A DNA stretch of 64,000 bases from a virus: IMG/VR virus record IMGVR_UViG_3300048809_000043, positions 1 to 64,000 of that record. One strand, given 5' to 3'. Shown piece after piece: positions 1-64,000 of the stretch (within the stretch, counting starts at the first letter, position 1; every line of letters starts with the position of its first letter). Under the pieces are notes generated by a model that was not told the DNA's origin, did not search any database, and saw nothing but the letters and a program-made list of their open reading frames with translations. The translations under genes and the position numbers were made by a program.

Positions 1-2
1 CC

Positions 3-1925
3 GGAAATCCAATTATGTCAGATGCCCAATATGATACCTTAGAGGGTCAACTTTCGGCTATTGTGACAAAAAATCCACAGTATTCAAATATTGCTACAAC
101 TTTACTGCGAGTCGGGGTTGAAGCTAATTCTGTATTGCGTATTCCTCATGCAAAACCCATGTTGTCAATTGAGAATTACTACACAGAAGAATCTTTTGTC
201 AAAGCTATTCAAAACTATGGTGCAATTGTATTGGTTGAACCAAAGCGAGATGGATGCAGTTGCGAACTCACTTATATTGATGGTAAATTGCTACGCGCTG
301 TATCTCGTGGAGATGGAAATTCAGGCGAAGACCAAACCGCCCAAGTTAAAGTTTGTAAAAAAATCCCGCAAAAAATTAAAACTCACATTCATGATTTGCG
401 CATTCGTGGCGAGATAGTAATGTGTAATTCGGAATTAACACGCATCAATTCGCTCGTTAGTGAAAAAACATATGCCAATTCTCGGAATTTAGTAGCAGGA
501 ACTTTAAAACAGAAAGACTTGACAATTGTAAAGTCTCGCGAAATTTCTTTAATTCCTTGGGATGTATATTCACCAGAAGAAGATAATTTATTACCAGATA
601 GCGCATATGATAGAATGCAATTGGTGTCTACCTTTGGATTCTCGCAATATGAAGGTGAAAAAATTCATCGTCAAAATAGTGTAGATATTATTCAGTCACT
701 CCATAAAATTTTGGCGCAAAACGAATTGTCTGATATTACTGCTGATGGAGTTGTAGTTAAGACTGATAGTTATCGTTTACGTGAAAAACTTGGAGTAGGA
801 ACAAAATTCAGTAAATTTCAGCATTGCTTCAAGCCTCAGAATATGGTTGCGACTACAACGTTGCTTGGAATTGAATATGGTCTTGGTCGCACTGGTAAGG
901 TAACGCCTGTTGCCTTGCTCAAGCCTGTTGATCTTGGTGGTGCAATGATTGGACGCGCTTCAGTTTGCAATGAAACCTACATGGAAACACTTGATCTAAC
1001 AATCGGCTGCGAAGTTGAATTGGTTCGCTCTGGTGACGTGATTCCTTATATCGTCAAGGTGACGAAAAAGGGAACAAAGAAATTTGTTTTCCCGACTCAT
1101 TGCCCATCTTGCAAATCGCTTCTGGCATTTGACCCTACATCTGAAATCGTTCAGCGTATGTGCGTAAACAGCAATTGTGCTGGTAAGGCCGCTGAACAGT
1201 TTGCTTATGTTGGCAAGCGTGAGACTTTGGAAATCGACAATCTTGGTGATTCAATGGCTGCTGAACTTGTAGCACAGAAGATTACCACTCTTGCTGGATT
1301 GTTTACATTCGGCAATGACATTGCTAAGATGCCAAAACTTTTGGAATCAATGTTTTCATTCCGTTCCAATGTCAACACACTAAAGATGGTAAAGAGTCTT
1401 GAAACAGCAAAGACTGCCACTTGGGATAGATGGATTGCCGCCCTTGGAATTTCTTTTATAGGTCATAGTTTGGGTAAAGAAATTTCAAAAGCTTTGAAGT
1501 TGACTTCGGATGATATGAAGAATCTGCCAACTCTTTTACTTAAACTTCCTGCTTTGAATCTTGATAAATTAGGAGCAGTAAAAACTGCCTCAATCGTTGA
1601 CTGGGCAAAAGATAAGAACAATATTCAATTTTGCGCTCGGTTGTATAATGCTGGCGTTCGTCCAGCATCATTAGTAACTAAAGTAGTTGGAGGAAAGATG
1701 AAACTTAGTAGAACGAAATTTGTAATGACGGGCGAGTTAAAAATGGGTACTCGTAAAGTAGTGGCCGCTCAATTGGAAGCACTTGGAGCGGAAGAACTTT
1801 CGGCTGTATCATCGGCTTGTAATCTTCTGATTGTTGGTGAAAATCCAGGATCAAAACTTGCCAAAGCACAAGCGAAAGGCATCAAGATTGTTGATGAAAA
1901 TTGGGTTAAGGAACAACTTGGATAG
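3..1925 (+). CDS. ligA: NAD-dependent DNA ligase (5' end outside window)
   Basis: Seals nicks in duplex DNA using NAD+ during phage replication and repair. Numbering from the ATG at 15, the adenylation motif KRDG is at residues 77-80 (K77 nucleophile), a four-cysteine zinc site begins near residue 363 (CPSC, then CVNSNC), helix-hairpin-helix segments follow, and a BRCT domain fills about 565-636. The ATG at 15 is probably not the start: the codons before it read G-N-P-I and continue into SDAQYD, the family signature after the Ia domain, so the N-terminus lies upstream of the window. The end is odd: a second copy of the BRCT tail lies about 310 bp downstream. Confidence 0.93.
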   Translation, partial: GNPIMSDAQYDTLEGQLSAIVTKNPQYSNIATTLLRVGVEANSVLRIPHAKPMLSIENYYTEESFVKAIQNYGAIVLVEPKRDGCSCELTYIDGKLLRAVSRGDGNSGEDQTAQVKVCKKIPQKIKTHIHDLRIRGEIVMCNSELTRINSLVSEKTYANSRNLVAGTLKQKDLTIVKSREISLIPWDVYSPEEDNLLPDSAYDRMQLVSTFGFSQYEGEKIHRQNSVDIIQSLHKILAQNELSDITADGVVVKTDSYRLREKLGVGTKFSKFQHCFKPQNMVATTTLLGIEYGLGRTGKVTPVALLKPVDLGGAMIGRASVCNETYMETLDLTIGCEVELVRSGDVIPYIVKVTKKGTKKFVFPTHCPSCKSLLAFDPTSEIVQRMCVNSNCAGKAAEQFAYVGKRETLEIDNLGDSMAAELVAQKITTLAGLFTFGNDIAKMPKLLESMFSFRSNVNTLKMVKSLETAKTATWDRWIAALGISFIGHSLGKEISKALKLTSDDMKNLPTLLLKLPALNLDKLGAVKTASIVDWAKDKNNIQFCARLYNAGVRPASLVTKVVGGKMKLSRTKFVMTGELKMGTRKVVAAQLEALGAEELSAVSSACNLLIVGENPGSKLAKAQAKGIKIVDENWVKEQLG

Positions 1926-1939
1926 TTAGTAACTTTTGA

Positions 1940-2236
1940 ACTGGAAACGATCTGATTGTTAAATGTAATACGGTTATTAAGTCTCTCAACACCGATAATG
2001 ATCTTGTTGTTAATTCCAAGCAAGATGCATATGCCAGTGGATTATGCGAAGGAATAGTTATAGCCACTGCCTCAACTATAACTCTTGGTGAAGCTTGGAA
2101 TACACAACAGATGCCCACTAATATTCAAATGGTTCGGGTAGTAGTCAAATATCTCGATGATAATCCAGAGAAGTTGAATTTAGGGGCAGGATTTTTGATT
2201 CGCACTGCTCTAATCAAGGCATTTCCAAAAAAGTAA
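1940..2236 (+). pseudogene. Decayed Rap1a/Tai-like protein gene
   Basis: The frame reads TGNDLIVKC, then YASGLCEGIV, VVKYLDDNPEKLN and ALIKAFPKK, the order seen in Rap1a-type immunity proteins (TGNxL..C, C.GYI.G, YL..HPE, AL..AFPC). There is no start codon or signal peptide, and a TGA at 1937-1939 lies in frame just before TGNDL. The frame ends with TAA at 2234. It sits between the functional ligase end and a second copy of the ligase tail, so it looks like inserted and decaying DNA. The family call rests on motif order only. Confidence 0.55.
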
Positions 2237-2290
2237 CAGGCCATAAAGATCGTTGACGAAAAGTGGGTGGAAAAAGTTCTCGGTTTGTAA
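2237..2290 (+). pseudogene. Second copy of the ligase BRCT C-terminal tail
   Basis: Translates as QAIKIVDEKWVEKVLGL-stop, matching the ligase end QAKGIKIVDENWVKEQLG at 1869-1922. The DNA is about three-quarters identical over 45 nt, so the copies are diverged. Its stop overlaps the next start (TAATG), the coupling expected between an intact ligase gene and the membrane protein at 2290. This suggests the original ligase ended here and that the upstream insert brought a replacement tail. Confidence 0.75.
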
Positions 2291-2406
2291 TGTCAGATGT
2301 TCATACAAAACGCGGTGATACAGTTTTCAAAGTATTGTTTGACGTATTGGTAGTTGTAGGCATAATACTGTTTACCATGTTTGCATATGTCGGCATTGTG
2401 CGATGA
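2290..2406 (+). CDS. Small membrane protein
   Basis: 38 codons, with one hydrophobic segment (VLFDVLVVVGIILFTMFAYV) after a short charged N-terminus. The start overlaps the stop of the ligase-tail copy (TAATG), and its own stop overlaps the next start (ATGA), so translation is probably coupled on both sides. The family is not recognised. Confidence 0.5.
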   Translation: MSDVHTKRGDTVFKVLFDVLVVVGIILFTMFAYVGIVR

Positions 2407-2822
2407 AAGGTTTTATGAAGGAAATGAATAAAATTTTCGCAAAGCATGGGTCATATCTTTGCGGTTATAGCATTGATATGAATTTTACTGAAATAAGCGG
2501 AGTTTATTTCCGTAGTACACGCAGAAAGACTTATTCAACAGATAGACATAGATTGTGGGAAGGTCAGAACGGCAAATGTCATTGGTGCGACAAACAGTGT
2601 GTTTTTTATGAAACAGAAGGATCAGCGCTTTTTACCGTGGATCATGTAATTCCGTTGTCTAATAAAGGGACAAATCATTGGATGAACCTTGTCGGAAGTT
2701 GCTACCACTGTAACCATAAACGAAATATTGAATGGCAAAATTATACAAATGTGAGTTTCAATAAACCCGAGGAGATTTATGAAATATGTAATTTTAGCAG
2801 TAATGTTGTTGTCAACAATTAG
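2403..2822 (+). CDS. HNH endonuclease
   Basis: 139 aa. The C-terminal half is a zinc-bound HNH (beta-beta-alpha metal) nuclease: CHWC, then VDHVIPLSNKGTNHWMNLVGSC and CNHKR. It cuts DNA and is probably a free-standing homing endonuclease. It starts at an ATGA overlap with the upstream membrane protein; an ATG at 2418 is an alternative. Its 3' end overlaps the next gene by 44 nt, which suggests late insertion or extension of the reading frame. Confidence 0.82.
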   Translation: MKGFMKEMNKIFAKHGSYLCGYSIDMNFTEISGVYFRSTRRKTYSTDRHRLWEGQNGKCHWCDKQCVFYETEGSALFTVDHVIPLSNKGTNHWMNLVGSCYHCNHKRNIEWQNYTNVSFNKPEEIYEICNFSSNVVVNN

Positions 2823-3297
2823 CGTTTTTTCTCAAGATGAAAAAGATACAATTCCCCCACCCCCATCACAAGCAGAGATGAAGGAATTAGTAAACAAATT
2901 TGCTCAAGATGTAGTAGCATATGATAAAGTTGTCAAACTATCTAAACCTGTGATGTCAGATGCAGTTTATCAAAAAGATGAATACGCAATCACTCTTGCT
3001 AATACTCTAATAACTAAATTGAATGAAACTAATAATATGTCGGCAGGGCAAATGGTTTTATTTTTGTCAATCATAGACGATCTAACTTTGGATTCGGCGC
3101 AAACTGCTGCTGTTGTTGAAACAGAATATATTGAACATTTGTCGCAAAGCAAATCAGACACGCCAGCTATATTTCTTGAATGGAATCAATTGTTGAATGA
3201 ATCTTCTTCATTTTATGATCTTTCAGATTTGGTTTTACATGCAACCATACGATACGTTGATGCCGAAGAATACGTATTGGTCAAACTTTTGAAATAA
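2779..3297 (+). CDS. Exported protein, unknown function
   Basis: 172 aa with a clear Sec signal peptide (MKYVILAVMLLSTISVFSQD, cleavage near residue 19), then an acidic helical protein. A strong Shine-Dalgarno (GAGGAG) lies inside the upstream HNH gene, supporting this start. It is one of several signal-peptide proteins in the window. No family recognised. Confidence 0.7.
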   Translation: MKYVILAVMLLSTISVFSQDEKDTIPPPPSQAEMKELVNKFAQDVVAYDKVVKLSKPVMSDAVYQKDEYAITLANTLITKLNETNNMSAGQMVLFLSIIDDLTLDSAQTAAVVETEYIEHLSQSKSDTPAIFLEWNQLLNESSSFYDLSDLVLHATIRYVDAEEYVLVKLLK

Positions 3298-3335
3298 CCG
3301 TCCAGCGGAGTTGCTGGAAATTATGAAAGGTAAAC

Positions 3336-3803
3336 ATGAATAAATTAATTGCTATTTTTCTTTGTATGTTGTTTCCGATTACGGCGTTTGCTGGTGATAA
3401 CAGTTTCAAGATCGCTTATGATGGTGGATCAATTTCAGGTGTTAAATCTGGAGTCGAAATGAAACTCTTCATTGAAGGCAATCAAATTCGAATCGTAAAA
3501 GGTAAGGATGATTTCGTGATAATTCCCGCAGCATCCGTGACCGAAATTAGCTATGGTCAAGATGTTCATCGGCGCGTGGGAGCAGCTATTGGTTTGGCAG
3601 TTGTCTCATTTGGTATTGGGGCATTGATGGTTTTGACCAAATCAAAGAAGCATTTTGTCGGCTTAACATGGGATGATGGGGGCAAGAAAGGCGGTATTGC
3701 GTTTCAAGCAGATAAAAACAACTATCGAGGTTTGTTGACTGGGCTGGAAGGTATTACTGGTAAAAAAGCGTTTGATTCAGACGCTATGACAGTAAAGAAC
3801 TAA
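3336..3803 (+). CDS. Exported small protein with internal hydrophobic segment
   Basis: 155 aa: a signal peptide (cleavage after ITAFA), a short beta-rich part, a hydrophobic stretch (VGAAIGLAVVSFGIGALMVL) and a C-terminal region FVGLTWDDGGKKGG, then GLLTGLEGITGKKA. It resembles hypothetical exported proteins from soil bacteria such as Acidobacteria, but this is from memory and weak. The SD AAAGG lies 7 nt before the ATG. Confidence 0.68.
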   Translation: MNKLIAIFLCMLFPITAFAGDNSFKIAYDGGSISGVKSGVEMKLFIEGNQIRIVKGKDDFVIIPAASVTEISYGQDVHRRVGAAIGLAVVSFGIGALMVLTKSKKHFVGLTWDDGGKKGGIAFQADKNNYRGLLTGLEGITGKKAFDSDAMTVKN

Positions 3804-3856
3804 TAGGGAAATTAATGACACCCATGAATTGGCATTTCTAACTTACTGATTCTAAA

Positions 3857-3885
3857 GGGGCAAAATCTCGGTTTTGCCTCTATTT
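3857..3885 (+). terminator. Terminator-like hairpin
   Basis: GGCAAAA (3859-3865) pairs with TTTTGCC (3872-3878) over a 6-nt loop, followed by CTCTATTT. An almost identical hairpin lies at 51385-51408 in another intergenic region. Confidence 0.55.
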
Positions 3886-3964
3886 AGCGTTCTAAGGGGT
3901 CTGGACGTGTCCTAGCATGGTTTCGACTTGAAAACGCTCTAAAAGGGCATTCTGAGCCTTAAAA

Positions 3965-3994
3965 TGCAAGAAAAATTACCACATTTTTCTTGCA
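3965..3994. repeat. Perfect 11-bp inverted repeat
   Basis: TGCAAGAAAAA (3965-3975) and TTTTTCTTGCA (3984-3994) with an 8-nt loop, just upstream of the promoter at 4012. It could be a terminator for upstream transcription or a protein-binding site. Confidence 0.6.
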
Positions 3995-4011
3995 AATAAG
4001 TCGAATTTTGG

Positions 4012-4040
4012 TTGACTTTTGCCTGTGAATTTGGTATACT
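4012..4040 (+). promoter_or_regulatory. sigma70-like promoter
   Basis: TTGACT, 17 nt, TATACT, inside the recurring block TTTGGTATACTATATTTG. It precedes the gene at 4067, with a GAGAGG SD between. Confidence 0.85.
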
Positions 4041-4066
4041 ATATTTGTAGTTGAGAGGATAAACCC

Positions 4067-4351
4067 ATGATTCAAAAAGGCGACATTGTAAAAATCGGGG
4101 TTGGCAGAGCAGACGTTCCTACGGAATCCAACAAAGTTACCCCATTTACCAACAAAAAGTGGGGCAGGAATGTTTTTGCTCGTGTCCTTTCTGTGAGTGA
4201 GTACAGGAAGAAAAGAAAAGGGCCAGCGTTTACGTGCAATATTCCCAACCAATGGGGGAATTGCTTGAAGGTGGTTGGCATGGGTCGCACCGATTGCTAT
4301 CAGTTGGCGACGGATTCTGAAGTTGTAATGTTCAAATTGGAGCAAGAATGA
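4067..4351 (+). CDS. Small protein, unknown
   Basis: 94 aa, basic, with no clear domain. It begins with QKGDIVKIGVGRAD, a beta-rich opening like the small SH3-like proteins elsewhere in the window, and ends with MFKLEQE. SD GAGAGG. First gene after a strong promoter and coupled by ATGA to the tiny gene at 4348. No function assigned. Confidence 0.7.
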   Translation: MIQKGDIVKIGVGRADVPTESNKVTPFTNKKWGRNVFARVLSVSEYRKKRKGPAFTCNIPNQWGNCLKVVGMGRTDCYQLATDSEVVMFKLEQE

Positions 4352-4410
4352 TTCTCATTTTGGTTATGATTTCATTGCTCGTGGTTATTTGGTTACTCAG
4401 GGACGCATAA
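4348..4410 (+). CDS. Tiny membrane peptide
   Basis: 20 codons, almost entirely hydrophobic (ILILVMISLLVVIWLL), starting at an ATGA overlap with an SD (TTGGAGC) supplied by the end of the upstream gene. It abuts the next start directly. It may be a single-pass membrane peptide or a translational linker. Confidence 0.4.
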   Translation: MILILVMISLLVVIWLLRDA

Positions 4411-4530
4411 ATGATTGCTTTGTTGTGGATACTTTTGATATTTTTGTTTTTGTTTCATGAGAGCCGCCGTGGGCTTGGTTGCCTGTGGTGGCTGTTATTG
4501 TTGTTTTTGATTATTCATGGTTGCAGATAA
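4411..4530 (+). CDS. Small membrane protein
   Basis: 39 aa with two hydrophobic stretches (IALLWILLIFLFLF and WWLLLLFLII) around a short RRG loop. It begins immediately after the preceding stop. Single-pass or hairpin membrane topology is inferred; no family recognised. Confidence 0.4.
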   Translation: MIALLWILLIFLFLFHESRRGLGCLWWLLLLFLIIHGCR

Positions 4531-4538
4531 GGAATTGT

Positions 4539-4874
4539 ATGTTGGAATTACCGAGTATCGAAAATTTGTCTATTGGTATAGATATTCCACTTCGGAGACT
4601 TATCAAACAAGGATTGTTCGGTATTTCACGAGAATTCAAAACAGCAAAAGTTCGGCGCGAACTTCTTGTCAAAAATAATATTTGTTCTATATGCAATACT
4701 TTGATGAATGATAGTAAAGAAACGCATGTTGATCATATGTGGACGAAAAATGAAGCAACAAACGCCGTGTTTGACGGGAGTCTTGATTTGATATCGGCCT
4801 TCAATCGGCTTCAAGCACCAGAAAATTTACGAGTAGTTCATGCTTCCTGTAATTGGGGAAGGAATAAGAAATAA
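4539..4874 (+). CDS. HNH nuclease, putative homing endonuclease
   Basis: 111 aa. The C-terminal zinc-type HNH shows CSIC, then HVDHMWTK and LRVVHASCNWGRNKK. The N-terminus is basic and probably binds DNA. ATG 4539 was chosen over upstream codons because it follows the end of the membrane-protein gene with an AAGGA SD. It differs from the HNH at 2403, so the two are not a recent duplication. Confidence 0.75.
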   Translation: MLELPSIENLSIGIDIPLRRLIKQGLFGISREFKTAKVRRELLVKNNICSICNTLMNDSKETHVDHMWTKNEATNAVFDGSLDLISAFNRLQAPENLRVVHASCNWGRNKK

Positions 4875-4912
4875 TTTTGTTATAAGTTATTGATTTATAG
4901 AAAGGTAGTAAA

Positions 4913-5269
4913 ATGAAATTGTTTGCTTTAATCTCATTGAGTTTGATTCTTGGATGTGTAGGTTGTAATTTTATTTCTACAACAGACCGAGTAAATTATA
5001 CAATAATAATGTCAGATGATTGGCAAATTGGTGAAGAAAGGGCTTGTTTCTATAAGGCAAACGATTTTATAGTTGATTGTGGCTTGGGTTATCCAAATAG
5101 TTCTAAGCGCAATTTTGAAGTGCTTATTCCAAAGCGAGTAAGATATTCAACAAAAACAGCACTTTCTCGTGACATAAATAGTTTCTGGTACAATAAAGTG
5201 CCAATTTATTGCTTAAGAAATGATACAAATAAATTGTTTGCTGATTCGGCCACATTTATTTGCAAATAA
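4913..5269 (+). CDS. Putative lipoprotein
   Basis: 118 aa. The N-terminus is a hydrophobic signal with a lipobox (LGCVGC, lipidated Cys near residue 18). The mature part has several cysteines that could form disulfides outside the cytoplasm. T4-like phages use small lipoproteins for superinfection exclusion or spanins; neither can be shown here. Its stop lies at the base of a strong terminator. Confidence 0.65.
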   Translation: MKLFALISLSLILGCVGCNFISTTDRVNYTIIMSDDWQIGEERACFYKANDFIVDCGLGYPNSSKRNFEVLIPKRVRYSTKTALSRDINSFWYNKVPIYCLRNDTNKLFADSATFICK

Positions 5270-5312
5270 ATACCGCAACTTGTTGATTTTATCGACAGTT
5301 GCGGTATTTTGT
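5268..5312 (+). terminator. Rho-independent terminator
   Basis: 12-bp stem: AATACCGCAACT (5268-5279) with AGTTGCGGTATT (5297-5308), then TTG. It separates the lipoprotein gene from the restriction-modification operon. Confidence 0.8.
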
Positions 5313-5340
5313 TGACAAACTGAGTAAAGTTTGCTACAAT
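5312..5340 (+). promoter_or_regulatory. sigma70-like promoter of the R-M operon
   Basis: TTGACA, 17 nt, TACAAT. Predicted start is near 5347, just before an inverted repeat. It drives the genes at 5388 and 6698. Confidence 0.8.
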
Positions 5341-5357
5341 TAAAACATTGCATAAAT

Positions 5358-5372
5358 CCTATCAATGATAGG
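5358..5372. promoter_or_regulatory. Inverted repeat at R-M transcript start, possible operator
   Basis: CCTATC (5358-5363), AAT, GATAGG (5367-5372), between the -10 and the start codon. It may bind a repressor or form a hairpin near the SD. No C-protein gene is seen nearby. Confidence 0.45.
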
Positions 5373-5387
5373 TAGAAAGAGCCTGTG

Positions 5388-6689
5388 ATGGCGACAGTAA
5401 CAGTTCATGATGGAATATCTCGCGGTAATGTTATCCACGAGCAAACATTTACTTTACTAAAGGGTTTACACCCGACTAATAGCGGAAATACTGTTATTAC
5501 TGTGGAAGGCTTTACCTTATATGGCCGTCCAAAAGCAAATATTGAGGTAGAGTCGAGCGCAGATTTTACTGTTTATGGTGAACTTCCATTAGTAACAAAA
5601 ACACCTAAATCAAGCGTGGAGAGAACAGCGAAAAGAACAGCAAGAGCCGAAGCAAAGGAACTGGCGAAGATAAAAAAGATGGCAAGAAAAGGTGAGCAAT
5701 CTGAAAGTAACGGAACTGATTTTGAATTAGAGGTTGCAAAACGGCTTGAGGAAATTACTAAATTTCAAATTACAGGTATGACTAAAAAATTGGATTCAGC
5801 ATCAGAAAGAACGCGCATTCCTATAGATAAAGTATTGACAGATTCCCTTCGACATGTTCTTGCACAAGAAAAATTGAATTCATTTCAAAATAATATTGCT
5901 GGACGAATTAAAATGAATCCTGACTCTCAAGCGAAGATAACAGGAGATGTAAGTGATATTACTCTTATCGTAGATTCTGCTGAGATAAAGCCATCACAAC
6001 TTATAAATGTTTCATTGAAAGTAAATAATAGTGAATTCAAACATCCTTGGTATAGACCCAATACTAATATCTTGAGTATTCTAACTTCTGAGATGTGTAA
6101 TACATCTGTTGACGGAGCAAAAAAAATATCAGATGTGTTTAAGCGTATAGCCAAAAATGGTTATGATTACTGGGAAGGTGAAGGCGAAACTGGTAAAAAA
6201 GGAGATGATTGCTGCCCCATAGCAATAAAGCGCGGATATTACCAAGAGTTGCTTGATATTTTGCGAGATGAGTTGTTACCTATTCAGTGTAATGCCATCG
6301 TAATCAAATCGCTTTTTTATTATGTAATAGGGTCTAAAAGTTATTATCAATTTATCAAAACAAAAAAAGATGACATTACAATCAAGGCGTATAATATCAA
6401 TGATCCTGCATTGAAACAGGTAACAGTAAGTAACATACCTACTTCCATAAATTCTATTAAAATTGAAAATGGAACTCGTGGCGGTCGCGAATTACATATT
6501 AAATTCCCTAATGATGTTGTTTTGATAATCAGGATACACAACGATTCTGACAAAATCAAAACAACTGCAAAAACAGGTAGTGAGATTAAGGGCTTCAAAA
6601 TGGGTATAACATTGAGTGATCCTACTAATCAAATATTTACTCCTATATTGCCAACCAAGATAACAGCATCCAATTTTCAAGGAGAATAA
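5388..6689 (+). CDS. Predicted HaeIII-like restriction endonuclease with phage N-terminal module
   Basis: 433 aa. Residues 1-70 form a beta-rich module nearly the same as the N-terminus of the AAA+ ATPase at 51986 (MATVT, QTFTLLKG, ITVxG, LYGxP, GELP). A basic helical linker follows. From about residue 110 the protein looks like the HaeIII family: GDVSDI (186-191), SLK (209-211), KHP (218-220), YYVIGSKSYYQFI in the middle and IIRIHN near the end. Those acidic and Lys residues fit a PD-(D/E)XK-type site. An M.HaeIII-like methyltransferase follows 8 bp later. The start is ATG 5388, by analogy with the paralogue; GTG 5385 is less likely. The target is probably GGCC or related, but this is inference. 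Confidence 0.72.
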   Translation: MATVTVHDGISRGNVIHEQTFTLLKGLHPTNSGNTVITVEGFTLYGRPKANIEVESSADFTVYGELPLVTKTPKSSVERTAKRTARAEAKELAKIKKMARKGEQSESNGTDFELEVAKRLEEITKFQITGMTKKLDSASERTRIPIDKVLTDSLRHVLAQEKLNSFQNNIAGRIKMNPDSQAKITGDVSDITLIVDSAEIKPSQLINVSLKVNNSEFKHPWYRPNTNILSILTSEMCNTSVDGAKKISDVFKRIAKNGYDYWEGEGETGKKGDDCCPIAIKRGYYQELLDILRDELLPIQCNAIVIKSLFYYVIGSKSYYQFIKTKKDDITIKAYNINDPALKQVTVSNIPTSINSIKIENGTRGGRELHIKFPNDVVLIIRIHNDSDKIKTTAKTGSEIKGFKMGITLSDPTNQIFTPILPTKITASNFQGE

Positions 6690-6697
6690 ATAGTTTT

Positions 6698-7639
6698 ATG
6701 ACTTTACTATCATTATTTGCTGGCGCTGGTGGAATGGATTTTGGATTCCATCAAGCAGGTTTTAAAACAATTTGGGCTAACGAATTTGATAAAAATATTA
6801 GTCCTTCATATAGGAATTATTTTCCAAAAGTTAAATTTGATGGTAGATCAATTGTTGACATACCAAATGAAGATTTACCAACAAACATAACTGGAGTTAT
6901 TGGCGGCCCGCCTTGTCAATCTTGGAGTGCAGCCGGAGCAAGAAGAGGAATTGATGACAAAAGAGGAAAATTATTTTTTGAATATTTACGAGTGATTGAA
7001 CATACAAAACCATTGTTTTTTGTTGCTGAAAATGTTTCTGGTATACTTCATAAAAAGCATAGTCAAGCATTTGAGGATATAATCCACTCTTTTGAATCAT
7101 TGGACTATTCTGTAACTTGGAAACTGGTAAACGCGGCCGATTATGAAGTTCCACAAGATAGAAAACGAGTAATCATCGTTGGTTATCATAAATCTCTCAA
7201 TAAGAGTTTTGTGTTTCCGAAGCCCATTCTTTTAAAGAAATCAATGAAAGATGTAATTTTTGATTTACAAAATCAATCATTTGGTGTAAACAATCACGAA
7301 TTTAAAGAGGGTGGATTTTCATCAATATTTTTAAGTAGACAACGAGTGCGTGATTGGAATGATCAATCATTTACCATATTAGCAACAGCCAAGCATATTC
7401 CATTTCATCCATCGTCACCAAAAATGATTAAAATAAGTACAGATATTTGGAAACTTGAACAAAATAAGGAAAATGATTATCGTCGGTTAACGGTTAGAGA
7501 ATGTGCAAGAATTCAAACTTTTCCTGATGATTATAAATTTTTGTATTCAAACATAGATTATGGTTATAAAATGATAGGGAATGCAGTTCCAGTAAAATTA
7601 GCATATCATATTGCCAAAACGATTAAAAATGATTTATAA
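6698..7639 (+). CDS. DNA (cytosine-5) methyltransferase, M.HaeIII-like
   Basis: 313 aa. Transfers methyl from SAM to cytosine C5. It shows SLFAGAGGMDFGF (motif I), GGPPCQSW (IV, catalytic C73), ENV (VI, 111-113), QDRKRV (VIII), RRLTVRECARIQTFPDD (IX) and GNAVP (X). The recognition region (SRQRVRDWNDQSFTI) resembles M.HaeIII, so the target is likely GGCC or a relative. Directly downstream of the predicted endonuclease, it would protect phage DNA. Expression from the same promoter means the methylase is translated second, which is unusual without extra control. Confidence 0.93.
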   Translation: MTLLSLFAGAGGMDFGFHQAGFKTIWANEFDKNISPSYRNYFPKVKFDGRSIVDIPNEDLPTNITGVIGGPPCQSWSAAGARRGIDDKRGKLFFEYLRVIEHTKPLFFVAENVSGILHKKHSQAFEDIIHSFESLDYSVTWKLVNAADYEVPQDRKRVIIVGYHKSLNKSFVFPKPILLKKSMKDVIFDLQNQSFGVNNHEFKEGGFSSIFLSRQRVRDWNDQSFTILATAKHIPFHPSSPKMIKISTDIWKLEQNKENDYRRLTVRECARIQTFPDDYKFLYSNIDYGYKMIGNAVPVKLAYHIAKTIKNDL

Positions 7640-7780
7640 AATTCATAATCGAAAACCAGCCTAAAAAGTAAGTAATGAAAGTTCTTGTAGCTGTACCAGT
7701 AATCACAAGAATAGCAAAACAAATACAACTTCAATAATTTTCAACTGTGTCTACCGCATTAGTGTAGAAAAGGAAATAAA

Positions 7781-8278
7781 ATGGCAAACCCATTGATAAA
7801 AAAGGCAGTAATAACAAAAAAAGGATTTTTTAGAGTTAGAAGCGAAGCAAGCCTTTGTGGACACTTCTTACACCCCCAAAAAGGAATTACAACAGGAAAT
7901 TCAAAATATGGAACACATAAGGTAGCAGTTTCTATTGCGCTTGATGGTAAGTATGATGATGATCAAATTGCGTTTGCCGCCGCTTGCGAAAGTTTTGAGT
8001 ATAGTGGACGCTCTGGATATGCTTCAAAGGGTACAAAGCAGATCAAAGATCAAATTTGGAACACTGATAACAACGCACTGCGAGAATCTCGTGAGCAAAA
8101 TTTTCCTATCAGCGTTTTTGTGGCGGAATGGGATGAGAATGGTAAAAAGTTGGGATATCAACTTTTACCAGACAATTATTATGTTTGGGAAATAAAAGAT
8201 GGCAATGTTGATGGTGTTACTCTTAATCCTCAAACTGGACATGCACAAATCAAGTTTGTTTTGAAACCTGGCAAGTGA
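7781..8278 (+). CDS. Hypothetical protein
   Basis: 165 aa, mixed alpha/beta, no signal peptide or clear motif. SD AGGAAA 6 nt before ATG. The preceding 140 nt has only a 20-codon frame (7676-7738). Convergent with the minus-strand methyltransferase at 8292. Not recognised; a DNA-binding role cannot be excluded. Confidence 0.7.
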   Translation: MANPLIKKAVITKKGFFRVRSEASLCGHFLHPQKGITTGNSKYGTHKVAVSIALDGKYDDDQIAFAAACESFEYSGRSGYASKGTKQIKDQIWNTDNNALRESREQNFPISVFVAEWDENGKKLGYQLLPDNYYVWEIKDGNVDGVTLNPQTGHAQIKFVLKPGK

Positions 8279-8291
8279 AAATTTTGATAAA

Positions 8292-8945
8292 TTATTGATC
8301 TAAAAGGTCAGCATTCTTTCTAATCGTTTCCAATTCCTCAGTGACTTCTGCATTCACATCCCCGCCCCATTGATCAGCAAAAGCTGCCGCGATACCAGGA
8401 AAAGTACGATTACGAATCTTCACACGATCTTTGACTGGTGCGAATGCACTCCACTTCGCCATTACTTTTCCACTTTTGAGGGTAACTTGCTCACCACGAT
8501 CAACAATATTGGTTGGAACAAGTTTTGGAAGATTCTTGAGCCATAGGCAAGTAGTTTTTTGAAAGCTATCTCCGAATTGATATGGCTGAATGATCTGATC
8601 TGGCTTGCGCCATAACGTACTCATGATTCCGACAGGGTTCTCAATTGCTAATTTTGGTATTTTGCAGTTTGCAACGGCCATAAAAAACTCAATTCCTTTT
8701 TGTTGTCTGCCGTCTGCTCTTTTTTCTTTAAACCATCTGGCTCCGGAAACAGTAAGGTGTGTACATGGAGGGTGCATAATACCCAAGTCCCACGAGCCGT
8801 CGTTCATAATTTCAAGCAAGTCACCGTGGATATGATTTCCACCAGTTTCAGAGGCTTCTAAATCACAGGAATAGGCTTCATGGCCTAGTGCTTTGAAGGC
8901 ATCTCTGGTCCGACCACTGAACTCACAACCGATTAAAACGCGCAT
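8292..8945 (-). CDS. Phage DNA methyltransferase-like protein
   Basis: 217 aa. It has a Rossmann-like SAM domain: VLIGCEFSGRTRDAF at the N-terminus, DLEASETGGNHI next, and HPPCTHLTVSGARWF as the motif IV equivalent with a Pro-Cys. This matches a common phage family annotated as cytosine methyltransferase-like. It is one of the few minus-strand genes and lies behind a late-type box and a palindrome. Its target base is unknown. Confidence 0.78.
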   Translation of the reverse strand: MRVLIGCEFSGRTRDAFKALGHEAYSCDLEASETGGNHIHGDLLEIMNDGSWDLGIMHPPCTHLTVSGARWFKEKRADGRQQKGIEFFMAVANCKIPKLAIENPVGIMSTLWRKPDQIIQPYQFGDSFQKTTCLWLKNLPKLVPTNIVDRGEQVTLKSGKVMAKWSAFAPVKDRVKIRNRTFPGIAAAFADQWGGDVNAEVTEELETIRKNADLLDQ

Positions 8946-8950
8946 GATTC

Positions 8951-8970
8951 AATACCTCTGAGGTATTTAG
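8951..8970 (-). promoter_or_regulatory. Late-type box and palindromic leader of the minus-strand methyltransferase
   Basis: On the minus strand GCTAAATACC (8961-8970) resembles the late-type box. AATACCTC-T-GAGGTATT (8951-8967) is a perfect 8-bp palindrome in the short leader, a possible operator or hairpin. Confidence 0.5.
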
Positions 8971-8980
8971 CAATAACCTA

Positions 8981-9010
8981 TTGACAAATGGCTCCCCACC
9001 ATAGTATAAT
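8981..9010 (+). promoter_or_regulatory. sigma70-like promoter, leaderless def transcript
   Basis: TTGACA, 18 nt, TATAAT. The -10 ends 7 nt before the A of the def ATG, so transcription should begin at the start codon. No SD is present. Confidence 0.8.
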
Positions 9011-9016
9011 CATAAT

Positions 9017-9520
9017 ATGATTCTAAAAATTGTCAAATACCCCGATCCAATTCTCTCCCAAGTCGGAGAAGCTATCACTGAATTCAATGCGGATTTACAT
9101 ACGCTGATAGCCGACTTGTTTGAAACCACCTATGCCAATCAAGGTATTGGTTTATCAGCACATCAAGTAGGCATAGCAAAGCGTGTGGCTGTAATTGATA
9201 TCAGTAGAGGCGAGAGTTCCGCAGACAAATTAGTACTTATCAATCCTGAGATTATTTTCAAAGAAAGATTTATGTATGAAGAAGAAGGATGTCTCAGCTT
9301 CTCCCCAGATATTCGTGAAAAAATTGTTCGCTATGCCAAAGTAACGGTTCGCTCTCAGAATGAACAAGGCGAGTGGTTTGAGATGGACGGTGAAAATCTA
9401 TTGTCAAGGGCGATGCAACACGAGATAGACCACCTTGATGGAATATTGTTTATTTTTCGTATGAGTTCTCTCAAGCGCAATCTTAATATGCGTAAAATTC
9501 GCAAGATGCAACAGAAATGA
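9017..9520 (+). CDS. def: Peptide deformylase
   Basis: 167 aa metalloenzyme removing the formyl group from nascent proteins. All three motifs are present: GIGLSAHQ (43-50), EGCLS (90-94, metal Cys) and HEIDH (135-139, metal His and catalytic Glu). It is full length for the type 1 family and ends in a basic tail. It appears to be leaderless. Phage deformylases are known from cyanophages and others, where they speed processing of abundant phage or host proteins. Confidence 0.95.
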   Translation: MILKIVKYPDPILSQVGEAITEFNADLHTLIADLFETTYANQGIGLSAHQVGIAKRVAVIDISRGESSADKLVLINPEIIFKERFMYEEEGCLSFSPDIREKIVRYAKVTVRSQNEQGEWFEMDGENLLSRAMQHEIDHLDGILFIFRMSSLKRNLNMRKIRKMQQK

Positions 9521-9523
9521 CTT

Positions 9524-10558
9524 ATGGAATCCGCACTACAAACTCGCGATTCGTTCCGCAATGGAGTCTTCCAGCGCGATAAGAATTTGTGTGTCATTTG
9601 TGGCAAAGCAGGGCAAGATGCCCATCACATTATGGAAAGACGACTTTTCCCTGATGGTGGATATTATTTTGATAACGGTGCTGTCGTTTGCGGCGAGTGT
9701 CATATCAAAGCTGAACAAACCTTAATCACAACTGAAGAATTGAGAGAAGCGATTGGCATTGAAACTGTCATTCTTCCGCCACATTTGTATCCAGATCAAC
9801 GATACGATAAATGGGGAAATCCAATTATTGACAATGGAATGAGACTTCGTGGAGAACTTTTCGAGGATGTAAGTGTTCAGAAAGTTCTTGCGCCTGTTCT
9901 ACATTTGTTTTCTTACAAGGTAAAATATCCGCGTACATTTCACTTACCTTGGAGTCCTGGCGCAACTAAAGATGACAGAATGCTTTCAACGGATGTTGTT
10001 GACTCTTGGAATTGGGAAGTGGTTATAACCGAGAAAATGGATGGAGAAAATACTACCCTATACAAAAATGATTTACACGCGAGAAGTCTTGACTACGAAC
10101 CACATCCAAGCCGTAATAAGATCAAGGCACTCCATAGTCAGATTGGATACAATATTCCGGATAATTGGAGAATCTGTGTAGAAAACCTGACAGCGGTTCA
10201 CTCAATCAAATATATGAATTTACCTTCTATCTGTGCTGTGTTTAGCATATGGGATGGATGCAGTTGTATGAGTTGGGATGATACTGTTACGTTTGCTCAG
10301 GTGTTGAACTTGGATACCGTGCCTGTTATTTGGCGCGGAATGTGGAATCAATTTGACAGCGAATCTTTTGGGTTGAATTTAGCTAAACAGCTTGATACTA
10401 TCAAACAAGAAGGGTATGTCATTCGTCCAGCCGCATCGTTTCAGTTCAAAGATTTCCGAACTATGGTTGGCAAGTATGTTCGCGCCAAACACGTACAAAC
10501 TCATGGACATTGGATGCGCCAAAAAATAGATTTCAATATTGTCAATCCTATGCTATAA
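9524..10558 (+). CDS. HNH domain fused to RNA ligase
   Basis: 344 aa. Residues 1-65 hold a zinc HNH-type module (C23, C26, HH at 34-35, C56, C59, H60). From about 110 there is a nucleotidyltransferase ligase domain: KMDGEN (171-176, K171 adenylation site), ENL as motif III, EGYVIR as motif IV and KYVRAKHV as motif V. It resembles Rnl2-type RNA ligases that repair nicked RNA such as tRNAs. The N-terminal part could cut nucleic acid or only bind it. It starts 3 nt after def and is probably coupled. Confidence 0.8.
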   Translation: MESALQTRDSFRNGVFQRDKNLCVICGKAGQDAHHIMERRLFPDGGYYFDNGAVVCGECHIKAEQTLITTEELREAIGIETVILPPHLYPDQRYDKWGNPIIDNGMRLRGELFEDVSVQKVLAPVLHLFSYKVKYPRTFHLPWSPGATKDDRMLSTDVVDSWNWEVVITEKMDGENTTLYKNDLHARSLDYEPHPSRNKIKALHSQIGYNIPDNWRICVENLTAVHSIKYMNLPSICAVFSIWDGCSCMSWDDTVTFAQVLNLDTVPVIWRGMWNQFDSESFGLNLAKQLDTIKQEGYVIRPAASFQFKDFRTMVGKYVRAKHVQTHGHWMRQKIDFNIVNPML

Positions 10559-10559
10559 T
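10554..10559 (+). promoter_or_regulatory. -10 box of a leaderless rmlB transcript
   Basis: TATAAT ends 7 nt before the A of the rmlB ATG. The matching -35 (TTTCAA at 10531) is weak. No SD is seen before rmlB. Confidence 0.5.
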
Positions 10560-10566
10560 TAGAAAC

Positions 10567-11574
10567 ATGAAAACAATTCTAGTAACTGGTGGTTGCGGTT
10601 TTATCGGTTCAAATTTTATTTTACAATATCTAAAAAATCATCCTAATGACAATATCGTAAATTTAGACTTGCTTACCTATGCGGCCAACAAAGAAAATTT
10701 GAAAGAATTAGAAGATGATAGGAGATACTCCTTTGTTTTTGGCAATGTTTGTGATGGTGACTTAATCAACTATATTTTGGATTATTATCAACCATCTTCT
10801 GTAGTTCATTTTGCCGCTGAAACGCATGTGGATCGCTCTATTACTGGGCCAGCCGCGTTCATTCAAACTAATATTGTGGGAACTTTTACATTGTTGGAAG
10901 CCCTCCGTAAATATTGGCTAAGTTTTAATTCTGTATTCTCTACATTTCGTATGGTTCATGTAAGCACCGATGAAGTGTATGGTTCTCTGAGTTTTACCGA
11001 TCTTCCATTTTCTGAAACAACACCTTACGCACCCAATAGTCCATATTCGGCAAGCAAAGCCGCCGCCGATCATTTAGTGCGTTCATACTTTCATACATAT
11101 GGATTCCCTGCCATTATCACCAATTGTTCAAATAACTATGGCCCTTTTCAATTTGAAGAAAAGTTGATTCCCCATATGATTAATTGTGCCATAACTGGGA
11201 AGAAACTTCCGGTTTATGGTAATGGAAAAAATGTTCGTGATTGGTTATATGTTGAAGATCATTGTTCTGCTTTAGAAGCGGTTCTTGAAAAAGGTGTAGT
11301 CGGTGAAAAATACAATATTGGTGGCAATTGTGAAATGAACAATGTTGAACTGGTTCATTGTATTTGTAGTATTTTGGACAAGCTAAAGCCAACAATTTTT
11401 AAGTATAAGGATCAAATAGAATTTGTAACTGATAGAGCAGGACACGATCTACGATACGCAATTGACAGCACAAAAATACAAAATGAACTTGGTTGGAAGC
11501 CACAACAATCTTTTGATTCTGGGTTAGAAAAAACTATTGAATGGTACTTGAAACAGTGGCCTTCTGTGGTATAA
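10567..11574 (+). CDS. rmlB: dTDP-glucose 4,6-dehydratase-like
   Basis: 335 aa short-chain dehydrogenase/reductase that converts dTDP-glucose to the 4-keto-6-deoxy sugar, the entry to rhamnose and related sugars. It shows TGGCGFIGSNF (NAD site), HFAAETHVDRS, STDEVYG, the catalytic pair in YSASK, and NNYGPFQFEEKLIP. The start is ATG 10567, not the upstream in-frame codon, because the glycine motif begins directly after it. It may supply sugars for DNA or virion glycosylation or alter host envelope; no partner sugar genes are in the window. Confidence 0.92.
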   Translation: MKTILVTGGCGFIGSNFILQYLKNHPNDNIVNLDLLTYAANKENLKELEDDRRYSFVFGNVCDGDLINYILDYYQPSSVVHFAAETHVDRSITGPAAFIQTNIVGTFTLLEALRKYWLSFNSVFSTFRMVHVSTDEVYGSLSFTDLPFSETTPYAPNSPYSASKAAADHLVRSYFHTYGFPAIITNCSNNYGPFQFEEKLIPHMINCAITGKKLPVYGNGKNVRDWLYVEDHCSALEAVLEKGVVGEKYNIGGNCEMNNVELVHCICSILDKLKPTIFKYKDQIEFVTDRAGHDLRYAIDSTKIQNELGWKPQQSFDSGLEKTIEWYLKQWPSVV

Positions 11575-11575
11575 T
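11548..11575 (+). promoter_or_regulatory. sigma70-like promoter for nrdJ leader
   Basis: TTGAAA, 16 nt, TATAAT overlapping the end of rmlB. The resulting leader contains a terminator-like hairpin at 11637. Confidence 0.6.
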
Positions 11576-11636
11576 AAAAACATGGATACGAGGCTATAAA
11601 AGACCTACTCTGCTAAATACAGACGAACATCTCCGC

Positions 11637-11661
11637 GCCCAATTCACATTGGGCCATTTTT
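11637..11661 (+). terminator. Terminator or attenuator hairpin in nrdJ leader
   Basis: GCCCAAT (11637-11643), TCAC, ATTGGGC (11648-11654), then CATTTTTAT. Between promoter and gene, it could attenuate nrdJ. No B12 riboswitch features were seen. Confidence 0.6.
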
Positions 11662-11692
11662 ATACATAAAATACACAAAGAGGTATCATAAA

Positions 11693-14278
11693 TTGAACGC
11701 AACTATTGCCATAAATATTCGTCCTCATCAAGTCACAACTTTTCAAGATTCATTCAGCCAAGAAGTATGGAGAACAACTTATAAGGATCACAAAGATAAC
11801 GATATCAACGATACTTTTTGGCGAGTAGCAACTGCCATAGCGAGTGTTGAAATTACAGAAGACCTTCGACAAAAGTGGGCAAACAATTTTTATGAAATGA
11901 TGACTTCATTTCGTGTTGTTCCCGGCGGTAGAATCGTTGCCAATGCCGGAACAGATTTCAAAGGGACTTCCCTAATCAATTGTTTTGTTTCACCATCACC
12001 GATACACGATGCAGATAGCATGGTTGGAATTCTTGAAACTCTAAGAGCGCAAACGTTAACATTGAAAAGTGAAGGTGGCTGGGGACATAATTTTTCAGTT
12101 CTTAGACCGCGAGGAGCATTCATTAATGGTATTGGTGTTGAGACTCCTGGTTCAGTTAAATTCATGGAGTTATTTGATAAGAGTAGTGAAATTATTACGG
12201 CCGGTTCTGGTACAAAAAGCCTGAACAAAAAAGCAAAGGGTAAGATTCGTAAGGGCGCAATGATGGGTGTTTTGGACGTATGGCACCCGGATATTATTGA
12301 ATTCATCACAGCAAAGCAAACGAGTAATCGGCTTCAAAAATTCAATGTCAGTGTAAATTGCGTTGATGAATTTATGGAGCAAGTTCTGAAAGTTTATGAT
12401 CTGAAGAAAAAAGGATTACAAAGTGAAGCAGAGCAGATTACTTGGGATTTGATCTTTCCAGAACCCACACACGCCAAATATAAAAAAGAATGGAAGGGTG
12501 ATATTCGGGATTGGAAAGCAAAAGGCTATCCGATTCATATTTACAAAACTGTCAAAGTTGAGTGGCTTTGGAATCTGATTACGCAAAGCACATATAATCG
12601 TAACGAGCCTGGTGTTCTATTTTTAGATCGGGCGAACAAGTTCAATCAACTCAATTACGCCGAAAAAATTGTATCCACAAACCCTTGTGGTGAACAACAA
12701 TTATCTCATGCAAATGTTTGTTGTCTTGCAACTCTCAATCTCACACAATTTATCAATGTTGACCATACTGGTTTTGATCATGTAAAGATTAGAAAGTATA
12801 CGAAGTATATGGTGAGATTTCTTGATAATGTTGATACCTACAGTGATGCTCCGCTTCCAGAATATGTTGAATCAATGCGTAAGAAGAGACGCATTGGTTG
12901 TGGACTTATGGGATGGGGAAGCGCGTTGTATATGCTGAAGGTTCGCTTTGGTTCTAAGGAAGCCGCCGAACTTCGCAATGAATTATTGAAGACTTTTACA
13001 CACGCTGGAGTTGAAGCATCATTGGATTTGGCCGACGAAAAGGGCATGTTTGAATTGTGTGAGCCTGAGAAGCATGTATTGAGTCCTTATTGGGACAATA
13101 TTGATTTGCCAATAGCCCTTCGTAACAGAATGCGTAAAAATGGTATTCGTAACAGTTCATTATTTTCAATGCAACCCAATGGTAATTCAAGTATCTTTGC
13201 CAACATATTAACTGGTGGTATTGAACCTGTATTCCTGCAAGATTATACACGCACTGTTATTGTTGGGGAGATGCCAGAACACATCAAGGATGTAACGCCA
13301 CTTTGGTATCAAGGTGAATGGCATGAAACATCTATGTTTAAGTTTGTTCAAGAAGGTGATGAACAAATTCTTCGTGGTGTGGATAAGAATGGTACGGTTT
13401 ATAAGATTGACAAAAATCGTGGACTTACCAAGGAAGTAACTTGCCAGGATTATGGTGTTCGTTATCTAATCAATCTTGGAGAGTGGAATCCAAAAGCAAA
13501 GTGGGCTGTAACAACTGATGATATATCTGTGGCAGATCATATTTCTGATTTGAAAGGATTTGCCAAGGCAGTTGATAGTGCTTGTTCAAAGACTGTCAAC
13601 CTGCCAAACGATTATAATTTTGAAGATTTTCAAAACATCTATTTGGATGCTTACAAGACCGGCTTTATCAAAGGATTGACCACTTTTAGAGCTGGAACAA
13701 TGACTACGGTTTTGTCAGCGACAGATCAAAAAACGGATTTGGATGAAGAAATTATTTTGGCAGATGTAAAAGTTCCAGATAATGGAATTGCGGAAGTAAA
13801 GGTATTACGTGATCATGAAGGTGGAAGTAGTCGTAAATGGTATGTAACAGTTATGTTGAACGAAAATAAAGCACCAATTGCATTATTTGTGCAAACGAAT
13901 GCTATGGAAAAAACAGTTACAACAAATGATGCAATTGATAGGCTTTTAACTCTTGCTCATAGGAAAGGCATTCCTGAAAAATTTGTGACGGGGGTTGAAC
14001 ATAAGTTTATTGGAGATAATAATAGTACTAAAATTGCAAGAGCAATTGGCTTGTTATTACGTCATGGAGTTCGTATTAAAAATATAGTTGCAGAAATTGA
14101 TAAAATAGAAGGAATAACTTTTTCAAGCTTTCTTTTTCATATAAAGAAATTGCTTTCGAGTTATGTTAAGGACGGAGAAAAACTGGTTGGTGTCAAATGC
14201 ATTGAATGTGATGGTCAATTGGTTTATGAATCTGGTTGTCAAAAATGCATAAATTGTGGTAACAGTAAATGTGGATAA
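11693..14278 (+). CDS. nrdJ: Class II (B12-dependent) ribonucleoside reductase
   Basis: 861 aa. Makes deoxyribonucleotides using adenosylcobalamin instead of oxygen or a second subunit. It shows CFVSPSPIHD (active-site Cys), SEGGWGHNFS, KGAMMGVLDVWHPDI, NPCGEQQLSHANVCC (radical Cys region near 331), SMQPNGNSS and FRAGTMTTVLS. The C-terminus ends in cysteine pairs (CIEC, CQKC, CGNSKCG) like the reducing tail. It starts at TTG with an AAGAGG SD. It depends on host B12, which constrains the host. No intein or intron interrupts it. Confidence 0.93.
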   Translation: MNATIAINIRPHQVTTFQDSFSQEVWRTTYKDHKDNDINDTFWRVATAIASVEITEDLRQKWANNFYEMMTSFRVVPGGRIVANAGTDFKGTSLINCFVSPSPIHDADSMVGILETLRAQTLTLKSEGGWGHNFSVLRPRGAFINGIGVETPGSVKFMELFDKSSEIITAGSGTKSLNKKAKGKIRKGAMMGVLDVWHPDIIEFITAKQTSNRLQKFNVSVNCVDEFMEQVLKVYDLKKKGLQSEAEQITWDLIFPEPTHAKYKKEWKGDIRDWKAKGYPIHIYKTVKVEWLWNLITQSTYNRNEPGVLFLDRANKFNQLNYAEKIVSTNPCGEQQLSHANVCCLATLNLTQFINVDHTGFDHVKIRKYTKYMVRFLDNVDTYSDAPLPEYVESMRKKRRIGCGLMGWGSALYMLKVRFGSKEAAELRNELLKTFTHAGVEASLDLADEKGMFELCEPEKHVLSPYWDNIDLPIALRNRMRKNGIRNSSLFSMQPNGNSSIFANILTGGIEPVFLQDYTRTVIVGEMPEHIKDVTPLWYQGEWHETSMFKFVQEGDEQILRGVDKNGTVYKIDKNRGLTKEVTCQDYGVRYLINLGEWNPKAKWAVTTDDISVADHISDLKGFAKAVDSACSKTVNLPNDYNFEDFQNIYLDAYKTGFIKGLTTFRAGTMTTVLSATDQKTDLDEEIILADVKVPDNGIAEVKVLRDHEGGSSRKWYVTVMLNENKAPIALFVQTNAMEKTVTTNDAIDRLLTLAHRKGIPEKFVTGVEHKFIGDNNSTKIARAIGLLLRHGVRIKNIVAEIDKIEGITFSSFLFHIKKLLSSYVKDGEKLVGVKCIECDGQLVYESGCQKCINCGNSKCG

Positions 14279-14290
14279 AAAGAGTCTTAC

Positions 14291-15187
14291 TTATGGATTT
14301 ATTCTTTTTCTTTTAGGATTTTTGATGAATCCTCTGACGAATCCAATGCTTTCATAATATGGCAATTCATTTCTAACAATTTTTTTCTTTTCTCGTGTAA
14401 TTAAATTGAAAATTCCGATTCTACCCTTATTTGGAATTTTAGATGTTTCGATGCGATTCCAATCTTTTGAACGTCTTCCACGTAAATAACCTCGTTGAAG
14501 ATAATCATTAAGTTCAGTGGGTAAAATTCTTTTTTCTAAATTTAGTTTTCTATGGAATACTGTTATGGTTTGTGAAATTGTAATAGACCTTTTTAAATTT
14601 GCTTCATTTGTCTGTTGTTTTGTACCTTTGCTTAGTACATATCCCATTGCCAAAAATTTACTGAAATTATTCGGATGAATACGGCGTTCTTGTAAAGTTG
14701 TTGGATTAATCAAATATACATATTCATGTTGACGAATTGCTTGTGCTAACTTGCTGGCTTCTGTTCTTTTTAAACCAAACGCAGGATTATTTTTACCTAT
14801 ATTGGCTTCATAAGCACACAGTTTTACATATTCATATTGTTTAGATCGTAAAATCCTAATAGGAGTTCTTTTAGATTTTGCAAAACATTGAATTGCCCAT
14901 CTACACTGTTTATAAAATATTGATCCTTTTGAAAACATTTTGGTTAATAATTTATGGCATATAAAATGTTCTCTTCCTGTTAGATATACATAATTTAATA
15001 AATCTTTTTCACCACCCAAGGCAAATGATTTTGGAAGAATATGATGCTTTTCAGTATATCCACAAATCAGATTTGCGTCCTTTTTATTTGTAGCGCGGAT
15101 TTTCGCTCTAGCACAAATGGCTAGATATGTATTTGTATATTTTGGTTTGGGATTCAATGATAAAAGTGTGGTAATATAAATATTCAT
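14291..15187 (-). CDS. HNH homing endonuclease
   Basis: 298 aa from the MNIYIT start. The HNH core reads EKHHILPKSF, GGEKDLLNYVYLTGREHFICHKLL, typical of the phage H-N-H family with HH, N and H. C-terminal basic repeats probably bind DNA. It lies on the minus strand against the transcription of nrdJ and has the structured leader shared with GIY-YIG genes at 25327, 49603 and 53805, although its nuclease is of a different family. An upstream in-frame ATG runs through the leader and is unlikely. Confidence 0.85.
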   Translation of the reverse strand: MNIYITTLLSLNPKPKYTNTYLAICARAKIRATNKKDANLICGYTEKHHILPKSFALGGEKDLLNYVYLTGREHFICHKLLTKMFSKGSIFYKQCRWAIQCFAKSKRTPIRILRSKQYEYVKLCAYEANIGKNNPAFGLKRTEASKLAQAIRQHEYVYLINPTTLQERRIHPNNFSKFLAMGYVLSKGTKQQTNEANLKRSITISQTITVFHRKLNLEKRILPTELNDYLQRGYLRGRRSKDWNRIETSKIPNKGRIGIFNLITREKKKIVRNELPYYESIGFVRGFIKNPKRKRINP

Positions 15188-15254
15188 ATGCTGTTGCCTC
15201 CCTTGGCGATAGGGCAGTTGGGTCTTCATACCGCGAACTGCAATAGTATTTATA
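15188..15254 (-). promoter_or_regulatory. Late-type promoter and conserved structured leader (copy A)
   Basis: Minus strand: TATAAATACT (15254-15245), then GCAGTT ... AACTGC stem with an inner GG/CC, then GCC and a GGGAGG SD before ATG. Copies B, C and D keep the fold with changed stem bases. Confidence 0.7.
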
Positions 15255-15262
15255 CAAATAAT

Positions 15263-15556
15263 TTATCTTGCCAGCATATAAATCATTACATACGCGGTAT
15301 CAACCAAGGTGCATTGATCTGGTTTTCTATACACTTTTTTGTTAGCAACATCAGCCTTGCAATTTTGCTCTTTCCAAGTTCTTTCCAGAACCAATTGGTC
15401 TGTTCGTTGAATTGTTCTGCGCGTTTTATTTGCTCCGAGTCGCGGTCCTTGTTCTCGTATTTCAATGACGCGAAATAATTCAATATTACCACGATCCCAT
15501 GGCGCGGTTACATAATCATCAACTTTTATTTCTCTACCGATAAAATCAACTACCAT
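15263..15556 (-). CDS. Small SH3-like protein
   Basis: 97 aa from MVVDFIG. The opening DFIGREIKVDDYVTAPWDRG matches the small beta-barrel paralogues at 17513 and 45286 (x-G-x-E-I-x-VxDYV). SD GAAAGGAA. It overlaps the upstream minus gene by 7 nt, forming a two-gene minus-strand operon, the only minus-strand unit with a sigma70-like promoter. Confidence 0.65.
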   Translation of the reverse strand: MVVDFIGREIKVDDYVTAPWDRGNIELFRVIEIREQGPRLGANKTRRTIQRTDQLVLERTWKEQNCKADVANKKVYRKPDQCTLVDTAYVMIYMLAR

Positions 15557-15753
15557 TGTGATTCCTTTCTTGGTTGAGCGTATAACCATGATGTAGTTGA
15601 ATCACACCAACATGGTTGTAATTTTTTATTTTCGTGAATCCAATTTGAATAGTCACCTGCATGAAATATAAATATTCGTTTTCCACAATTTTTGCAGAGA
15701 ACTATCATGCCGAGTTTTTCGGCCATCAATTCGGTGTCAGGTATTTCAATCAC
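15550..15753 (-). CDS. Small zinc-ribbon protein
   Basis: 67 codons from GTG 15753. Cysteine pairs (CKNCG, later CWC) suggest zinc binding. The predicted transcript from the minus promoter starts about at this GTG, so it may be leaderless; ATG 15726 is the alternative. Function unknown. Confidence 0.55.
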   Translation of the reverse strand: MIEIPDTELMAEKLGMIVLCKNCGKRIFIFHAGDYSNWIHENKKLQPCWCDSTTSWLYAQPRKESQW

Positions 15754-15759
15754 ATTTTC

Positions 15760-15788
15760 ATTATATAAGAATTTAGTCCAGTTGTCAA
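15760..15788 (-). promoter_or_regulatory. Minus-strand sigma70-like promoter
   Basis: Minus strand: TTGACA (15788-15783), 17 nt, TATAAT (15765-15760). Back to back with the + promoter at 15827. Confidence 0.75.
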
Positions 15789-15826
15789 GTTTTCTAAGTT
15801 ATAGAAAACAAAGAAGTTATATTTTC

Positions 15827-15855
15827 TTGACTTTTATTCGGTAATTTGGTATACT
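15827..15855 (+). promoter_or_regulatory. sigma70-like promoter
   Basis: TTGACT, 17 nt, TATACT in the common TTTGGTATACTATATTTG context. Drives 15879 onward. Confidence 0.85.
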
Positions 15856-15878
15856 ATATTTGTGGTTGAGGAAAACAA

Positions 15879-16199
15879 ATGACTGAGTTGACTCGCGAAG
15901 GAATTGTTGAGTTGCTGAAAAAGAGTGACAAGGCGGTTTGCCGCGCTCTTTTGGTTATCAATTCTAATCAGACCGCAGATGAGCAAATTTCCGAAACAAC
16001 TACACATCTTAATGGGCGTGGTTTTCGCCCATTTCACGCCGCTATCGGCACTTCAATGGCAAATTTCTATCAGCGCAATTCGTATCTCACGCCAAAGCAG
16101 ATTGCATATTGGCGCAAGACTGATTGCAAAGGAAACATGAATATTGGATTGTATTGGAAACAGTTGGTGGAAGCTGCAAAGCAGAAAGCGAGTGTATAA
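15879..16199 (+). CDS. Conserved phage-type hypothetical protein
   Basis: 106 aa, helical. N-terminus MTELTREGIVELLKKSDKAV, then NGRGFRPFHA and LTPKQIAYWR. The pattern recalls a small protein seen in other large phages, but no function is known to me. First gene of its operon, with TAATG coupling to the next. Confidence 0.7.
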   Translation: MTELTREGIVELLKKSDKAVCRALLVINSNQTADEQISETTTHLNGRGFRPFHAAIGTSMANFYQRNSYLTPKQIAYWRKTDCKGNMNIGLYWKQLVEAAKQKASV

Positions 16200-16903
16200 T
16201 GAACGTTGAATTTCCGTCTATTGTCAATACTGAAAAGTATTTGTTTGTTTTTGATTCCGAGCAATATGGAAGTTCGTCCACTGCCCCTGTGTTGCAGAAT
16301 TTTTTGGTGAAGATTCGCTGTGGGGATGGATGGGGTTTTTCTTCACCGATTGCTATGCCTTTGGTTGGCGAATATCTCGCGTCATTGGCTACAGTGATGT
16401 TGGAAAACGATGAACTGTGTAAGGCATTGTATTACACACTCAATTGCAGATTCAGTGACGAAGATATAACTTTCGCAAGCAAAGTCGTGTATGGCAAAAA
16501 GAAGAAATACTATTCACGACATTTTTCTCGCGTTTCAACTGTATCTATGAAACAATACGATACACGCTGGAAAGAAGTAAACGAGTATATGGATGGTTCT
16601 CCAAATAGCATCATAAATATTTTGACGGGTGATTATCCCCGCTCGACTTTGGAACAGTATTTTTTGGCCGAAAAGGTTCGTACTTGGCTGTTTGCAGATC
16701 GTAAGCGTTCGCGTAAGTTTAGTATGGATGGTGCAGCCGAATATGTAGGTTGGACACATAATTTTACACAAGAACGGGCAATTGAAAAAGCAATGTCAGC
16801 TTGTAAGTCGGCATTGACAATTTACAGAGAGAAGCTGGCCTTCAAGGAACATCTTGAAGATTTTACCAGAAACGCAATGGTAGTCAAACTGGAACAGGAA
16901 TAA
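16199..16903 (+). CDS. Hypothetical protein
   Basis: 234 aa from the TAATG overlap start. No recognised domain; an ordinary soluble protein with a basic, helical C-terminal third ending MVVKLEQE, the LE-type end common in this genome. The N-terminal frame extends upstream through the previous gene, which is not coding in that frame. Confidence 0.68.
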   Translation: MNVEFPSIVNTEKYLFVFDSEQYGSSSTAPVLQNFLVKIRCGDGWGFSSPIAMPLVGEYLASLATVMLENDELCKALYYTLNCRFSDEDITFASKVVYGKKKKYYSRHFSRVSTVSMKQYDTRWKEVNEYMDGSPNSIINILTGDYPRSTLEQYFLAEKVRTWLFADRKRSRKFSMDGAAEYVGWTHNFTQERAIEKAMSACKSALTIYREKLAFKEHLEDFTRNAMVVKLEQE

Positions 16904-16919
16904 GAAAGAGGAAAATGAT

Positions 16920-17123
16920 ATGATGGGAGCATCTGGTTACAAGGCAAAGAAGGATTTGAAGGCGAGTGTTGGAAAGCCTTTGGGTTATGTTGAAACTTCA
17001 CTGTTTGGCACTGAGTATAAGCCAAATGGAAAATTCTGTGTGGTTGGCCCCGATGCGTATAATGATCGGCGCTGGTATGCAGAAGTCACAATGGAAAATG
17101 GGTTGATAAAAAAAGTTACCTAA
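16920..17123 (+). CDS. Small hypothetical protein
   Basis: 67 aa, basic N-terminus and beta-rich middle (KFCVVGPDAY, RRWYAEVTMENG). SD AGAGG. ATG 16923 is an equal start candidate. Its end overlaps the next gene by 1 nt. Confidence 0.6.
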   Translation: MMGASGYKAKKDLKASVGKPLGYVETSLFGTEYKPNGKFCVVGPDAYNDRRWYAEVTMENGLIKKVT

Positions 17124-17359
17124 TGAAAAATTGGCCTACTTTAAAGGCGGTCTTAGGAGCATTGGCAATAGCGTTTATAATACTATTGCCAATGATCCAT
17201 TTGTTGACCATTCCAGCAATGCCGTGGATATTGGTTTTCAAAATTGATGGTATTGGTTGTGGCGCTATGGCTCCAATTCTTATTATATTTGGTTGGATGC
17301 AAGATCGCGAATATCGCAGACACATTGGACGAGAGATGCTTAGAAAGTTTGAGTCTTAG
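17123..17359 (+). CDS. Two-pass membrane protein
   Basis: 78 aa with two hydrophobic helices (LGALAIAFIILLPMIHLL and CGAMAPILIIFGWM) and a charged C-terminus ending MLRKFES. No family recognised. The same LRKxES ending occurs in the membrane proteins at 44536 and 44955. Confidence 0.62.
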   Translation: MKNWPTLKAVLGALAIAFIILLPMIHLLTIPAMPWILVFKIDGIGCGAMAPILIIFGWMQDREYRRHIGREMLRKFES

Positions 17360-17490
17360 ATAAACCATTCCCCAATATATTTTGAGGGATAGTAATAGGC
17401 ATTGCGTTGCTTTGGCAATAGATTCATGGCAAAGCATAGACCAATTGTGGCGAAGCCAACAAGAAACGCGAATTTTGCTGAAGTGTTCAT
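17356..17490 (-). CDS. Small minus-strand membrane protein
   Basis: 44 aa with a hydrophobic helix (FAFLVGFATIGLCFAM) and an aromatic C-terminus (YYYPSKYIGEWF). The support is position: the late-type box GATAAATA (minus, 17503-17496) would start transcription exactly at this ATG, as for other minus genes. It overlaps the end of the + gene by 4 nt. Confidence 0.4.
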   Translation of the reverse strand: MNTSAKFAFLVGFATIGLCFAMNLLPKQRNAYYYPSKYIGEWFI

Positions 17491-17494
17491 AAGG

Positions 17495-17503
17495 GTATTT
17501 ATC
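17495..17503 (-). promoter_or_regulatory. Late-type box, minus strand
   Basis: GATAAATAC on the minus strand, 5 nt before the ATG at 17490. Predicted start coincides with the ATG. Confidence 0.45.
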
Positions 17504-17512
17504 GGAGAACTG

Positions 17513-17758
17513 ATGATTGATATGTTTGGTAAAGAATTGGAGATTGGCGATTATGTTATGTATTACGAACGAGTGCCATATACGAATCCAAGAAGAAAAT
17601 TTTTGGCAGTAATCAGCAAGTATGCATATGAAAGCGATTATACTGCATTGATCAGTTTTTATCCAACACGGCAGAGTGCCAATTTAGCTGTAAAATCTTC
17701 GGAAATTGAAAAATTATTGCCCGAACAAGCGATGTTATTGATGTTGGAGTATGTATGA
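17513..17758 (+). CDS. SH3-like small protein, family member
   Basis: 81 aa. Opens MFGKELEIGDYVMYY, the signature of the small beta-barrel family, and ends AMLLMLEYV. SD GGAG before ATG. It heads six overlapping genes of similar size. A KOW/SH3-like fold is inferred from the G-x-x-VGDYV opening. Confidence 0.65.
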   Translation: MIDMFGKELEIGDYVMYYERVPYTNPRRKFLAVISKYAYESDYTALISFYPTRQSANLAVKSSEIEKLLPEQAMLLMLEYV

Positions 17759-17976
17759 AAACCAAATGGATTCCAAAAATCGGTGATTATGTTTGGTTTA
17801 ATTTTAAAGCCACTCCAAAATATTGGCTTGGATGGGTCGGAGATATTTATTATGGAAACAATGTAAAATTTGTATATCATTGGGAAGGTCATATACAAGA
17901 TAAGCAAGCACCTCTGTTGTATCTATCACCAGCCACAAAAGAGGAAGTTGTATTGTGGATGTTGGAGAACGTATGA
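17755..17976 (+). CDS. SH3-like small protein, family member
   Basis: 73 aa. Starts MKTKWIPKIGDYVWFNF, nearly the same as the next gene, and ends VVLWMLENV. ATGA overlaps on both sides. The shared opening shows a recent duplication within the array. Confidence 0.65.
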   Translation: MKTKWIPKIGDYVWFNFKATPKYWLGWVGDIYYGNNVKFVYHWEGHIQDKQAPLLYLSPATKEEVVLWMLENV

Positions 17977-18341
17977 AAACCAAATGGATTCCAAAAGTTG
18001 GCGATTATGTTTTCTATAATTTTCCTGGGGATACGCCACATATTGGAGGAAGCGTTCCTTTGGAAGTTGGAGCATTGATGAGAGACAAAAACGGAGTGGA
18101 AATTACCGAAGGTTCTTTAGTATTGTTTGAAACATTTATGGATAATGATGAACGCTGGATTTCAAAAATAATCTGTTTTGATAAGGGAAAGTATTATTCC
18201 AAAGAAGGTTATCCTGAAGATTATGATGTAGTAGTAATGTGGGAGAATTGGCGAAGACTGCCATCCAACGTGGAAGTTGTTACCGAAGATAAAGCGTTGT
18301 TACTGGCGTTTGAAGACAGCCGAGTGAGGTTGAAATTTTGA
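17973..18341 (+). CDS. SH3-like small protein, two-part family member
   Basis: 122 aa. It combines the opening MKTKWIPKVGDYV with a second unit beginning MRDKNGVEITEGSLV and ending VVTEDKALLLAFE, the form of the three genes that follow. It looks like a fusion of the two subtypes. The start is at the ATGA overlap, not the upstream GTG. Confidence 0.65.
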   Translation: MKTKWIPKVGDYVFYNFPGDTPHIGGSVPLEVGALMRDKNGVEITEGSLVLFETFMDNDERWISKIICFDKGKYYSKEGYPEDYDVVVMWENWRRLPSNVEVVTEDKALLLAFEDSRVRLKF

Positions 18342-18634
18342 AGAAAAATGACGCTACAGTAATGATTGATAAAAATGGCAGACGAGTCTATAAAAATAGT
18401 TTGGCTAAATATCACGCCGCTATATATGATGAAAATGGTGCGCTTAATATTCCTCAAATTTGGATTTCTCATATTCAAAATATATCATATGATCGTGGTA
18501 AGGGTTCGGAGATTACTTTGCGTATGTATGATGATTGGATGAAAAATCCATATGAAATTGAAGTAATTGACGACACTCCAGAAAGTATAATGTTGGCAAT
18601 ATTTGAAGGCGCGATTTTGAAAGGATATAAATGA
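18338..18634 (+). CDS. DKNG-type small protein
   Basis: 98 aa. Core MIDKNGRRVYKNSLAKY, then QIWISHIQNI and W-KNPYEIEVI, ending MLAIFEGAIL. The start is TTG in a TTGA overlap; ATG 18362 is possible. Paralogous to 18631 and 18896. Function unknown. Confidence 0.6.
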   Translation: MKKNDATVMIDKNGRRVYKNSLAKYHAAIYDENGALNIPQIWISHIQNISYDRGKGSEITLRMYDDWMKNPYEIEVIDDTPESIMLAIFEGAILKGYK

Positions 18635-18891
18635 AAGTTAAATATCACAAAATTCATAAAATGAAGATGCAGGATAAAAATGGCAAACGGATTTATGAAA
18701 AAAGTTTTGTCAAGTATGCGACAGGCTGGGGTGCGATAGGCTCAAGTTTTAACGCAGCGCAAATATCTCGTATTGAAGAAACTACATTTCAAATTAAATT
18801 TTCTTTCAATGGTGGTAGATGGAATAAAAATCCTTATGAGGTTGAAGTAATTACAAAAGGAGAAGCGGTTTTATTAATGTTTGAAAGGTGA
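18631..18891 (+). CDS. DKNG-type small protein
   Basis: 86 aa. Core MQDKNGKRIYEKSFVKY, QISRIEET and RWNKNPYEVEVIT, ending AVLLMFER. ATGA start overlap. Close paralogue of its neighbours with diverged loops, consistent with tandem expansion. Confidence 0.62.
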   Translation: MKVKYHKIHKMKMQDKNGKRIYEKSFVKYATGWGAIGSSFNAAQISRIEETTFQIKFSFNGGRWNKNPYEVEVITKGEAVLLMFER

Positions 18892-18895
18892 TGTC

Positions 18896-19210
18896 ATGGA
18901 AGAATGGACTTTAAAAGACAATTTTACACGAATGATTGACAAAAATGGAAAGACGATCCATGAAGATAGTTTGATGAAATATCTTGCGTATCCTTTGCCT
19001 CTAAACGAGACAGGCAACATGCCACAAACTTTTTGTATTGCCAGAGCGTCAGATATTCTACACTATCACACATCAATTGTGTTTGTTTTTGATAATATGT
19101 GGCACAAGAATCCATGTGAGGTTGAAGTTGTAACAGAAGACGAAGCAATATTGGAAGCGTTCAAGGGCAACGTAAGGTTAAAATTTGAAAGGAAAACAAA
19201 ATGTATATAG
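18896..19210 (+). CDS. DKNG-type small protein
   Basis: 104 aa from ATG 18896 (SD AAAGGTG). Core MIDKNGKTIHEDSLMKY, then WHKNPCEVEVVTEDEAILEAF. Last of the array; its end lies just before the promoter at 19235. Confidence 0.62.
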   Translation: MEEWTLKDNFTRMIDKNGKTIHEDSLMKYLAYPLPLNETGNMPQTFCIARASDILHYHTSIVFVFDNMWHKNPCEVEVVTEDEAILEAFKGNVRLKFERKTKCI

Positions 19211-19234
19211 TTGAAAACAAACGACTTGTTTTAT

Positions 19235-19263
19235 TTGACTTTTTGGTTTGAATTTGGTATACT
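19235..19263 (+). promoter_or_regulatory. sigma70-like promoter
   Basis: TTGACT, 17 nt, TATACT in the common context. Because it lies downstream of 19211, the true start of the next gene is 19292. Confidence 0.85.
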
Positions 19264-19291
19264 ATACTTGTACTCAAGAAAGGGAAACCCT

Positions 19292-19747
19292 ATGACAGAT
19301 GATAGAATTTATGTAATCGTTCCAGAAACAGTTCAGGTAACCATTCCTGGCAAGTGGGATTTTCCAAATGGAGTCAATGCACCTGCCGAGCAGTTGCCTG
19401 ACACCGTGGAATCATATTCACTGGTGCCTGGTAGACTTATTGCGCAAGGCGTTCATATTGGTCGCAAGATCGGTGCTTGGTTGGCTCAGCGTGAGATTCC
19501 TTATGAAGATGTTACTACCATTGTGTTGAGTGTTCGCAACACAAAGGAACTGCGTAAGGTTTCCACTGAAATGTCAGTTGCGCTTTCGCTCCATGCACTC
19601 AATGTTGGTTATCAGGAATTTCACGATACCAATCTTGAGTTCTATGGAACTGATGCGACTGTACATACTATTACCGCTGTCGGCCCACTGTCTCCAGAAG
19701 TTCGGGAGAAGCTTGAAGATTCCATGGGTCATTTGGAGTTATACTAA
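19292..19747 (+). CDS. Pth2-like peptidyl-tRNA hydrolase
   Basis: 151 aa. It resembles the Pth2 family: RLIAQGVHIGRKIGAWL matches the GKxxAQ/H region, VTTIVLSVRNTKELRKVS the conserved strand-helix, and FYGTDATVHTITAVGP the T-x-x-x-GP end. Pth2 enzymes free peptides from peptidyl-tRNA. Several catalytic positions (AQxxHA) are changed, so activity is uncertain. Start ATG 19292 follows the promoter and an AAAGGG SD. Confidence 0.6.
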   Translation: MTDDRIYVIVPETVQVTIPGKWDFPNGVNAPAEQLPDTVESYSLVPGRLIAQGVHIGRKIGAWLAQREIPYEDVTTIVLSVRNTKELRKVSTEMSVALSLHALNVGYQEFHDTNLEFYGTDATVHTITAVGPLSPEVREKLEDSMGHLELY

Positions 19748-20019
19748 TGACCAGTACAAAAGATGAGCGAGTAGCGAAGGCAAAGGTATTTTTGCATACT
19801 TTGGTTGGTGACCAGTTGAGTTATCGAGCAGTGTATTATAGAAGACCGTCAACTTTGCCAAAAAATTATAATTATCTTATGTCTGAATGGAATATCATAA
19901 ACGATGTAATAATACGGATTCATGAAAAGAAAGATGTTTCCATTCAACTTTTATTTGCAATGGAAGAAATGGAAAATAAATATCGCGATCCGTTGATGCT
20001 TGCAAAGTTGATGAACTAA
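19747..20019 (+). CDS. Hypothetical protein
   Basis: 90 aa, helical and charged (RVAKAKVFLHTLVGDQL, later IQLLFAMEEMENKY). TAATG overlap with the Pth2-like gene indicates co-translation. No family recognised. Confidence 0.62.
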   Translation: MTSTKDERVAKAKVFLHTLVGDQLSYRAVYYRRPSTLPKNYNYLMSEWNIINDVIIRIHEKKDVSIQLLFAMEEMENKYRDPLMLAKLMN

Positions 20020-20037
20020 ATATGCATTAAAATTTCC

Positions 20038-20066
20038 TTGTTATTTTTGTAAAGATGCGTTACACT
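20038..20066 (+). promoter_or_regulatory. Weak sigma70-like promoter
   Basis: TTGTTA, 17 nt, TACACT. A nearly identical pair (TTGTTT-N17-TACACT) precedes the exported protein gene at 49833; both drive signal-peptide proteins. Confidence 0.5.
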
Positions 20067-20095
20067 ATAAATAGACCATATCTATAGGAGCATCT

Positions 20096-20650
20096 ATGAA
20101 TAAAGCATTTCTTATTTTACTTTTGATATTTGGGTTTGGTAGTGTCAAATTATTCGCACAAATTGATAAGCCAACAACAGCAGTAAAATCAACAATACCA
20201 GTTACAGCGAAATCAGCAAATCCAACACTCCAATCAAAAGTACCACAATTGCCAGCGGGAAAACACCTTACACCAAAAGTTATTCAATTTGGCGGATCAA
20301 CAATTCCGGGAGACTCGGCGGTTCTTGCAAATTTGACACAGAGAAATTTATTGGATACAACATACAATAGCGATGTGAAAAATTTGAATGATGCTTGTCA
20401 AGCGACATTTGGTAAACTTCAACAAGATTTTCTGCCCAAGGATTTAAATTATCAAAACGCTATTCAAAAATCGTTTGAACAACTAAAGAAAGAAAATGGT
20501 TGGGGCGAAGATGTGATTATGGTTAGCGGTGCAGATAATGTAATTACCTATATCAAATTATCACCTGAAGCCTTCAAAGCAATGCAGGATGCTGGCAAAA
20601 AAGGACCGGAAAAAGTCAAACCAGAAGTTAAGCCAGCACTCCAGCCATGA
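20096..20650 (+). CDS. Exported protein, unknown
   Basis: 184 aa. Signal peptide (LILLLIFGFGSVKLFA, cleavage before Q), a Thr/Pro/Lys-rich linker, a helical domain and a Lys/Pro tail (GPEKVKPEVKP). SD AGGAG. The layout suggests a cell-envelope or periplasmic protein. No family recognised. Confidence 0.66.
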   Translation: MNKAFLILLLIFGFGSVKLFAQIDKPTTAVKSTIPVTAKSANPTLQSKVPQLPAGKHLTPKVIQFGGSTIPGDSAVLANLTQRNLLDTTYNSDVKNLNDACQATFGKLQQDFLPKDLNYQNAIQKSFEQLKKENGWGEDVIMVSGADNVITYIKLSPEAFKAMQDAGKKGPEKVKPEVKPALQP

Positions 20651-20853
20651 ATATTCCAGCAGATTTACAAGTAATGTACGATCATTACCTTGATTTGACA
20701 GCCAAAAACGGTGAACGAGCGCCAGTGTCTCAAGAGATAGCCGATCTTATTTTGACGTTGATTGAAAGAATCGCTGAATTGGAAACAGATAGTAAAAACC
20801 TAAATTCGTATATTCATTTTGAATGTAGGAGAAACCAAGCGAAGGAGAATTAA
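20647..20853 (+). CDS. Small coiled-coil protein
   Basis: 68 aa. C-terminal helix LILTLIERIAELETDSKNL has heptad spacing. The opening MNIPADLQ and helical end resemble 36927 (MKIPEDLK, then IERLINRIMELEKE), so the two may be distant paralogues. ATGA overlap with the upstream gene. Confidence 0.58.
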   Translation: MNIPADLQVMYDHYLDLTAKNGERAPVSQEIADLILTLIERIAELETDSKNLNSYIHFECRRNQAKEN

Positions 20854-20854
20854 A

Positions 20855-21514
20855 ATGGCATATCTTTTGCCCGATCTTCCATATGCATATAATGCATTGG
20901 AACCGCATATTGATGAAGAAACAATGAGATTGCATCATGATAAACATCATCAAAATTATGTGGATAAATTGAATGAGGCACTCAAGGATTATCCAAAGTA
21001 TCAAAAGTATCCAGTTGAAGTCTTGGTTACAAATTGGAAAAAATTACCGAAGGCAATTCAAGAGGCAGTTCGTAACCAGGGCGGCGGTCATGCAAATCAT
21101 ACTATGTTCTGGACAATTATGAAGAGTGGCGGCGGTAATCCAACAGGAGAATTAGCAATACAAATCAATAAAGATTTTGGATCGTTTGACAAATTCCAGA
21201 AAAAATTCAATGAAGCAGGAACAAAGTTTTTTGGCTCTGGTTGGGTTTGGCTTGTGTTTGTCGGAAACAAATTGAGAATTGTTACACTGTCAAATCAGGA
21301 TAGTCCGTTGACAAATGGTGATTTTCCAATTATGGGAAATGATCTTTTTGAACATGCGTATTATTTGAAGTATCATAACAAGCGCGACGAGTATTTGGAT
21401 GCGTGGTGGAATGTTTTGAATTGGGAGGCTGTAGGGCGTAGGTATCAGCAAGCAAAGGTAATTGCGGTCAAAAAGCCGATCAAAAATGTCGTTCAAAAAC
21501 AATTTGGAATTTAG
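20855..21514 (+). CDS. sodB: Fe/Mn superoxide dismutase
   Basis: 219 aa. Converts superoxide to peroxide and oxygen. It has the family landmarks: LPDLPYAYNALEPHID, HHDKHHQNYV (metal His), HANHTMFW (metal His), FGSGWVWLV, and the C-terminal metal Asp/His region NDLFEHAYYLKYHNKRDEYLDAWWNVLNW. The usual DVWEHAY is DLFEHAY here with the ligands kept. It has a 25-aa basic extension. Phage superoxide dismutases are rare. Confidence 0.93.
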   Translation: MAYLLPDLPYAYNALEPHIDEETMRLHHDKHHQNYVDKLNEALKDYPKYQKYPVEVLVTNWKKLPKAIQEAVRNQGGGHANHTMFWTIMKSGGGNPTGELAIQINKDFGSFDKFQKKFNEAGTKFFGSGWVWLVFVGNKLRIVTLSNQDSPLTNGDFPIMGNDLFEHAYYLKYHNKRDEYLDAWWNVLNWEAVGRRYQQAKVIAVKKPIKNVVQKQFGI

Positions 21515-21636
21515 TGCTTGACAAAATTATAGTTTTGGTGTATGATAAAGAAGATGCTACAACTGGCTCAAAAACGATGTTTAGCGATGATACTTTTGAT
21601 TTGTATCAAAAATATTTGAAATATGTGAATGGATAA
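21514..21636 (+). CDS. Short hypothetical protein
   Basis: 40 aa from a GTG overlapping the SOD stop (TAGTG), preceded by GGAATTTA as SD. Translation (DKIIVLVYDKEDATTGS, then FDLYQKYLKYVNG) looks protein-like, and its stop overlaps the next start (TAATG). A promoter-like match at 21518 overlaps it, so one of the two may be chance. Confidence 0.4.
   Translation: MLDKIIVLVYDKEDATTGSKTMFSDDTFDLYQKYLKYVNG
21518..21546 (+). promoter_or_regulatory. Possible sigma70-like promoter
   Basis: TTGACA, 17 nt, TATGAT. Overlaps the short frame at 21514 and would serve the cREC gene at 21636. Confidence 0.5.
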
Positions 21637-21965
21637 TGTTTCTTTGGTTAGACGATATACGAAATCCCGCAGAACATGGCGCAATCGGGGCAGTATGGGC
21701 AAAAACCTATGAAGAGGCTATTTGTTTATTGGAAACAGAACAGTTTACGGTAGTTTCTTTAGATCACGATCTTACAATGGCGCAAACCTTGGGTGATGGT
21801 GATAAAGAAAAAACTGGTTATGACGTGGTAACATGGATGGAAGAACACAATATTTGGCCCGAACGAGTTTTTGTTCATAGCGCAAATCCATCTGGAAGAT
21901 ATAGAATGTTTTTGGTTATTCAGAAGCATTATGGGAAATTGTTTCAGCCACCATTTTATGTTTAA
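21636..21965 (+). CDS. Cyclic-phosphate processing receiver (cREC) domain protein
   Basis: 109 aa single-domain protein. It matches the cREC family: LWLDDIRNP (acidic pair), VVSLDHDLTM, TGYDVVTWMEE and VFVHSANPSGRYRM. The family is predicted to handle RNA cyclic phosphate ends or related nucleotides rather than act as a two-component receiver. It fits with the two RNA ligases and the CCA-adding enzyme in this genome. Role inferred from family context. Confidence 0.78.
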   Translation: MFLWLDDIRNPAEHGAIGAVWAKTYEEAICLLETEQFTVVSLDHDLTMAQTLGDGDKEKTGYDVVTWMEEHNIWPERVFVHSANPSGRYRMFLVIQKHYGKLFQPPFYV

Positions 21966-21966
21966 C

Positions 21967-21995
21967 TTGACAAATGAGAGGAAGACAGGTATAAT
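21967..21995 (+). promoter_or_regulatory. sigma70-like promoter of the structured RNA
   Basis: TTGACA, 17 nt, TATAAT. Predicted start is near 22002, at the 5' edge of the folded RNA. Confidence 0.85.
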
Positions 21996-22001
21996 TATCT
22001 T

Positions 22002-22144
22002 AGTAAATGTCCCAATTCATTTTTAATTGGGTGGAGATGGGGGTGTATCAATTCACACAATAATTGATTGGTGGAGAGGCTAGTGAGGAAACTCGTTATG
22101 TCCCCGTAAGATGGCTCTCAAAATTACTATTTGGGGGCCATCTT
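22002..22144 (+). ncRNA. Structured RNA or leader of unknown class
   Basis: Between a strong promoter and a terminator-like hairpin lie four stems: CCCAATT/AATTGGG (22011/22025), ATCAATT/AATTGAT (22047/22062), TAGTGAG-GAAA-CTCGTTA (22081-22098, GNRA tetraloop), with GGGG (22039) able to close on CCCC (22102). The 3' hairpin AAGATGGC/GCCATCTT precedes the HD gene. It could be a small RNA or a regulatory leader. No known riboswitch motif was recognised. Confidence 0.6.
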
Positions 22145-22150
22145 TATAAA
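22108..22150 (+). terminator. Terminator at end of structured RNA
   Basis: AAGATGGC (22108-22115) pairs with GCCATCTT (22137-22144), 21-nt loop, then TATAAAA. Weak T-tract, so partial read-through into 22158 is plausible. Confidence 0.55.
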
Positions 22151-22157
22151 AGGATTT

Positions 22158-22718
22158 ATGAAAATTGGAACTAAAAGTGTTTTAATTGGCGCACATTGTT
22201 TTTTCTTGCACCCGTTTTTCGTTGCAAGGGCGTGGACTCACTTGTATGGTTATCCACTTGATCCAAGACTTTGGGCGTGTTTTTTCTTGCATGATTTTGG
22301 ATACTGGGGTCAGCCGAATATGGACGGACCTGAAGGCGAGACACATCCAGAATTTGGTGCAAATATCATAAGATTTTTCTTTGGTGATAAATGGGGTGAT
22401 TTTTGTATGCTTCATTCACGATATTTTGCAAAAAAGATGGATCGTCAACCATCAAAGTTATGTTTTGCAGACAAATTAAGTTTTGTTTATACTCCGAGAT
22501 GGCTTTATTTACCAATGGTAACTTTTACCGGCGAAATTAACGAGTATTTGCAGAATGGTCAGAAAAATGACAGTCCACATTGGACTCCAACAAATTTTGA
22601 CAAGAAGAAATGGCATTCTCAGTTAAAGGCATATTTTATTGCGTGGGTTGCCGAACATCAGAATGGAACTGAAGATACTTGGACTAAGAAAAGGCATATC
22701 AACATTTGCGCTAAATAG
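22158..22718 (+). CDS. HD-domain phosphohydrolase-like protein
   Basis: 186 aa. Residues 18 (H), 45-46 (LHDFGYW, HD pair) and a following GETHPEFGANI give an HD-type metal site. It probably hydrolyses a phosphate ester such as a nucleotide; substrate unknown. The start is ATG 22158 with an AAAAGGA SD; the upstream in-frame TTG lies in the terminator hairpin. Expression depends on passing the structured RNA. Confidence 0.68.
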   Translation: MKIGTKSVLIGAHCFFLHPFFVARAWTHLYGYPLDPRLWACFFLHDFGYWGQPNMDGPEGETHPEFGANIIRFFFGDKWGDFCMLHSRYFAKKMDRQPSKLCFADKLSFVYTPRWLYLPMVTFTGEINEYLQNGQKNDSPHWTPTNFDKKKWHSQLKAYFIAWVAEHQNGTEDTWTKKRHINICAK

Positions 22719-22726
22719 ATTTACGT

Positions 22727-22812
22727 TGGGATGTAGGAAAACTGGAAACCCCATCTGACTCTGAATCAGACGCCGTTAGGCACTGAAGGTTCAACTCCTT
22801 CCATCCCAGCCA
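22727..22812 (+). tRNA. tRNA-Gln(CTG) with long variable arm
   Basis: Acceptor TGGGATG/CATCCCA with U1-A72 and G73 as in Gln tRNAs, CCA encoded. Anticodon loop CTCTGAA (anticodon 22761-22763). T arm GAAGG-TTCAACT-CCTTC. The 14-nt variable region has a GCC/GGC stem, unusual for Gln. Confidence 0.85.
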
Positions 22813-22829
22813 AAAATTTTGAGGTAATT

Positions 22830-22979
22830 ATGTCTGATAAGAAAAAATTAGTTCCTGAGCAATGTCCAAATTGTGGGGCAACTGACAAAAAAGACAAGAA
22901 AAATGGGTGCTGTTATTTTTGGCACGATCTTGTAGATAGTCTCGGTAATGCCATTGGAGAAGCAAAGTTTGGTGAGTAA
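22830..22979 (+). CDS. Small zinc-ribbon-like protein
   Basis: 49 aa. CPNCG near the N-terminus and a CC pair further on suggest metal binding. SD GAGG, between tRNA genes. No family recognised. Confidence 0.5.
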   Translation: MSDKKKLVPEQCPNCGATDKKDKKNGCCYFWHDLVDSLGNAIGEAKFGE

Positions 22980-22980
22980 C

Positions 22981-23139
22981 ATGAAACCAAGCGAAGAATT
23001 AATTACGCTCATGGCAGATTTGGAAATATATCTGAACGATTTAGATTTGCAAATCGCAGATGTTCAAGAAAAAAGATTAGCCGCTGTAAAAAGTTTAGAA
23101 ACATTGAAAAATTTAATGCTTGAAGACACAGAAATTTAG
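22981..23139 (+). CDS. Small coiled-coil protein
   Basis: 52 aa, nearly all helical (LITLMADLEIYLNDLDLQI, then LAAVKSLETLKNLM). The start is ATG 22981, directly after the previous stop. Likely a small oligomer or adaptor; unknown. Confidence 0.5.
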   Translation: MKPSEELITLMADLEIYLNDLDLQIADVQEKRLAAVKSLETLKNLMLEDTEI

Positions 23140-23184
23140 TGAGTAAATATGATTCAAATTAGATGGCGTGGTTGGTGAGATTAA

Positions 23185-23259
23185 GCCGTATTCGTATAGT
23201 GGCTATTACTCATTCTCGGTAAGAATGAAACGTGGGTTCAATTCCCTCATGCGGCTCCA
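23185..23259 (+). tRNA. tRNA-Thr(GGT), non-standard position 33
   Basis: Acceptor GCCGTAT/ATGCGGC, CCA encoded. Anticodon arm CATTC-TCGGTAA-GAATG, anticodon GGT at 23218-23220; position 33 is C instead of U. T stem has one T-T mismatch. Confidence 0.7.
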
Positions 23260-23278
23260 TTTTGGAAATTAGGTAAAT

Positions 23279-23443
23279 ATGAATAAGTTAAAAGAAGAAT
23301 TTGAAATAGTAACTCGTGAATATGACGCATTACAAGACTGGCAAAAGAAACTCATAGTAATGGCTGAGTTGAGAAAGCAACAAGTGATCCGTCAAAAATT
23401 TGAACGCAATCATTTACGCGATACCAATAATGATTGGACTTAG
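23279..23443 (+). CDS. Small coiled-coil protein
   Basis: 54 aa, helical and highly charged (LKEEFEIVTREYDALQDWQ, later RKQQVIRQKFERN). It lies between tRNA genes and has a weak SD (TTAGG). Not recognised. Confidence 0.48.
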   Translation: MNKLKEEFEIVTREYDALQDWQKKLIVMAELRKQQVIRQKFERNHLRDTNNDWT

Positions 23444-23452
23444 ATTTTAAAT

Positions 23453-23535
23453 GCTACGGTGGCACAGCGGCGACTGCACCTGTTTTGTAAGCAGGAATAT
23501 AAACACCGGGGGTTCGATTCCCTTCCGTAGCTCCA
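23453..23535 (+). tRNA. tRNA-Thr(TGT)
   Basis: Acceptor GCTACGG/CCGTAGC, CCA encoded. Anticodon arm CCTGT-TTTGTAA-GCAGG, anticodon 23486-23488 TGT. Extended 12-nt variable region. Confidence 0.85.
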
Positions 23536-23541
23536 AATTTT

Positions 23542-23624
23542 GCTACAGTGGTCCAGCGGCGACGACAGCAGTTCCGTAAACTGCCATACAAACATCGGGG
23601 GTTCGATTCCCTTCTGTAGCTCCA
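23542..23624 (+). tRNA. tRNA-Thr(CGT), non-standard position 33
   Basis: Acceptor GCTACAG/CTGTAGC, CCA encoded. Anticodon arm GCAGT-TCCGTAA-ACTGC, anticodon 23575-23577 CGT; position 33 is C. Very similar to the preceding tRNA, so probably a duplication. Confidence 0.78.
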
Positions 23625-23638
23625 TAATTCAGAAATTT

Positions 23639-23662
23639 GGTTCAGCGAAAGCTGAGCCTTTT
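23639..23662 (+). terminator. Terminator after tRNA cluster
   Basis: GGTTCAGC (23639-23646), GAAA, GCTGAGCC (23651-23658), then TTTTCT. Confidence 0.8.
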
Positions 23663-23665
23663 CTA

Positions 23666-23694
23666 TTGACAAATGATTAATTTGGTGGTATAAT
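23666..23694 (+). promoter_or_regulatory. sigma70-like promoter, leaderless NADAR transcript
   Basis: TTGACA, 17 nt, TATAAT. The -10 ends 7 nt before the A of ATG 23701; no SD. Confidence 0.8.
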
Positions 23695-23700
23695 AGTTTT

Positions 23701-24147
23701 ATGAATGAACCAATTTTAGGATTCTTTGGCAAGTACCGATTTTTGAGCAATTTTCACGAGCAACAAGGCGTGACAATTTGGATTGATGGATTGGAACTGG
23801 AAAATCGTGTCCCTTGCAAAAGTGTCGAAGTGGCTTATCAAGCATCAAAAACTTTGGTATTGGGTGAGCGTTTCATCGTTGCCGAAACACCTGGAATTGC
23901 AAAAAAGCTTGGATATGAAGTTACATTGCGTTATGATTGGCAAAATGTTAAAAATGACATAATGTTGGAATTGTTGACACAGAAATTTGCTCAACCATAT
24001 TATCGTGATTTGTTGTTGGCTACTGGCGATGCGTATTTAGAAGAAACCAATACGTGGGGTGATTGCTGGTTTGGTGTTTGTAATGGTAGTGGTCAAAATT
24101 GGCTTGGTAAGATGTTGATACAGATTCGTGAGGCGTTGCGTGATTGA
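23701..24147 (+). CDS. NADAR (YbiA/DUF1768-like) protein
   Basis: 148 aa. Shows FFGKYRFLSNFHEQ, VEVAYQASK, NDIMLELLTQKFAQ and LLATGDAYLEETN-WGD-WFGVC, the NADAR signature. Family members cleave N-glycosidic bonds in ADP-ribose-type nucleotides, and some remove ADP-ribose from guanine in DNA. In a phage this could undo DarT-like attack or rework NAD; that is inference. The gene appears leaderless. Its 3' end overlaps the next start by 8 nt. Confidence 0.87.
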   Translation: MNEPILGFFGKYRFLSNFHEQQGVTIWIDGLELENRVPCKSVEVAYQASKTLVLGERFIVAETPGIAKKLGYEVTLRYDWQNVKNDIMLELLTQKFAQPYYRDLLLATGDAYLEETNTWGDCWFGVCNGSGQNWLGKMLIQIREALRD

Positions 24148-24511
24148 TATCAAGACGGTTCAAAAATTAGAGGAAGAAGCCTTTGCTCTGCGTATTCTTA
24201 GAGAGCAAGAAAAACAAGAATCTGCTCTTAGAGCTTATGAAGAGATGCGCAAGAACAATATAGTCTTGGTTGAAAAGGCAAAAAAGCTGGCTGAAAAAGC
24301 CCTTCCTAAAATGCTAACAAAGTTTGAAGAGGATGTAAAATATGCAATACGAAATGGAGTAAGAACTGTAACAATAAGATGTAATATTGCAGATGACGAT
24401 CCGTTTATTGTAATGCAAGTACAAATATTAATAATGGGAATATTATCATTGGAAGGGTTTATATGTAAATATTCCGGTGATAATAAAAATGTATTAATTG
24501 TGGGTTGGTAA
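24140..24511 (+). CDS. Hypothetical protein with coiled-coil N-terminus
   Basis: 123 aa from GTG 24140. Residues 1-60 form a charged helix (LEEEAFALRILREQEKQE), followed by a small alpha/beta region (VRTVTIRCNIADDDPFIVM). The start overlaps NADAR, suggesting coupling. No family recognised. Confidence 0.58.
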   Translation: MIDIKTVQKLEEEAFALRILREQEKQESALRAYEEMRKNNIVLVEKAKKLAEKALPKMLTKFEEDVKYAIRNGVRTVTIRCNIADDDPFIVMQVQILIMGILSLEGFICKYSGDNKNVLIVGW

Positions 24512-24512
24512 A

Positions 24513-24740
24513 ATGAGAGACGAATATGATTTTTCAAAAGGTGTACGCGGTAAATATATCAACAAGATAAGTTCTTGGGTTTTAGAACCAGAAGTTTGTA
24601 GATTTTGTGGGAAGCTGACTTACACAAGTTTGGATGATGCAGAGTATGCCGCCAAGCGATCCTCTCAAGGAAAGCAAACAATTAGTACTTATGCTTGCCC
24701 ATACGAAACGGGCTGGCATTTAACATCAAAACAGAGATAA
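24513..24740 (+). CDS. Small protein with DEYDF motif and zinc ribbon
   Basis: 75 aa. The N-terminus MRDEYDFSKGVRGKY resembles a motif common in small antitoxin-like proteins. A CRFCG ... CPYETGWHLT segment matches the phage pattern that unpacks bulk zinc ribbons. The last 52 nt are overlapped by the 3' end of the minus-strand GIY-YIG gene. Confidence 0.62.
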   Translation: MRDEYDFSKGVRGKYINKISSWVLEPEVCRFCGKLTYTSLDDAEYAAKRSSQGKQTISTYACPYETGWHLTSKQR

Positions 24741-25327
24741 GAATTTATAAGTTGTTTTCTTTGTTGATTGTATAATTTTAATGATTTGGAAATTTTTAAG
24801 CGCGATACAGGAGATAAGGTTCTATTTTTATTTGAATTAGCAACTTTTTTGCTAAAGCCAAGCGGTTTTGATTTACCTTTTAATCCTTTGGACATTTTTT
24901 GTTTAATTGTTTTTGTTTTTTCGACTCCATAAATTTCTTCATATGTTTTACCTAAATTTCGTTTATGTGCTGGATGTATGGATTGTTTGTTTCGGGTTTC
25001 GGCGCTACGTTTAGCACCAGATATACCATCGCCGCCATTGGTCATATTACGAAGACATCCGATTCCAAGATCAATGCGACCATATAAATGAATAAGTAGT
25101 ACTTCAATTTGTAATGCATTGGCTTCAGTAATATTTTGAGACACAAATTGAATATTGTTTTTATCATTTGGTTTAATACGATGTTGGGTACAAAAGGCAC
25201 GATTGCCGATACCTTTTCCAATATAATATGGGGTTCCAATAGCACCATATTTTGATTTACGAGAACGTAAATATTGGTAAACATAAAAATTTTTGTTTTG
25301 AAAAAGATTTGTGGAATAAATAGTCAT
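24689..25327 (-). CDS. GIY-YIG homing endonuclease
   Basis: 212 aa from MTIYS. GIY-YIG core: FYVYQYLR, GTPYYIGKG-GNRAF, later LRNMTNGGDGISG and a NUMOD3-like segment (KRSAETRNKQS) for DNA binding. It has the structured leader, nearly identical to that of the HNH gene at 15187. Its last residues are read from the antisense of the 24513 gene, so the stop was gained from the target. Confidence 0.85.
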   Translation of the reverse strand: MTIYSTNLFQNKNFYVYQYLRSRKSKYGAIGTPYYIGKGIGNRAFCTQHRIKPNDKNNIQFVSQNITEANALQIEVLLIHLYGRIDLGIGCLRNMTNGGDGISGAKRSAETRNKQSIHPAHKRNLGKTYEEIYGVEKTKTIKQKMSKGLKGKSKPLGFSKKVANSNKNRTLSPVSRLKISKSLKLYNQQRKQLINSYLCFDVKCQPVSYGQA

Positions 25328-25393
25328 ATGCTGTTGTCCTCCAAGGCGATAGGGCAGTTGGGTCATGACACCGCGAACTGCATAAGTATTTAG
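25328..25393 (-). promoter_or_regulatory. Late-type promoter and conserved structured leader (copy B)
   Basis: Minus strand: GCTAAATACT (25394-25385), GCAGTT/AACTGC stem, GG/CC inner pair, then TTGGAGG SD before the ATG. Close to copy A. Confidence 0.7.
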
Positions 25394-25412
25394 CAAAAAG
25401 AAAGGGAATAAT

Positions 25413-25994
25413 ATGAGTAATTTATGTCAAAGACCGGTTTTAATGTTGAGTAGTTCATTCGAACCACTAACAATTTGCAGTGTCAAGAGAGCGATGAAGT
25501 TGATCGTCAAGGGAGTTGCTCGTGCAGAGGAAACTCTTGATCAGAAGTTTTACACTGGAAAGATGTGGGACGAATATACTGGCGAAATGATAACGGTTGA
25601 CTTCATGTTGCCGAGTGTCATTAGGTTGCTGGAATATCGTTACATTCCAATTCGTACCCCAATTGTTACGAGAAAGAATATTTTCAATCGTGACAAGCAT
25701 ATGTGTTTGTATTGTGGTCATCCATTTACAGCAAGTAAGTTGACTCTTGACCACGTAATTCCACGTTTCTGTGGAGGTAAGAGTACATGGGAAAATCTTG
25801 TTTCTTGCTGTATGCCTTGTAACAAAAAGAAGGGAAACAAGATGTTGCATGAATTGACGGATATGAAGCTGATGTATAAGCCGAGGCCGTTGAACAGCCA
25901 CACTAGCCGATTCATTATGCGTGATCTTGGTGATGGTGATCCATTGTGGAGGAAGTATCTCTACTTTGAGAACAACAATCTGCAAGAAGGCTAA
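25413..25994 (+). CDS. HNH nuclease, bacterial-type
   Basis: 193 aa. N-terminal part VLMLSSSFEPLTICSVKRAMKL is typical of bacterial HNH proteins; the nuclease core is CLYCGHPF, LDHVIPRFCGGKSTWENLVSCCMPCN. A zinc-bound HNH DNase. Unlike the other HNH genes it is on the + strand, lacks the leader, and resembles chromosomal proteins more than homing genes. SD GGGAATAAT is moderate. Confidence 0.85.
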   Translation: MSNLCQRPVLMLSSSFEPLTICSVKRAMKLIVKGVARAEETLDQKFYTGKMWDEYTGEMITVDFMLPSVIRLLEYRYIPIRTPIVTRKNIFNRDKHMCLYCGHPFTASKLTLDHVIPRFCGGKSTWENLVSCCMPCNKKKGNKMLHELTDMKLMYKPRPLNSHTSRFIMRDLGDGDPLWRKYLYFENNNLQEG

Positions 25995-26016
25995 TAAACA
26001 ATCAACATAGTACAGA

Positions 26017-26049
26017 AACAGCGAGTCTTTATGACTCGCTGTTTTTGTT
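26017..26049 (+). terminator. Rho-independent terminator
   Basis: 11-bp stem AACAGCGAGTC (26017-26027), TTTAT, GACTCGCTGTT (26033-26043), then TTTGTTT. Ends the HNH gene upstream of the fibre genes. Confidence 0.85.
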
Positions 26050-26055
26050 TGGTAT

Positions 26056-26090
26056 AGATAAATACTACTACTTAGGATAGGTGTTTATCT
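26056..26090 (+). promoter_or_regulatory. Late-type promoter box and hairpin before fibre gene
   Basis: GATAAATACT (26057-26066) gives a start near 26070. AGATAAA (26056-26062) pairs with TTTATCT (26084-26090), abutting the ATG. An AGGATAGG SD lies between, so upstream transcripts could hide the SD. Confidence 0.6.
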
Positions 26091-27224
26091 ATGTCCAGTT
26101 CTATAAAAATTAGTCAACTTCCATTTGCTCCGTCTTTATCAAATGTGGCTATTTTTCCGCTTGTTCAAAATTCAATAACAGAAAAAGCCACAATTGCACA
26201 GCTTGCCGGTTTTCTTAATGGACAGATTGGTGGTGCGCAAGGACCACAAGGAAACCAAGGTAATACTGGTGGACCGCAAGGTTTCCAAGGAAACCAAGGA
26301 AACCAAGGCAACCAAGGTACTGGAAATCAAGGAACTCAAGGAAATCAAGGAGCATCTGTCCACGGATCACAAGGTAATAATGGTGCGACAGGATTACAAG
26401 GAGTCCCTGGAACACAAGGAGTTCAAGGAGTTCAAGGAGGCCAAGGAAGCCAAGGAAATCAATCCAGCGTTCAAGGCAATCAAGGAAATCAAGGAAATCA
26501 AGGCATTCAAGGCGCTGGATTCCAAGGCACGCAGGGATCACAAGGAAATCAAGGCAATCAAGGAACTTCTGTTCAAGGAACACAAGGTCCACAAGGTTCT
26601 GGATATCAAGGTTTTCAAGGAAATCAAGGAAATAACGGAACGCAAGGCAATCAAGGTATTCAAGGCGCGGGATTCCAAGGCAATCAAGGAAACACTGGAA
26701 CACAAGGAAATCAAGGCATTCAAGGCGCTGGATTTCAAGGCAACCAAGGCAATCAAGGAAATCAAGCAAGCAACGGAGCGCAAGGAAATCAAGGCATTCA
26801 AGGTGCTGGTTTCCAAGGAAGCCAAGGAAATCAAGGTGACCAAGGTGGTGCTGGAACTCAAGGTAATACTGGCCCACAAGGAACTCAAGGATTACAAGGC
26901 AATCAAGGCAATCAGGGAATCCAAGGCACTCAAGGATTACAAGGCACTCAAGGCACTCAAGGATTACAAGGAACTCAAGGCAATCAAGGCAATCAAGGAG
27001 TTGGACATATTATTGTATTGGCTAATGCTTCACCTTCATCGCCTGGTCCATTTGTTGTAGGACACACTTTAGGCTCTGCTCCCGAAGCAGTTGCAATTAC
27101 AATGATTACCGGCGGCCAGATTTGGCTAAATACTGCTAATATTTCTATTGGGTATGATTCGGCCAATATTTATTGTGTTGCATCAGATGCTAATGTTGCA
27201 GCACGCATTTATGTATGGAGTTAA
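26091..27224 (+). CDS. Collagen-like fibre protein
   Basis: 377 aa. The N-terminus (SIKISQLPFAPSLSNVAIFPLVQ) is like other phage neck or tail fibre attachment domains. Residues about 48-303 are Gly-X-Y repeats, mainly GNQ, GIQ, GTQ and GPQ. The C-terminal 70 residues are a compact beta tip (IIVLANASPSSPGPFVVG). It would form trimeric fibres. It sits behind a late-type promoter box, as expected for a virion gene. Repeat number may vary by recombination. Confidence 0.85.
   Translation: MSSSIKISQLPFAPSLSNVAIFPLVQNSITEKATIAQLAGFLNGQIGGAQGPQGNQGNTGGPQGFQGNQGNQGNQGTGNQGTQGNQGASVHGSQGNNGATGLQGVPGTQGVQGVQGGQGSQGNQSSVQGNQGNQGNQGIQGAGFQGTQGSQGNQGNQGTSVQGTQGPQGSGYQGFQGNQGNNGTQGNQGIQGAGFQGNQGNTGTQGNQGIQGAGFQGNQGNQGNQASNGAQGNQGIQGAGFQGSQGNQGDQGGAGTQGNTGPQGTQGLQGNQGNQGIQGTQGLQGTQGTQGLQGTQGNQGNQGVGHIIVLANASPSSPGPFVVGHTLGSAPEAVAITMITGGQIWLNTANISIGYDSANIYCVASDANVAARIYVWS
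26236..27003 (+). repeat. Collagen-repeat coding DNA
   Basis: Short GGN-x-CAAG repeats, with the larger unit CAAGGAAATCAAGGCATTC followed by AAGGCGCTGG occurring several times. Antisense and frame-shifted ORFs here are artefacts of the repeat. Confidence 0.9.
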
Positions 27225-27233
27225 GAGGAAAAG

Positions 27234-28430
27234 ATGAAGAAATTATTTGGTATTTTAGCTTTTGTAATTGCGATGCTCCCATTGATAGGCAGCGCTCAAG
27301 AAATCCAATTAGGACCAAATAATATTCAGGTCAAAGGAACTCTTCAGCAAGCATATGGCGGAACAGGTTCAACTCAGCCAATTCCAACAAACTGTTTTGG
27401 TGCTACTAATGCTTTGTTTTGGGATCCGGTTGCTGTGAAGTTTGGATGTAATACAATTGCTGGTGGCGGTGGTGGTGTTACTCTTGTTGCTGCAACCAGT
27501 TCTTATATGTTTACAGTTGGTGTTGCAACTGCCAGCACAACGCCAAGTATTACTTTCACTTTTGGAAATACAAATAATCAAGTTTATGTTGGAACTGGTA
27601 CAGGAACAGGATATTGGACTACCATTCCAGAATGTAACGGCGGAAACAATGCTTTATCATTTGATAATACTTTGCAATCTTTTGGATGTAATACAATTAC
27701 TGGCGGTGGTGGGGGCGGTGGAACTACAACTAACCCAGTAACATTTGCCGGTAGTGGTGGTGCATCGGCCGGTGCTTCATTCAATGGTTCTTCTGCTGTC
27801 ACAATTGATTATCACACTGTCGGCGCTCCATCTGTTTCTGGTACTGGTGCAACAGGAACTTGGGGTATCAATATTTCTGGTATCGCCTCGCAAGTTGCTC
27901 AATCAGTAACTTTTGCCGCTTCTGGTGGTGCAGCCCCTTCGCAAGTATATAATGGATCATCAGCATTTACGGTTGATTATCATACTGTTGGCGCTCCATC
28001 AGCTACAGGAACAGGTGCATCAGGAACTTGGGCAATTAGCGTTACAGGAAATGCTGGTACTGCTTCTGCTTTAGCTTCTACACCAGGACTTTGCTCGTAT
28101 GGACAATTTGCATATGGTATTCTTGCTAATGGCAGTGGTGTTTGCAGTCCTTCAAATGTAACTCTTACAATGCCTTCAGGAACACCCATTACTTATAATA
28201 CTTGTACAACTCCACAAACACAATCATACATTGGTGTCAGATCAGCATCAACATTCACATCAGCTTTTGCTACAAACCCGACTGCTGTTAACGGTTGGGG
28301 AGCTAATGGCGGATTAGTACTTATGTTGTGGCCAGATAGTTCCAATGATAATCTTGATTGGTCTGTTTGTAATCAAGACAATATAAATATCACGCCGGGG
28401 GCGATGAATATCAATGTTGGAGTGAAGTAA
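27234..28430 (+). CDS. Exported fibre-like protein
   Basis: 398 aa. Signal peptide (FGILAFVIAMLPLIGSAQ), then Gly/Ser/Thr-rich beta repeats: GFNGSSAVTIDYHTVGAPS-type units occur twice, as in tail-fibre shafts, and C-terminal part resembles pyocin-like fibre shafts. A signal peptide on a fibre-like protein is unusual: phage virion proteins assemble in the cytoplasm. It may be displayed on the infected cell. SD AGAGGAAAAG. Confidence 0.68.
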   Translation: MKKLFGILAFVIAMLPLIGSAQEIQLGPNNIQVKGTLQQAYGGTGSTQPIPTNCFGATNALFWDPVAVKFGCNTIAGGGGGVTLVAATSSYMFTVGVATASTTPSITFTFGNTNNQVYVGTGTGTGYWTTIPECNGGNNALSFDNTLQSFGCNTITGGGGGGGTTTNPVTFAGSGGASAGASFNGSSAVTIDYHTVGAPSVSGTGATGTWGINISGIASQVAQSVTFAASGGAAPSQVYNGSSAFTVDYHTVGAPSATGTGASGTWAISVTGNAGTASALASTPGLCSYGQFAYGILANGSGVCSPSNVTLTMPSGTPITYNTCTTPQTQSYIGVRSASTFTSAFATNPTAVNGWGANGGLVLMLWPDSSNDNLDWSVCNQDNINITPGAMNINVGVK

Positions 28431-28918
28431 TGAAGCAGTTTCTAATAGCAATTGCATTATTATTTTGTTCAAGCATTGCATTTGGACAAGCCGGAACTGC
28501 GCCCGGTAGAGTAACTGGTAATCATGGTATACATGGAACATTCATTTTGTATGCAGGAATATCAGTTTCTTGTAATCAATCTTCTTCTCCATTATGTCCA
28601 CAAACAAGTGGATCATTTACTGGCCCAAACCAAGTCGCGGCTGGTATTATGAATTTTTCTTCAACTCATGATGCGAGTGGTGGTAGTTCTGGCACAGGCG
28701 GTGGTTCTGGTACTCTTTATGTTACTTGTAATGGTGGTTCTCCGCTTGGAGTCGCAGAAGTGACATTGCCAAGTGGAGTACCTTCATATTCAACTCCAGC
28801 ATGTTCAGGCGTAATAAATTTGAATCAAATACAATTTTATGCTGTTATTGCTGGTGGTGGCGCACCTGGATATTCGGAAAATTTTAATTCTCCAACCCAA
28901 ATTATTGTTACTTTCTAA
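28430..28918 (+). CDS. Exported Gly-rich protein
   Basis: 162 aa, signal peptide (LIAIALLFCSSIAFGQ), then a Ser/Gly-rich beta protein with paired cysteines (CNQSSSPLC, later CNGG and CSG). TAATG overlap with the preceding exported fibre-like gene indicates a joint function. Family unknown. Confidence 0.64.
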   Translation: MKQFLIAIALLFCSSIAFGQAGTAPGRVTGNHGIHGTFILYAGISVSCNQSSSPLCPQTSGSFTGPNQVAAGIMNFSSTHDASGGSSGTGGGSGTLYVTCNGGSPLGVAEVTLPSGVPSYSTPACSGVINLNQIQFYAVIAGGGAPGYSENFNSPTQIIVTF

Positions 28919-28947
28919 GTCCTTTAGAATCAACATAATTATTTTCC

Positions 28948-28976
28948 TTGACATTTCCAAAAATTTAGTGTAGTAT
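28948..28976 (+). promoter_or_regulatory. sigma70-like promoter for a short transcript
   Basis: TTGACA, 17 nt, TAGTAT. The next terminator lies only about 55 nt downstream, so the product would be a short RNA. Confidence 0.55.
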
Positions 28977-29010
28977 TGATCGTAAGCAGATGTTTTATTT
29001 GTAGTTATTT

Positions 29011-29037
29011 GAGCCTGAATTTAATTCAGGCTCTTTT
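29011..29037 (+). terminator. Rho-independent terminator
   Basis: GAGCCTGAAT (29011-29020), TTA, ATTCAGGCTC (29024-29033), then TTTTCTT. Confidence 0.85.
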
Positions 29038-29038
29038 C

Positions 29039-29067
29039 TTGACATTTTCGCCCCAATAAGGTATAAT
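29039..29067 (+). promoter_or_regulatory. sigma70-like promoter
   Basis: TTGACA, 17 nt, TATAAT, directly after the terminator. Drives 29085 onward with a GAGG SD. Confidence 0.87.
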
Positions 29068-29084
29068 AATTTTGTGAGGTTTAT

Positions 29085-29273
29085 ATGAAGCAACCGTCGA
29101 ACCCAGATTTTGCTCAGGCCGCACTTGAGGCTCTTACAAAGGCTCGTAAATTGCACGATGTTTCGCGTATTACAGAAGCCGTCAATCGTGCTTCGCTTTT
29201 GCTTGCTCTCACCCCACAAGAAGCTGAAAAAGAAATGCGTCAAAAATTTGAACAAGAAAAGAGTAATTTGTGA
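29085..29273 (+). CDS. Small helical protein
   Basis: 62 aa, fully helical (AQAALEALTKARKLHDV, then VNRASLLLALTPQEAEKEM). First gene behind a strong promoter and overlapping the next start. Not recognised. Confidence 0.62.
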   Translation: MKQPSNPDFAQAALEALTKARKLHDVSRITEAVNRASLLLALTPQEAEKEMRQKFEQEKSNL

Positions 29274-30346
29274 AGACATATACATCCGACGAATTTGATA
29301 AATTGAAGCGCGTAACTTATGAAGACTTGAAAGCAAATAAGTCAATTGTTACCAAAGATGCAGAAGTAAATTGGTATGTTTTATATGGCACACCAGATGG
29401 AAAGTATCTTACAGCAAATTTGTGGTATGCTGATAGCTGTCAGAAAACCATAAATTTTTCAATAAGAAAGCTTGATCAATTTGTGCGCCTTGTTCCAGAA
29501 ACTCCAAAGACACCAGAACGAAAAGAACGATGGTTCGATGTTTTTGAAGATGGTCCATATTTTGGAAGCGGTGGTTTTTCAACTAAAGGGATGGCCGTCA
29601 AATATAGTAAATATGGCTTACTACTTAAAGTTGAAGTTGAAAAGCAACCTGATGGAACTTGGATTGTTGTGACTGATACCAAAGCTGAAACCGAGATAAA
29701 TTATCTTGCCGAGATAAACGGATCAATATCGTCAACGTTTCCAGAACAATTTGGAAAGATTACGGTGACACATTATGATAAAGCTTTAGATGATCCTAAT
29801 AGTTATCAATGGGTTCGTGCTAATGATTATCCGCAAAAGACACTTACACTTACTGAAGCATTTGATAAAGCATCGCGAGTGCCACACAATCCTACAGATT
29901 GGAAAAAATCATTAAATGACAGCGGTTGGTATCGCGATGATAATAGTTATCAATGGGAGCGTAAAGTTCAACCCCATTCTTTTTATGATATTGATAATGA
30001 TTATGCGCATGGTTTGATTACCTATGATGAATGGATGCTGATGGGACACGCAGATTTCCAAGTAAACCCTACAAAAGAACCAACACGAAAGATGAGTTGG
30101 GTTAATGTATACAGAGACGGGCCAATTGTAATAGATGGTGGTTATGCCACACAAGAAGAAGCAAACGAAATTGATTCAAAAGGTAGTCGTCTTGCCGTAG
30201 GGCAAGCCTATGTAGAACTCGAACAAAAACCCAATGGCCTCTGGAAATTTTCTGAGAAAAAAGAAGGTTCGGTAAAACAAGTGGATGATGAAGGTTGGTC
30301 TTGGGGTTTCAAAGGAAGAAGGAAATCTCCTTCTGGAGTGAAATAA
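29270..30346 (+). CDS. Hypothetical protein with internal repeats
   Basis: 358 aa from GTG 29270 (GTGA overlap). Contains two related modules: RWFDVFEDGPYFGSGGFSTK and SWVNVYRDGPIVIDGGYATQ (W-x-x-V-x-x-D-G-P then G-G-Y/F-x-T), and two DDxNSYQW segments. The first module type is reminiscent of the F-x-T-E-x-x-A small proteins at 44714 and 47086. Likely built by duplication; function unknown. Confidence 0.62.
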   Translation: MKTYTSDEFDKLKRVTYEDLKANKSIVTKDAEVNWYVLYGTPDGKYLTANLWYADSCQKTINFSIRKLDQFVRLVPETPKTPERKERWFDVFEDGPYFGSGGFSTKGMAVKYSKYGLLLKVEVEKQPDGTWIVVTDTKAETEINYLAEINGSISSTFPEQFGKITVTHYDKALDDPNSYQWVRANDYPQKTLTLTEAFDKASRVPHNPTDWKKSLNDSGWYRDDNSYQWERKVQPHSFYDIDNDYAHGLITYDEWMLMGHADFQVNPTKEPTRKMSWVNVYRDGPIVIDGGYATQEEANEIDSKGSRLAVGQAYVELEQKPNGLWKFSEKKEGSVKQVDDEGWSWGFKGRRKSPSGVK

Positions 30347-30347
30347 T

Positions 30348-30563
30348 ATGACTATTTTTCATCGTCATACATATGATGGTTCAAAATGGAAGAAAGATAA
30401 TGACCTTGCTGTTACTGAACGGCATGATATTGATACTTGGTTTTGGACTGTTGGCCCAGTAGCAAGAAAATTACCAGAATCAAAGGTTGTTGAAAAGCGT
30501 GTCACCTATACGAATACTTGTTTGACGTGTGGTGACTTGACAAGCAAAACTATTGTTACATAA
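30348..30563 (+). CDS. Small protein with CxxC
   Basis: 71 aa. C-terminal CLTCGDLTSK suggests a metal site with an upstream His; otherwise unknown. Tight spacing to its neighbours supports an operon. Confidence 0.58.
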   Translation: MTIFHRHTYDGSKWKKDNDLAVTERHDIDTWFWTVGPVARKLPESKVVEKRVTYTNTCLTCGDLTSKTIVT

Positions 30564-30571
30564 GGAATAAA

Positions 30572-30745
30572 ATGGAAAATCCAGCAACTTGGAATGAAGA
30601 TGTAAAAGCAGTTCAAACCGCCATAGACGATTATAATAGACAGATTGCCGAAGGAAGCTGTGGCTTCTCTCTTGCAAAATTTATTGAATTCGAGGTTATC
30701 GCTCCACTTCGTGAGCAACTTGAAAATGGAAAGTATTATGAATGA
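30572..30745 (+). CDS. Small helical protein
   Basis: 57 aa (WNEDVKAVQTAIDDYNRQ, later FEVIAPLREQLENG). AAGGA SD. Overlaps the next start by 8 nt. Not recognised. Confidence 0.52.
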   Translation: MENPATWNEDVKAVQTAIDDYNRQIAEGSCGFSLAKFIEFEVIAPLREQLENGKYYE

Positions 30746-31154
30746 ATTTGTATTACAACCATGGGTTGCAACTGTCGGTTTGAAGATGCAATCCATTCTA
30801 TTGTCAGGATTTAGAGCGCCCGATGCTAAAACTCAATTTGTAAAGAAATGCATTAGATGGCATCGTTCCAATTGTCAAGTCGATGCCGATCCATTCAAGC
30901 AATCATATATGCAAACGGTTGAAATGAATCAAGTCTTGATCAACGGAGCCATTGATGAACTTGAATATCTGCCAGTCCATTATGTTCATCATCTTGCAGA
31001 TTCGTTCAGGATCGCCGCGATTTTTCATCCATCTGCCCCTGTTCGCATACCATCGTTTGAATTGCATTCGCTTATTGCAACAGAACTATTTCATTTCAAG
31101 CCGGAAACTGATGAAGAGTTTTTAGAACGACATAAGGATAAAAGAATTATATGA
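30738..31154 (+). CDS. Hypothetical protein
   Basis: 138 aa. The start ATG 30738 is preceded by GGAAAG; an ATG at 30726 is possible. Contains ILLSGFRAPD near the N-terminus and a His-rich middle (VHYVHHLADSFRIAAIFHPSAP). The pattern recalls nucleotide hydrolase-like small phage proteins but no catalytic motif is clear. Confidence 0.62.
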   Translation: MNEFVLQPWVATVGLKMQSILLSGFRAPDAKTQFVKKCIRWHRSNCQVDADPFKQSYMQTVEMNQVLINGAIDELEYLPVHYVHHLADSFRIAAIFHPSAPVRIPSFELHSLIATELFHFKPETDEEFLERHKDKRII

Positions 31155-31906
31155 AATTTATTATTTTACTATGCTTGCTATCACAGTTAGCATATGGTCA
31201 GCTTTGTACCAGTGCTACTAGTCCTTGTCTTCTTATTCCTTCTACACCAATCGGATCAGCAGTATCAACAGCGTCAGGAACTCTTACATTTAGTAGTGGT
31301 ACTAGTACTTGGTTACCAACTACATTTTTCAATAGATCGGCGCATGAGTATGCATTGGCTACTATGAAAGAGTATCAAGATTATCTAAAACTTTATCATT
31401 CTGAGATGTCCGATACGGAATTAAATTTTGCTGTTGGAAACCTGCCAAATGGAGATATGCAATCATTTACAGTATTGCCAAATGGTAAGGTTGAATTGAA
31501 AAATATCACTATTGAAGACGCTTTTTTATCTCTGTATGCAGATCGGGTAAAGGATGATTTAGCTGAATTGAAAAAGATAGATGCCGAAGATAGAGAACGT
31601 ACAAGAGAACGTAAGAGTATTCCACCAGCAGACATTATTACGGGAAATACAGCTTATTCAGTGAATAACATAGCAGATTGGTCTAATGGAATGGAGGTTG
31701 GAGACACAAATTGCGTATTACAAAGAGTACGAATATTGAAAACCGACCCAACAAAGCGCGATACAATGTTACATGAAATAATGCACGTGGCTACAAATTG
31801 TGATACGGATAAGAACTTACATAAGGCAATTTACCGATTAACACCGAGTTTATTGCAAATTCTTAGAAGTAATCCTGATCTTGTAAAATATTTGATGGCA
31901 AAATAA
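31151..31906 (+). CDS. Exported zinc metallopeptidase-like protein
   Basis: 251 aa. Signal peptide (FIILLCLLSQLAYG), then MLHEIMHVATNCD with HExxH at residues 208-212, the zinc-binding and catalytic signature. A third ligand is not obvious; the Asp or His in NCDTDKNLH may serve. Part of the domain is helical with DERE-type charge. It may cut a protein outside the cytoplasm. Overlaps the upstream gene by 4 nt (ATGA). Confidence 0.66.
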   Translation: MKFIILLCLLSQLAYGQLCTSATSPCLLIPSTPIGSAVSTASGTLTFSSGTSTWLPTTFFNRSAHEYALATMKEYQDYLKLYHSEMSDTELNFAVGNLPNGDMQSFTVLPNGKVELKNITIEDAFLSLYADRVKDDLAELKKIDAEDRERTRERKSIPPADIITGNTAYSVNNIADWSNGMEVGDTNCVLQRVRILKTDPTKRDTMLHEIMHVATNCDTDKNLHKAIYRLTPSLLQILRSNPDLVKYLMAK

Positions 31907-31929
31907 AGCCACAAGAAATCAAAATTTTA

Positions 31930-31939
31930 GATAAATACT
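31930..31939 (+). promoter_or_regulatory. Late-type promoter box
   Basis: GATAAATACT; predicted start near 31943, 3 nt before ATG 31946, with no SD, so the gene may be leaderless. Confidence 0.5.
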
Positions 31940-31945
31940 TGCACT

Positions 31946-32203
31946 ATGAAATGGACCAAAATAACGTGGCTGATATTAGTCGGTTTTTTTGGTGGATATT
32001 TCGCGTCACGACTTGTTCCGCAAGAACCGTTGCAATTAGGTAGTAGTTTGTGGATGGCATCAGTACATTGTGATATTCGTGAATCTAAAGCATTTAACTG
32101 TAAAATAATGCCTGGATTTACACTTGACAATGTTGTTACAGAGTGGTATACTCTATATATTGGTAACACTTCGAACGTTGATGATTCGGGTGGTGATCAG
32201 TAG
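31946..32203 (+). CDS. Small single-pass membrane protein
   Basis: 85 aa. N-terminal helix (ITWLILVGFFGGYFASRLV), then a short external-like domain with two cysteines (CDIRESKAFNC). No SD; a late-type box lies directly upstream. The end contains the tRNA promoter at 32124. Confidence 0.58.
   Translation: MKWTKITWLILVGFFGGYFASRLVPQEPLQLGSSLWMASVHCDIRESKAFNCKIMPGFTLDNVVTEWYTLYIGNTSNVDDSGGDQ
32124..32152 (+). promoter_or_regulatory. sigma70-like promoter for tRNA cluster
   Basis: TTGACA, 17 nt, TATACT within the end of the 31946 gene, upstream of the tRNA at 32221. Confidence 0.7.
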
Positions 32204-32220
32204 AATCAAGATTATTATTT

Positions 32221-32314
32221 AGCCCTATAGTTTAACGGCAGAACAGCGGCCTTATAACCCGTATTAGCATTAGATAGATGCATTGTCTCAGTTCGAATCT
32301 GAGTGGGGCTACCA
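32221..32314 (+). tRNA. tRNA-Ile(TAT)-like with large variable arm
   Basis: Acceptor AGCCCTA/TGGGGCT, CCA encoded, T arm CTCAG-TTCGAAT-CTGAG. The anticodon loop reads CTTATAA, anticodon TAT at 32253-32255; the stem has a C-C mismatch. The 94-nt length comes from a variable arm with GCAT/ATGC stem, as in class II tRNAs. Isotype is uncertain. Confidence 0.65.
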
Positions 32315-32332
32315 AAAATAAGAAAGGTTGTT

Positions 32333-32545
32333 ATGAAGGGTTATTTAACAATATTATTTGCTATTGGAGCAGTCATTAATAGTTTTGTACTGGCGTGGCT
32401 TAGTTCAATGCATAATGTGTGGTTTGCTACTTGGTGGTATAATACAGCATTAGGTTGGGTGGGATTTTTAACATTTACTTGTGGAACTACTGCTATTATC
32501 CGATTTTTAATGTGGCTTGATCCTATGATGTGTGATGATAAATAA
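32333..32545 (+). CDS. Two-pass membrane protein
   Basis: 70 aa with two helices (LTILFAIGAVINSFVLAWL and ALGWVGFLTFTCGTTAII). SD AGAAAGG. Between tRNA genes. Unknown. Confidence 0.58.
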   Translation: MKGYLTILFAIGAVINSFVLAWLSSMHNVWFATWWYNTALGWVGFLTFTCGTTAIIRFLMWLDPMMCDDK

Positions 32546-32553
32546 TTATATGT

Positions 32554-32628
32554 GGGCGTGTCGTCCAACGGATAGGACCACAATCTTCTAAATTGAAAAT
32601 GCAGGTTCGATTCCTGCCATGCCTACCA
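32554..32628 (+). tRNA. tRNA-Arg(TCT)
   Basis: Acceptor GGGCGTG/CATGCCT with wobble pairs, CCA encoded. Anticodon loop CTTCTAA, anticodon 32587-32589 TCT. T arm GCAGG-TTCGATT-CCTGC. Reads AGA, common in AT-rich phages. Confidence 0.87.
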
Positions 32629-32630
32629 AA

Positions 32631-32651
32631 TTAGCTCCATTAGCTCCATTA
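32631..32651 (+). repeat. Tandem 9-bp duplication at tRNA 5' end
   Basis: TTAGCTCCA occurs at 32631-32639 and 32640-32648; the second copy forms the acceptor start of the tRNA at 32643. Confidence 0.8.
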
Positions 32652-32717
32652 GTTCAACGGATAGAACACTGGTCTTCGGAACCAGCTATGAGGGTTCAAA
32701 TCCTTCATGGAGTACCA
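32643..32717 (+). tRNA. tRNA-Arg(TCG)
   Basis: Acceptor GCTCCAT/ATGGAGT, CCA encoded. Anticodon arm CTGGT-CTTCGGA-ACCAG, anticodon 32676-32678 TCG. Its 3' half is overlapped by the minus-strand homing gene. Confidence 0.88.
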
Positions 32718-33360
32718 AATTTGAAACAGATATTTTGATTTCTTCTCTGTTTCCAATAATTAGGGGAAAGAGTTTTATTAATTGTTCTAATTTATCGGCA
32801 TCTTCTTTCATTTTGATCGGATTTTTTACATCAAGGAATTTATTAAATTTTGGTAGATAGAAGTCTGGAAGATAGGTTCTCCATTTTTTCATAGTAGTAT
32901 CAAACCAATGAAGTCTTTTAGATGGTCTTAACCATATGATATTTTGTTCATCTAACCACTTTGCAATTGTTAGTTCCCAAGAAGATTGAAGACTAGCTTC
33001 AGTATTGTCATTATGATTGAAGTAAATAATTCTAATTTTGGCACATTTATTTTTAGAACGAATTGAGTCGCGACACGCAATTGAACAGCATTTTTGCCCC
33101 CAATTTTTTTGTTCGAATATATTGTGGCAATGATGACATTTATAAAATTGTTTTGTTCGTTTAGATCGTGTTATTCCCTTGGGCATAGTAATTTTTCCTT
33201 CTTTATACAGTTTTTTCATTTTTTGAGAAAGATTTTCTTTAGCTTTGGTTGACCAAGTTGTTCGTGTTCGTCTTGCATTGTTAAATTTTGCAGCACAAGA
33301 CTGAGAACAAAACATCTTAGTTTCAATGATAGATATTTGACATTGTTTACAATTTTTCAT
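32686..33360 (-). CDS. Vsr-like (EDxHD-type) homing endonuclease
   Basis: 224 aa. N-terminal zinc fingers (CKQC, CSQSC; later CHHC, CCSIAC) with a basic NUMOD-like stretch, then a Vsr-like nuclease: SSWELTIAKWLDEQNI, RPSKRLHWFD and YLPDFYLPKFNKFLDVKNP. That acidic/His pattern matches the phage EDxHD homing family. The last residues (LVLHEGFEPS) are the antisense of tRNA-Arg(TCG), so the insertion or readthrough ends in the tRNA. Confidence 0.72.
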   Translation of the reverse strand: MKNCKQCQISIIETKMFCSQSCAAKFNNARRTRTTWSTKAKENLSQKMKKLYKEGKITMPKGITRSKRTKQFYKCHHCHNIFEQKNWGQKCCSIACRDSIRSKNKCAKIRIIYFNHNDNTEASLQSSWELTIAKWLDEQNIIWLRPSKRLHWFDTTMKKWRTYLPDFYLPKFNKFLDVKNPIKMKEDADKLEQLIKLFPLIIGNREEIKISVSNLVLHEGFEPS

Positions 33361-33365
33361 ATACT

Positions 33366-33374
33366 GTATTTATA
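33366..33374 (-). promoter_or_regulatory. Late-type promoter box, minus strand
   Basis: TATAAATAC on the minus strand. Predicted start falls on the A of the ATG at 33360, so the mRNA may be leaderless. Confidence 0.55.
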
Positions 33375-33419
33375 CATTTTTCTGAATATGATGTAGTGAA
33401 GGTTCAAAAAAGGAAACAA

Positions 33420-33644
33420 ATGAAAGTATTTTTATTGCTACTCGTTGTATTTGTGGGTTATTACTTTTTGACTTCGTGGATGATTGATTCCCACTATAAA
33501 GAGATTGCTCAGCAAGAGCAGTATGTGAAAACACATGGTTGTACATTGGTAGAGACAATCCCAGTTCGTAGCGTAGGAATGATGGTACACGGAGAAACCG
33601 ATATTTATAAATGTTCAGATGGAAAGACTATAGTAATAAACTAG
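33420..33644 (+). CDS. Small membrane-anchored protein
   Basis: 74 aa: N-terminal helix (VFLLLLVVFVGYYFLTSWM) then a small domain with two cysteines (HGCTLVET and YKCSDG). SD AAGGAAA. Unknown. Confidence 0.6.
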   Translation: MKVFLLLLVVFVGYYFLTSWMIDSHYKEIAQQEQYVKTHGCTLVETIPVRSVGMMVHGETDIYKCSDGKTIVIN

Positions 33645-33652
33645 GTGATGAA

Positions 33653-33988
33653 ATGTCTGACAAGCCGAAGCACTTGCTATTCTCGTTAACCGCAAAAGAT
33701 TTTGAGTTTCAAACCTTTTGTACTGGTGGACCTGGAGGGCAACATAAAAACGCGAAACAAAACGGTGTGCGATGCATTCATAAAGAATCAGGCGCAAGGG
33801 CGGAACATCGTGACGGAAGGGATCAGTTTAGAAACAAGCAAGCGGCTTTCGAGAAATGCGCTAACACACCACAGTTCAAGGCATGGCATAAAGTAGAGTG
33901 TATGCGTAAACTTGGACAATTGAAAGATATTGAACGAGCAGTTGATGAAGCCATGGCTGATAGTAATTTGAAAGTTGAGTATTTATAA
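33653..33988 (+). CDS. GGQ release-factor-like peptidyl-tRNA hydrolase
   Basis: 111 aa single-domain protein. TGGPGGQHKNAKQNGVRCIHKESG carries the universal GGQ (28-30) that reaches the ribosomal peptidyl-transferase centre; the following RDQFRNKQAAFEK matches the RF-1 domain end. Members without a codon-reading domain (ArfB/YaeJ, RFH) free stalled ribosomes. The C-terminus lacks the long basic ArfB tail, so the mode of ribosome entry is unclear. Start ATG 33653 with an AGGTGATG SD. Confidence 0.82.
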   Translation: MSDKPKHLLFSLTAKDFEFQTFCTGGPGGQHKNAKQNGVRCIHKESGARAEHRDGRDQFRNKQAAFEKCANTPQFKAWHKVECMRKLGQLKDIERAVDEAMADSNLKVEYL

Positions 33989-34194
33989 TGAAAAAGATTC
34001 ATAAAAATATGTACATTTGGATTTTTGCTGTTACGTTGTCAGGAATGTTTGCAGGTCCAGCCTTATCCGATTTGTCAAATTATATGTTGTGCGCTTTTAG
34101 CGCCATATTTGCATTTATTGGTGGTGTTTATTGGTATAAATGGAATAACGAGCAAGGAAAAGGAAAGAACGATGAAAAACAAATTGGCTTCTGA
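33988..34194 (+). CDS. Two-pass membrane protein
   Basis: 68 aa with two hydrophobic segments (YIWIFAVTLSGMFAGPAL and YMLCAFSAIFAFIGGVYWY) and a charged tail. 1-nt overlap with the GGQ gene. Unknown. Confidence 0.58.
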   Translation: MKKIHKNMYIWIFAVTLSGMFAGPALSDLSNYMLCAFSAIFAFIGGVYWYKWNNEQGKGKNDEKQIGF

Positions 34195-34357
34195 TTTTGT
34201 GTTGGAAAAATTGACGGAATTACAGAAGCAGTATTACTTACTATATCCATTGCCATATGTGTATCCAAGCGATAATGGCAAAATGGCGCAACTTATCGCA
34301 GATTCAATTGACATAGCAGTAATTGCTAAAAATAAAGCGGGAGCTAATATGTCCTAA
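34172..34357 (+). CDS. Small helical protein
   Basis: 61 aa (SDFVLEKLTELQKQYYLL, later MAQLIADSIDIAVIA). SD AAGGAAAGG lies inside the upstream gene, which it overlaps by 23 nt. Unknown. Confidence 0.55.
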   Translation: MKNKLASDFVLEKLTELQKQYYLLYPLPYVYPSDNGKMAQLIADSIDIAVIAKNKAGANMS

Positions 34358-34443
34358 TCATAAATTTGTTCAATTGCCCCATACTGATACAATACCAAAC
34401 AGTAGTATCGTAATCCCAGTTAAACTCTAACCAAGTAGAAATT

Positions 34444-35187
34444 ATGAAAATCACTCAGTTCACACAGCAAAATTTACGGAACTATCAGGAGGATCGCGCC
34501 TTCGTTAAGCAAATGAATAACGGAGAAGCGTTGCTCGGTATGTTTGATGGTCATGGAGGCGATTGGACTTCCGCATTTGCGGCTAAGCACGCTCCGTATA
34601 TTTTTAAATCCATACACAAGAATTTGAAAGCCACTCCTGAATTGGCGTTGCAATATTTGTTTCAAAGATTAGCTGATAAGACCCAATTTTATTATGCTGG
34701 TTCTACCGCGTGTGTTGTTTGGGTCAAAAAAGATATAGCATATGTTGCCACATTGGGTGATAGTCTGGCAATTATTAAAACCGCCAATGATGATATTTGG
34801 ATTTCTCCAGAACATAATGTGCGAACGAATACAGTAGAAGTTGATAAAGCTGTGTCGCGTGGCGGCGTTGTTTCTGATGGATATTTGTTTGATAGTAAGG
34901 TTTTTCAAGGATCAGGATTACAAATGAGTCGTGCCTTTGGAGATTCAAATTTATCTCGCGTTCTTGACAGAGAACCAGAAATTTTCTCTATTCCTATCAA
35001 TGAAAAAAGTTGGATTTTGATTTGTACTGATGGTTTGATTGATCCTACTCATGCATCGACTGCATGTTTAGATGTGATGGTTGATATGATCAAAAATCCA
35101 AAAGTTACTGCCGAAAATTTAGTTGAGATGGGTGCTACATTTCAAAGAGATGACAATTCCACTGCAATCTTGGCAAGAATAGAATAA
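34444..35187 (+). CDS. PP2C-type Ser/Thr protein phosphatase
   Basis: 247 aa. Metal-dependent phosphatase: NYQEDRAFV, GMFDGHGGDWTS, YAGSTACVVWV, VATLGDSLAII, QMSRAFGDSNL, ICTDGLID and DDNSTAILA cover the PP2C motifs with all key Asp residues. It would remove phosphates from host or phage proteins, perhaps against kinase-based defence (inference). Cytoplasmic. Confidence 0.92.
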   Translation: MKITQFTQQNLRNYQEDRAFVKQMNNGEALLGMFDGHGGDWTSAFAAKHAPYIFKSIHKNLKATPELALQYLFQRLADKTQFYYAGSTACVVWVKKDIAYVATLGDSLAIIKTANDDIWISPEHNVRTNTVEVDKAVSRGGVVSDGYLFDSKVFQGSGLQMSRAFGDSNLSRVLDREPEIFSIPINEKSWILICTDGLIDPTHASTACLDVMVDMIKNPKVTAENLVEMGATFQRDDNSTAILARIE

Positions 35188-35326
35188 TTTGATTTTTGCA
35201 AGTTTTGTATAAATAACTTCAGTGATGTATAATATTATACACTCTCTAAAGATGGTATGTTGATTTGCGGATTGTCCGTAGCTTAAAAAATCCATTTAAA
35301 GTTATTTGAGTAATCATTTCTAATTA
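35188..35326 (+). promoter_or_regulatory. clpX leader with 14-bp palindrome
   Basis: GTATAATATTATAC (35227-35240) is a perfect palindrome containing TATAAT on both strands; TATAAATA occurs at 35210. Possible promoter or operator for clpX; no clear -35. Confidence 0.4.
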
Positions 35327-36562
35327 ATGACCAAAAATAATATACAATGTGCTTTTTGCAACAAGAGTAGAGATGAAAGTCTCAAAATGGTTGTTAGTGG
35401 AAGTTTTTCCATATGCGATAAGTGTGTATTTCTTTTTAACGATCTTCTCAAAAACACACCAGAAGCAACTACTGCAATAATTCCTGAGAAAAAACATTTA
35501 GCCGAACAGCTAGACAGCATAAAGATTCGTAAATTCATTGATCAATATGTGATTGGACAAGAGCCAGCAAAGATGGCCCTTTGTGTTAGTGTAGTCAATC
35601 ATTATAAGAGAATGTTGTTTGGTCAGGATAATGATAGTCTCAATAAAAGCAATCTACTGATTATGGGGCCGAGTGGCAGTGGTAAGAGTTTGTTAGTTAG
35701 CACGATTGCTAAGTTTTTAGATGTTCCATTCATTTCTGTTGATGCCACAACACTCACCGAAGCAGGATATATAGGCCAAAACGTTGATACAATCATTATG
35801 AGAATGTTGACAGAAGCAAATGGTGATATTGACGCTGTGGAAAATGGTATTGTATTTTTGGATGAAGTTGACAAGATTGCTTCAACAAAGAATAGAGTGT
35901 CAACAACCGATTCTAAAGTTGCTGGAGTTCAATCAGCATTATTGAAAATGGTTGAAGGAACAATAGTTCCTATTGGTTCTGGATTGGATTTCAAAAGAGC
36001 AAAGCCTATTGAAGTTGATACATCCAATATTCTTTTCATATGTGGTGGATCGTTCAATGGACTAAATGAAATAGCGGCGGCAAGACTCAAGAAGAAGAAA
36101 GGTCTTGGTTTTTCAGATGTAGCTCCCATGATTCAAAATATTGAGTCTGAATATGCTACAGAAGATTTTATTGAATTTGGTTTGATTCCTGAATTTGTGG
36201 GGCGTTTTCCTATCAAGACATTTACCAAAGAACTTACTGAAGAAGAATTGGTTTGCGTTTTGAAAAATGACAAAAACAATATTTTGTCCGAATACAAATT
36301 CTATTTTGGTGTGGATGATATCGAATTAGAATTTACAGAAGGTTTTTTGGAAAAGGTTGCTCATAAAACCAAATTTGAGAAATCTGGTGTACGTGGTCTT
36401 CGTTCCCTGTGCGACAATATCATGTTATCCCATTTATATTTGATACCAGAATATAAAAAGAGGAATGTAACCAAAGTAACATTTGATGGCGATTGCATAG
36501 ACAAAAACCAAATACCAAAAATTGAGATTATTGAAAAAAAGCTTGACAAGAGAGCCAAATAA
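35327..36562 (+). CDS. clpX: ClpX ATPase
   Basis: 411 aa AAA+ unfoldase that feeds tagged proteins to ClpP. It has an N-terminal zinc domain (C8, C11, C30, C33), Walker A GPSGSGKS (114-121), pore loop GYIG (147-150, host form GYVG), Walker B IVFLDE (175-180), the ClpP-docking tripeptide LGF (260-262, equal to IGF) and FGLIPEFVGRFPI. So it should still dock host ClpP. No clpP in this window. Next is clpS behind its own promoter. Confidence 0.95.
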   Translation: MTKNNIQCAFCNKSRDESLKMVVSGSFSICDKCVFLFNDLLKNTPEATTAIIPEKKHLAEQLDSIKIRKFIDQYVIGQEPAKMALCVSVVNHYKRMLFGQDNDSLNKSNLLIMGPSGSGKSLLVSTIAKFLDVPFISVDATTLTEAGYIGQNVDTIIMRMLTEANGDIDAVENGIVFLDEVDKIASTKNRVSTTDSKVAGVQSALLKMVEGTIVPIGSGLDFKRAKPIEVDTSNILFICGGSFNGLNEIAAARLKKKKGLGFSDVAPMIQNIESEYATEDFIEFGLIPEFVGRFPIKTFTKELTEEELVCVLKNDKNNILSEYKFYFGVDDIELEFTEGFLEKVAHKTKFEKSGVRGLRSLCDNIMLSHLYLIPEYKKRNVTKVTFDGDCIDKNQIPKIEIIEKKLDKRAK

Positions 36563-36571
36563 TAGTATTAT
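36543..36571 (+). promoter_or_regulatory. sigma70-like promoter for clpS
   Basis: TTGACA, 17 nt, TATTAT, overlapping the end of clpX. Confidence 0.65.
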
Positions 36572-36611
36572 GAAAGTATAGATACTATTCTACCTAAGAA
36601 AAGAGAAAATA

Positions 36612-36923
36612 ATGACAGGCGCACAGTGTGAAATTGTAACCAAAGTCAAAATCAACACTGATTTGAAACCACCCGCACGATACAGTGTGGTGTATTTCAA
36701 TGATGAAAAAACAAGTGCCGCGTTTGTGGTTCAATCATTAGTTGAAGTTTTTGGTTATTCAGTTGATGCCGCAATAGCGTTGACTAAGCAAGTTGATGAG
36801 AAAGGTTCTGGAGTTGCCGCATCTGGACTCAATAAAGAATTGGCATCTCATTTACGAGATTTGGTTAAATCCAAAGCAGAGGCCGAAGGTTATCCTTTGG
36901 TTGTTGAAATCAAGGAAGACTAA
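36612..36923 (+). CDS. clpS: ClpS-like adaptor
   Basis: 103 aa. ClpS binds N-terminal degrons or modulates ClpA/ClpX substrates. PARYSVVYFNDEKTSAAFVV, IALTKQVDEKGSG and GYPLVVEI match the fold, with N30 and D31 of the peptide pocket. The histidine that grips the substrate N-terminus (VH in the bacterial protein) is D62 here (QVDEKGSG). Specificity may differ, or it may act as an inhibitor of host ClpS. Lies next to clpX. Confidence 0.85.
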   Translation: MTGAQCEIVTKVKINTDLKPPARYSVVYFNDEKTSAAFVVQSLVEVFGYSVDAAIALTKQVDEKGSGVAASGLNKELASHLRDLVKSKAEAEGYPLVVEIKED

Positions 36924-36926
36924 TAA

Positions 36927-37154
36927 ATGAAAATCCCTGAAGATTTAAAACGACATACGGCCGGGCATGGATATGAAGCAGGTTGTGATTGTGATCTTTG
37001 CGATGGGACGGGCGGCGAACCTGATTCCGAATGCAAAATTTTGCCACCATATGAAACAATTCAAGCTTATATTGAACGTCTCATAAACAGAATTATGGAA
37101 TTAGAAAAAGAGGTTCGCGCTGCGAATCTAAAATATATTAAACACCTGAATTAA
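36927..37154 (+). CDS. Small Cys-rich coiled-coil protein
   Basis: 75 aa. CDCDLCDGTGG (DnaJ-like cysteine cluster) in the middle, then a coiled-coil helix (YIERLINRIMELEKEV). Opening MKIPEDLK resembles 20647. Follows clpS closely. Unknown. Confidence 0.6.
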   Translation: MKIPEDLKRHTAGHGYEAGCDCDLCDGTGGEPDSECKILPPYETIQAYIERLINRIMELEKEVRAANLKYIKHLN

Positions 37155-37456
37155 ATAATTGTTGCTGTAACTTTCTTTGCTTTCTTAGGTGCTGCCTTCT
37201 TTTTAGGTGCCGCCTTCTTTTTAGGTGCTGTCTTTTTAGGTTCTTCCTTTGGAGACGCAACTTCAACAACTACTGTTTTTGGGTGATCAATTTTCACTGC
37301 AACTTTTACTTCTTCATCTTCGTTTTTGACTGGGATTGGGCCGATTGCTTTATCAAGAGCATCGGTAGAAATTTCAAAGTTTTTGTCTTTCTTATTACCA
37401 ACATATATTACTGCCGCTACAATAGCAACTGCAACCAAAACATAGATATAAATCAT
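37151..37456 (-). CDS. Membrane-anchored Lys/Ala/Pro-rich protein
   Basis: 101 aa. N-terminal helix (YIYVLVAVAIVAAVIYVG), an acidic middle and a C-terminus of KKAAPKKKAAPKK repeats like histone H1 or AlgP tails. It could tether DNA to the membrane. Start ATG 37456 with an AGGAG SD; a TAAATAAT box lies upstream on the minus strand. Confidence 0.66.
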   Translation of the reverse strand: MIYIYVLVAVAIVAAVIYVGNKKDKNFEISTDALDKAIGPIPVKNEDEEVKVAVKIDHPKTVVVEVASPKEEPKKTAPKKKAAPKKKAAPKKAKKVTATII

Positions 37457-37479
37457 AAAGACTCCTTTTACTAACAATA

Positions 37480-37488
37480 TTATTTAGC
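37480..37488 (-). promoter_or_regulatory. Weak late-type box, minus strand
   Basis: GCTAAATAAT on the minus strand, 24 nt upstream of ATG 37456. Less close to the consensus than the others. Confidence 0.35.
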
Positions 37489-37498
37489 AATTTTTTTG

Positions 37499-37528
37499 TT
37501 GACATTGTGGTGCAGTATTTGATATACT
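37499..37528 (+). promoter_or_regulatory. sigma70-like promoter
   Basis: TTGACA, 18 nt, TATACT before the winged-helix gene. Confidence 0.8.
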
Positions 37529-37588
37529 TACATTAATTAGAAAAATCAAGCAATGTATCAAACATTATTTGATAAGGAGTAGTAAATT

Positions 37589-37828
37589 ATGAAGCTTTCA
37601 AGCACACAAAATGTATTTTTGCACGAGTATCTTCGCGGAACTGGTAAGACTCTTACCGCACGTCAGGCGTTGAGCAAGTACAACATCAAGAATCTTCGCG
37701 CACGTATTTCGGAGTTGAGACAGGCTGGTTTGGTTGTCGTAACTGAGAAGACCCGCGACGGTTTTAACAAGTATAGCGTTTCGCAGCGTGATATTTGGGG
37801 CAAGAACGGCAAGCGCAACAGCAGATAA
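37589..37828 (+). CDS. Small winged-helix DNA-binding protein
   Basis: 79 aa. LTARQALSKYNIKNLRARISELRQAGLVVVTEKTR has the helix-turn-helix plus wing pattern of the HTH family found in many phages. Likely a small transcription factor. It is a single-gene unit between its own promoter and the terminator at 37851; a possible regulator of the TATACT promoters is inference. Confidence 0.75.
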   Translation: MKLSSTQNVFLHEYLRGTGKTLTARQALSKYNIKNLRARISELRQAGLVVVTEKTRDGFNKYSVSQRDIWGKNGKRNSR

Positions 37829-37850
37829 TCCAGAATTTTGGGTGAAATGA

Positions 37851-37875
37851 GGGGAAGGCTAGACCTTCCCCTTTT
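37851..37875 (+). terminator. Rho-independent terminator
   Basis: GGGGAAGG (37851-37858), CTAGA, CCTTCCCC (37864-37871), TTTT. Confidence 0.88.
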
Positions 37876-37908
37876 GCTTGCCCTTTAGAATCAATAACTT
37901 AGTTCCTA

Positions 37909-37937
37909 TTGACTTTATCTCATTTATTTGGTATACT
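37909..37937 (+). promoter_or_regulatory. sigma70-like promoter
   Basis: TTGACT, 17 nt, TATACT in the common context; starts the operon ending in RNA ligase 1. Confidence 0.85.
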
Positions 37938-37963
37938 ATATCTGTAGTCGAAAAGAGGGAATT

Positions 37964-38173
37964 ATGGAAAAGATTGGTAAGTATGTTGTGGCAACGATTG
38001 TGACTATACCAATGTTAATAGGTATATCTTTTCTGTTGTCATGGTTTGTGATGCAATTATGGAATGGTTGTTTGGTTCCTGCTGTTTCTGGCGTTCATAC
38101 TATTGGTTGGATGCAAGCATGGGGAATTATGATTTTGAGTTCTTTTTTGTTTGCTACATCTTCAAAAAAGTAA
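37964..38173 (+). CDS. Two-pass membrane protein
   Basis: 69 aa, helices VVATIVTIPMLIGISFLLSW and AWGIMILSSFLFA. SD AGAGGGA. First gene of the operon. Unknown. Confidence 0.62.
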   Translation: MEKIGKYVVATIVTIPMLIGISFLLSWFVMQLWNGCLVPAVSGVHTIGWMQAWGIMILSSFLFATSSKK

Positions 38174-38186
38174 TTGAAAGGGTGTC

Positions 38187-38369
38187 ATGTTCTGGATTTA
38201 TGTAATTATCGCGTTTTTCATTTCCAGCTATTTGATGAAAATTGGATGGGATTATATGCGCCCCAAGAGCGATCCAATACAAGATGTGTTGGAAAGTTTG
38301 TATATGTTTTTTGGAATGGGTGGAATGATTGGGGTACTTTCAATCGTGATTTATCATTTGGTAGCATAA
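38187..38369 (+). CDS. Two-pass membrane protein
   Basis: 60 aa, helices WIYVIIAFFISSYLM and MFFGMGGMIGVLSIVIYHLV. SD AAAGGG. Another frame at 38174 overlaps it but looks non-coding. Unknown. Confidence 0.6.
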   Translation: MFWIYVIIAFFISSYLMKIGWDYMRPKSDPIQDVLESLYMFFGMGGMIGVLSIVIYHLVA

Positions 38370-38381
38370 CGAAAGGGTGTC

Positions 38382-39125
38382 ATGAAAACGGCAAAAGTGG
38401 TTGTTCCATCAATTTCGTATCCGCGTGATTTGGTTTTTGCAACGGCTTGTGCTGCTCAGCGTATCAATGGCCAATATGTGAAACGTCCGTTTATTCCGTT
38501 TAGTCGTTATTATCCTGTTTATGTCCCCGTTGCTAAGAGGGTTGAACCTAGCGATACAATGTTGTATAATGCGGCTTTGATGAAGTCAATTCTTGCTTCT
38601 GATCAAAGTAATATTTTGCCAGAAGATTATGAATATGCTGAATTGGTTCGCAATTATTATTGCAGTAAGATTGCGTATGTTTTTGGTGGTGAAGCAGGAG
38701 ATTTTCTCAAGAATGCCGTGGATGCCGCCAGCACAGAAGAAATTGCAACTGGTGAAAAGTTGTTTGGACTTACCGCATCATTGCCATCTTGTTACGCAAA
38801 CAATGTCAAGCGTGATTTAGAGCGCAATAATTTGAGGGAACTAACGGATAACAGTATTGCTCTTGATGCAGAAATTGGTCAGCTAGTAATTTTGAACGTC
38901 AAGATTGTTGATGCGATCTTCAAGGAAAAGTGGCAGTCAAATGCTGTCAATGCCTTGGTAAACAATGTTTCTGGAAATCGTATGGTCTTTTTCTTTAGCA
39001 AGCATTCTTGGACTAAAGGAAACACCTACAATGTTTCTGGCACTATCAAGAACAAGGGAAATCAGACTACTCAATTGAACAGGGTTACACTATTAGACCC
39101 TAGTGGAAAAGAAAAGGATATGTAA
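38382..39125 (+). CDS. Hypothetical protein upstream of RNA ligase
   Basis: 247 aa, no clear motif. The C-terminal 60 residues (VFFFSKHSWTKGNTYNVSGTIKNKG) look like a small OB- or barrel-type nucleic-acid domain; N-terminal YPVYVPVAKRVEPSD. Overlaps the RNA ligase by 1 nt, so it may be its partner. Common in large phages as an unknown; that is from memory. Confidence 0.65.
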   Translation: MKTAKVVVPSISYPRDLVFATACAAQRINGQYVKRPFIPFSRYYPVYVPVAKRVEPSDTMLYNAALMKSILASDQSNILPEDYEYAELVRNYYCSKIAYVFGGEAGDFLKNAVDAASTEEIATGEKLFGLTASLPSCYANNVKRDLERNNLRELTDNSIALDAEIGQLVILNVKIVDAIFKEKWQSNAVNALVNNVSGNRMVFFFSKHSWTKGNTYNVSGTIKNKGNQTTQLNRVTLLDPSGKEKDM

Positions 39126-40246
39126 TGAAGTTTTTGAAAGAAATTTTGGACGTGGACTTACTCAATAAGTTGATTGAGGATGGGTTTGTCTCGCGCAAGT
39201 TTCACAACGATTATCCGTTGGCGGTTTTGAACTATACCCCGCAAGCGCAATATGATCCAAATTTGGTTTGGAACACCGAGATGAATTTGTCTCGTGGTCT
39301 GGTTTATTGTACTGAAACTGAAAAAATAGTGGCATTAGCTTTTCCTAAATTTTGGAACATCAACGATACCCGCCATCCTGAAACGATGGAAGAGAATCTT
39401 CCTAACGAAATTCCGATGTTATTGGATAAGTTGGATGGTTCTTTGGGAATAATGTTTGAATGGGATGGTTTGAATCACGTTGCAACTCGTGGCTCTTTTC
39501 ATTCTGACCAAGCAAATTGGGCAACGAATTGGATTCGTACTAAGTATCCGCGTTTGAAGTTGTCTCCCATGTATACTGTACTTTCAGAAATCATTTTCAA
39601 GGAAAACAAGATTGTTATTGATTATGATTTTGAAGGTTTGGTTGTTTTGGGCGTGATCAATATTGATACTGGCCGAGAATTGTCTCGCGATGATTTGAAG
39701 CCGTATTGTCGCGCTATGGGTCTGAATTTGGTGCAGGAATACAAGAAGTCTCTTTCTGATGCTTTGAAGGAAAACGAAAAGAATCGTGAAGGTTACGTTT
39801 TGACTTATCCTTCTACTGGAATCAAGGTCAAGGTGAAGTTTGAAGAATATGTTCGTCTTCACAAGATTTTGACTGGTCTGAATGTTCATAGCGTATGGGA
39901 ATTGTTGCGTGATGGTAAGTCTGCAACGATTGATGAATGGATTGCTGATGCTCGTATGCCCGAAACTTTCAAGGCGTGGGTTTTTGGAGTTCGCCGTGAA
40001 TTGTGCATAAAGTTTATTGAAATCAATAATATCGCTGTGAATGCTTTTCAGTCAAAGCCGATACTTGATCAATTTATGCCATACAAGGAATCTCGTAAGA
40101 AAATGGCGGCATATTTTACTCAAGAAAAGTATCGTCCGTATTCAGGATTGCTGTTTGGATTGCTGGATCACAAGGATATTACTCCTTCAATTTGGAAGAT
40201 GGTTGAGCCTTCGGGCAATGCTGTTTATCTTGTGGACGGGGAGTAA
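39125..40246 (+). CDS. rnlA: T4-type RNA ligase 1
   Basis: 373 aa. ATP-dependent ligase joining RNA 3'-OH and 5'-phosphate ends, used by T4 to repair tRNA cut by host anticodon nucleases. KLDG at 102-105 (K102 adenylated), SEIIF, DYDFEGLVVLG, REGYVLTY and KVKVKFEEYVRLHK give the nucleotidyltransferase motifs; the helical C-terminal domain follows. The stop codon lies in the loop of the terminator at 40235. No polynucleotide kinase is in the window, but cREC is. Confidence 0.92.
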   Translation: MKFLKEILDVDLLNKLIEDGFVSRKFHNDYPLAVLNYTPQAQYDPNLVWNTEMNLSRGLVYCTETEKIVALAFPKFWNINDTRHPETMEENLPNEIPMLLDKLDGSLGIMFEWDGLNHVATRGSFHSDQANWATNWIRTKYPRLKLSPMYTVLSEIIFKENKIVIDYDFEGLVVLGVINIDTGRELSRDDLKPYCRAMGLNLVQEYKKSLSDALKENEKNREGYVLTYPSTGIKVKVKFEEYVRLHKILTGLNVHSVWELLRDGKSATIDEWIADARMPETFKAWVFGVRRELCIKFIEINNIAVNAFQSKPILDQFMPYKESRKKMAAYFTQEKYRPYSGLLFGLLDHKDITPSIWKMVEPSGNAVYLVDGE

Positions 40247-40262
40247 TCCCCGTCTATTTTTA
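40235..40262 (+). terminator. Rho-independent terminator spanning the rnlA stop
   Basis: GACGGGGA (40235-40242), GTAA loop holding the stop codon, TCCCCGTC (40247-40254), then TATTTTTA. Confidence 0.87.
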
Positions 40263-40289
40263 TTGATATATCAACTAAGAAAGGAAACT

Positions 40290-41189
40290 ATGAAAAATTC
40301 AATTTGCAGTATTGCAATGATGCTTGTAATGCTATCACCGAGTGTATGGGGGCAGACTAAATCATACACTCACAAAGGAATCACTCAGGATTTGGGGCAA
40401 CAGATAAAGGCCGTACTTGATCCAAATGCCACTAACGCTGATATCGCTGTCTATGTGCGTAATGCAAGGCCACTTGTTTACACGCCACAGGACAAGAAAG
40501 ATTTTGACCTACTTTTTTCCCTTCAAACAATGAAAACTGATCTTGATAATGATCAAGAGTTTCTTGGAAAATGGTCTTATAATACTGAAGACTGTCGCGC
40601 TATAGCAATCAATGGCGATCATCTCAAACTTGATGAGCGTAGAAATTATAAGGAAAAGTGTTTGGTTGACGCGGAACAAATGAAAAAGTCTCACGAGACT
40701 TTTCTTTCCCTTATTGCTAAAACTCGTATTGCTTATATTGCCCTTGAACACACTTACGCTCAACTTAGCGTTGACGTTGGGCTTACGCCAGAAGCTAATT
40801 TGAAGAACAATATTGATCTGTCTTTATTAGTAGACCGTGAGACAGCAAAATACAATGAAGCCTCAGATAGTATCAATGATTGCCTTACAAAATGGCAGGA
40901 ATGGACTGATAATATAGTGGCAGAGCAATCTAAACATGATGCCGAATTTGTTGATCTTAAGAAACAATATGATAATTGTTTAACAGCGAGAGGAATACTT
41001 ATAACGTCTCTTGCTGATGCAATTGCAGATGATGTTGATCATAAGCCAAGCAAGTCGGCTCAACTTTATGTTGCAAAGCATCCAGGATTATATTCTTTGC
41101 AAAACAATAAGGATAAGAATCGTTTAGAATATATGCCTATTCTGACTTGTGGTGATTTGCCAGTTCGAATGGTATTTGCACCATTATAA
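40290..41189 (+). CDS. Exported helical protein
   Basis: 299 aa. Signal peptide (ICSIAMMLVMLSPSVWG), then long helices with four or more cysteines (CRAIA, KCLVD, DCLTK, NCLTA). SD AAAGGAAA. Upstream in-frame codons overlap rnlA in another frame and are not used. Unknown function. Confidence 0.66.
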   Translation: MKNSICSIAMMLVMLSPSVWGQTKSYTHKGITQDLGQQIKAVLDPNATNADIAVYVRNARPLVYTPQDKKDFDLLFSLQTMKTDLDNDQEFLGKWSYNTEDCRAIAINGDHLKLDERRNYKEKCLVDAEQMKKSHETFLSLIAKTRIAYIALEHTYAQLSVDVGLTPEANLKNNIDLSLLVDRETAKYNEASDSINDCLTKWQEWTDNIVAEQSKHDAEFVDLKKQYDNCLTARGILITSLADAIADDVDHKPSKSAQLYVAKHPGLYSLQNNKDKNRLEYMPILTCGDLPVRMVFAPL

Positions 41190-41197
41190 AATTTGGT

Positions 41198-41614
41198 TTA
41201 CGAAACCCACCCTTGCCAATATAGGTTGTCCGTAGAAATTGGGGCAGTGGTAAAGGTCACGGTAGAGCCAGAAACAGTGTAACCCACTCCTAAAATGAGT
41301 GGATAATTACACCAAACGAGCAAAGTGTTAGGAATTGGAGCAACATTACCGTAGGTTGTAAATACTTGAAGATTTCCATTTGGGGATTCTTGAAAAACAC
41401 CCGAAACTGGAAGATTCGCAGGAGTTGTAGCAGCGGCGACGACCGTAAGAATTTCGGTATTGCCGATAAAAGGCGCACCTTCCGCAATAGTGCCATTACC
41501 GATGAATAGGCGTTGGGAATCAACTGCCCATCCAAATTCACCTGGGGAAAGTTGTGGCAAATTTTGTTGAAGTCCTAAACGTGTTTCTATTCGTGATTTC
41601 TGTTTGATAGGCAC
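41198..41614 (-). CDS. Small structural protein with Mtd_N-like domain
   Basis: 138 aa from GTG 41614 with an AGAGGAAA SD. Residues 1-40 (RLGLQQNLPQLSPGEFGWAVDSQRLFIGNG) match the N-terminal domain of major tropism determinant and related tail-fibre or receptor proteins. The rest is beta-rich (GVGYTVSGSTVTFTTAP). Likely a virion or adhesin component; it has a late-type promoter box, as expected for a structural gene. Confidence 0.7.
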   Translation of the reverse strand: MPIKQKSRIETRLGLQQNLPQLSPGEFGWAVDSQRLFIGNGTIAEGAPFIGNTEILTVVAAATTPANLPVSGVFQESPNGNLQVFTTYGNVAPIPNTLLVWCNYPLILGVGYTVSGSTVTFTTAPISTDNLYWQGWVS

Positions 41615-41631
41615 TGTTTGTTTCCTCTATT

Positions 41632-41640
41632 GTATTTATC
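41632..41640 (-). promoter_or_regulatory. Late-type promoter box, minus strand
   Basis: GATAAATAC on the minus strand before the structural gene. Confidence 0.55.
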
Positions 41641-41657
41641 AAAGGAAAAGATTTTAG

Positions 41658-41686
41658 TTGACACGTATGCCAAAGTTTGGTATACT
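41658..41686 (+). promoter_or_regulatory. sigma70-like promoter
   Basis: TTGACA, 17 nt, TATACT for the tiny gene at 41706. Confidence 0.82.
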
Positions 41687-41705
41687 TGAGAAGTAAAGGA
41701 ATCAA

Positions 41706-41798
41706 ATGCTATTTATTGAAAAGTATCCGATTATCGTCATTATTTCGATTGCACTTGGGGTATTTGCACTTGCCTTGACTGTACCTTTTTGGAAATAA
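41706..41798 (+). CDS. Tiny membrane peptide
   Basis: 30 aa, one hydrophobic helix (YPIIVIISIALGVFALALTV) and a short basic N-terminus. SD AAAGGAA. A single-gene unit between two strong promoters. Confidence 0.5.
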   Translation: MLFIEKYPIIVIISIALGVFALALTVPFWK

Positions 41799-41811
41799 AC
41801 CAAAATTTGTG

Positions 41812-41840
41812 TTGACAAACATGACAAAGTTTGGTATACT
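41812..41840 (+). promoter_or_regulatory. sigma70-like promoter
   Basis: TTGACA, 17 nt, TATACT; long leader to 41961 with the inverted repeat AATACCAAATAGTATT near 41858. Confidence 0.82.
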
Positions 41841-41960
41841 AATAATAGGAATAATAATACCAAATAGTATTACCGAACGGCGCGATCATGATGAATCGTG
41901 CAATTATAAACCAACAACCAACAACCAATGGTAGTTCCATTGAAAAGGATTATTGAAGTT

Positions 41961-42425
41961 ATGAAGATTGATACACGTACATTTACTCATGCAGGATCAA
42001 GCGCTGATGCATCTGGAGTTTTCAAGGCGCGATTTGCCAACGGACTCAGCACTCGTCCGAAGGTTATGGAAAAGGTTTTTGGTTATAGCAACGTGACTTT
42101 TGTTGAGTTGCCTAACGAAATGACCAAACTTGAGGCTATTGCCTATCTTTTGGAAACAAAGCCAGAAGGTGTAAATTTGGCATCGCTTGAAGCGAAGCGC
42201 ACTTACATCAACAATCAGATTGCAAAGATTGATGGTACTGTGGTTGGTCGCAAGCGTGGCCGTCCAGTGGGTTCAGGAAAGAAGAACAAGGTTACTGTTG
42301 AGTCAAAAACTCCTACAGTTGTAGTCGTTCCTTCACCTGACAGTATCGTTTCACAGATTGTTGCATCAGCGCGTGGTAATTCAATTCGCGCCAAGGCAGC
42401 AAGGGTAGCAGCGGCAAAGAAGTAA
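41961..42425 (+). CDS. AT-hook DNA-binding protein
   Basis: 154 aa. KRGRPVGSGKK is an AT-hook that binds the minor groove of AT-rich DNA, near residue 105. The N-terminal half (VFKARFANGLSTRPKVME) is unknown, and the C-terminal end is Ala/Lys rich (IRAKAARVAAAKK). Start ATG 41961, with ATG 41928 possible. A nucleoid-associated or regulatory role is inferred. It stands alone between a promoter and a terminator. Confidence 0.7.
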   Translation: MKIDTRTFTHAGSSADASGVFKARFANGLSTRPKVMEKVFGYSNVTFVELPNEMTKLEAIAYLLETKPEGVNLASLEAKRTYINNQIAKIDGTVVGRKRGRPVGSGKKNKVTVESKTPTVVVVPSPDSIVSQIVASARGNSIRAKAARVAAAKK

Positions 42426-42499
42426 TTTGTTACTAAGTAAAATTTGATAATTTAGTAAAAGATAATTTAGTATGTGGTGTAATACCAAGCTGTTTTACA

Positions 42500-42535
42500 A
42501 AACTGCGGCCAACTGTATAGAGGCCGCAGTTTTGA
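42500..42535 (+). terminator. Rho-independent terminator
   Basis: AAACTGCGGCC (42500-42510) pairs with GGCCGCAGTTT (42522-42532). Confidence 0.8.
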
Positions 42536-42559
42536 TGTAAATAATGGAGAGGGAATTGC

Positions 42560-42883
42560 ATGAACGATAATCTTCTGTCAAAAATTAATTTACTCCGTCA
42601 GCAAATTCAGAAATATAATTCGTTGGATGATTGGTGGGAAAAGTGTATTTTCACCCCAGTTATGAGAGTGTTTTGGCCGCAGATAATTGTATTAGCTTTG
42701 ATAGAAGTTGTCATTTGTCATACGGGAAATTGGCTTGCCGCTCTTTTATGTTTGGCTATTATAGTTTCAAAAATTTATAGCACTATCAGTTTGTTGGGTA
42801 ACAATTTGATGCATGGATATTTGGTGCAACGACTTGGCAACGATATTACGATTCCCACCATTGAAAAAATTCAAGAACCATAA
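42560..42883 (+). CDS. Membrane protein
   Basis: 107 aa with two central helices (IIVLALIEVVICHTG and LAALLCLAIIVSKIYS) flanked by charged regions. SD GAGAGGG. Unknown. Confidence 0.6.
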   Translation: MNDNLLSKINLLRQQIQKYNSLDDWWEKCIFTPVMRVFWPQIIVLALIEVVICHTGNWLAALLCLAIIVSKIYSTISLLGNNLMHGYLVQRLGNDITIPTIEKIQEP

Positions 42884-42890
42884 GGAAATT

Positions 42891-43196
42891 ATGTTAACAT
42901 CAAAAGTTTTGACGATTCAAGAGCATCAAGAAATAATTGGAAGTCGTTTTCAATTAGCACAATTGGTAATGGCGCGAACCAAGCAGTTATACAATGGCGC
43001 TCCGATTTATAAGGCAGTTGGAACAGTTGGTTCAGAACTAAACCCAAAGTTTCGTGATGAAATTCCATTACAGCGATATACAAAGATCGCTTTGGAGGAA
43101 ATTCGTTTAAAGCAGTTCAATTGGAAACGAAACACAACTACTTTGCCAGAGGCAGAGCTATTATCCGACCCAAATGAAATAGTTTTTGGTTCGTAA
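42891..43196 (+). CDS. RNA polymerase omega-like protein
   Basis: 101 aa. GSRFQLAQLVMARTKQLYNG, then LQRYTKIALEEIRLKQFNW match the omega (RpoZ) pattern (RxxLVxxxAxRARQL, then IALxEI). Omega helps assemble RNA polymerase and influences factor binding; a phage version might retune host polymerase. SD AAGGAAA. Supported by motif only. Confidence 0.5.
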   Translation: MLTSKVLTIQEHQEIIGSRFQLAQLVMARTKQLYNGAPIYKAVGTVGSELNPKFRDEIPLQRYTKIALEEIRLKQFNWKRNTTTLPEAELLSDPNEIVFGS

Positions 43197-43206
43197 CTGA
43201 TCGAAA

Positions 43207-43250
43207 ATCCCTATGCTCTTGATTTCAAAGGGTATAGGAATTTTTTTTGT
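43207..43250 (+). terminator. Possible terminator
   Basis: CCTAT (43210) and ATAGG (43233) with partly paired flanks, followed by AATTTTTTTT. Confidence 0.5.
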
Positions 43251-43253
43251 CTA

Positions 43254-43282
43254 TTGACATTTGGTTGGCATCATGTTATAAT
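43254..43282 (+). promoter_or_regulatory. sigma70-like promoter
   Basis: TTGACA, 17 nt, TATAAT; sets the next start at 43299. Confidence 0.85.
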
Positions 43283-43298
43283 CATTTTAGGTGAAAGT

Positions 43299-43949
43299 AT
43301 GCTTTTGGTAGGTGACATTCACGGTCATTTGGATTCGTTCAGGCGGAAAATGAAGAAATTTCGCAAGGAATTTCCAAACGATACTGTGGTACAAGTCGGT
43401 GATTTGGGAATAGGTTTTCCGAAGTCGCAAAGTGCTGTTCTGCCAGAGCATTGCAGGTTCATTCGTGGAAATCACGACAATCCGGCAGTGTGCAGAGTTC
43501 ATCCAAATTACTTGGGTGATTTTGGAAGTGCAGAAATTGATGGTCACTCGGTTTTCTTTGTGAGTGGTGCATGGTCTATTGATAGAGCCTTGCGTATTGA
43601 AGGTGTTGATTGGTGGTCGGAAGAGGAATTAACAATTGCTGAATTGAATACAGCATTGGACGCATACATTGAAGCGAAGCCAGAAATTATGATTACGCAT
43701 GATGCTCCGCATCCAGCGTCTCATTATTTGTTGAATCGTTTTGCTCTGCAATCTCAGGCATGGTATAAAGAATCGTCTGTGAATCCAACAAGAACTGGGC
43801 AAGCGTTATCGGCAATGTTTGAGGCGTATCAACCAAAGCAATGGTTTTTTGGCCACTGGCACACCGATTGGGAAAAGCAAATTGGAAACACTCGGTTTTT
43901 GTGTCTCAATGAATTGAGTTTTAAACACGTTGACGAACCAGAAAGGTAA
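43299..43949 (+). CDS. Metallophosphoesterase
   Basis: 216 aa. Calcineurin-like: GDIHGH (D6, H8), GDLGIG, RGNHDNP, ITHDAPHP and GHWHTDW carry all metal ligands. Similar to phage and bacterial serine/threonine or nucleotide phosphoesterases (Apa-like). Substrate unknown. A second phosphoesterase of another subfamily is at 62476. Start ATG 43299 after the promoter. Confidence 0.87.
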   Translation: MLLVGDIHGHLDSFRRKMKKFRKEFPNDTVVQVGDLGIGFPKSQSAVLPEHCRFIRGNHDNPAVCRVHPNYLGDFGSAEIDGHSVFFVSGAWSIDRALRIEGVDWWSEEELTIAELNTALDAYIEAKPEIMITHDAPHPASHYLLNRFALQSQAWYKESSVNPTRTGQALSAMFEAYQPKQWFFGHWHTDWEKQIGNTRFLCLNELSFKHVDEPER

Positions 43950-43951
43950 GT

Positions 43952-44089
43952 ATGTTAACTCGCATAGTTTTAATCATTTTGTGTTGTCTCTATTTCAGAG
44001 AAAGGGAAAGACGAGAAAAAGTAAGTCACAGAGGAAAGATGTATTTGTGGGTTTTTCTTATTCTACTTTTTACTCCGAGTCCAATTTAA
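43952..44089 (+). CDS. Small membrane protein
   Basis: 45 aa with N- and C-terminal hydrophobic parts (IVLIILCCLYF and YLWVFLILLF) around a highly basic loop. SD AAGG. Unknown. Confidence 0.45.
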   Translation: MLTRIVLIILCCLYFRERERREKVSHRGKMYLWVFLILLFTPSPI

Positions 44090-44100
44090 GAAAGGGAAAT

Positions 44101-44328
44101 ATGAAAAATCCTAGTAAGAAATTTAATAAGCCTGTTGGATATGTGGCACGAGTTAATTTGCCAAAGGGATATACAAATCAATACCCTTTTGAAGATGGAG
44201 AAACGGTTTTTGTTTTTGGTGAAATTTATCTTATGCCAGAACATTGTGTCGTAGCAACTAGGGATGGAAAAGTTTTGTGGGGATATCACACAGAGCATTT
44301 CATTCCACTAACCGAAGACGAACTTTAG
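44101..44328 (+). CDS. Small beta-rich protein
   Basis: 75 aa. GYVARVNLPKG, ETVFVFGEIYLMPEHCVV and ENLS-like HTEHFIPLTEDEL give an SH3-like layout. SD AAAGGG. Start is ATG 44101, not the earlier frame that overlaps the phosphoesterase end. Unknown. Confidence 0.62.
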   Translation: MKNPSKKFNKPVGYVARVNLPKGYTNQYPFEDGETVFVFGEIYLMPEHCVVATRDGKVLWGYHTEHFIPLTEDEL

Positions 44329-44338
44329 AAAGGAAAAT

Positions 44339-44539
44339 ATGGCAAGCAAAATTCGTAAACCTGGAAAGTTTAGTAAGGTCACAGCAGTAAAGTTGAACGC
44401 TCGTGATCAAGTGGGTACGCCTAAAGCGTCCTTCGCAATTACACCAAAAAACCAGCGTGAGCCGCGTTACAAGGAATCGTGGCAGGATTACGCTGATTCT
44501 GAATTTGAAGACTTGAAGGAAGATTTGGAAAAGTTATGA
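44339..44539 (+). CDS. Small basic protein
   Basis: 66 aa; basic N-terminus (SKIRKPGKFSKVTAVKLN) and acidic C-terminus (SEFEDLKEDLEKL). SD AAAGGAAA. First of six tiny genes that end in LEKL or KLES and overlap. Confidence 0.58.
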   Translation: MASKIRKPGKFSKVTAVKLNARDQVGTPKASFAITPKNQREPRYKESWQDYADSEFEDLKEDLEKL

Positions 44540-44712
44540 TTACATGGCACGAATTAATTATAAATTTTGCCGAGATTTTTTCAATGCTTGGTGTAGGATG
44601 TTTATTATTAGGTACTTTTTATTTTGTGGGTACGCTTCCTACACGGATATTTAATTACCTTGAACGCAAAGAACAACTCAAGAAAGATTTTTTGAGAAAG
44701 TTGGAAAGCTAA
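44536..44712 (+). CDS. Small single-pass membrane protein
   Basis: 58 aa; helix IFSMLGVGCLLLGTFYFVG, then EQLKKDFLRKLES. The end is almost the same as that of 44955, so the two are paralogues. ATGA overlap at the start. Confidence 0.55.
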   Translation: MITWHELIINFAEIFSMLGVGCLLLGTFYFVGTLPTRIFNYLERKEQLKKDFLRKLES

Positions 44713-44713
44713 T

Positions 44714-44869
44714 ATGAGGCACTGGAATATAAATGGTGCTGGGCGCTATTGGATATTATTATCGTGGTATACTGATCGTGAAAATTGGCCAGATGGCATT
44801 ACAAAAAAATTCTTTACATCTGAGCAAGAAGCCATCGCGGTAATGGTTTTGGAAAAGTTGGAAAGCTGA
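44714..44869 (+). CDS. Small FTSEQEA-type protein
   Basis: 51 aa ending FFTSEQEAIAVMVLEKLES. Same pattern as 47086, 47250, 47522 and 47893 (W or Y strand, F-x-T-E-Q-x-A, then M-x-x-KLE). A small soluble family; function unknown. Confidence 0.55.
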   Translation: MRHWNINGAGRYWILLSWYTDRENWPDGITKKFFTSEQEAIAVMVLEKLES

Positions 44870-44958
44870 TGATCACGCAAGAACATATTATAATGACGCT
44901 GGCAATAGTTGAAGCCATTACATATTTCATAATTTTGTATAGATTGGAAAGAGAATGA
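44869..44958 (+). CDS. Tiny membrane peptide
   Basis: 29 aa, hydrophobic (IIMTLAIVEAITYFIILY) ending RLERE. Overlaps at both ends (GATGA, ATGA). Confidence 0.4.
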   Translation: MITQEHIIMTLAIVEAITYFIILYRLERE

Positions 44959-45137
44959 AATCATTTATATATGGTATAGAACTTATTGGTTTGGCTGTTG
45001 TATGGTCTGTATCTATAACAGCATTTGTTTTTGGCTGGCTGTATTTTTGGACGAATAAAGTTCCAATGTGGATAGATAATTATTTTGGTAAAAAAGAAAA
45101 ACTCAAGCAAGATTTTTTGAGGAAATTGGAAAGTTAA
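44955..45137 (+). CDS. Small single-pass membrane protein
   Basis: 60 aa; helix LIGLAVVWSVSITAFVFGWLY, ending KLKQDFLRKLES, paralogous to 44536. Start overlaps the previous gene (ATGA). Confidence 0.55.
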   Translation: MKSFIYGIELIGLAVVWSVSITAFVFGWLYFWTNKVPMWIDNYFGKKEKLKQDFLRKLES

Positions 45138-45139
45138 TT

Positions 45140-45286
45140 ATGAATTTTTATGACAAACTCGTAACTATTTTTTTGATTCTAGCATTTACGCTTGTTCAAC
45201 TTGAAGACTTGCGTTGGAAACGAGAACTACGAAAATTTAAACAACAAAAAGAAGGCGAAGATTTTTTGAAAAAGTTGGAGAGCTAA
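45140..45286 (+). CDS. Small single-pass membrane protein
   Basis: 48 aa; helix KLVTIFLILAFTLVQL, basic segment, ending EDFLKKLES. Stop overlaps the next start (TAATG) with GGAGAG of the LES codons as SD. Confidence 0.52.
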   Translation: MNFYDKLVTIFLILAFTLVQLEDLRWKRELRKFKQQKEGEDFLKKLES

Positions 45287-45516
45287 TGGCAAATGATTTA
45301 AAAACTATTTCGTTACCTGATACAATAGGTGTTCCGCTTAAAGTGGATGATTGGGTTGTATATGCAACAGATGTATTCAATGGTCAGCTACGTGTTGGAC
45401 AAGTTGCCCGATTCAACGAGAAATCAATCATTGTTAAACGAACAAGAGGAAAAAATGTTCGTTTGACAAGTTCACAACTTATCAAAGTTTCAGAAGAACA
45501 ATTGACACTCTACTAG
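45286..45516 (+). CDS. SH3-like small protein
   Basis: 76 aa. IGVPLKVDDWVVYATD and LRVGQVARFNEKSIIVKR match the SH3-like family of 17513 and 15263, with a C-terminal EEQLTLY. Coupled to the upstream LES gene. Confidence 0.6.
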   Translation: MANDLKTISLPDTIGVPLKVDDWVVYATDVFNGQLRVGQVARFNEKSIIVKRTRGKNVRLTSSQLIKVSEEQLTLY

Positions 45517-45555
45517 TTTTCATTATAAATCAATTTTGGTTTATGACCATACTAG

Positions 45556-45584
45556 TTGACAAACCCACTAAATAAGAGTAGAAT
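45556..45584 (+). promoter_or_regulatory. sigma70-like promoter
   Basis: TTGACA, 17 nt, TAGAAT before 45613. Confidence 0.75.
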
Positions 45585-45612
45585 AGAGTAGTAGTCAAAA
45601 GTGGGGTGTGAA

Positions 45613-45891
45613 ATGGCGCGATGGTTTGAAGATGAAATTGCTGATAAGATTCGCACTGCCGAAAATCATGTAATCCTAATTCCTGCGCAAAATCCTGACG
45701 CTGGTATTGATATGGTTGATGTGTATGATGGAGTGACAGGGAAATTTATCGCGGCTGATGTTCCCGAATCGCCAGCGCGAGAGTTCGTTATCATTTGGAA
45801 TGAATTGGTTGATGCTGGTGACAATACTGAATCTGTAAAGAAACTCAATCTTGAATGGCTCATTCAAAGCAGAAAGAGATATGGTTGCTAA
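45613..45891 (+). CDS. Hypothetical protein
   Basis: 92 aa, acidic, mixed alpha/beta (ARWFEDEIADKIRTAE, later REFVIIWNELVDAG). Start ATG 45613. TAATG coupling to the next gene. Unknown. Confidence 0.6.
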   Translation: MARWFEDEIADKIRTAENHVILIPAQNPDAGIDMVDVYDGVTGKFIAADVPESPAREFVIIWNELVDAGDNTESVKKLNLEWLIQSRKRYGC

Positions 45892-46079
45892 TGAAAAAGC
45901 TGAAAACGGAAAATTTTGCAAAATGCTCAATGGCGTTAGATTTTATTGACGGATTGAAAAAGAAAAACAAAAAGTGCGAAGGGTATCTAAATTGCACTTC
46001 AAATAAAGATTATAGCAAAGTTGAATGGCACGTAACCTATAATCCTGAACTTTTGAAAGTTGTAGAAAGGAAGACATAA
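45891..46079 (+). CDS. Small basic protein
   Basis: 62 aa with two cysteines (KKCEGYLNC) in a basic context (DGLKKKNKKC). Unknown. Confidence 0.56.
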   Translation: MKKLKTENFAKCSMALDFIDGLKKKNKKCEGYLNCTSNKDYSKVEWHVTYNPELLKVVERKT

Positions 46080-46277
46080 ATGTTTGATAAAGAAGTAAAA
46101 GTTGGCGATACGATTTTATTGCAAGGTGATAACGGAGTGGTAGAAGCTAAAATTCTTAAATGTTCTGCTAATTACAAAGCAGTATTAGTAAGATTTGTAG
46201 CAAAGGGATTTTTTGCCCGTCCACAAACCGATATATGGAAAGAAACTTGCTATATACTTGATTTAGTAAAAGATTGA
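46080..46277 (+). CDS. SH3-like small protein
   Basis: 65 aa. Opens FDKEVKVGDTILLQGDNGVVEAKILK, typical of the small barrel family. Stop abuts the stop of the convergent LAGLIDADG gene. Confidence 0.6.
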   Translation: MFDKEVKVGDTILLQGDNGVVEAKILKCSANYKAVLVRFVAKGFFARPQTDIWKETCYILDLVKD

Positions 46278-46673
46278 CTATAGAGAAAAGAACTGATTTT
46301 CAAAAGTAAATTTTTCTTGAATTTGTTGAGGATTGTATCGTCCATTTCTTAGCGTAACTTTTTTGTATTCGGCAAGTATTAATTCTGCCCTACGTTTCTT
46401 TTTTGGTTCTAATAAAAATGGAGTAATTTGTTCTAAGCAAGATATGGCAGCATCATAATGAAGTTTCCAAGACCATGATGGTTTGTGATGTTTCTTGTAA
46501 ATTTTATGTGAACTAATAGAACCACCAAAAGTGGTTTTCATAAATTGTAATAGTTCGTAAGTAGTATTTGATATTTCAATAACTGGGTGACGAAAGGTTT
46601 CGTTTTTGTTTGCTTTTAAAAGCGAAATACTTCCCTCACCATCAATTAAACCAGCAGCGTAAGCATTTTTCAT
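46278..46673 (-). CDS. LAGLIDADG homing endonuclease
   Basis: 131 aa with one LAGLIDADG motif (YAAGLIDGEGSISLLKA), so it should act as a homodimer cutting a near-palindromic site. A basic C-terminal helix follows. It sits on the minus strand just upstream of the tmRNA; tmRNA genes are known targets of integrating elements, so it may recognise that region. SD GGAGAAC; late-type boxes upstream on the minus strand. No intron is evident around it. Confidence 0.9.
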   Translation of the reverse strand: MKNAYAAGLIDGEGSISLLKANKNETFRHPVIEISNTTYELLQFMKTTFGGSISSHKIYKKHHKPSWSWKLHYDAAISCLEQITPFLLEPKKKRRAELILAEYKKVTLRNGRYNPQQIQEKFTFENQFFSL

Positions 46674-46687
46674 AAATGTTCTCCGTT

Positions 46688-46726
46688 GTATTTAGCCGAA
46701 CAAGTGGTATTTATACCCCTTGTCCT
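46688..46726 (-). promoter_or_regulatory. Late-type boxes and hairpin before the LAGLIDADG gene
   Basis: Minus strand CTAAATAC (46695-46688) and TATAAATACC (46715-46706). The second lies in an inverted repeat: ACAAG-GGTA-TTTA-TACC-CTTGT arms around 46701-46724. Confidence 0.5.
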
Positions 46727-46734
46727 AAAATAAA

Positions 46735-47076
46735 AAGCTTAACAGTCGAAAGACTGAAACGCTCGTGAAAGGAGACAACCTCTATATATATTCGGACGTG
46801 ACTAGCATTATGTCACCGGATCCACCAAATTTTTGATTTATGTTTAGACACGAATTGTCTATACGGGTCCGACAAGATTCGACGGGTATATAAACGGGAA
46901 GTTACGAGCCAGGTTGTGGTACTCGCCCCTGTAAAAAGGAGAGAACTATTTATAATCGCTAACTCTGTTAACGATGGCACGGAAGTTTACACACACAGTG
47001 TAAAAATCCGTGTGCCAGTAATGGCGTAAGCCAGTACTCCGCAGCGTGGCCCCGACTGTGTAAAAGAAACGGGGCA
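46735..47076 (+). ncRNA. ssrA: Circularly permuted tmRNA
   Basis: Acts as tRNA and mRNA to rescue stalled ribosomes and tag proteins for Clp proteases. The acceptor piece comes first: GAAA-capped hairpin (46743-46756), a GTGAC/GTCAC arm, then CGGATCC-A-CCA (46817-46827). After a 37-nt spacer, the coding piece begins GGGTCCG (46865-46871), which pairs with CGGATCC, followed by GATTCGACGGG (46876-46886), the tmRNA signature. PK1 is CGAG/CTCG with CAGG/CCTG (46905-46931). The tag begins at GCT 46958 (ANSVNDGTEVYTHSVKIRVPVMA), with the stop TAA (47027) in the loop of hairpin TGGC-GTAA-GCCA. A GCCCCG/CGGGGC hairpin ends it. The T loop is atypical, and much of the tag lies in a hairpin. Ends are approximate. 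Confidence 0.82.
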
Positions 47077-47085
47077 ACTACTTTT

Positions 47086-47253
47086 ATGAAACGAGAAATC
47101 ACATTCGAAATTAAAAAATATGAGCAGTTTTTCAATAATCAGTGGATTGTTTGGAAAATTGATAACGCCGCTTCAGATCGGGAATTTCTTGGAAGATTTG
47201 ACACCGAGCAACTAGCAGAACAATTTGTAATGTTGAAAAAGTTGGAACAATGA
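47086..47253 (+). CDS. Small FDTEQ-type protein
   Basis: 55 aa. N-terminal beta strands with W residues (NNQWIVWKI), then RFDTEQLAEQFVMLKKLEQ. Begins 10 nt after the tmRNA terminator. First of four related genes. Confidence 0.52.
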   Translation: MKREITFEIKKYEQFFNNQWIVWKIDNAASDREFLGRFDTEQLAEQFVMLKKLEQ

Positions 47254-47522
47254 ATCTTTCCGAAATGAAATTACCGATTATCAATAAAGTTTTTTCGGAA
47301 CTGATCTTTGCTGATATTTATGGTATACAACCAATGACAAAATTAGTGGGAACAAAAATAACGTATCATTGGAGCATTAAGGGGTATGAACATCAATGGA
47401 TGCTTATACGAGAAGAAATTCATCCAATATTTTCATTGTTAAGTCCAATGCCAATTTATAGAATATTTGACACCGAGCAAGAAGCAATTGAAGCGATGGT
47501 TTTAGAAAAGTTGGAATACTAA
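47250..47522 (+). CDS. FDTEQ-type small protein
   Basis: 90 aa. Beta-rich N-terminus (ITYHWSIKGYEHQWMLI), then IFDTEQEAIEAMVLEKLEY. ATGA start overlap. Paralogue of its neighbours; function unknown. Confidence 0.6.
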   Translation: MNLSEMKLPIINKVFSELIFADIYGIQPMTKLVGTKITYHWSIKGYEHQWMLIREEIHPIFSLLSPMPIYRIFDTEQEAIEAMVLEKLEY

Positions 47523-47893
47523 TGTCAACGATACCGCAGGGCAATCAGAGAATTTCAGTAGCGTTTGGTAATCAGGGAAATGTTGCTGGCGCAATAATTA
47601 CTTCTGCTGGAAGTGCATGTGTTTCACTAGGACCGCAAGGTAATCAAGGGCCACAAGGTGCGGTTGCAGTAAACATAAGCAGTAGAAAACACTGGCGTAT
47701 TGAATTTAGAAAAGCACATTTTTTAAAACGATTGTGGGATAAAGGTTATTGGGTTTTAAAAACTTGGTATGAATATGATCATGATGGTTCACCGTACATA
47801 TATCCTTCATATATCTTTAATGATCAAACCAGAACTTTTGCCACAGAACAAGAAGCAATCAATGTTCAAGTATTAGAACAGTTGGAACAATAA
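47522..47893 (+). CDS. Chimeric small protein with collagen-like segment
   Basis: 123 aa. Residues 1-50 contain GNQRISVAFGNQGN and GPQGNQGPQGA, the repeat type of the fibre protein at 26091. The rest (WRIEFRKAHFLKR, FATEQEAINVQVLEQLEQ) is the local small-protein family. A fusion of fibre-repeat DNA with an array gene is the simplest reading. TAATG start overlap. Confidence 0.58.
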   Translation: MSTIPQGNQRISVAFGNQGNVAGAIITSAGSACVSLGPQGNQGPQGAVAVNISSRKHWRIEFRKAHFLKRLWDKGYWVLKTWYEYDHDGSPYIYPSYIFNDQTRTFATEQEAINVQVLEQLEQ

Positions 47894-48096
47894 TGGAACG
47901 CGAATTTGCAAGGCCAGTCGATGATAGACTTAACAAAATATTTTATGAAATTCACCCGACTAAGTTTGCGTTTTGTAGAAACTGGCAATGGCAGTTGAAT
48001 ATATATCACGGTTTGAATGGTGGACTTAGACGATATTTGTTTAGAACAGAAGAACAAGCCGAACAATATGCAATGTTGAAAAAATTAGAAGAATAA
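47893..48096 (+). CDS. FxTE-type small protein
   Basis: 67 aa, ending FRTEEQAEQYAMLKKLEE. TAATG overlap. Last of the four paralogues after the tmRNA. Confidence 0.56.
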   Translation: MEREFARPVDDRLNKIFYEIHPTKFAFCRNWQWQLNIYHGLNGGLRRYLFRTEEQAEQYAMLKKLEE

Positions 48097-48110
48097 GAAA
48101 GTAGAAATAA

Positions 48111-48668
48111 ATGAAAATCCAATTTTTAGATTGTGAAATGCTCTGTTGGGAAAATGGCATTGCACCGCAAGGGCAGACAAATCATATTATTCAAATCGGA
48201 ATTGCAGAAGTCTCCACGGATACTTTGACAATCACGCGCAGTAAAAACTATTACATTCGTCCATCCAATCGTGATTTTGACTTGACTGATTACTGTCAGG
48301 ATTTGACAGGAATTTCTAAATCATTGTTGGTTGATGAAGGTCACTACTTTCCAGAAGTTATGCAGTCCATCAAGAAACAATTTGGTGGCAATACGCCGAC
48401 CTTTGCATGGGGAGATGATTATCGTCCTATTATGGAACATTGTTTAATTTACGATGTTTCTAATCCTTGGTTAGAAATGGGAATTGATGATTTTGGTATA
48501 TTATTTCGCGGTTTTTATAATATTCAGAAAAAACTTCCACTTAAAACAGCGTTGGATAGATTACATTTGAAATTTGAAGGTTGCCCTCACAACGCAATCA
48601 ATGATGCAGTTGCCTTATCCGCACTCTATATGGAAACTTGCAAGAGAGTTAGAGTCAATAAAATTTAA
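48111..48668 (+). CDS. DEDDh 3'-5' exonuclease (RNase T/DnaQ-like)
   Basis: 185 aa. FLDCEM (D7, E9), YYIRPSNR, DLTGISKSLL, TFAWGDD (Asp) and PHNAINDAVALS (His and Asp) give the DEDDh set. It trims nucleic acid from the 3' end; with the tRNAs, tmRNA and CCA enzyme nearby, RNA end processing is plausible, but DNA proofreading or degradation cannot be excluded. Confidence 0.82.
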   Translation: MKIQFLDCEMLCWENGIAPQGQTNHIIQIGIAEVSTDTLTITRSKNYYIRPSNRDFDLTDYCQDLTGISKSLLVDEGHYFPEVMQSIKKQFGGNTPTFAWGDDYRPIMEHCLIYDVSNPWLEMGIDDFGILFRGFYNIQKKLPLKTALDRLHLKFEGCPHNAINDAVALSALYMETCKRVRVNKI

Positions 48669-48802
48669 GTGGAAATTTAAGGGAATCCCAACCTACAAAT
48701 TCTGTAGTGATGAAATAGACCTTCGTTGGGTAAAACAGCTTGCAGATATGGTTGCAAGATAACCAATGATATAAGTAGTCATACCGTTTGGTACTCATGC
48801 GC
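48669..48802 (+). other. Intergenic remnant of coding sequence
   Basis: Frame 48671-48762 reads GIPTYKFCSDEIDLRWVKQ and ends QLADMVAR-stop, but has no start codon and follows the exonuclease stop in another frame. Looks like the end of a lost gene. Nothing else clear here. Confidence 0.3.
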
Positions 48803-49603
48803 TCAATAGCAATGATTTGAGAGGCGGCAAAATTCCGAAGTGGCATAAGGGAAATCTTCGGCTACAGATAATTTTGATTTGCAACGTTTCAAATGAAGAG
48901 TCATATTTTTATGAAAACACTCTTTTTGACAATATTTACATTTTTCGCGGGAGCGAGGACTTTGAACCATACCTAATTGTCTTTTTCTTTCCCAAGTATC
49001 TTTTTTCTTTTTAATGGCTTGCGCAGAAGCACAATTATTCATTGTACCGTTTTTCTTCTTAGTGGCTAAAATTTTAGCAATAATATTTGTATTATTTTCA
49101 GTTGTTCCATTTGCTCTTTTAGTTGCTAAAATTTTTTGAACTACTAATGGAGTAAGAACATTTAGTGTACCATTTAATTTCTTTGTAGTAAGTTGTTTCG
49201 CTATAATTAATGGAGAATCATTGTTCGTGCCGTTTTTCTTTTTAGTTTCTTTACATTTCTTGATTTCTTCTTGAGTTATGGAACGACCACTATTGCCATC
49301 ACCGCCCACAGTTCTATTTCTCAAACATCCAGTCCCCAAATCAATACGACCAAATAATTGAATTAAATTTATTTCCAAGTCAAAGGAAACCAATTCTTTC
49401 ATATGTTCGTATACAAATTGAATGCGATTCCGATCTTTTGGAACGGAAATTCCTTTTTGGTGTTTAGCAAATGCTCTATTGTCGAAACCTTTACCAATAT
49501 AATATGGCGTCCCAGCTAATCCATTTATAGAGTCTTTTTCGCGCAGATACATATAGACATAGAATCTATTGTCTTGGTGAAATGTAATGGGATAAATATT
49601 CAT
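48803..49603 (-). CDS. GIY-YIG homing endonuclease
   Basis: 266 aa. FYVYMYLRE, GTPYYIGKGFDNRAF and LRNRTVGGDGNSGRS form the GIY-YIG domain. The middle has four KILATKKKNGT-type repeats, DNA-contact modules like NUMOD3. The C-terminus has a zinc finger (CKYCQKECFHKNMTLHLKRC). Minus strand with the shared structured leader. Confidence 0.86.
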   Translation of the reverse strand: MNIYPITFHQDNRFYVYMYLREKDSINGLAGTPYYIGKGFDNRAFAKHQKGISVPKDRNRIQFVYEHMKELVSFDLEINLIQLFGRIDLGTGCLRNRTVGGDGNSGRSITQEEIKKCKETKKKNGTNNDSPLIIAKQLTTKKLNGTLNVLTPLVVQKILATKRANGTTENNTNIIAKILATKKKNGTMNNCASAQAIKKKKDTWERKRQLGMVQSPRSREKCKYCQKECFHKNMTLHLKRCKSKLSVAEDFPYATSEFCRLSNHCY

Positions 49604-49682
49604 AGCTGATCGCCTCCATTGGCATTAGAGCGATTGGGAATTAGAGTTCCGTGAATCGCATTAGTATTTATCCCAAATAGGG
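49604..49682 (-). promoter_or_regulatory. Late-type promoter and conserved structured leader (copy C)
   Basis: Minus strand: GATAAATACT (49682-49673), GCGATT/AATCGC stem, GG/CC pair, then ATGGAGGCG SD. The stem differs from copies A and B by paired changes. Confidence 0.7.
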
Positions 49683-49720
49683 AACTCCACGGCTGTAGAT
49701 TACAAAAGTGGAAGAATAAT

Positions 49721-49746
49721 ATTACTATGGTAAATTACTATGGTAA
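49721..49746 (+). repeat. 13-bp tandem repeat
   Basis: ATTACTATGGTAA occurs twice in a row (49721-49733, 49734-49746). Confidence 0.85.
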
Positions 49747-49748
49747 TG

Positions 49749-49777
49749 TTGTTTTTCTACTTTTTGTATGTTACACT
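49749..49777 (+). promoter_or_regulatory. Weak sigma70-like promoter
   Basis: TTGTTT, 17 nt, TACACT, like the promoter at 20038. Confidence 0.5.
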
Positions 49778-49832
49778 CTGTTTATGGCAACATCGTTGCC
49801 GAACTAAATTTACAAGAAAAGGAAAACAATTT

Positions 49833-51008
49833 ATGAATTTCTCATTGAAAACTGCGGTGTTTTTTCTTGCCGCTTTTGTATTAACTTGTCCTACTTCTGC
49901 ATTTGCTTGGCCTACTTGCTCTGGTAATTGGGTTCAGGTTCCTACAGGAACTACGGGTACAGGTGCTTCTGGTACTGGTTATGGTGCCGTTGAAGTTGAA
50001 AGCGGTCAAACATGGCAATGTACCGCCATAACTACTCCAACAACGGGTGGCGGTACAAATAACAATACTTCTACTTCTACTTCAAGTGCAAACGGCGGCA
50101 ATTCTTCTTCCAGTGCTAATGGTGGAAATTCATCTGCAACTGGTGGAACAGCCAATGGCGGTGCTGGTGGTAAGGGTGGTGCTGGTGGTTCAGCGACAGG
50201 TGGTACGGGCACTGGTGGTTCAGCTACAGGTGGAACAGCCAATGGTACAAACACGCTCAACGGCGGTGCAACAACATCTTCGGCCAATGGAACAAACACC
50301 CTCAATGCTGGTTCAACAACAGCTACCGGTGGAACGGCCAATGGTGGAACAACTACATCCAGTGGTGGTAATTCTAAAAATGCTAACAAGAATACCAACA
50401 CTGCCGCTGGTGGTACAGGTGGTACTGGCGGAACTTCAACAGTAACTTCTGCAAATACAAACGCTAACACAGCGAATGGTGGTGCAGGTGGTACTGCAAA
50501 CCAAAGCCAACAACAGTCAAACAATAGTACTGGCAATAGCACATCATTGAATTCAACTTATAATGAAGTTCGTCAAACTCCGTTGGCATATGCACCAGAT
50601 GCTATTCCAACTGCTCCATGTATCAAGAGTTATGGTGCGGGTGCTTCTGGCCCAATGTTTGGTGCTTCATTCGGCGGCGGTAAGATTGATAAAGGTTGCG
50701 ATGCTCGTGAAACTGCGCGTTCATTTGCTCTCTTGCATAATTTTACAGCAGCGGCAAAAATTCTTTGTCAGACAGATGCGGCAAAACGCGCTGGCTTAAC
50801 TTTGGATGATTGCTTGGCAATTATCACTCCAGTAGTTCCAGTGACTATTAGAGAAGTTCCAGCAGTGACACCAACTCCGGTGGCATCAGTAACACCAGTA
50901 ACAGTAGAAACTCCTGCTCCTACTCCTGCTCCGCAGATTGTAGACGCACCAGTAACTCCTGTGACTCCTGTGAAGTCTGTCTATCCAGAAAAAAAGATTA
51001 GTCAATAA
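49833..51008 (+). CDS. Exported low-complexity protein
   Basis: 391 aa from ATG 49833 (SD AAAGGAAA). Signal peptide (VFFLAAFVLTCPTSAFA), a beta start, then about 150 residues of Asn/Gly/Ser/Thr repeats (TANGGAGGKGGAGG type), a middle domain with several cysteines (ARETARSFALLHNF, KILCQTD, DDCLAII) and a Pro/Val/Thr-rich end (PAPTPAPQIVDAPVTP). Resembles surface or fibre stalk proteins. Next gene is a peptidoglycan enzyme, so a cell-wall role is possible. Confidence 0.66.
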   Translation: MNFSLKTAVFFLAAFVLTCPTSAFAWPTCSGNWVQVPTGTTGTGASGTGYGAVEVESGQTWQCTAITTPTTGGGTNNNTSTSTSSANGGNSSSSANGGNSSATGGTANGGAGGKGGAGGSATGGTGTGGSATGGTANGTNTLNGGATTSSANGTNTLNAGSTTATGGTANGGTTTSSGGNSKNANKNTNTAAGGTGGTGGTSTVTSANTNANTANGGAGGTANQSQQQSNNSTGNSTSLNSTYNEVRQTPLAYAPDAIPTAPCIKSYGAGASGPMFGASFGGGKIDKGCDARETARSFALLHNFTAAAKILCQTDAAKRAGLTLDDCLAIITPVVPVTIREVPAVTPTPVASVTPVTVETPAPTPAPQIVDAPVTPVTPVKSVYPEKKISQ

Positions 51009-51355
51009 TGGTTGCACTAATTATACTCTCGTCGGCGCTAATTTGCTTTCAAGGCCAATGCCATCATGCATTGGTCGGAAGCGACACGCCGACAGGAGTT
51101 TTTTCAGTTGTTCATATGCTTACTGATCAACCTGGTTATGGTGGTGATGTTTTAGTTTTCGCACAAACAAAAACAACTGTATTCGCAATTCATCGTGTGT
51201 GGCTTCGTATTCCAACACAACACCGAGCGGAAAGACTCGCAAGCGATGATCCTATAGAAAGAAAAACTGTAACAAGAGGCTGTATAAATGTTGCTCCTGA
51301 TATATATGATGAATTGCAAGACCTAACGACGGTGGAAATACGGCAAGACCCATAA
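51008..51355 (+). CDS. L,D-transpeptidase-like (YkuD) protein
   Basis: 115 aa. PTGVFSVVHM, GGDVLVFAQ, VFAIHRVW (H62) and RKTVTRGCINV (C92) match the catalytic core of YkuD-type enzymes, which crosslink or modify peptidoglycan stem peptides. The N-terminus is hydrophobic and may be a signal. It is short but holds both catalytic residues. TAATG overlap with the exported protein upstream suggests a joint role in the envelope. Confidence 0.74.
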   Translation: MVALIILSSALICFQGQCHHALVGSDTPTGVFSVVHMLTDQPGYGGDVLVFAQTKTTVFAIHRVWLRIPTQHRAERLASDDPIERKTVTRGCINVAPDIYDELQDLTTVEIRQDP

Positions 51356-51384
51356 AACTGAGTTTCTAAAGTGTTGATTCTAAA

Positions 51385-51410
51385 GGGCAAAATTTCCGAA
51401 TTTTGCCCTA
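51385..51410 (+). terminator. Terminator-like hairpin
   Basis: GGGCAAAAT (51385-51393) pairs with ATTTTGCCC (51400-51408), 6-nt loop. Homologous to the hairpin at 3857. Confidence 0.65.
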
Positions 51411-51507
51411 TTTGGCGTTATAAGGGGTCGGGTGGTATAATGACATCATTTGACCTTGAAAGTCGCTTAAAACGTCAATCTGAGCCTCAAAATAAGTAAT
51501 ATTTTGG

Positions 51508-51536
51508 TTGACTTTTGAATAAATTCTTGCTATACA
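51508..51536 (+). promoter_or_regulatory. sigma70-like promoter
   Basis: TTGACT, 17 nt, TATACA in the duplicated intergenic block. Confidence 0.75.
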
Positions 51537-51564
51537 ATATTTGTAGTTGAGAGGAATGAACGAT

Positions 51565-51879
51565 ATGACATTTCGTGAAGATACCGAAGCATTGGCGTCT
51601 ATGATCATTAGAACAAAGGATTTACTCAATTTTTGGGTTAAGAACAGTGATGCTGATGGTATATGGAATAATGATTCAAAGGCTCAATTTGACACTCTTA
51701 TGAATGCGTTTATGGTTGATGCTCTGTCATATCATATTGATCTGGCTAGCCTAATTATGCATGATGCTGTTTCCGTTGCGCATTTGGAACGTGCTACCGA
51801 TTTTACAAAGTTGGCAGTTTGGCCAAGAATGATTGACGAATTGTATCCTTATTTGAAGGATGCCCAAGTAAGTTACTGA
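51565..51879 (+). CDS. Hypothetical helical protein
   Basis: 104 aa, all helical (TEALASMIIRTKDLLNFW, later HIDLASLIMHDAVSVAHL). Start ATG 51565 chosen for SD spacing as at 4067; ATG 51556 is possible. Unknown. Confidence 0.6.
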   Translation: MTFREDTEALASMIIRTKDLLNFWVKNSDADGIWNNDSKAQFDTLMNAFMVDALSYHIDLASLIMHDAVSVAHLERATDFTKLAVWPRMIDELYPYLKDAQVSY

Positions 51880-51909
51880 AAACAAAGGACAAAATAATTG
51901 AGATTTTGG

Positions 51910-51938
51910 TTGACAAACACGCCCAACTTTGGTATTCT
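51910..51938 (+). promoter_or_regulatory. sigma70-like promoter
   Basis: TTGACA, 17 nt, TATTCT before the AAA+ gene. Confidence 0.75.
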
Positions 51939-51985
51939 ATATATGTTGGTAGGGAATACCAAACACTTTCAAGGAGAAATCACAG

Positions 51986-53098
51986 ATGGCTACAGTAACC
52001 ATTATCAAGGGTTTTGGACGTGGTGGAAAGCTGATCAAGAATCAGACTTTTACCTTGCTCAAGGGTTTTGCTGTTGGCGGTAGGAGCGGTAAGGGGTTTA
52101 TTACCGTTGATGGCACAAAGTTGTATGGATGCCCTTCCGCTCGTATCAAGGTCAAGTCCGAAAAGGATTTTGTCATCAATGGCGAATTGCCTGTAGGTAA
52201 GTCAAAGCCTCTTTCTGCCCGTCGCATTGCGGCTGACGCAAAGAAGGGTGAAGCAGTTTCCATGCTGGAAGACTCTTCCATTCCTGATGTTGAATCAAAT
52301 GAAACAGATGAAGAAATTACCACACGAATCAGGAAGCGTTTTAGCACTCTGAATAAGTTGACAATGGGTGTTAGACGCGGTGATATTACATCTCTTTTTG
52401 TTACTGGTGCGCCAGGTGTTGGAAAAACTTATGGCGTCGAAGCAACTTTGAATGAGGCTGGTTTTCTTGCTGCTCTTGAAGATAACCCAAAGCGTTATGA
52501 AGTTGTTTCTGGTGCAATGACTCCCATTGGCCTTTATATGAAGTTGTTTGAATATTGTGGGCCAAATGATGTTCTTGTGCTGGACGATTGCGATATGGTT
52601 TTCGCTGATGAAACTGCACTCAACATTCTCAAGGCTGCATTGGACACTTCTAAGGTTCGCAAGATTTATTGGAATGTGGCTTCCAATGTTTTGAACAAGG
52701 CAGACGTTCCAAATTATTTTGTATTTGAAGGTTGTGTAATCTTCATTTCAAATATCAACTTTCGCAAGGTTCGCAGTGAGCGTCTTCGTGGTCATTTGTC
52801 TGCTTTGATGTCTCGTTCACACTTCCTTGATTTGACTGTCCATACCTTCCGTGAGAAAATGCTTCGCATTGAAGATTTGGTTACGAATCACGATATGCTT
52901 GATCAGTTTGGTTTGAAGAAGTCCACTTGTAATGCGATGATGGGATTTCTTCGCGAGAATGCCAAGGAGTTCAATGAACTTTCTTTGCGCTCTGTTATCA
53001 AGTTGGCTGGTCTTGCTAAGACTTGCGATGAAATCACAGAAGAATGGGAAGAAATCGCTCGTGAATCGTTGATGGGTAATCCACTGTCTTACGAATAA
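51986..53098 (+). CDS. AAA+ ATPase with phage N-terminal module
   Basis: 370 aa. Residues 1-70 are the module shared with the restriction endonuclease at 5388 (MATVT, GRGGKLIKNQTFTLLKG, FITVDGTKLYG, GELP). Then a linker and an AAA+ domain: Walker A GAPGVGKT (141-148), Walker B DVLVLDDCD (196-203), a sensor Asn in ISNIN and an arginine-rich lid. It could be a remodelling or DNA ATPase found in many large phages; function unknown. SD AAGGAG; followed by a terminator. Confidence 0.8.
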   Translation: MATVTIIKGFGRGGKLIKNQTFTLLKGFAVGGRSGKGFITVDGTKLYGCPSARIKVKSEKDFVINGELPVGKSKPLSARRIAADAKKGEAVSMLEDSSIPDVESNETDEEITTRIRKRFSTLNKLTMGVRRGDITSLFVTGAPGVGKTYGVEATLNEAGFLAALEDNPKRYEVVSGAMTPIGLYMKLFEYCGPNDVLVLDDCDMVFADETALNILKAALDTSKVRKIYWNVASNVLNKADVPNYFVFEGCVIFISNINFRKVRSERLRGHLSALMSRSHFLDLTVHTFREKMLRIEDLVTNHDMLDQFGLKKSTCNAMMGFLRENAKEFNELSLRSVIKLAGLAKTCDEITEEWEEIARESLMGNPLSYE

Positions 53099-53109
53099 TC
53101 TAAACACTT

Positions 53110-53137
53110 GGGTCAGTCGAGAGACTGACCCTTTCTT
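53110..53137 (+). terminator. Rho-independent terminator
   Basis: GGGTCAGTC (53110-53118), GAGA, GACTGACCC (53123-53131), TTTCTTT. The GIY-YIG gene on the other strand ends inside it. Confidence 0.87.
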
Positions 53138-53805
53138 TCCTTCAAAGTGTCTTTTTGCTTTTGAATAGATTCTAAAGTTCGTTTTCTACCTCTATTTGCA
53201 TCACCAATTTTCTTTTTACATTCTGCCGATCTTTCACACAGTCCATTTTTCTTTCTAGTAGCAATTACTTTTTCTATTACATCTTTTGTCATAACATTCA
53301 TTGTTCCATTTTTGCGCTTTGTTTCTAGTTGCTTGGAAATTGTATTTTCGGATACAATATCTTTTCCGTTTTTGCGTCTTGTTTTCCAAGCCTGTTTTCG
53401 ATTTTCAGGGGTATTCGGATTTATAATTCCTTTTGCTTTTTTCGTAGCGACACCCTTTGCTAAAGATTCGGGTGTCTGAGATAATAGTAAGAAACTTTTA
53501 TTTCCGTTTGATTTATTGAACCAATCATTTCGTTGTGCCGCCCCAATTTTACACAATATTTTAGTTTCTAAATTTCTTGTTTGTTCAACAGTTTTACAAA
53601 TAAGACGAATTTCCCAAGCAAACCACGAAACGCCATATTTATCTACTAGTTCATTTATTTCTTTGCTTGAAGTGAAATATTTATTTCCCAGATCAGAAGG
53701 ATGACAATTTTTAGCGTAACGCGAACCATAATATCTTTTTCCGGTTGATTTTTCTGTAACAAGATATGTGAATGGTGTGCGATCTATGGCAGAATAAATA
53801 GGCAT
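53113..53805 (-). CDS. GIY-YIG homing endonuclease
   Basis: 230 aa from MPIYS. FTYLVTEKSTGKRYYGSRYAKN is the GIY-YIG core of the phage family with HPSDLG-KYFTSSKEI. Then NUMOD3-like basic repeats (KQLETKRKNGTMN, KKIGDANRGRKRT). Minus strand. It begins with the shared leader and ends in the ATPase terminator, suggesting insertion at a terminator. Confidence 0.85.
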   Translation of the reverse strand: MPIYSAIDRTPFTYLVTEKSTGKRYYGSRYAKNCHPSDLGNKYFTSSKEINELVDKYGVSWFAWEIRLICKTVEQTRNLETKILCKIGAAQRNDWFNKSNGNKSFLLLSQTPESLAKGVATKKAKGIINPNTPENRKQAWKTRRKNGKDIVSENTISKQLETKRKNGTMNVMTKDVIEKVIATRKKNGLCERSAECKKKIGDANRGRKRTLESIQKQKDTLKERKGQSLD

Positions 53806-53869
53806 GGCTGGTGCTCCATAAAGCATTAGAATTGGTGGGACTCGTTATCCGCGACCAATAGTATTTATC
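53806..53869 (-). promoter_or_regulatory. Late-type promoter and conserved structured leader (copy D)
   Basis: Minus strand: GATAAATACT (53869-53860), ATTGGT/ACCAAT stem with inner GG/CC, then ATGGAG SD. Most diverged copy; stem still pairs. Confidence 0.68.
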
Positions 53870-53874
53870 AAAAA

Positions 53875-54255
53875 TTACGGCATTTTTTTCACAACTGTTA
53901 TACTTCTTCGCTTTTTCTTTTGATTTAGTGCTGATAGAGAAACACATGGCCCATGCACGATTTGAAGTTCTTTAGAAATAAATGTCTTGAAAATTTTTTC
54001 AAAAACCTTCCATTCATCTTTCAAATAAATATTGATCGGCAGTTGTCGATTTGATTCGTAGTACCATTTTTCTCCGAGTGTCAAAAATAGCTTTTTCTCT
54101 TCATCAGTCTTCAAAAGACTAAAATCATAGACGCTGGTTATAATGCTATCTGCATTTTGAATAATGCCTACATATTCATCCTGCGAATCTCCATAAGTTA
54201 TAATACTTAAAAAAGGAAAAGATTGGTTTAGTTTCTCGTATAAGTTGTTTGGCAT
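53875..54255 (-). CDS. Hypothetical protein
   Basis: 126 aa from MPNNLYEKL. Mid-part FLTLGEKWYYESNRQLPINIYLKDEW, then KELQIVHGPCVSLSAL and a basic end (KKKRRSITVVKK). The WYESNRxxPINIxL pattern recalls a conserved protein in T4-like and other large phages. Not a nuclease motif. It lies downstream of a late-type box and upstream of the GIY-YIG gene. Confidence 0.6.
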   Translation of the reverse strand: MPNNLYEKLNQSFPFLSIITYGDSQDEYVGIIQNADSIITSVYDFSLLKTDEEKKLFLTLGEKWYYESNRQLPINIYLKDEWKVFEKIFKTFISKELQIVHGPCVSLSALNQKKKRRSITVVKKMP

Positions 54256-54286
54256 GATCACCCATTGATTATTTGATTACGCATTC

Positions 54287-54295
54287 TATTTATAA
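54287..54295 (-). promoter_or_regulatory. Late-type promoter box, minus strand
   Basis: TTATAAATAG on the minus strand upstream of ATG 54255. Confidence 0.5.
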
Positions 54296-54319
54296 GACTA
54301 AATACAATACAGTTGAGCA

Positions 54320-54329
54320 GATAAATACG
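54320..54329 (+). promoter_or_regulatory. Late-type promoter box
   Basis: GATAAATACG. Predicted start falls on the A of ATG 54332; no SD, so the gene may be leaderless. Confidence 0.6.
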
Positions 54330-54331
54330 GT

Positions 54332-55159
54332 ATGCAGCTAATCAGAACATATTTTGAGAATTTAGAGCCGAAAATCCGCGCACAAATCGTAGGATTTTCA
54401 AGCGCCAATGCTGGTATCGGGTTGATTGGCTACAATGAGGACCGAATCGTGTATAGCACACCACTTACCCTATATTCTGGAGTCAACAATCCTGTCAAGA
54501 TTGTTTGTTTAAATTCTGATCAAAAATCTATTAATGTGGAAGCTGTTAGTATTCAAGTTGGATTATTTGTTCCCAATACCCAAAATGAATTACTTACTGC
54601 AAATGCCACAAATATTGATTCTGCCAACGGAGTAGTGCAAGTTACCTTCACTCCAAGTCAGTTGGCTCCGCTTGATTTTGGATTTTATGAAGTTGCATTG
54701 ACGGCTACCGATGGAAATTTGAATGTCTTTCCAATTTACATTGATGACAATTATGGTTCTCGTTTGACTACAACTTTGATGAAAGGCCCAGTATTGGCAT
54801 ATCCAAACCCATATCCAGTTGTTTTTTCCGATGTGACAGATGTGGGTGTAGTCAGTGATCCTATCAATCTTACCGGCCGTCCAATGAATAGCACCGTGGC
54901 AACATTGTGTGCCAATATTGTTTCATATACTGGTAATATTGTTGCTCAAGGCACAACTGTTACGATTCCAACTCTGCATGATTGGGGAAATGTGAGTGCC
55001 ACCTATTATGCAAATGCTGCTGGATTATATTTTCAATCGGTAACAGGGTCGTTTGCCTGGATTCGTTTTATTCTTGATTCCATTGATCCAACTGGAACTG
55101 GAAATCTCAGTCCATCCAATGTTGCAGCATTTATAAGCGGTGGAAATATAAGAATTTAA
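54332..55159 (+). CDS. Predicted virion structural protein
   Basis: 275 aa, beta-rich and Gly/Asn/Thr/Pro-rich: LTLYSGVNNPVKIVCLNSD, then FGFYEVALTATDGNLNVFPIYIDDNYG, and a C-terminal IRFILDSIDPTG. The layout resembles tail fibre, whisker or baseplate accessory proteins. Its late-type promoter supports a structural role. Exact role unknown. Confidence 0.68.
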   Translation: MQLIRTYFENLEPKIRAQIVGFSSANAGIGLIGYNEDRIVYSTPLTLYSGVNNPVKIVCLNSDQKSINVEAVSIQVGLFVPNTQNELLTANATNIDSANGVVQVTFTPSQLAPLDFGFYEVALTATDGNLNVFPIYIDDNYGSRLTTTLMKGPVLAYPNPYPVVFSDVTDVGVVSDPINLTGRPMNSTVATLCANIVSYTGNIVAQGTTVTIPTLHDWGNVSATYYANAAGLYFQSVTGSFAWIRFILDSIDPTGTGNLSPSNVAAFISGGNIRI

Positions 55160-55180
55160 CAAACAAATCAAATTTTGGTT

Positions 55181-55208
55181 GGGCCGCATTTGACGCGGCC
55201 CTGTTTTT
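55181..55208 (+). terminator. Rho-independent terminator overlapping a promoter
   Basis: GGGCCGC (55181-55187), ATTTGAC, GCGGCCC (55195-55201), TGTTTTT. Confidence 0.82.
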
Positions 55209-55218
55209 GTGCTATACT
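55190..55218 (+). promoter_or_regulatory. sigma70-like promoter inside the terminator
   Basis: TTGACG, 17 nt, TATACT. The -35 lies in the terminator loop and right arm. Confidence 0.65.
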
Positions 55219-55235
55219 ATTTCAAAGGATAAAAT

Positions 55236-55433
55236 ATGAAAGTATGGCAATCATCTTATGGAAATATAATTGGAATCCGAAGCGAATCACCAGAAGAAGA
55301 ATGTATAATTGAAAATTTTGTATTTCTTAAAAAATTAGAAGGTGTACAGATTCATTTTGCCAGTAATCAAGAATTTATCCCGCCACAAACTCCTTGTCCT
55401 GATTGTGGATGGGATGGAAGGCATCACACTTAA
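55236..55433 (+). CDS. Small zinc-site protein upstream of primase
   Basis: 65 aa; ENFVFLKKLEGVQ, and C-terminal CPDCGWDGRHH. SD AAAGGA. TAATG overlap with the primase gene suggests a partner role. Unknown. Confidence 0.6.
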   Translation: MKVWQSSYGNIIGIRSESPEEECIIENFVFLKKLEGVQIHFASNQEFIPPQTPCPDCGWDGRHHT

Positions 55434-56455
55434 TGAACATTATTATCCAAACCACATTAGATTATTGGAGACGCACAAGAACCAAAATTGCCCCATCTGG
55501 TTGGGAACATAGAAACTCGGTTTGTTGTCATCATAGAGGAGATACACCAGATAAAAGAGGACGGGGTGGAATTAAAACTGATGGCAGAAATATAAGTTAC
55601 CATTGTTTTCAATGTGGATTTACTGCGAATTATACACCAGGAAAACCACTCTATCCAAAGTTTATCAATCTTTTAACTTGGCTCAACGTTGATGAAAAAA
55701 CAATAAGCCACTTGAAGTTGGAAAGTTTCCGTATTTCAAAAGAGATTGATGTTGAATCAAGTGCAATAGTTCGTCGCGATATCAAAGAGGTTGATTTGCC
55801 AAATGGTTGCTCTTTGTTGGAATTGGAACATGAAAAAGAAACACATAAAGCACACATTGAATTTTTGAAAACACGCGGTTTTGAAGCAGAAGATTTTCCA
55901 TTTTTAGTTTCACCAAACCTAACATATAGAACTCGTGTTATATTGCCATTCATTTTACATAATACGATTGTTGGTTATTCTGCCAGATCAATTGTTCAGG
56001 CAGAAAAACTTCGCTACCTTATGAAAACGACAACGGATTTTGTTTTTGGATTGGATTGGGTAAAGCCAGAACATGAATGGGTATTTGTAACCGAAGGATT
56101 GTTTGATGCTCTGAGTGTAAAATGTTTGGCCGTTATGCATAATGAAATTAGTGATGCTCAAACTGAAATGATTTGTGATCTTCAGAAAAAGGTAATCGTT
56201 GTTCCCGATCTTGATAGGGCTGGACTTGCAAATCAAAACAATACACTAATCAACACCGCATTGGATAATGGTTGGTCGGTTTCCTTCCCACAATGGCCTG
56301 ATAAGGATATCAATGCCGCATATGTAAAGTATGGTCAGTTGTTTGTAATCAAACATTTGTTGGATCAAGCCACAGATAGTACAACAACAATCAGAGTGAA
56401 ACAAAAATTATTGTTGAATGAATTGAAATCAAGAAAAGACCATAATTCATATTGA
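55433..56455 (+). CDS. DNA primase, T4 gp61-like
   Basis: 340 aa. Makes RNA primers for lagging-strand synthesis with the helicase downstream. N-terminal zinc domain: CCHHRGD then YHCFQCGF. The TOPRIM core shows WVFVTEGLFDALSV (metal Glu) and VVPDLDRAG (DxD). Start ATG 55433 in the TAATG overlap. Separate promoters lie before it and before the helicase. Confidence 0.87.
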   Translation: MNIIIQTTLDYWRRTRTKIAPSGWEHRNSVCCHHRGDTPDKRGRGGIKTDGRNISYHCFQCGFTANYTPGKPLYPKFINLLTWLNVDEKTISHLKLESFRISKEIDVESSAIVRRDIKEVDLPNGCSLLELEHEKETHKAHIEFLKTRGFEAEDFPFLVSPNLTYRTRVILPFILHNTIVGYSARSIVQAEKLRYLMKTTTDFVFGLDWVKPEHEWVFVTEGLFDALSVKCLAVMHNEISDAQTEMICDLQKKVIVVPDLDRAGLANQNNTLINTALDNGWSVSFPQWPDKDINAAYVKYGQLFVIKHLLDQATDSTTTIRVKQKLLLNELKSRKDHNSY

Positions 56456-56481
56456 CTATGCAATGTAATCAGCGATATACT
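56452..56481 (+). promoter_or_regulatory. sigma70-like promoter for helicase
   Basis: TTGACT, 18 nt, TATACT. Confidence 0.8.
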
Positions 56482-56507
56482 TATATGGACTATAGAGGTA
56501 ATATTTA

Positions 56508-57896
56508 ATGGCAATAGAAAAAAGCACACCCGAAGTGCAACGACTGTATCTCGATTTCATTCTTAGTAGTGGCGATCTTTTCACTCGCGTCCAAAATATT
56601 TTTAACCCACAAAATTTTGATCGCAGTCTTCAAAAAGCGGCAAAATTTATTCAAGATCATGTACAGAAGTATAGTGTAATTCCAACAGTTCAACAAGTGA
56701 ATGCCGTTGCTGGAACAGAATTACAACTAGTTTTAGAAGAGGTTCGCGCAGCAGGAAACAACGAGTGGTTTTTAGATGCATTTGAGACATTTACTAAACG
56801 AGAAGAACTTGAACGAGCAATTTTAAAGAGCGTTGAATTACTTGACAAAGGAGATTTTGATCCTGTTGAAAAATTGATCAAAGATGCAGTACAAATTACG
56901 TTGACACGAGATTTGGGTATTGAATATTTTTATGATCCTCGCGGAAGACTTATGCGAATCAAAAATAACAATGGTCAAATCAGTACTGGTTGGAAAGATA
57001 TTGATGAAAAATTATATGGTGGTTTCAATCGCGGTGAATTGAATATTTTTTGCGGAAGTGCTGGAACTGGTAAAAGTACATTTTTGCAGAATCTTTCATT
57101 GAATTGGATGGAAGCTGGCCTCAATGGAATTTTTATTACCTTTGAAATGGGTCAAGACCTTGTAGCAATGCGTATTGATAGCATGATTACTGGCTTTGGT
57201 AGTAGAGACATTTATAAGAATCTTGATGATGTTGAATTGAAAATCAAAATGGCCGGTAAGAAATGTGGCCGATTGAAAATCAAATATATGCCTTCACAGA
57301 GTACGGTGAATCAAATCAAGGCATATGTAAAAGAACTTGCAATTCAGGAAAATTTCATACCTGATTTTATTTGTTTGGATTATCTGGATTTGATTATGCC
57401 AAGTGGAGCTAAGGTTGATGTAAGCGATGTGTTCACAAAAGATAAGTTAGTATGCGAAGAGTTGCGTAATTACTCAATTGAACTACGAGTCTTGCTGGCA
57501 TCTGCATCACAATTGAATCGTAGTGCCTTTGATGAAATTGAATTCACTGGTGGAAATATTGCTGGTGGGTTGAGCAAACTGAATACCGCAGACAACTTAT
57601 TTGGTATCTTTACAAATCGTAGTATGAAAGAACGTGGAGTAATTCAATTACAATTTATGAAGACTCGTAATAGCGCTGGTGTTGGAGCAAAGGTTGATTT
57701 GGATTGGAATGTGAATTCATTACGCATTACAAATTCAACTCAAATTAGCGATCCTTCTGTCATGACGGGCAGTAATATTTTGGCACATATCAAGAGCGGT
57801 AAAAATGCTAACGCAACAACTATTGTGAGCAATGTAACTGACAACAAGCAGGGCAGTCTTCAATCTTTATTGGCTTCTATCAAGAAGGATGCATAG
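56508..57896 (+). CDS. Replicative DNA helicase, DnaB/gp41-like
   Basis: 462 aa hexameric 5'-3' helicase. Helical N-terminal domain to about 135, then the RecA-like motor: Walker A CGSAGTGKST (182-191), TFEMGQDLVAMR, DFICLDYLDLI (Walker B), LASASQLNR (motif H3), and LQFMKTRNS. Size and motifs match T4 gp41. SD AGAGG. Works with the primase at 55433. Confidence 0.93.
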   Translation: MAIEKSTPEVQRLYLDFILSSGDLFTRVQNIFNPQNFDRSLQKAAKFIQDHVQKYSVIPTVQQVNAVAGTELQLVLEEVRAAGNNEWFLDAFETFTKREELERAILKSVELLDKGDFDPVEKLIKDAVQITLTRDLGIEYFYDPRGRLMRIKNNNGQISTGWKDIDEKLYGGFNRGELNIFCGSAGTGKSTFLQNLSLNWMEAGLNGIFITFEMGQDLVAMRIDSMITGFGSRDIYKNLDDVELKIKMAGKKCGRLKIKYMPSQSTVNQIKAYVKELAIQENFIPDFICLDYLDLIMPSGAKVDVSDVFTKDKLVCEELRNYSIELRVLLASASQLNRSAFDEIEFTGGNIAGGLSKLNTADNLFGIFTNRSMKERGVIQLQFMKTRNSAGVGAKVDLDWNVNSLRITNSTQISDPSVMTGSNILAHIKSGKNANATTIVSNVTDNKQGSLQSLLASIKKDA

Positions 57897-57898
57897 AA

Positions 57899-58060
57899 AT
57901 GCATCATATGATGAATATGTTCTTATCAAGCATTGTTGGAATATGTTTTATAGTTTATGTATTTGGTGATTTTATGGTTTCTGTAATTAAGGACTGGCGA
58001 CATACGCATCCATGGTTTCCAAACAAAAAGAAATGGGTTCTGAGAAAGTTTGAGGAATAA
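57899..58060 (+). CDS. Small membrane protein
   Basis: 53 aa; helix FLSSIVGICFIVYVFGDFM, then DWRHTHPWFPNKKKWVLRKFEE. The end matches the next gene, showing duplication. Starts directly after the helicase stop. Confidence 0.55.
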   Translation: MHHMMNMFLSSIVGICFIVYVFGDFMVSVIKDWRHTHPWFPNKKKWVLRKFEE

Positions 58061-58061
58061 T

Positions 58062-58391
58062 ATGATATTCTCTTTGATTATCGGATGGTTACTTATAGGC
58101 TTTCTTGGTTTATATAATGCAATTGCCACTACTGGTAGTGCTACTGGTAATGAAGATAATAAAAAAGACTGGTGGAAAGATTTTACCGTAACTGATATTA
58201 AATACATGATACTATTCATATTATTGGGGCCGGCCGGACTAATACTGGTCATTTGGGTTAATATAACAGAATGGCGAGAGTTTGAATGGCACTATGTTCC
58301 ATTGCTAAGCACAGTAAAAGATATGTGGGGAACTTGGCGACATAATCATCCAACAAAAGAAGAATGGGTTCTGAGAAAGTTTGAGGAATAA
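58062..58391 (+). CDS. Two-pass membrane protein
   Basis: 109 aa; helices FSLIIGWLLIGFLGLYNAI and YMILFILLGPAGLILVIWV, ending TWRHNHPTKEEWVLRKFEE as in 57899. SD GAGGAA comes from the end codons of the upstream gene. Confidence 0.58.
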   Translation: MIFSLIIGWLLIGFLGLYNAIATTGSATGNEDNKKDWWKDFTVTDIKYMILFILLGPAGLILVIWVNITEWREFEWHYVPLLSTVKDMWGTWRHNHPTKEEWVLRKFEE

Positions 58392-58392
58392 A

Positions 58393-58605
58393 ATGACAAA
58401 AAGTGCAGAACGATTTGAAAAAATTGAACATTTAGAACAAGCTTTGCGATCCATCGCATTGTTGGGTGGAAATCTCCATGATGATCGTTTGACTGGCAAC
58501 ACTGGGCCAAATGATGCGGCGGCTCGTGGCTTGATGTATACTGGTGCAAGAAAGATTGCGATGGATGCGCTTGGTATCAAAACCATAGAGGAACTTTGGA
58601 AATAA
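58393..58605 (+). CDS. Small helical protein
   Basis: 70 aa (KSAERFEKIEHLEQALRSIA, later DAAARGLMYTGARKIAMDAL). Upstream end codons supply GAGGAA as SD. Unknown. Confidence 0.58.
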   Translation: MTKSAERFEKIEHLEQALRSIALLGGNLHDDRLTGNTGPNDAAARGLMYTGARKIAMDALGIKTIEELWK

Positions 58606-58606
58606 T

Positions 58607-58792
58607 ATGACAAAATTAAATTTTGAAATTTATGTGAATGACTATCTATTAGAAACAGTACATGAACCAAGTGAAATGTTAGCAACTGATGAATGGGTAG
58701 CAAATTATTTGAACAAACATCCAGAAATTGACCGAGAAACAGCCAAGGTATCAGTTAAGATTGTTAAATCTGATTGTAAAACCTGTTCTTGA
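58607..58792 (+). CDS. Small acidic protein
   Basis: 61 aa with a C-terminal CKTCS. Starts next to the previous stop. Ends at a late-type box. Unknown. Confidence 0.56.
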   Translation: MTKLNFEIYVNDYLLETVHEPSEMLATDEWVANYLNKHPEIDRETAKVSVKIVKSDCKTCS

Positions 58793-58800
58793 ATAAATAG
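58791..58800 (+). promoter_or_regulatory. Late-type promoter box
   Basis: GAATAAATAG; predicted start coincides with ATG 58805, with no SD. Confidence 0.5.
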
Positions 58801-58804
58801 TAAT

Positions 58805-59218
58805 ATGGCACTCAGTCTAGCATCTAAATTTGGTATCGCCGCAAGCATTACAAGTATTCTTGCTGTGGCTGGTACTGGGATTACTTGGGATATAAATGAA
58901 CATCTTACTCTTGAAAAACGATTTGAGGCTATTCAACAAAATCAACAAAGTACCAATGCAGCCGTAAGAGTCATTGCATCCGAATTGACATCACAAAAAC
59001 AAGACCTTATTGAACGATTGTTAACGGCGCAAAAACAAGAATTGAAAGAGGATGCGTCTTTACATCGTCAACTAAAAGAAAAAGATCAAGAGATACTTGC
59101 CGCAGAGAAAATGAATGGTACAGGTTTTAGTTTTGGACACTACGCACAACAATATGCAGCCGATGCACCCGCCATTCCAGCCCAAAAAGGTAAAACAGTT
59201 CCTCCCGTAATTTACTAA
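58805..59218 (+). CDS. Membrane-anchored coiled-coil protein
   Basis: 137 aa. Hydrophobic N-terminus (FGIAASITSILAVAGTGITW), a long helix (FEAIQQNQQSTNAAVRV to LKEKDQEILAAE), and a Pro-rich end. Possibly a virion- or membrane-associated late protein; a spanin-like role is conceivable but unproven. Late-type promoter. Confidence 0.58.
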   Translation: MALSLASKFGIAASITSILAVAGTGITWDINEHLTLEKRFEAIQQNQQSTNAAVRVIASELTSQKQDLIERLLTAQKQELKEDASLHRQLKEKDQEILAAEKMNGTGFSFGHYAQQYAADAPAIPAQKGKTVPPVIY

Positions 59219-59246
59219 ATCATTTATTTTCAATAACATAATTTAG

Positions 59247-59276
59247 TTGACACCAAACCATAATTTATGGTATACT
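59247..59276 (+). promoter_or_regulatory. sigma70-like promoter, near-leaderless transcript
   Basis: TTGACA, 18 nt, TATACT; -10 ends 8 nt before ATG 59285, and no SD. Confidence 0.8.
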
Positions 59277-59284
59277 ATAAGTGT

Positions 59285-60307
59285 ATGAAAATACTATTTT
59301 CCACACAAAGCGGGTCACAATTATACGGCACTTTTACCTCGACTTCAGATGTTGATTTGAAGCATGTGGTTTTGCCATCTTTGAATAATATGTTGCTCGG
59401 TAAAAGACTCACTAATGAAGTAATCAAAACCAACAACAAAAAATTTGAGAGAAATTCTGCCGAAGATGTTGATATTGAAAATATTCCTGTGCAGATTCTT
59501 GCATATGATTTTCTTGGTGGTCAGACTTATGCCTTGGAGTTGGCCTTCGCAGTTGATTACACCGAAGCTGGTCAGATTATTCATGATCCGTTGATCCTTG
59601 GATTTTGCAGGGAACTTCGTTGCAGATTTCTGACTTCAAATATGTCAGCATTGATTGGTTATGCTGTCAATCAGGCATCCTTGTATTCTTTCAAGGGTGA
59701 ACGATTGAATGCTGTTCGCGCTGTCAAGGATTTATTTTTGAATATTGGATTGATTCATGGCCCTACTGCCAAACCAAACGAATATTCAGTTGAGTTTGAA
59801 AATATGGCTAAGGAAATTGAAAAACAGTTTCCAAAGTCTTTTTCTATAACTGAATACGAAGTTGATTGCAATGGAACTATGAAACCTTGTATCAAGGTGT
59901 TGGAAAAGATTTTGCCTTATACTAGCACTTTTGAAACTAGTCTCAAGGTTGTGAATGCTCAGCTAAAGAAATATGGTAGTCGTGCAGATGCGGCCTCCAT
60001 TGATAACGTGGATTGGAAGGCTACTTCTCATGCTTTGCGTGTTGTGGAAGAGGGCATCACTTTGTTGAAAGACAGAAATCTTATTTTTCCATTCAATAAA
60101 GAGTATGTTGATTTGCTTGTATCAATCAAATTGGGCAAACTTCCATACAATGAAGTTATTGATATGATCAATGTTAGACTGGATGAATTGAAGGCATTGG
60201 AAGTTGTATCTACCTTGCCAAAGAGCAGTCCAGAATTGGCAGAGTCATTGAATACATGGCTTGCAGAATGGTTGAGGCAATGGTATGGACTCCCGTACAC
60301 GATCTAA
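59285..60307 (+). CDS. Phage nucleotidyltransferase
   Basis: 340 aa. GSQLYGTFTSTSDVDLKH (GS at 10-11, D22 and D24) is the polymerase-beta-type nucleotidyltransferase motif. Many large phages carry this protein; its acceptor is unknown (RNA, protein or small molecule). Start ATG 59285 set by the promoter. The gene end overlaps the array gene at 60285. Confidence 0.82.
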   Translation: MKILFSTQSGSQLYGTFTSTSDVDLKHVVLPSLNNMLLGKRLTNEVIKTNNKKFERNSAEDVDIENIPVQILAYDFLGGQTYALELAFAVDYTEAGQIIHDPLILGFCRELRCRFLTSNMSALIGYAVNQASLYSFKGERLNAVRAVKDLFLNIGLIHGPTAKPNEYSVEFENMAKEIEKQFPKSFSITEYEVDCNGTMKPCIKVLEKILPYTSTFETSLKVVNAQLKKYGSRADAASIDNVDWKATSHALRVVEEGITLLKDRNLIFPFNKEYVDLLVSIKLGKLPYNEVIDMINVRLDELKALEVVSTLPKSSPELAESLNTWLAEWLRQWYGLPYTI

Positions 60308-60545
60308 AGGTTGTGTCGTAAATATTCCACAGATGGGCGTGGCATATATTCACGCCTATACACCATGTATACATTCAATACGGGAGAATGGATTTCCATT
60401 GAGCATAAGAAAGTTTAAGAAATATTGGAAAGAAAAATACAATGTACGAATTGTTTCTCCACGTAAAAACGGAGGATATAGTGATTACAAATTCATCTTT
60501 GAAGATGAAGGCGCTTATGTATTGTTTATGTTGGAGTGGGCATAA
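60285..60545 (+). CDS. LFMLEW-family protein, array member 1
   Basis: 86 aa. GVAYIHAYTPCIHSIRENG, LSIRKFKKYWKEKYNVRIV and F-EDEGAYVLFMLEWA. Starts within the end of the nucleotidyltransferase gene (23-nt overlap, SD GAGG). The array shares a plan: helix with an aromatic region, F-K-E-K-x-x-V-x-I, then F-E-x-E-G-A-Y-V-L-F-M-L-E-W. Confidence 0.66.
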   Translation: MDSRTRSKGCVVNIPQMGVAYIHAYTPCIHSIRENGFPLSIRKFKKYWKEKYNVRIVSPRKNGGYSDYKFIFEDEGAYVLFMLEWA

Positions 60546-60793
60546 TGCTTATAAAAAGTTGGAAACTAAAATCAAAATATTTTGATTCGCAATTTGATAG
60601 AGTTGCCAATACTATATGGTATATATGGTGTGATGAACGAATGAATCAGGCGAAAGATGTATTAGATGCCGAAAAATGGGAAGAACGCTTTCATTGTAAA
60701 CCATTGATTTCTAAATCAGAAAAAAATACTTGGGATGGATTGATTTTTAATGATGAAGCGCATTATATGCTATTTCTTTTGGAGTGGGCATGA
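60545..60793 (+). CDS. LFMLEW-family protein, array member 2
   Basis: 82 aa, ending FNDEAHYMLFLLEWA. FDSQFDRVANTIWYIWCDE is shared with members 3 and 4. TAATG start overlap. Confidence 0.66.
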   Translation: MLIKSWKLKSKYFDSQFDRVANTIWYIWCDERMNQAKDVLDAEKWEERFHCKPLISKSEKNTWDGLIFNDEAHYMLFLLEWA

Positions 60794-61035
60794 TTGAAAA
60801 AATTTGGGATAAAAATTTACCTGATTACGATAAAAATTTTGATCTAATTAGCGATAATATTTGGGATGCTTGGCGTGAAGAATGTAATAGTAAGCCTCTT
60901 GATCTTCATAATGATGCTGTAAAATTTGAAAGAAGATTTAGTTATAAGCCAATAATTGGTGAAAGTAAGAATTGGAAGGGTTTAAGATTTAGAAATGAAG
61001 GCCACTATATGCTGTTTCTTTTGGAGTGGGCATGA
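60790..61035 (+). CDS. LFMLEW-family protein, array member 3
   Basis: 81 aa; MIEKIWDKNLPDYDKNFDLI, DNIWDAWREEC, ending NEGHYMLFLLEWA. ATGA overlap. Closest to member 4. Confidence 0.66.
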   Translation: MIEKIWDKNLPDYDKNFDLISDNIWDAWREECNSKPLDLHNDAVKFERRFSYKPIIGESKNWKGLRFRNEGHYMLFLLEWA

Positions 61036-61259
61036 TTAGAAAAATTTGGAATGCTGATTCACCTAATTACGATAACCAGTTTGATAAAGCCAGTGACAAT
61101 CTTTGGGATGTTTGGCGCGAAGAATGTGGGGATGTTCGTAATAGGAAAAAATTTATAGAAAGATTTGGTTATAAGCTATTTGTAGACTCAGGCTCTTGGG
61201 ATGGTTTGATATTTAGAAATAAGGGCCATTACATGCTGTTCTTATTGGAATGGAGCTGA
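61032..61259 (+). CDS. LFMLEW-family protein, array member 4
   Basis: 75 aa; MIRKIWNADSPNYDNQFDKA, DNLWDVWREEC, ending NKGHYMLFLLEWS. ATGA overlap. Sibling of member 3 with a shortened middle. Confidence 0.66.
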   Translation: MIRKIWNADSPNYDNQFDKASDNLWDVWREECGDVRNRKKFIERFGYKLFVDSGSWDGLIFRNKGHYMLFLLEWS

Positions 61260-61260
61260 A

Positions 61261-61500
61261 ATGTATAAAGCTTCCGTTGAATATATGGGCATCACTTTTG
61301 AACATGCGTGGCAACATGCAGTTGATGAGTTACCACTAGGATGCAGCGGAGAGGCAGTCATTCGTTATTTCAAAGAAAATTATGATGTTGAACTCATTTA
61401 TGGAATTTCGACTGAGAGGTATGGTAACAATTTTGGGTGGCAGTTTGCCGAATTTAAAAGTAAATCAGCATATGTGATGTTTATGTTGGAATGGAGCTAA
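61261..61500 (+). CDS. LFMLEW-family protein, array member 5
   Basis: 79 aa; MYKASVEYMGITFEHAWQHA, VIRYFKENYDVELIYG, ending SAYVMFMLEWS. SD GGAATGGAG comes from the previous LEWS codons. Confidence 0.66.
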   Translation: MYKASVEYMGITFEHAWQHAVDELPLGCSGEAVIRYFKENYDVELIYGISTERYGNNFGWQFAEFKSKSAYVMFMLEWS

Positions 61501-61755
61501 ATGGCATATCAAGTGTGTATCAAACCTGGAAGTAAGCAATTTACACCCTTTGTTCATACTATATTTCATAGAGCGCACGAGGCAATATTTGAGTCTTGTA
61601 CTAATCCTAGTATGAAGGAATTGCGTGATGCTTGGTATGAGAAATTTAAAGTAAAAATCATTTATAAAAAATCACTTGAAACTTGGACGCATCTTGAGTT
61701 TGAAAATAAAGGGGCATATATATGTTGTTTATGCTGGAGTGGTCATGAAATATAG
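61501..61755 (+). CDS. LFMLEW-family protein, array member 6 (frameshifted end)
   Basis: As read, 84 aa ending GAYICCLCWSGHEI. Removing 2 nt from the ATATAT run at 61716-61723 gives GAYMLFMLEWS with a TGA at 61746-61748 overlapping the next ATG, exactly as in its siblings. So either a real 2-nt slippage, a sequencing error or phase switching has occurred. Body: FHRAHEAIFESC, LRDAWYEKFKVKII. Confidence 0.62.
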   Translation: MAYQVCIKPGSKQFTPFVHTIFHRAHEAIFESCTNPSMKELRDAWYEKFKVKIIYKKSLETWTHLEFENKGAYICCLCWSGHEI

Positions 61756-61969
61756 AGCAACTTATAAGAGTATATTGCCTACTTATAACAAGGCATGGGG
61801 GGCATTACATACTCCATTCATTCTTAATTGGACTTGGGAAAAAATTGAAAAAGAATTCAAGGAAAAACATCACGCTACTTTAATTCGTTCAGCAGAAACA
61901 AATTTTTTTGAATTTATTGAATTTGAAAGTGAAGGCGATTTTGTATTGTTTATGTTGGAATGGAGTTGA
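61745..61969 (+). CDS. LFMLEW-family protein, array member 7
   Basis: 74 aa; MKYRATYKSILPTYNKAWGA, IEKEFKEKHHATLIR, ending SEGDFVLFMLEWS. ATGA overlap with the unshifted end of member 6. Confidence 0.66.
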   Translation: MKYRATYKSILPTYNKAWGALHTPFILNWTWEKIEKEFKEKHHATLIRSAETNFFEFIEFESEGDFVLFMLEWS

Positions 61970-61970
61970 A

Positions 61971-62210
61971 ATGTACAACACGACACCTAACAAACTTGGC
62001 GTAGCATTTGATAGAGCATGGGATGCAGCATCCGTATCCATAGATGAGGGTAGTATAGATCAAATAGAAAAATATTTCAAAGAACGATGGAAAATTACTT
62101 TATCTGATAAAATTCTTGAAAAATCTGAAGCTTGGAATCCGTATGTATGGGAATGTGTAAGTTTCAAAAGCAAAGCGGCGTTTGTATTGTTTATGTTGGA
62201 ATGGAGTTGA
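61971..62210 (+). CDS. LFMLEW-family protein, array member 8
   Basis: 79 aa; MYNTTPNKLGVAFDRAWDAA, IEKYFKERWKITLS, ending SKAAFVLFMLEWS. SD GGAATGGAG from the previous gene's end. Confidence 0.66.
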   Translation: MYNTTPNKLGVAFDRAWDAASVSIDEGSIDQIEKYFKERWKITLSDKILEKSEAWNPYVWECVSFKSKAAFVLFMLEWS

Positions 62211-62474
62211 ATGAAATACCAAACAACAGCAAAAGCATTGGGAAATGCATTTCACAATGCACATCAATCATTATGGAAGAATGGTGAATTCAATCATACC
62301 CTATCGGTTAAGAAACAAGTTCAGGGTTGGAAAGATAAATTCCATGTTAAAATAACTGGTGGACATTTTGATAATGTTTTTTCAACAGGAGAAAATGAAT
62401 GGAATACTGAAGATGTTGTTCTTGAATTTGAAAGTGAAGCAGCATGTATGTTGTTTATGTTGGAATGGAGTTGA
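62211..62474 (+). CDS. LFMLEW-family protein, array member 9
   Basis: 87 aa; MKYQTTAKALGNAFHNAHQS, VKKQVQGWKDKFHVKITGG, ending SEAACMLFMLEWS. Last of the array; its end supplies the SD for the phosphoesterase at 62476. Confidence 0.66.
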   Translation: MKYQTTAKALGNAFHNAHQSLWKNGEFNHTLSVKKQVQGWKDKFHVKITGGHFDNVFSTGENEWNTEDVVLEFESEAACMLFMLEWS

Positions 62475-62475
62475 T

Positions 62476-63045
62476 ATGGCAATCTTAGTAACGGCTGATC
62501 CGCACTTCGGGCACCGCAATATTTTGAAATTTTGTTCTCGTCCGTTTGCAAATGTAAACGAAATGGACGAAGTGTTGATCAAAAATTGGAACAGTGTAAC
62601 TCGACCGGAAGACGAAATTCATGTTGTGGGTGATTTTGCGTTTTGCTGTACGATGGATTATGCGTTGAACATCATGAAGAGATTGAACGGCACAAAGCAT
62701 TTGGTCACTGGTAATCACGATGAACTTGCTCTCAAGATGAATGATATACGACCAGGCACTTGGAAGACGATCAAAGAAATGAATGAAATTGTCATTCAGA
62801 ATCAGAAAATTGTTTTATGTCATTATCCAATAGCCGATGGACATTGGCATCATGCGTATAAAGGAGTATGGATGCTATACGGTCATGTTCATGGAACTTT
62901 TCAAAATCCAGGAAAATCATTGGATGTAGGCGTTGATTGTTGGAATTACACACCGGCAAACTTTCAAGATATCAAAAAGAAAATGGATGATCGGCCAAAT
63001 CCATTTGTAATACAGAAAAAAGATCAATGGGATAAATCAGAATGA
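62476..63045 (+). CDS. Metallophosphoesterase
   Basis: 189 aa. TADPHFGHRNI (D8, H10), VVGDFAF, TGNHDE, LCHYPI and YGHVHG give the metal ligands of the calcineurin-like family; this form is frequent in phages. Substrate unknown. It begins 1 nt after the array. Confidence 0.88.
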   Translation: MAILVTADPHFGHRNILKFCSRPFANVNEMDEVLIKNWNSVTRPEDEIHVVGDFAFCCTMDYALNIMKRLNGTKHLVTGNHDELALKMNDIRPGTWKTIKEMNEIVIQNQKIVLCHYPIADGHWHHAYKGVWMLYGHVHGTFQNPGKSLDVGVDCWNYTPANFQDIKKKMDDRPNPFVIQKKDQWDKSE

Positions 63046-63197
63046 AAAGAGAAACAATGAACGCATTTTTCAATAAAGTTTGGCACGCAATAAGAACTTT
63101 CTTTGTTGCGCCTGATCATGTGTTTGCAGATGAACTCACTGACGAAACTGGTCGTCCACTAACCGATGAATCTTTAGATGATATCACAGAGGAATAA
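63042..63197 (+). CDS. Small acidic-tail protein
   Basis: 51 aa; amphipathic helix (AFFNKVWHAIRTFFVAP) and acidic tail (LTDETGRPLTDESLDD). ATGA and TAATG overlaps on both sides. Unknown. Confidence 0.55.
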   Translation: MKRETMNAFFNKVWHAIRTFFVAPDHVFADELTDETGRPLTDESLDDITEE

Positions 63198-63481
63198 TGC
63201 CTAGAAAGTTGAATCATATGATGAAATGGCAAGATGATACTGGAGAAGAATTACATATCGGGGATGTTGTGCGGTTTGCTAGTAATAATGAAAATTTTTA
63301 TTATCCAGCAGAATTTCCTAAATTAATGGGAAAAATTGTTCCTTTATCATTTGGTGATGGTGATACAAATATAATATGTATTCAATGCGAAGGCAATTCA
63401 TCAACAAGAAATTTGCGAAAATGTTGGTCAACTAGAAAGGTATCAGACGAAGAAGCAACACTTTTTATGTTTGGATTCTGA
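63197..63481 (+). CDS. SH3-like small protein
   Basis: 94 aa. WQDDTGEELHIGDVVRFASN and GKIVPLSFGDGDTNIICIQ fit the SH3-like family; ends DEEATLFMFGF. TAATG overlap. Confidence 0.6.
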   Translation: MPRKLNHMMKWQDDTGEELHIGDVVRFASNNENFYYPAEFPKLMGKIVPLSFGDGDTNIICIQCEGNSSTRNLRKCWSTRKVSDEEATLFMFGF

Positions 63482-63483
63482 TT

Positions 63484-63786
63484 ATGAAAAAAAATTTTTG
63501 GGACAAAAATGCAAATAAATTACGTCAAGGAGATTTAGTTTTTATTACTGTGTATGAGCCAATGCTAAGGCATACTGCCCCCACACTTATGTTAGGCAAA
63601 ATAATGCTGCGACCACCTGACTATTATGGAAATACTAAGGTTGATGTGGATTTGGGTGATAGTTGTCTTAGTAAAAGAACACGATACTCAACCACGTTAG
63701 AACTCGCAAATGGGTTGGAAGACGAATATAATCAACAAGTTAAGGATTATGACCAATATTTGATGCTTTATATGTTTGAGTCATAA
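63484..63786 (+). CDS. SH3-like small protein
   Basis: 100 aa. FWDKNANKLRQGDLVFITVYEP and LGKIMLRPPDYYGNTKVDVDL; ends YLMLYMFES. Followed by a terminator. Paralogue of 63197. Confidence 0.6.
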   Translation: MKKNFWDKNANKLRQGDLVFITVYEPMLRHTAPTLMLGKIMLRPPDYYGNTKVDVDLGDSCLSKRTRYSTTLELANGLEDEYNQQVKDYDQYLMLYMFES

Positions 63787-63788
63787 AA

Positions 63789-63823
63789 ATCCCAAGTCTC
63801 TGAAAATAAAGGACTTGGGATTG
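63789..63823 (+). terminator. Terminator
   Basis: AATCCCAAGTC (63788-63798) pairs with GACTTGGGATT (63812-63822). Confidence 0.78.
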
Positions 63824-63832
63824 CTGTTTCTA

Positions 63833-63861
63833 TTGACTTTCTAATTGAAATTTGGTATACT
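63833..63861 (+). promoter_or_regulatory. sigma70-like promoter
   Basis: TTGACT, 17 nt, TATACT in the full common context. Confidence 0.85.
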
Positions 63862-63888
63862 ATATTTGTAGTTGAAATGGGGTATTCA

Positions 63889-64000
63889 GTGACCAACACC
63901 AATGAAATGAGAAAGGCCGCGCTGAGTGTTATGTCTACACTCACTAAGGCAGGTTTTGTCTCCTATATGGTTGGCGGTTGCGTTCGTGATACTCTGCTTG
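63889..64000 (+). CDS. tRNA nucleotidyltransferase (CCA-adding), 5' part
   Basis: First 37 codons only, from GTG 63889 (SD GGGG). AALSVMSTLTKAGFVSYMVGGCVRDTLL matches the N-terminal motif of CCA-adding/poly(A) polymerases (VGGCVRD). It adds or repairs the CCA end of tRNAs; with phage tRNAs, tmRNA and RNA ligases it fits the tRNA-repair theme. The rest is beyond the window. Confidence 0.82.
   Translation, partial: MTNTNEMRKAALSVMSTLTKAGFVSYMVGGCVRDTLL

Follow-up and report, generated by a model that had tools for sequence, protein, structure and literature searches.

A circularly permuted tmRNA gene with a non-Ala-Ala tag, and its putative link to an altered ClpX, in a probable jumbo-phage genome fragment

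The stretch of DNA analyzed here (the window) comprises 64 kb of a 70,166-bp virus record and carries phage genes that include a DnaB-like helicase, a primase, a T4-type RNA ligase, a ribonucleotide reductase and tRNAs. Its DnaB matches those of the jumbo phages Sinorhizobium Phosso, Agrobacterium Atu_ph07 and Pseudomonas PA5oct at 44–46%, indicating distant kinship, and those of two uncultivated contigs, G001 (359,890 bp) and G002 (64,932 bp), at 74–80%, indicating close kinship. Given this kinship, the record is probably a fragment of a jumbo-phage genome. A megablast of 14 kb and a blastn search with the tmRNA described below, both against 50,697 phage records, returned no match. The features of the window, with pairings in PK1 and in the last two hairpins read from the sequence, are as follows.

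22727–23624: tRNA cluster (Gln and three Thr)
32221–32717: tRNA cluster (Ile and two Arg)
35327–36562, plus strand: ClpX homologue of 411 aa with altered ssrA-tag-contact loops, putative partner of the tag
46743–46756, plus strand: 5' hairpin CAGTC-GAAA-GACTG near the start of the acceptor piece, in a place shared by G002, G001 and L111
46780–46792, plus strand: AU-rich 3' strand of P2, with its partner at about 46885–46893, from the RF04321 and alpha_tmRNA alignments
46798–46816, plus strand: T arm with a 5-bp stem GTGAC/GTCAC and a 9-nt loop TAGCATTAT; the stems covary and the loop class is shared
46817–46827, plus strand: 3' acceptor strand CGGATCC, discriminator A and encoded CCA, where the acceptor piece ends
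46828–46864, plus strand: 37-nt intervening segment, predicted to be excised
46865–46871, plus strand: 5' acceptor strand GGGTCCG, with G3-U70, where the coding piece begins
46872–46886, plus strand: D-arm-like segment ACAAGA-TTCGACGGG
46905–46931, plus strand: candidate PK1 pseudoknot, CGAG/CTCG with CAGG/CCTG
46958–47029, plus strand: tag frame of 23 codons plus TAA, ANSVNDGTEVYTHSVKIRVPVMA, with resume signal TATAATC-GCT
46977–47013, plus strand: long hairpin within the tag frame (z = -3.2 against dinucleotide shuffles)
47023–47032, plus strand: P5-like hairpin GGC-GTAA-GCC with the stop codon in its loop
47050–47074, plus strand: 3'-terminal hairpin CCCCG...CGGGG

The permuted (two-piece) tmRNA gene occupies 46743–47074 on the plus strand. 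In a cmscan search, the Rfam model RF04321 (tmRNA_permuted) matched 46761–47029(+) over its full length (1–213) at 48.6 bits, only just above the curated cut-off of 47 bits, with E = 3.6e-7 in a 14-kb scan and 4.4e-10 for the 70-kb record; alpha_tmRNA (RF01849) gave a partial match at the same locus (E = 4e-7). A preliminary description had proposed a permuted two-piece phage tmRNA at this position and named an Rfam covariance search as a means of checking it, and the identification is now borne out because that search succeeded and because orthologues lie at the same locus in related phages.

The CCA-bearing 3' acceptor strand stands ahead of the 5' strand, an order of parts that rules out a one-piece tmRNA, and the two strands form 7 bp across the 37-nt spacer, exactly where they had been placed. 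The single G-U of this stem, listed earlier simply as one G-U, is present and is no imperfection; it is the functional pair 3-70, and U-G stands at that column in 14 of 14 aligned phage homologues. G3-U70 is the alanine identity pair recognized by alanyl-tRNA synthetase. Within the spacer is a small hairpin, AGAC...GTCT, that is present in G002 too, and TTCGACGGG (46878–46886) follows the 5' acceptor strand, as is conserved in permuted tmRNA. The hairpin at the 5' end reads AGTC-GAAA-GACT in G002, GGACT-GAAA-AGTCC in G001 and GGCC-GCAA-GGTC in L111, so that the letters of the stem vary while the pairing and the GNRA loop are kept. The resume codon GCT lies at 46958, and the stop codon TAA (47027–47029) falls inside the loop of the P5-like hairpin, in agreement with the earlier reading of the tag frame.

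The T loop had been described as departing from the TTCRANT consensus, and the departure is greater than was claimed, since the 9-nt loop TAGCATTAT defines a subclass shared among phages. In an alternative reading, a U.U mismatch closes a 7-nt loop, AGCAUUA, that is near the GGCRGUA loop of alphaproteobacteria. A pattern scan located the 9-nt class in 12 other phage tmRNAs, in which the loop is mostly identical to that of the window, the stems differ and the acceptors are of 7 bp; no instance of the pattern turned up in 398 Pseudomonadota or 385 Alphaproteobacteria genomes (overlapping samples, roughly 750 in total). RF04321 detected each scanned member of the class, and ARAGORN called none of the 11 given to it, which include those of the window and G002; the window tmRNA was probably missed because of its 9-nt T loop. 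The class implies that phage tmRNAs have been undercounted in surveys based on ARAGORN. A first DNA pattern, built on the window's own acceptor stem, produced chance matches only, none of them coinciding with a tRNA, a tmRNA or an Rfam family.

Across 14 phage sequences, 100% of the cells in the T and acceptor stems are paired, with double changes in 9 of the 12 pairs, and their covariation score of 0.639 compares with 0.132 for shuffles (0 of 500) and 0.03–0.14 for slid structures. Orthologues score above the RF04321 cut-off in G001 (87.1 bits), G002 (63.0 bits) and L111 (76.6 bits). Two genes upstream of the tmRNA are homologous in the window, G001, G002 and L111, the fourth contig, and one gene downstream is homologous in the window, G002 and L111. 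At least three relatives therefore carry a syntenic orthologue, the largest of them being a 360-kb contig. Judged from these comparisons, with orthologues in the closest relatives and flanking genes in common, the tmRNA is a vertically kept phage locus and no stray capture.

In the window, the tmRNA is separated from its conserved upstream gene by an ORF at 46080–46277 and by a LAGLIDADG-type homing endonuclease at 46278–46673 on the minus strand (Pfam 23.5 bits, cut-off 23.1), which is absent from the corresponding place in G001, G002 and L111. Searching genome contigs for a host tmRNA yielded one real gene, on a Rickettsiales MAG contig belonging to the phage-like ANK group (see below), and two chance matches. 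An 18.8-bit tmRNA match in PA5oct was likewise set aside as chance; it lies inside a virion structural gene.

The window tag, ANSVNDGTEVYTHSVKIRVPVMA, ends in VPVMA, and the tags of G002 (AANRINGVNEIATYNVVRNQVNVPVLA), G001 (AVNNSGRNAEIATYTVALNRVAVPVA), L111 (ATEGVNGTKIYTYPVKVRELVLA) and G795 (ATSGINGSAKIFTYSVNLRNTELVNA) end in VPVLA, VPVA, ELVLA and ELVNA, respectively. This lineage of tags has a common core, [E/K]-[I/V]-x-T-[Y/H]-x-V, and closes on a hydrophobic ...V-x-A (V-A for G001), and the C-terminal Ala-Ala of the canonical ClpX-type ssrA degron is missing from all five. The frame is open in each, at 69 nt in the window and 69, 78, 81 and 78 nt in G002, G001, L111 and G795, and thus differs by whole codons; ARAGORN reads the corresponding frame in the relatives L099, L111 and L265. 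The earlier claim that the 23-codon tag lies largely within a hairpin and ends in VPVMA holds, and G002, G001, L111 and the ANK-group tmRNAs have similar hairpins within their tag frames, G795 a weaker one. A test of peptide-level selection on the tag, window against L111, revealed no excess over DNA similarity (p = 0.19) and did not separate selection on the peptide from selection on the RNA.

A phage ClpX gene, overlooked in the preliminary description, precedes the tmRNA by 10 kb; in G000, G001 and G002 alike, the two genes share a strand and are about 10–11 kb apart, with ClpX upstream. The window protein matches Pfam zf-C4_ClpX (34 bits) and AAA_2 (95.7 bits) and a ClpX structure in the PDB (E = 8e-94). 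It shares with E. coli ClpX (PMC7652416; 8e91_A) the Zn domain, the Walker A and B motifs of the ATPase, pore-1 (GY-V/I-G) and the ClpP-docking xGF loop (LGF in the window), and differs from it in the sequences of pore-2 and the RKH loop. Pore-2 reads S-TTDSKVAGV, compared to SITRDVSGEGV in E. coli, and the RKH loop reads LDFKR--AK, compared to GGRKHPQQ, so that T, S, F and R stand at the positions of E. coli T199, V202, R228 and H230, with Thr kept at T199. Among 66 other phage ClpX proteins, V202 is present in all 66 and R228 in 63, the remainder having K. ClpX normally reads the C-terminal Ala-Ala of the tag. In the E. coli protein, the C terminus of ssrA is contacted by T199, V202, R228 and H230; human ClpX, in which T199 and H230 are altered, leaves ssrA proteins undegraded (PMC7652416).

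SmpB was not found in 18 tmRNA-bearing or related records. Because the record is a 70-kb fragment, the SmpB or ClpP of the window phage could lie elsewhere in its genome; G001 has a ClpP-family protein that, by PHROGs, is closest to head-maturation proteases.

A scan for close relatives with the window ClpX alone found nothing, and a search with a three-sequence ClpX alignment recovered relatives, of which we considered the best 80 of 317 matches. Searching records of phage ClpX homologues with RF04321 identified, among the matches listed, 22 phage records in which a tag and a ClpX occur together. Where ClpX has the canonical T199/V202/R228, the tag ends in Ala-Ala in 16 of 16 listed records, nearly all of them LAA; one of these, G803, has a tmRNA match of 38.3 bits, which is below the curated cut-off. 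Where the loops are altered, the tag lacks Ala-Ala in 6 of 6 (the window, G002, G001, G795, and G798 and G843, which have an identical ClpX and the tag ...SNEDVLA). On a ClpX tree built without the loop columns, however, the agreement between tag and loops (22/22) amounts to one change, and a sign test for their coevolution, with 1 independent change, has no power. The agreement consequently carries no statistical weight as repeated coevolution, and is a sharp correlation that matches a prior functional expectation; it suggests, but does not prove, tag–unfoldase coevolution in these phages. In G796, which has an altered ClpX, no tmRNA was found in its 196 kb, and RF00023 (standard tmRNA) gave nothing over cut-off in the ClpX phages without a permuted tmRNA.

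We consider it very probable that the locus encodes a functional, circularly permuted jumbo-phage tmRNA; the gene architecture, covarying stems, open tag frame and synteny in relatives are apparent at the level of sequence. From these we infer processing, charging and tagging. The precursor RNA would be cut by RNase P at the 5' acceptor strand, and also after CCA, with loss of the 37-nt spacer, leaving two tmRNA pieces held by the acceptor and P2 pairing. Charged with alanine by way of G3-U70, the tmRNA would enter stalled ribosomes with host SmpB, append A plus ANSVNDGTEVYTHSVKIRVPVMA to the stuck protein, and free the ribosome during infection. It is conceivable, although we advance it only tentatively, that the tag and the phage ClpX form an orthogonal channel, in which a tag lacking Ala-Ala would be poorly read by host ClpX(P) and would instead be read by ClpP-docked phage ClpX, whose ATPase motifs and docking loop are kept and whose tag-contact residues are changed. 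If so, this jumbo-phage lineage would control which rescued proteins are destroyed, and a matched pair would represent a natural orthogonal degron–unfoldase system and clearly exemplify how a virus can redirect the protein quality control of its host. Because nature provides a set of phages in which tag and unfoldase co-vary, the question of why phages carry tmRNA becomes directly testable.

A competing explanation, which we regard as quite plausible though short of probable, is that this is an ordinary phage tmRNA whose tag is cleared by host proteases (ClpXP, ClpAP, Lon or tail-specific), with the altered ClpX doing another job, its loops having changed for the degradation or remodelling of specific phage or host proteins. 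The last residue of the window tag is still alanine, and, as the mollicutes illustrate, an altered tag can pass to Lon (PMC10873288, citing Gur and Sauer 2008). In Atu_ph07, ClpX and ClpP are present and no tmRNA was found, so a phage ClpX can have other uses. This explanation must nevertheless accommodate the altered ssrA-reading loops in every listed record lacking Ala-Ala and the intact loops in every listed Ala-Ala record. It is rather unlikely that the tag is instead a protective or marking label, by which ribosomes are freed and truncated but useful phage proteins are spared host ClpXP. Changes at the penultimate Ala do give a higher KM for E. coli ClpXP (PMC7652416), and the homologous tags of four related phages all lack Ala-Ala, but such a label would leave the ClpX loop changes unexplained, and the hydrophobic ...V-x-A tail is not obviously stabilizing.

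The borderline Rfam score, the T loop off consensus and the failure of ARAGORN to call the gene might be expected of a functionless, decaying remnant of a captured host tmRNA. We reject this pseudogene reading as highly improbable, since compensatory changes keep the acceptor and T stems fully paired, the tag frames of five phages are uninterrupted and vary in length by whole codons, and the locus is shared by relatives; the same T loop also occurs in unrelated phage tmRNAs.

Two-piece tmRNAs in phages have been published previously, with 53 reported in 18,146 phage genomes (PMC9004378), RF04321 and 79 phage tmRNAs described (PMC11915505), and huge phages found to carry tmRNA, detected by ARAGORN, together with SmpB (PMC7162821). 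The permuted ssrA gene of the preliminary description is real, but as a permuted phage tmRNA alone it is therefore not new. It is a known kind of tmRNA with a new tag class and a new T-loop subclass, and it has a putative specific link to a modified ClpX. In the open-licence literature searched, a partial corpus, we found no report linking phage ClpX to tmRNA or ssrA tags, and the 9-nt T-loop class, the hairpin-borne V-x-A tag family and the co-encoded altered-loop ClpX are unreported there.

Compared to the RF04321 and RF01849 families, the window gene has the same permuted order, a tRNA-like domain with G3-U70, a candidate PK1 region and a tag after a TAAxx resume signal, but differs in its low score, 9-nt T loop, D-like segment shorter by 1 nt, and 23-codon hairpin-bearing tag with an end that is not Ala-Ala. 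Like the two-piece tmRNAs of OM43 phage Melnitz and marine myophages (PMC9004378), it is a phage-encoded permuted ssrA; unlike them, it has no glutamine riboswitch that Rfam could find in the window, is accompanied by a phage ClpX, and is not called by ARAGORN, the tool of that survey. The altered tag of Mesoplasma florum, shifted to Lon (PMC10873288), is similar in being read by a different, matched protease, but belongs to a bacterial chromosome and involves Lon and no altered ClpX.

The distantly related jumbo phages Sinorhizobium AP-J-162 (PMC11242549), whose authors drew no link between the two genes, and Phosso, related by DnaB and ClpX, resemble the window in having tmRNA and ClpX together. 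In Phosso (PV764938, L014) we identified an unannotated permuted tmRNA at 349596–350198 on the minus strand (113 bits), and a tRNA-Ile(tat) is likewise close to its ClpX. Phosso departs from the window in that its tag, ANDNVSTKVALAA, is canonical, its spacer runs to several hundred nt, its ClpX loops are near-canonical (with RKN in place of RKH) and it encodes a real ClpP (262 bits), indicating that the whole set is possible in a phage with a canonical tag.

Several other observations concern the window or related phage tmRNAs. Matches of microRNA models in the window were rejected, as they fall on a long AT-rich hairpin (49699–49770) with scores below cut-off. A phage permuted tmRNA at 5715–6119 of L118 (contig of 44,548 bp) has a 31-aa tag by ARAGORN that ends in ...GEFAPAAMAA. 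The ANK group (L103, L105–L109, L129, L134, L135 and L115) comprises phage tmRNAs with 22–25-aa tags, ANK(R/K)ALGFADLT...LRLAA, and a tag-borne hairpin, and some members encode a canonical ClpX; the copy in the Rickettsiales MAG (L115) may be a misbinned phage contig. In the related phages L262 (G810), L256 (G822) and L263 (G813), the spacer between the CCA and the 5' acceptor strand of the permuted tmRNA holds a protein-coding frame. Pfam matches neither that of L256 (54 aa) nor that of L263 (68 aa), and that of L262 encodes a DUF2061 membrane protein (Pfam PF09834, 72.6 bits), a protein gene nested within a tmRNA gene.
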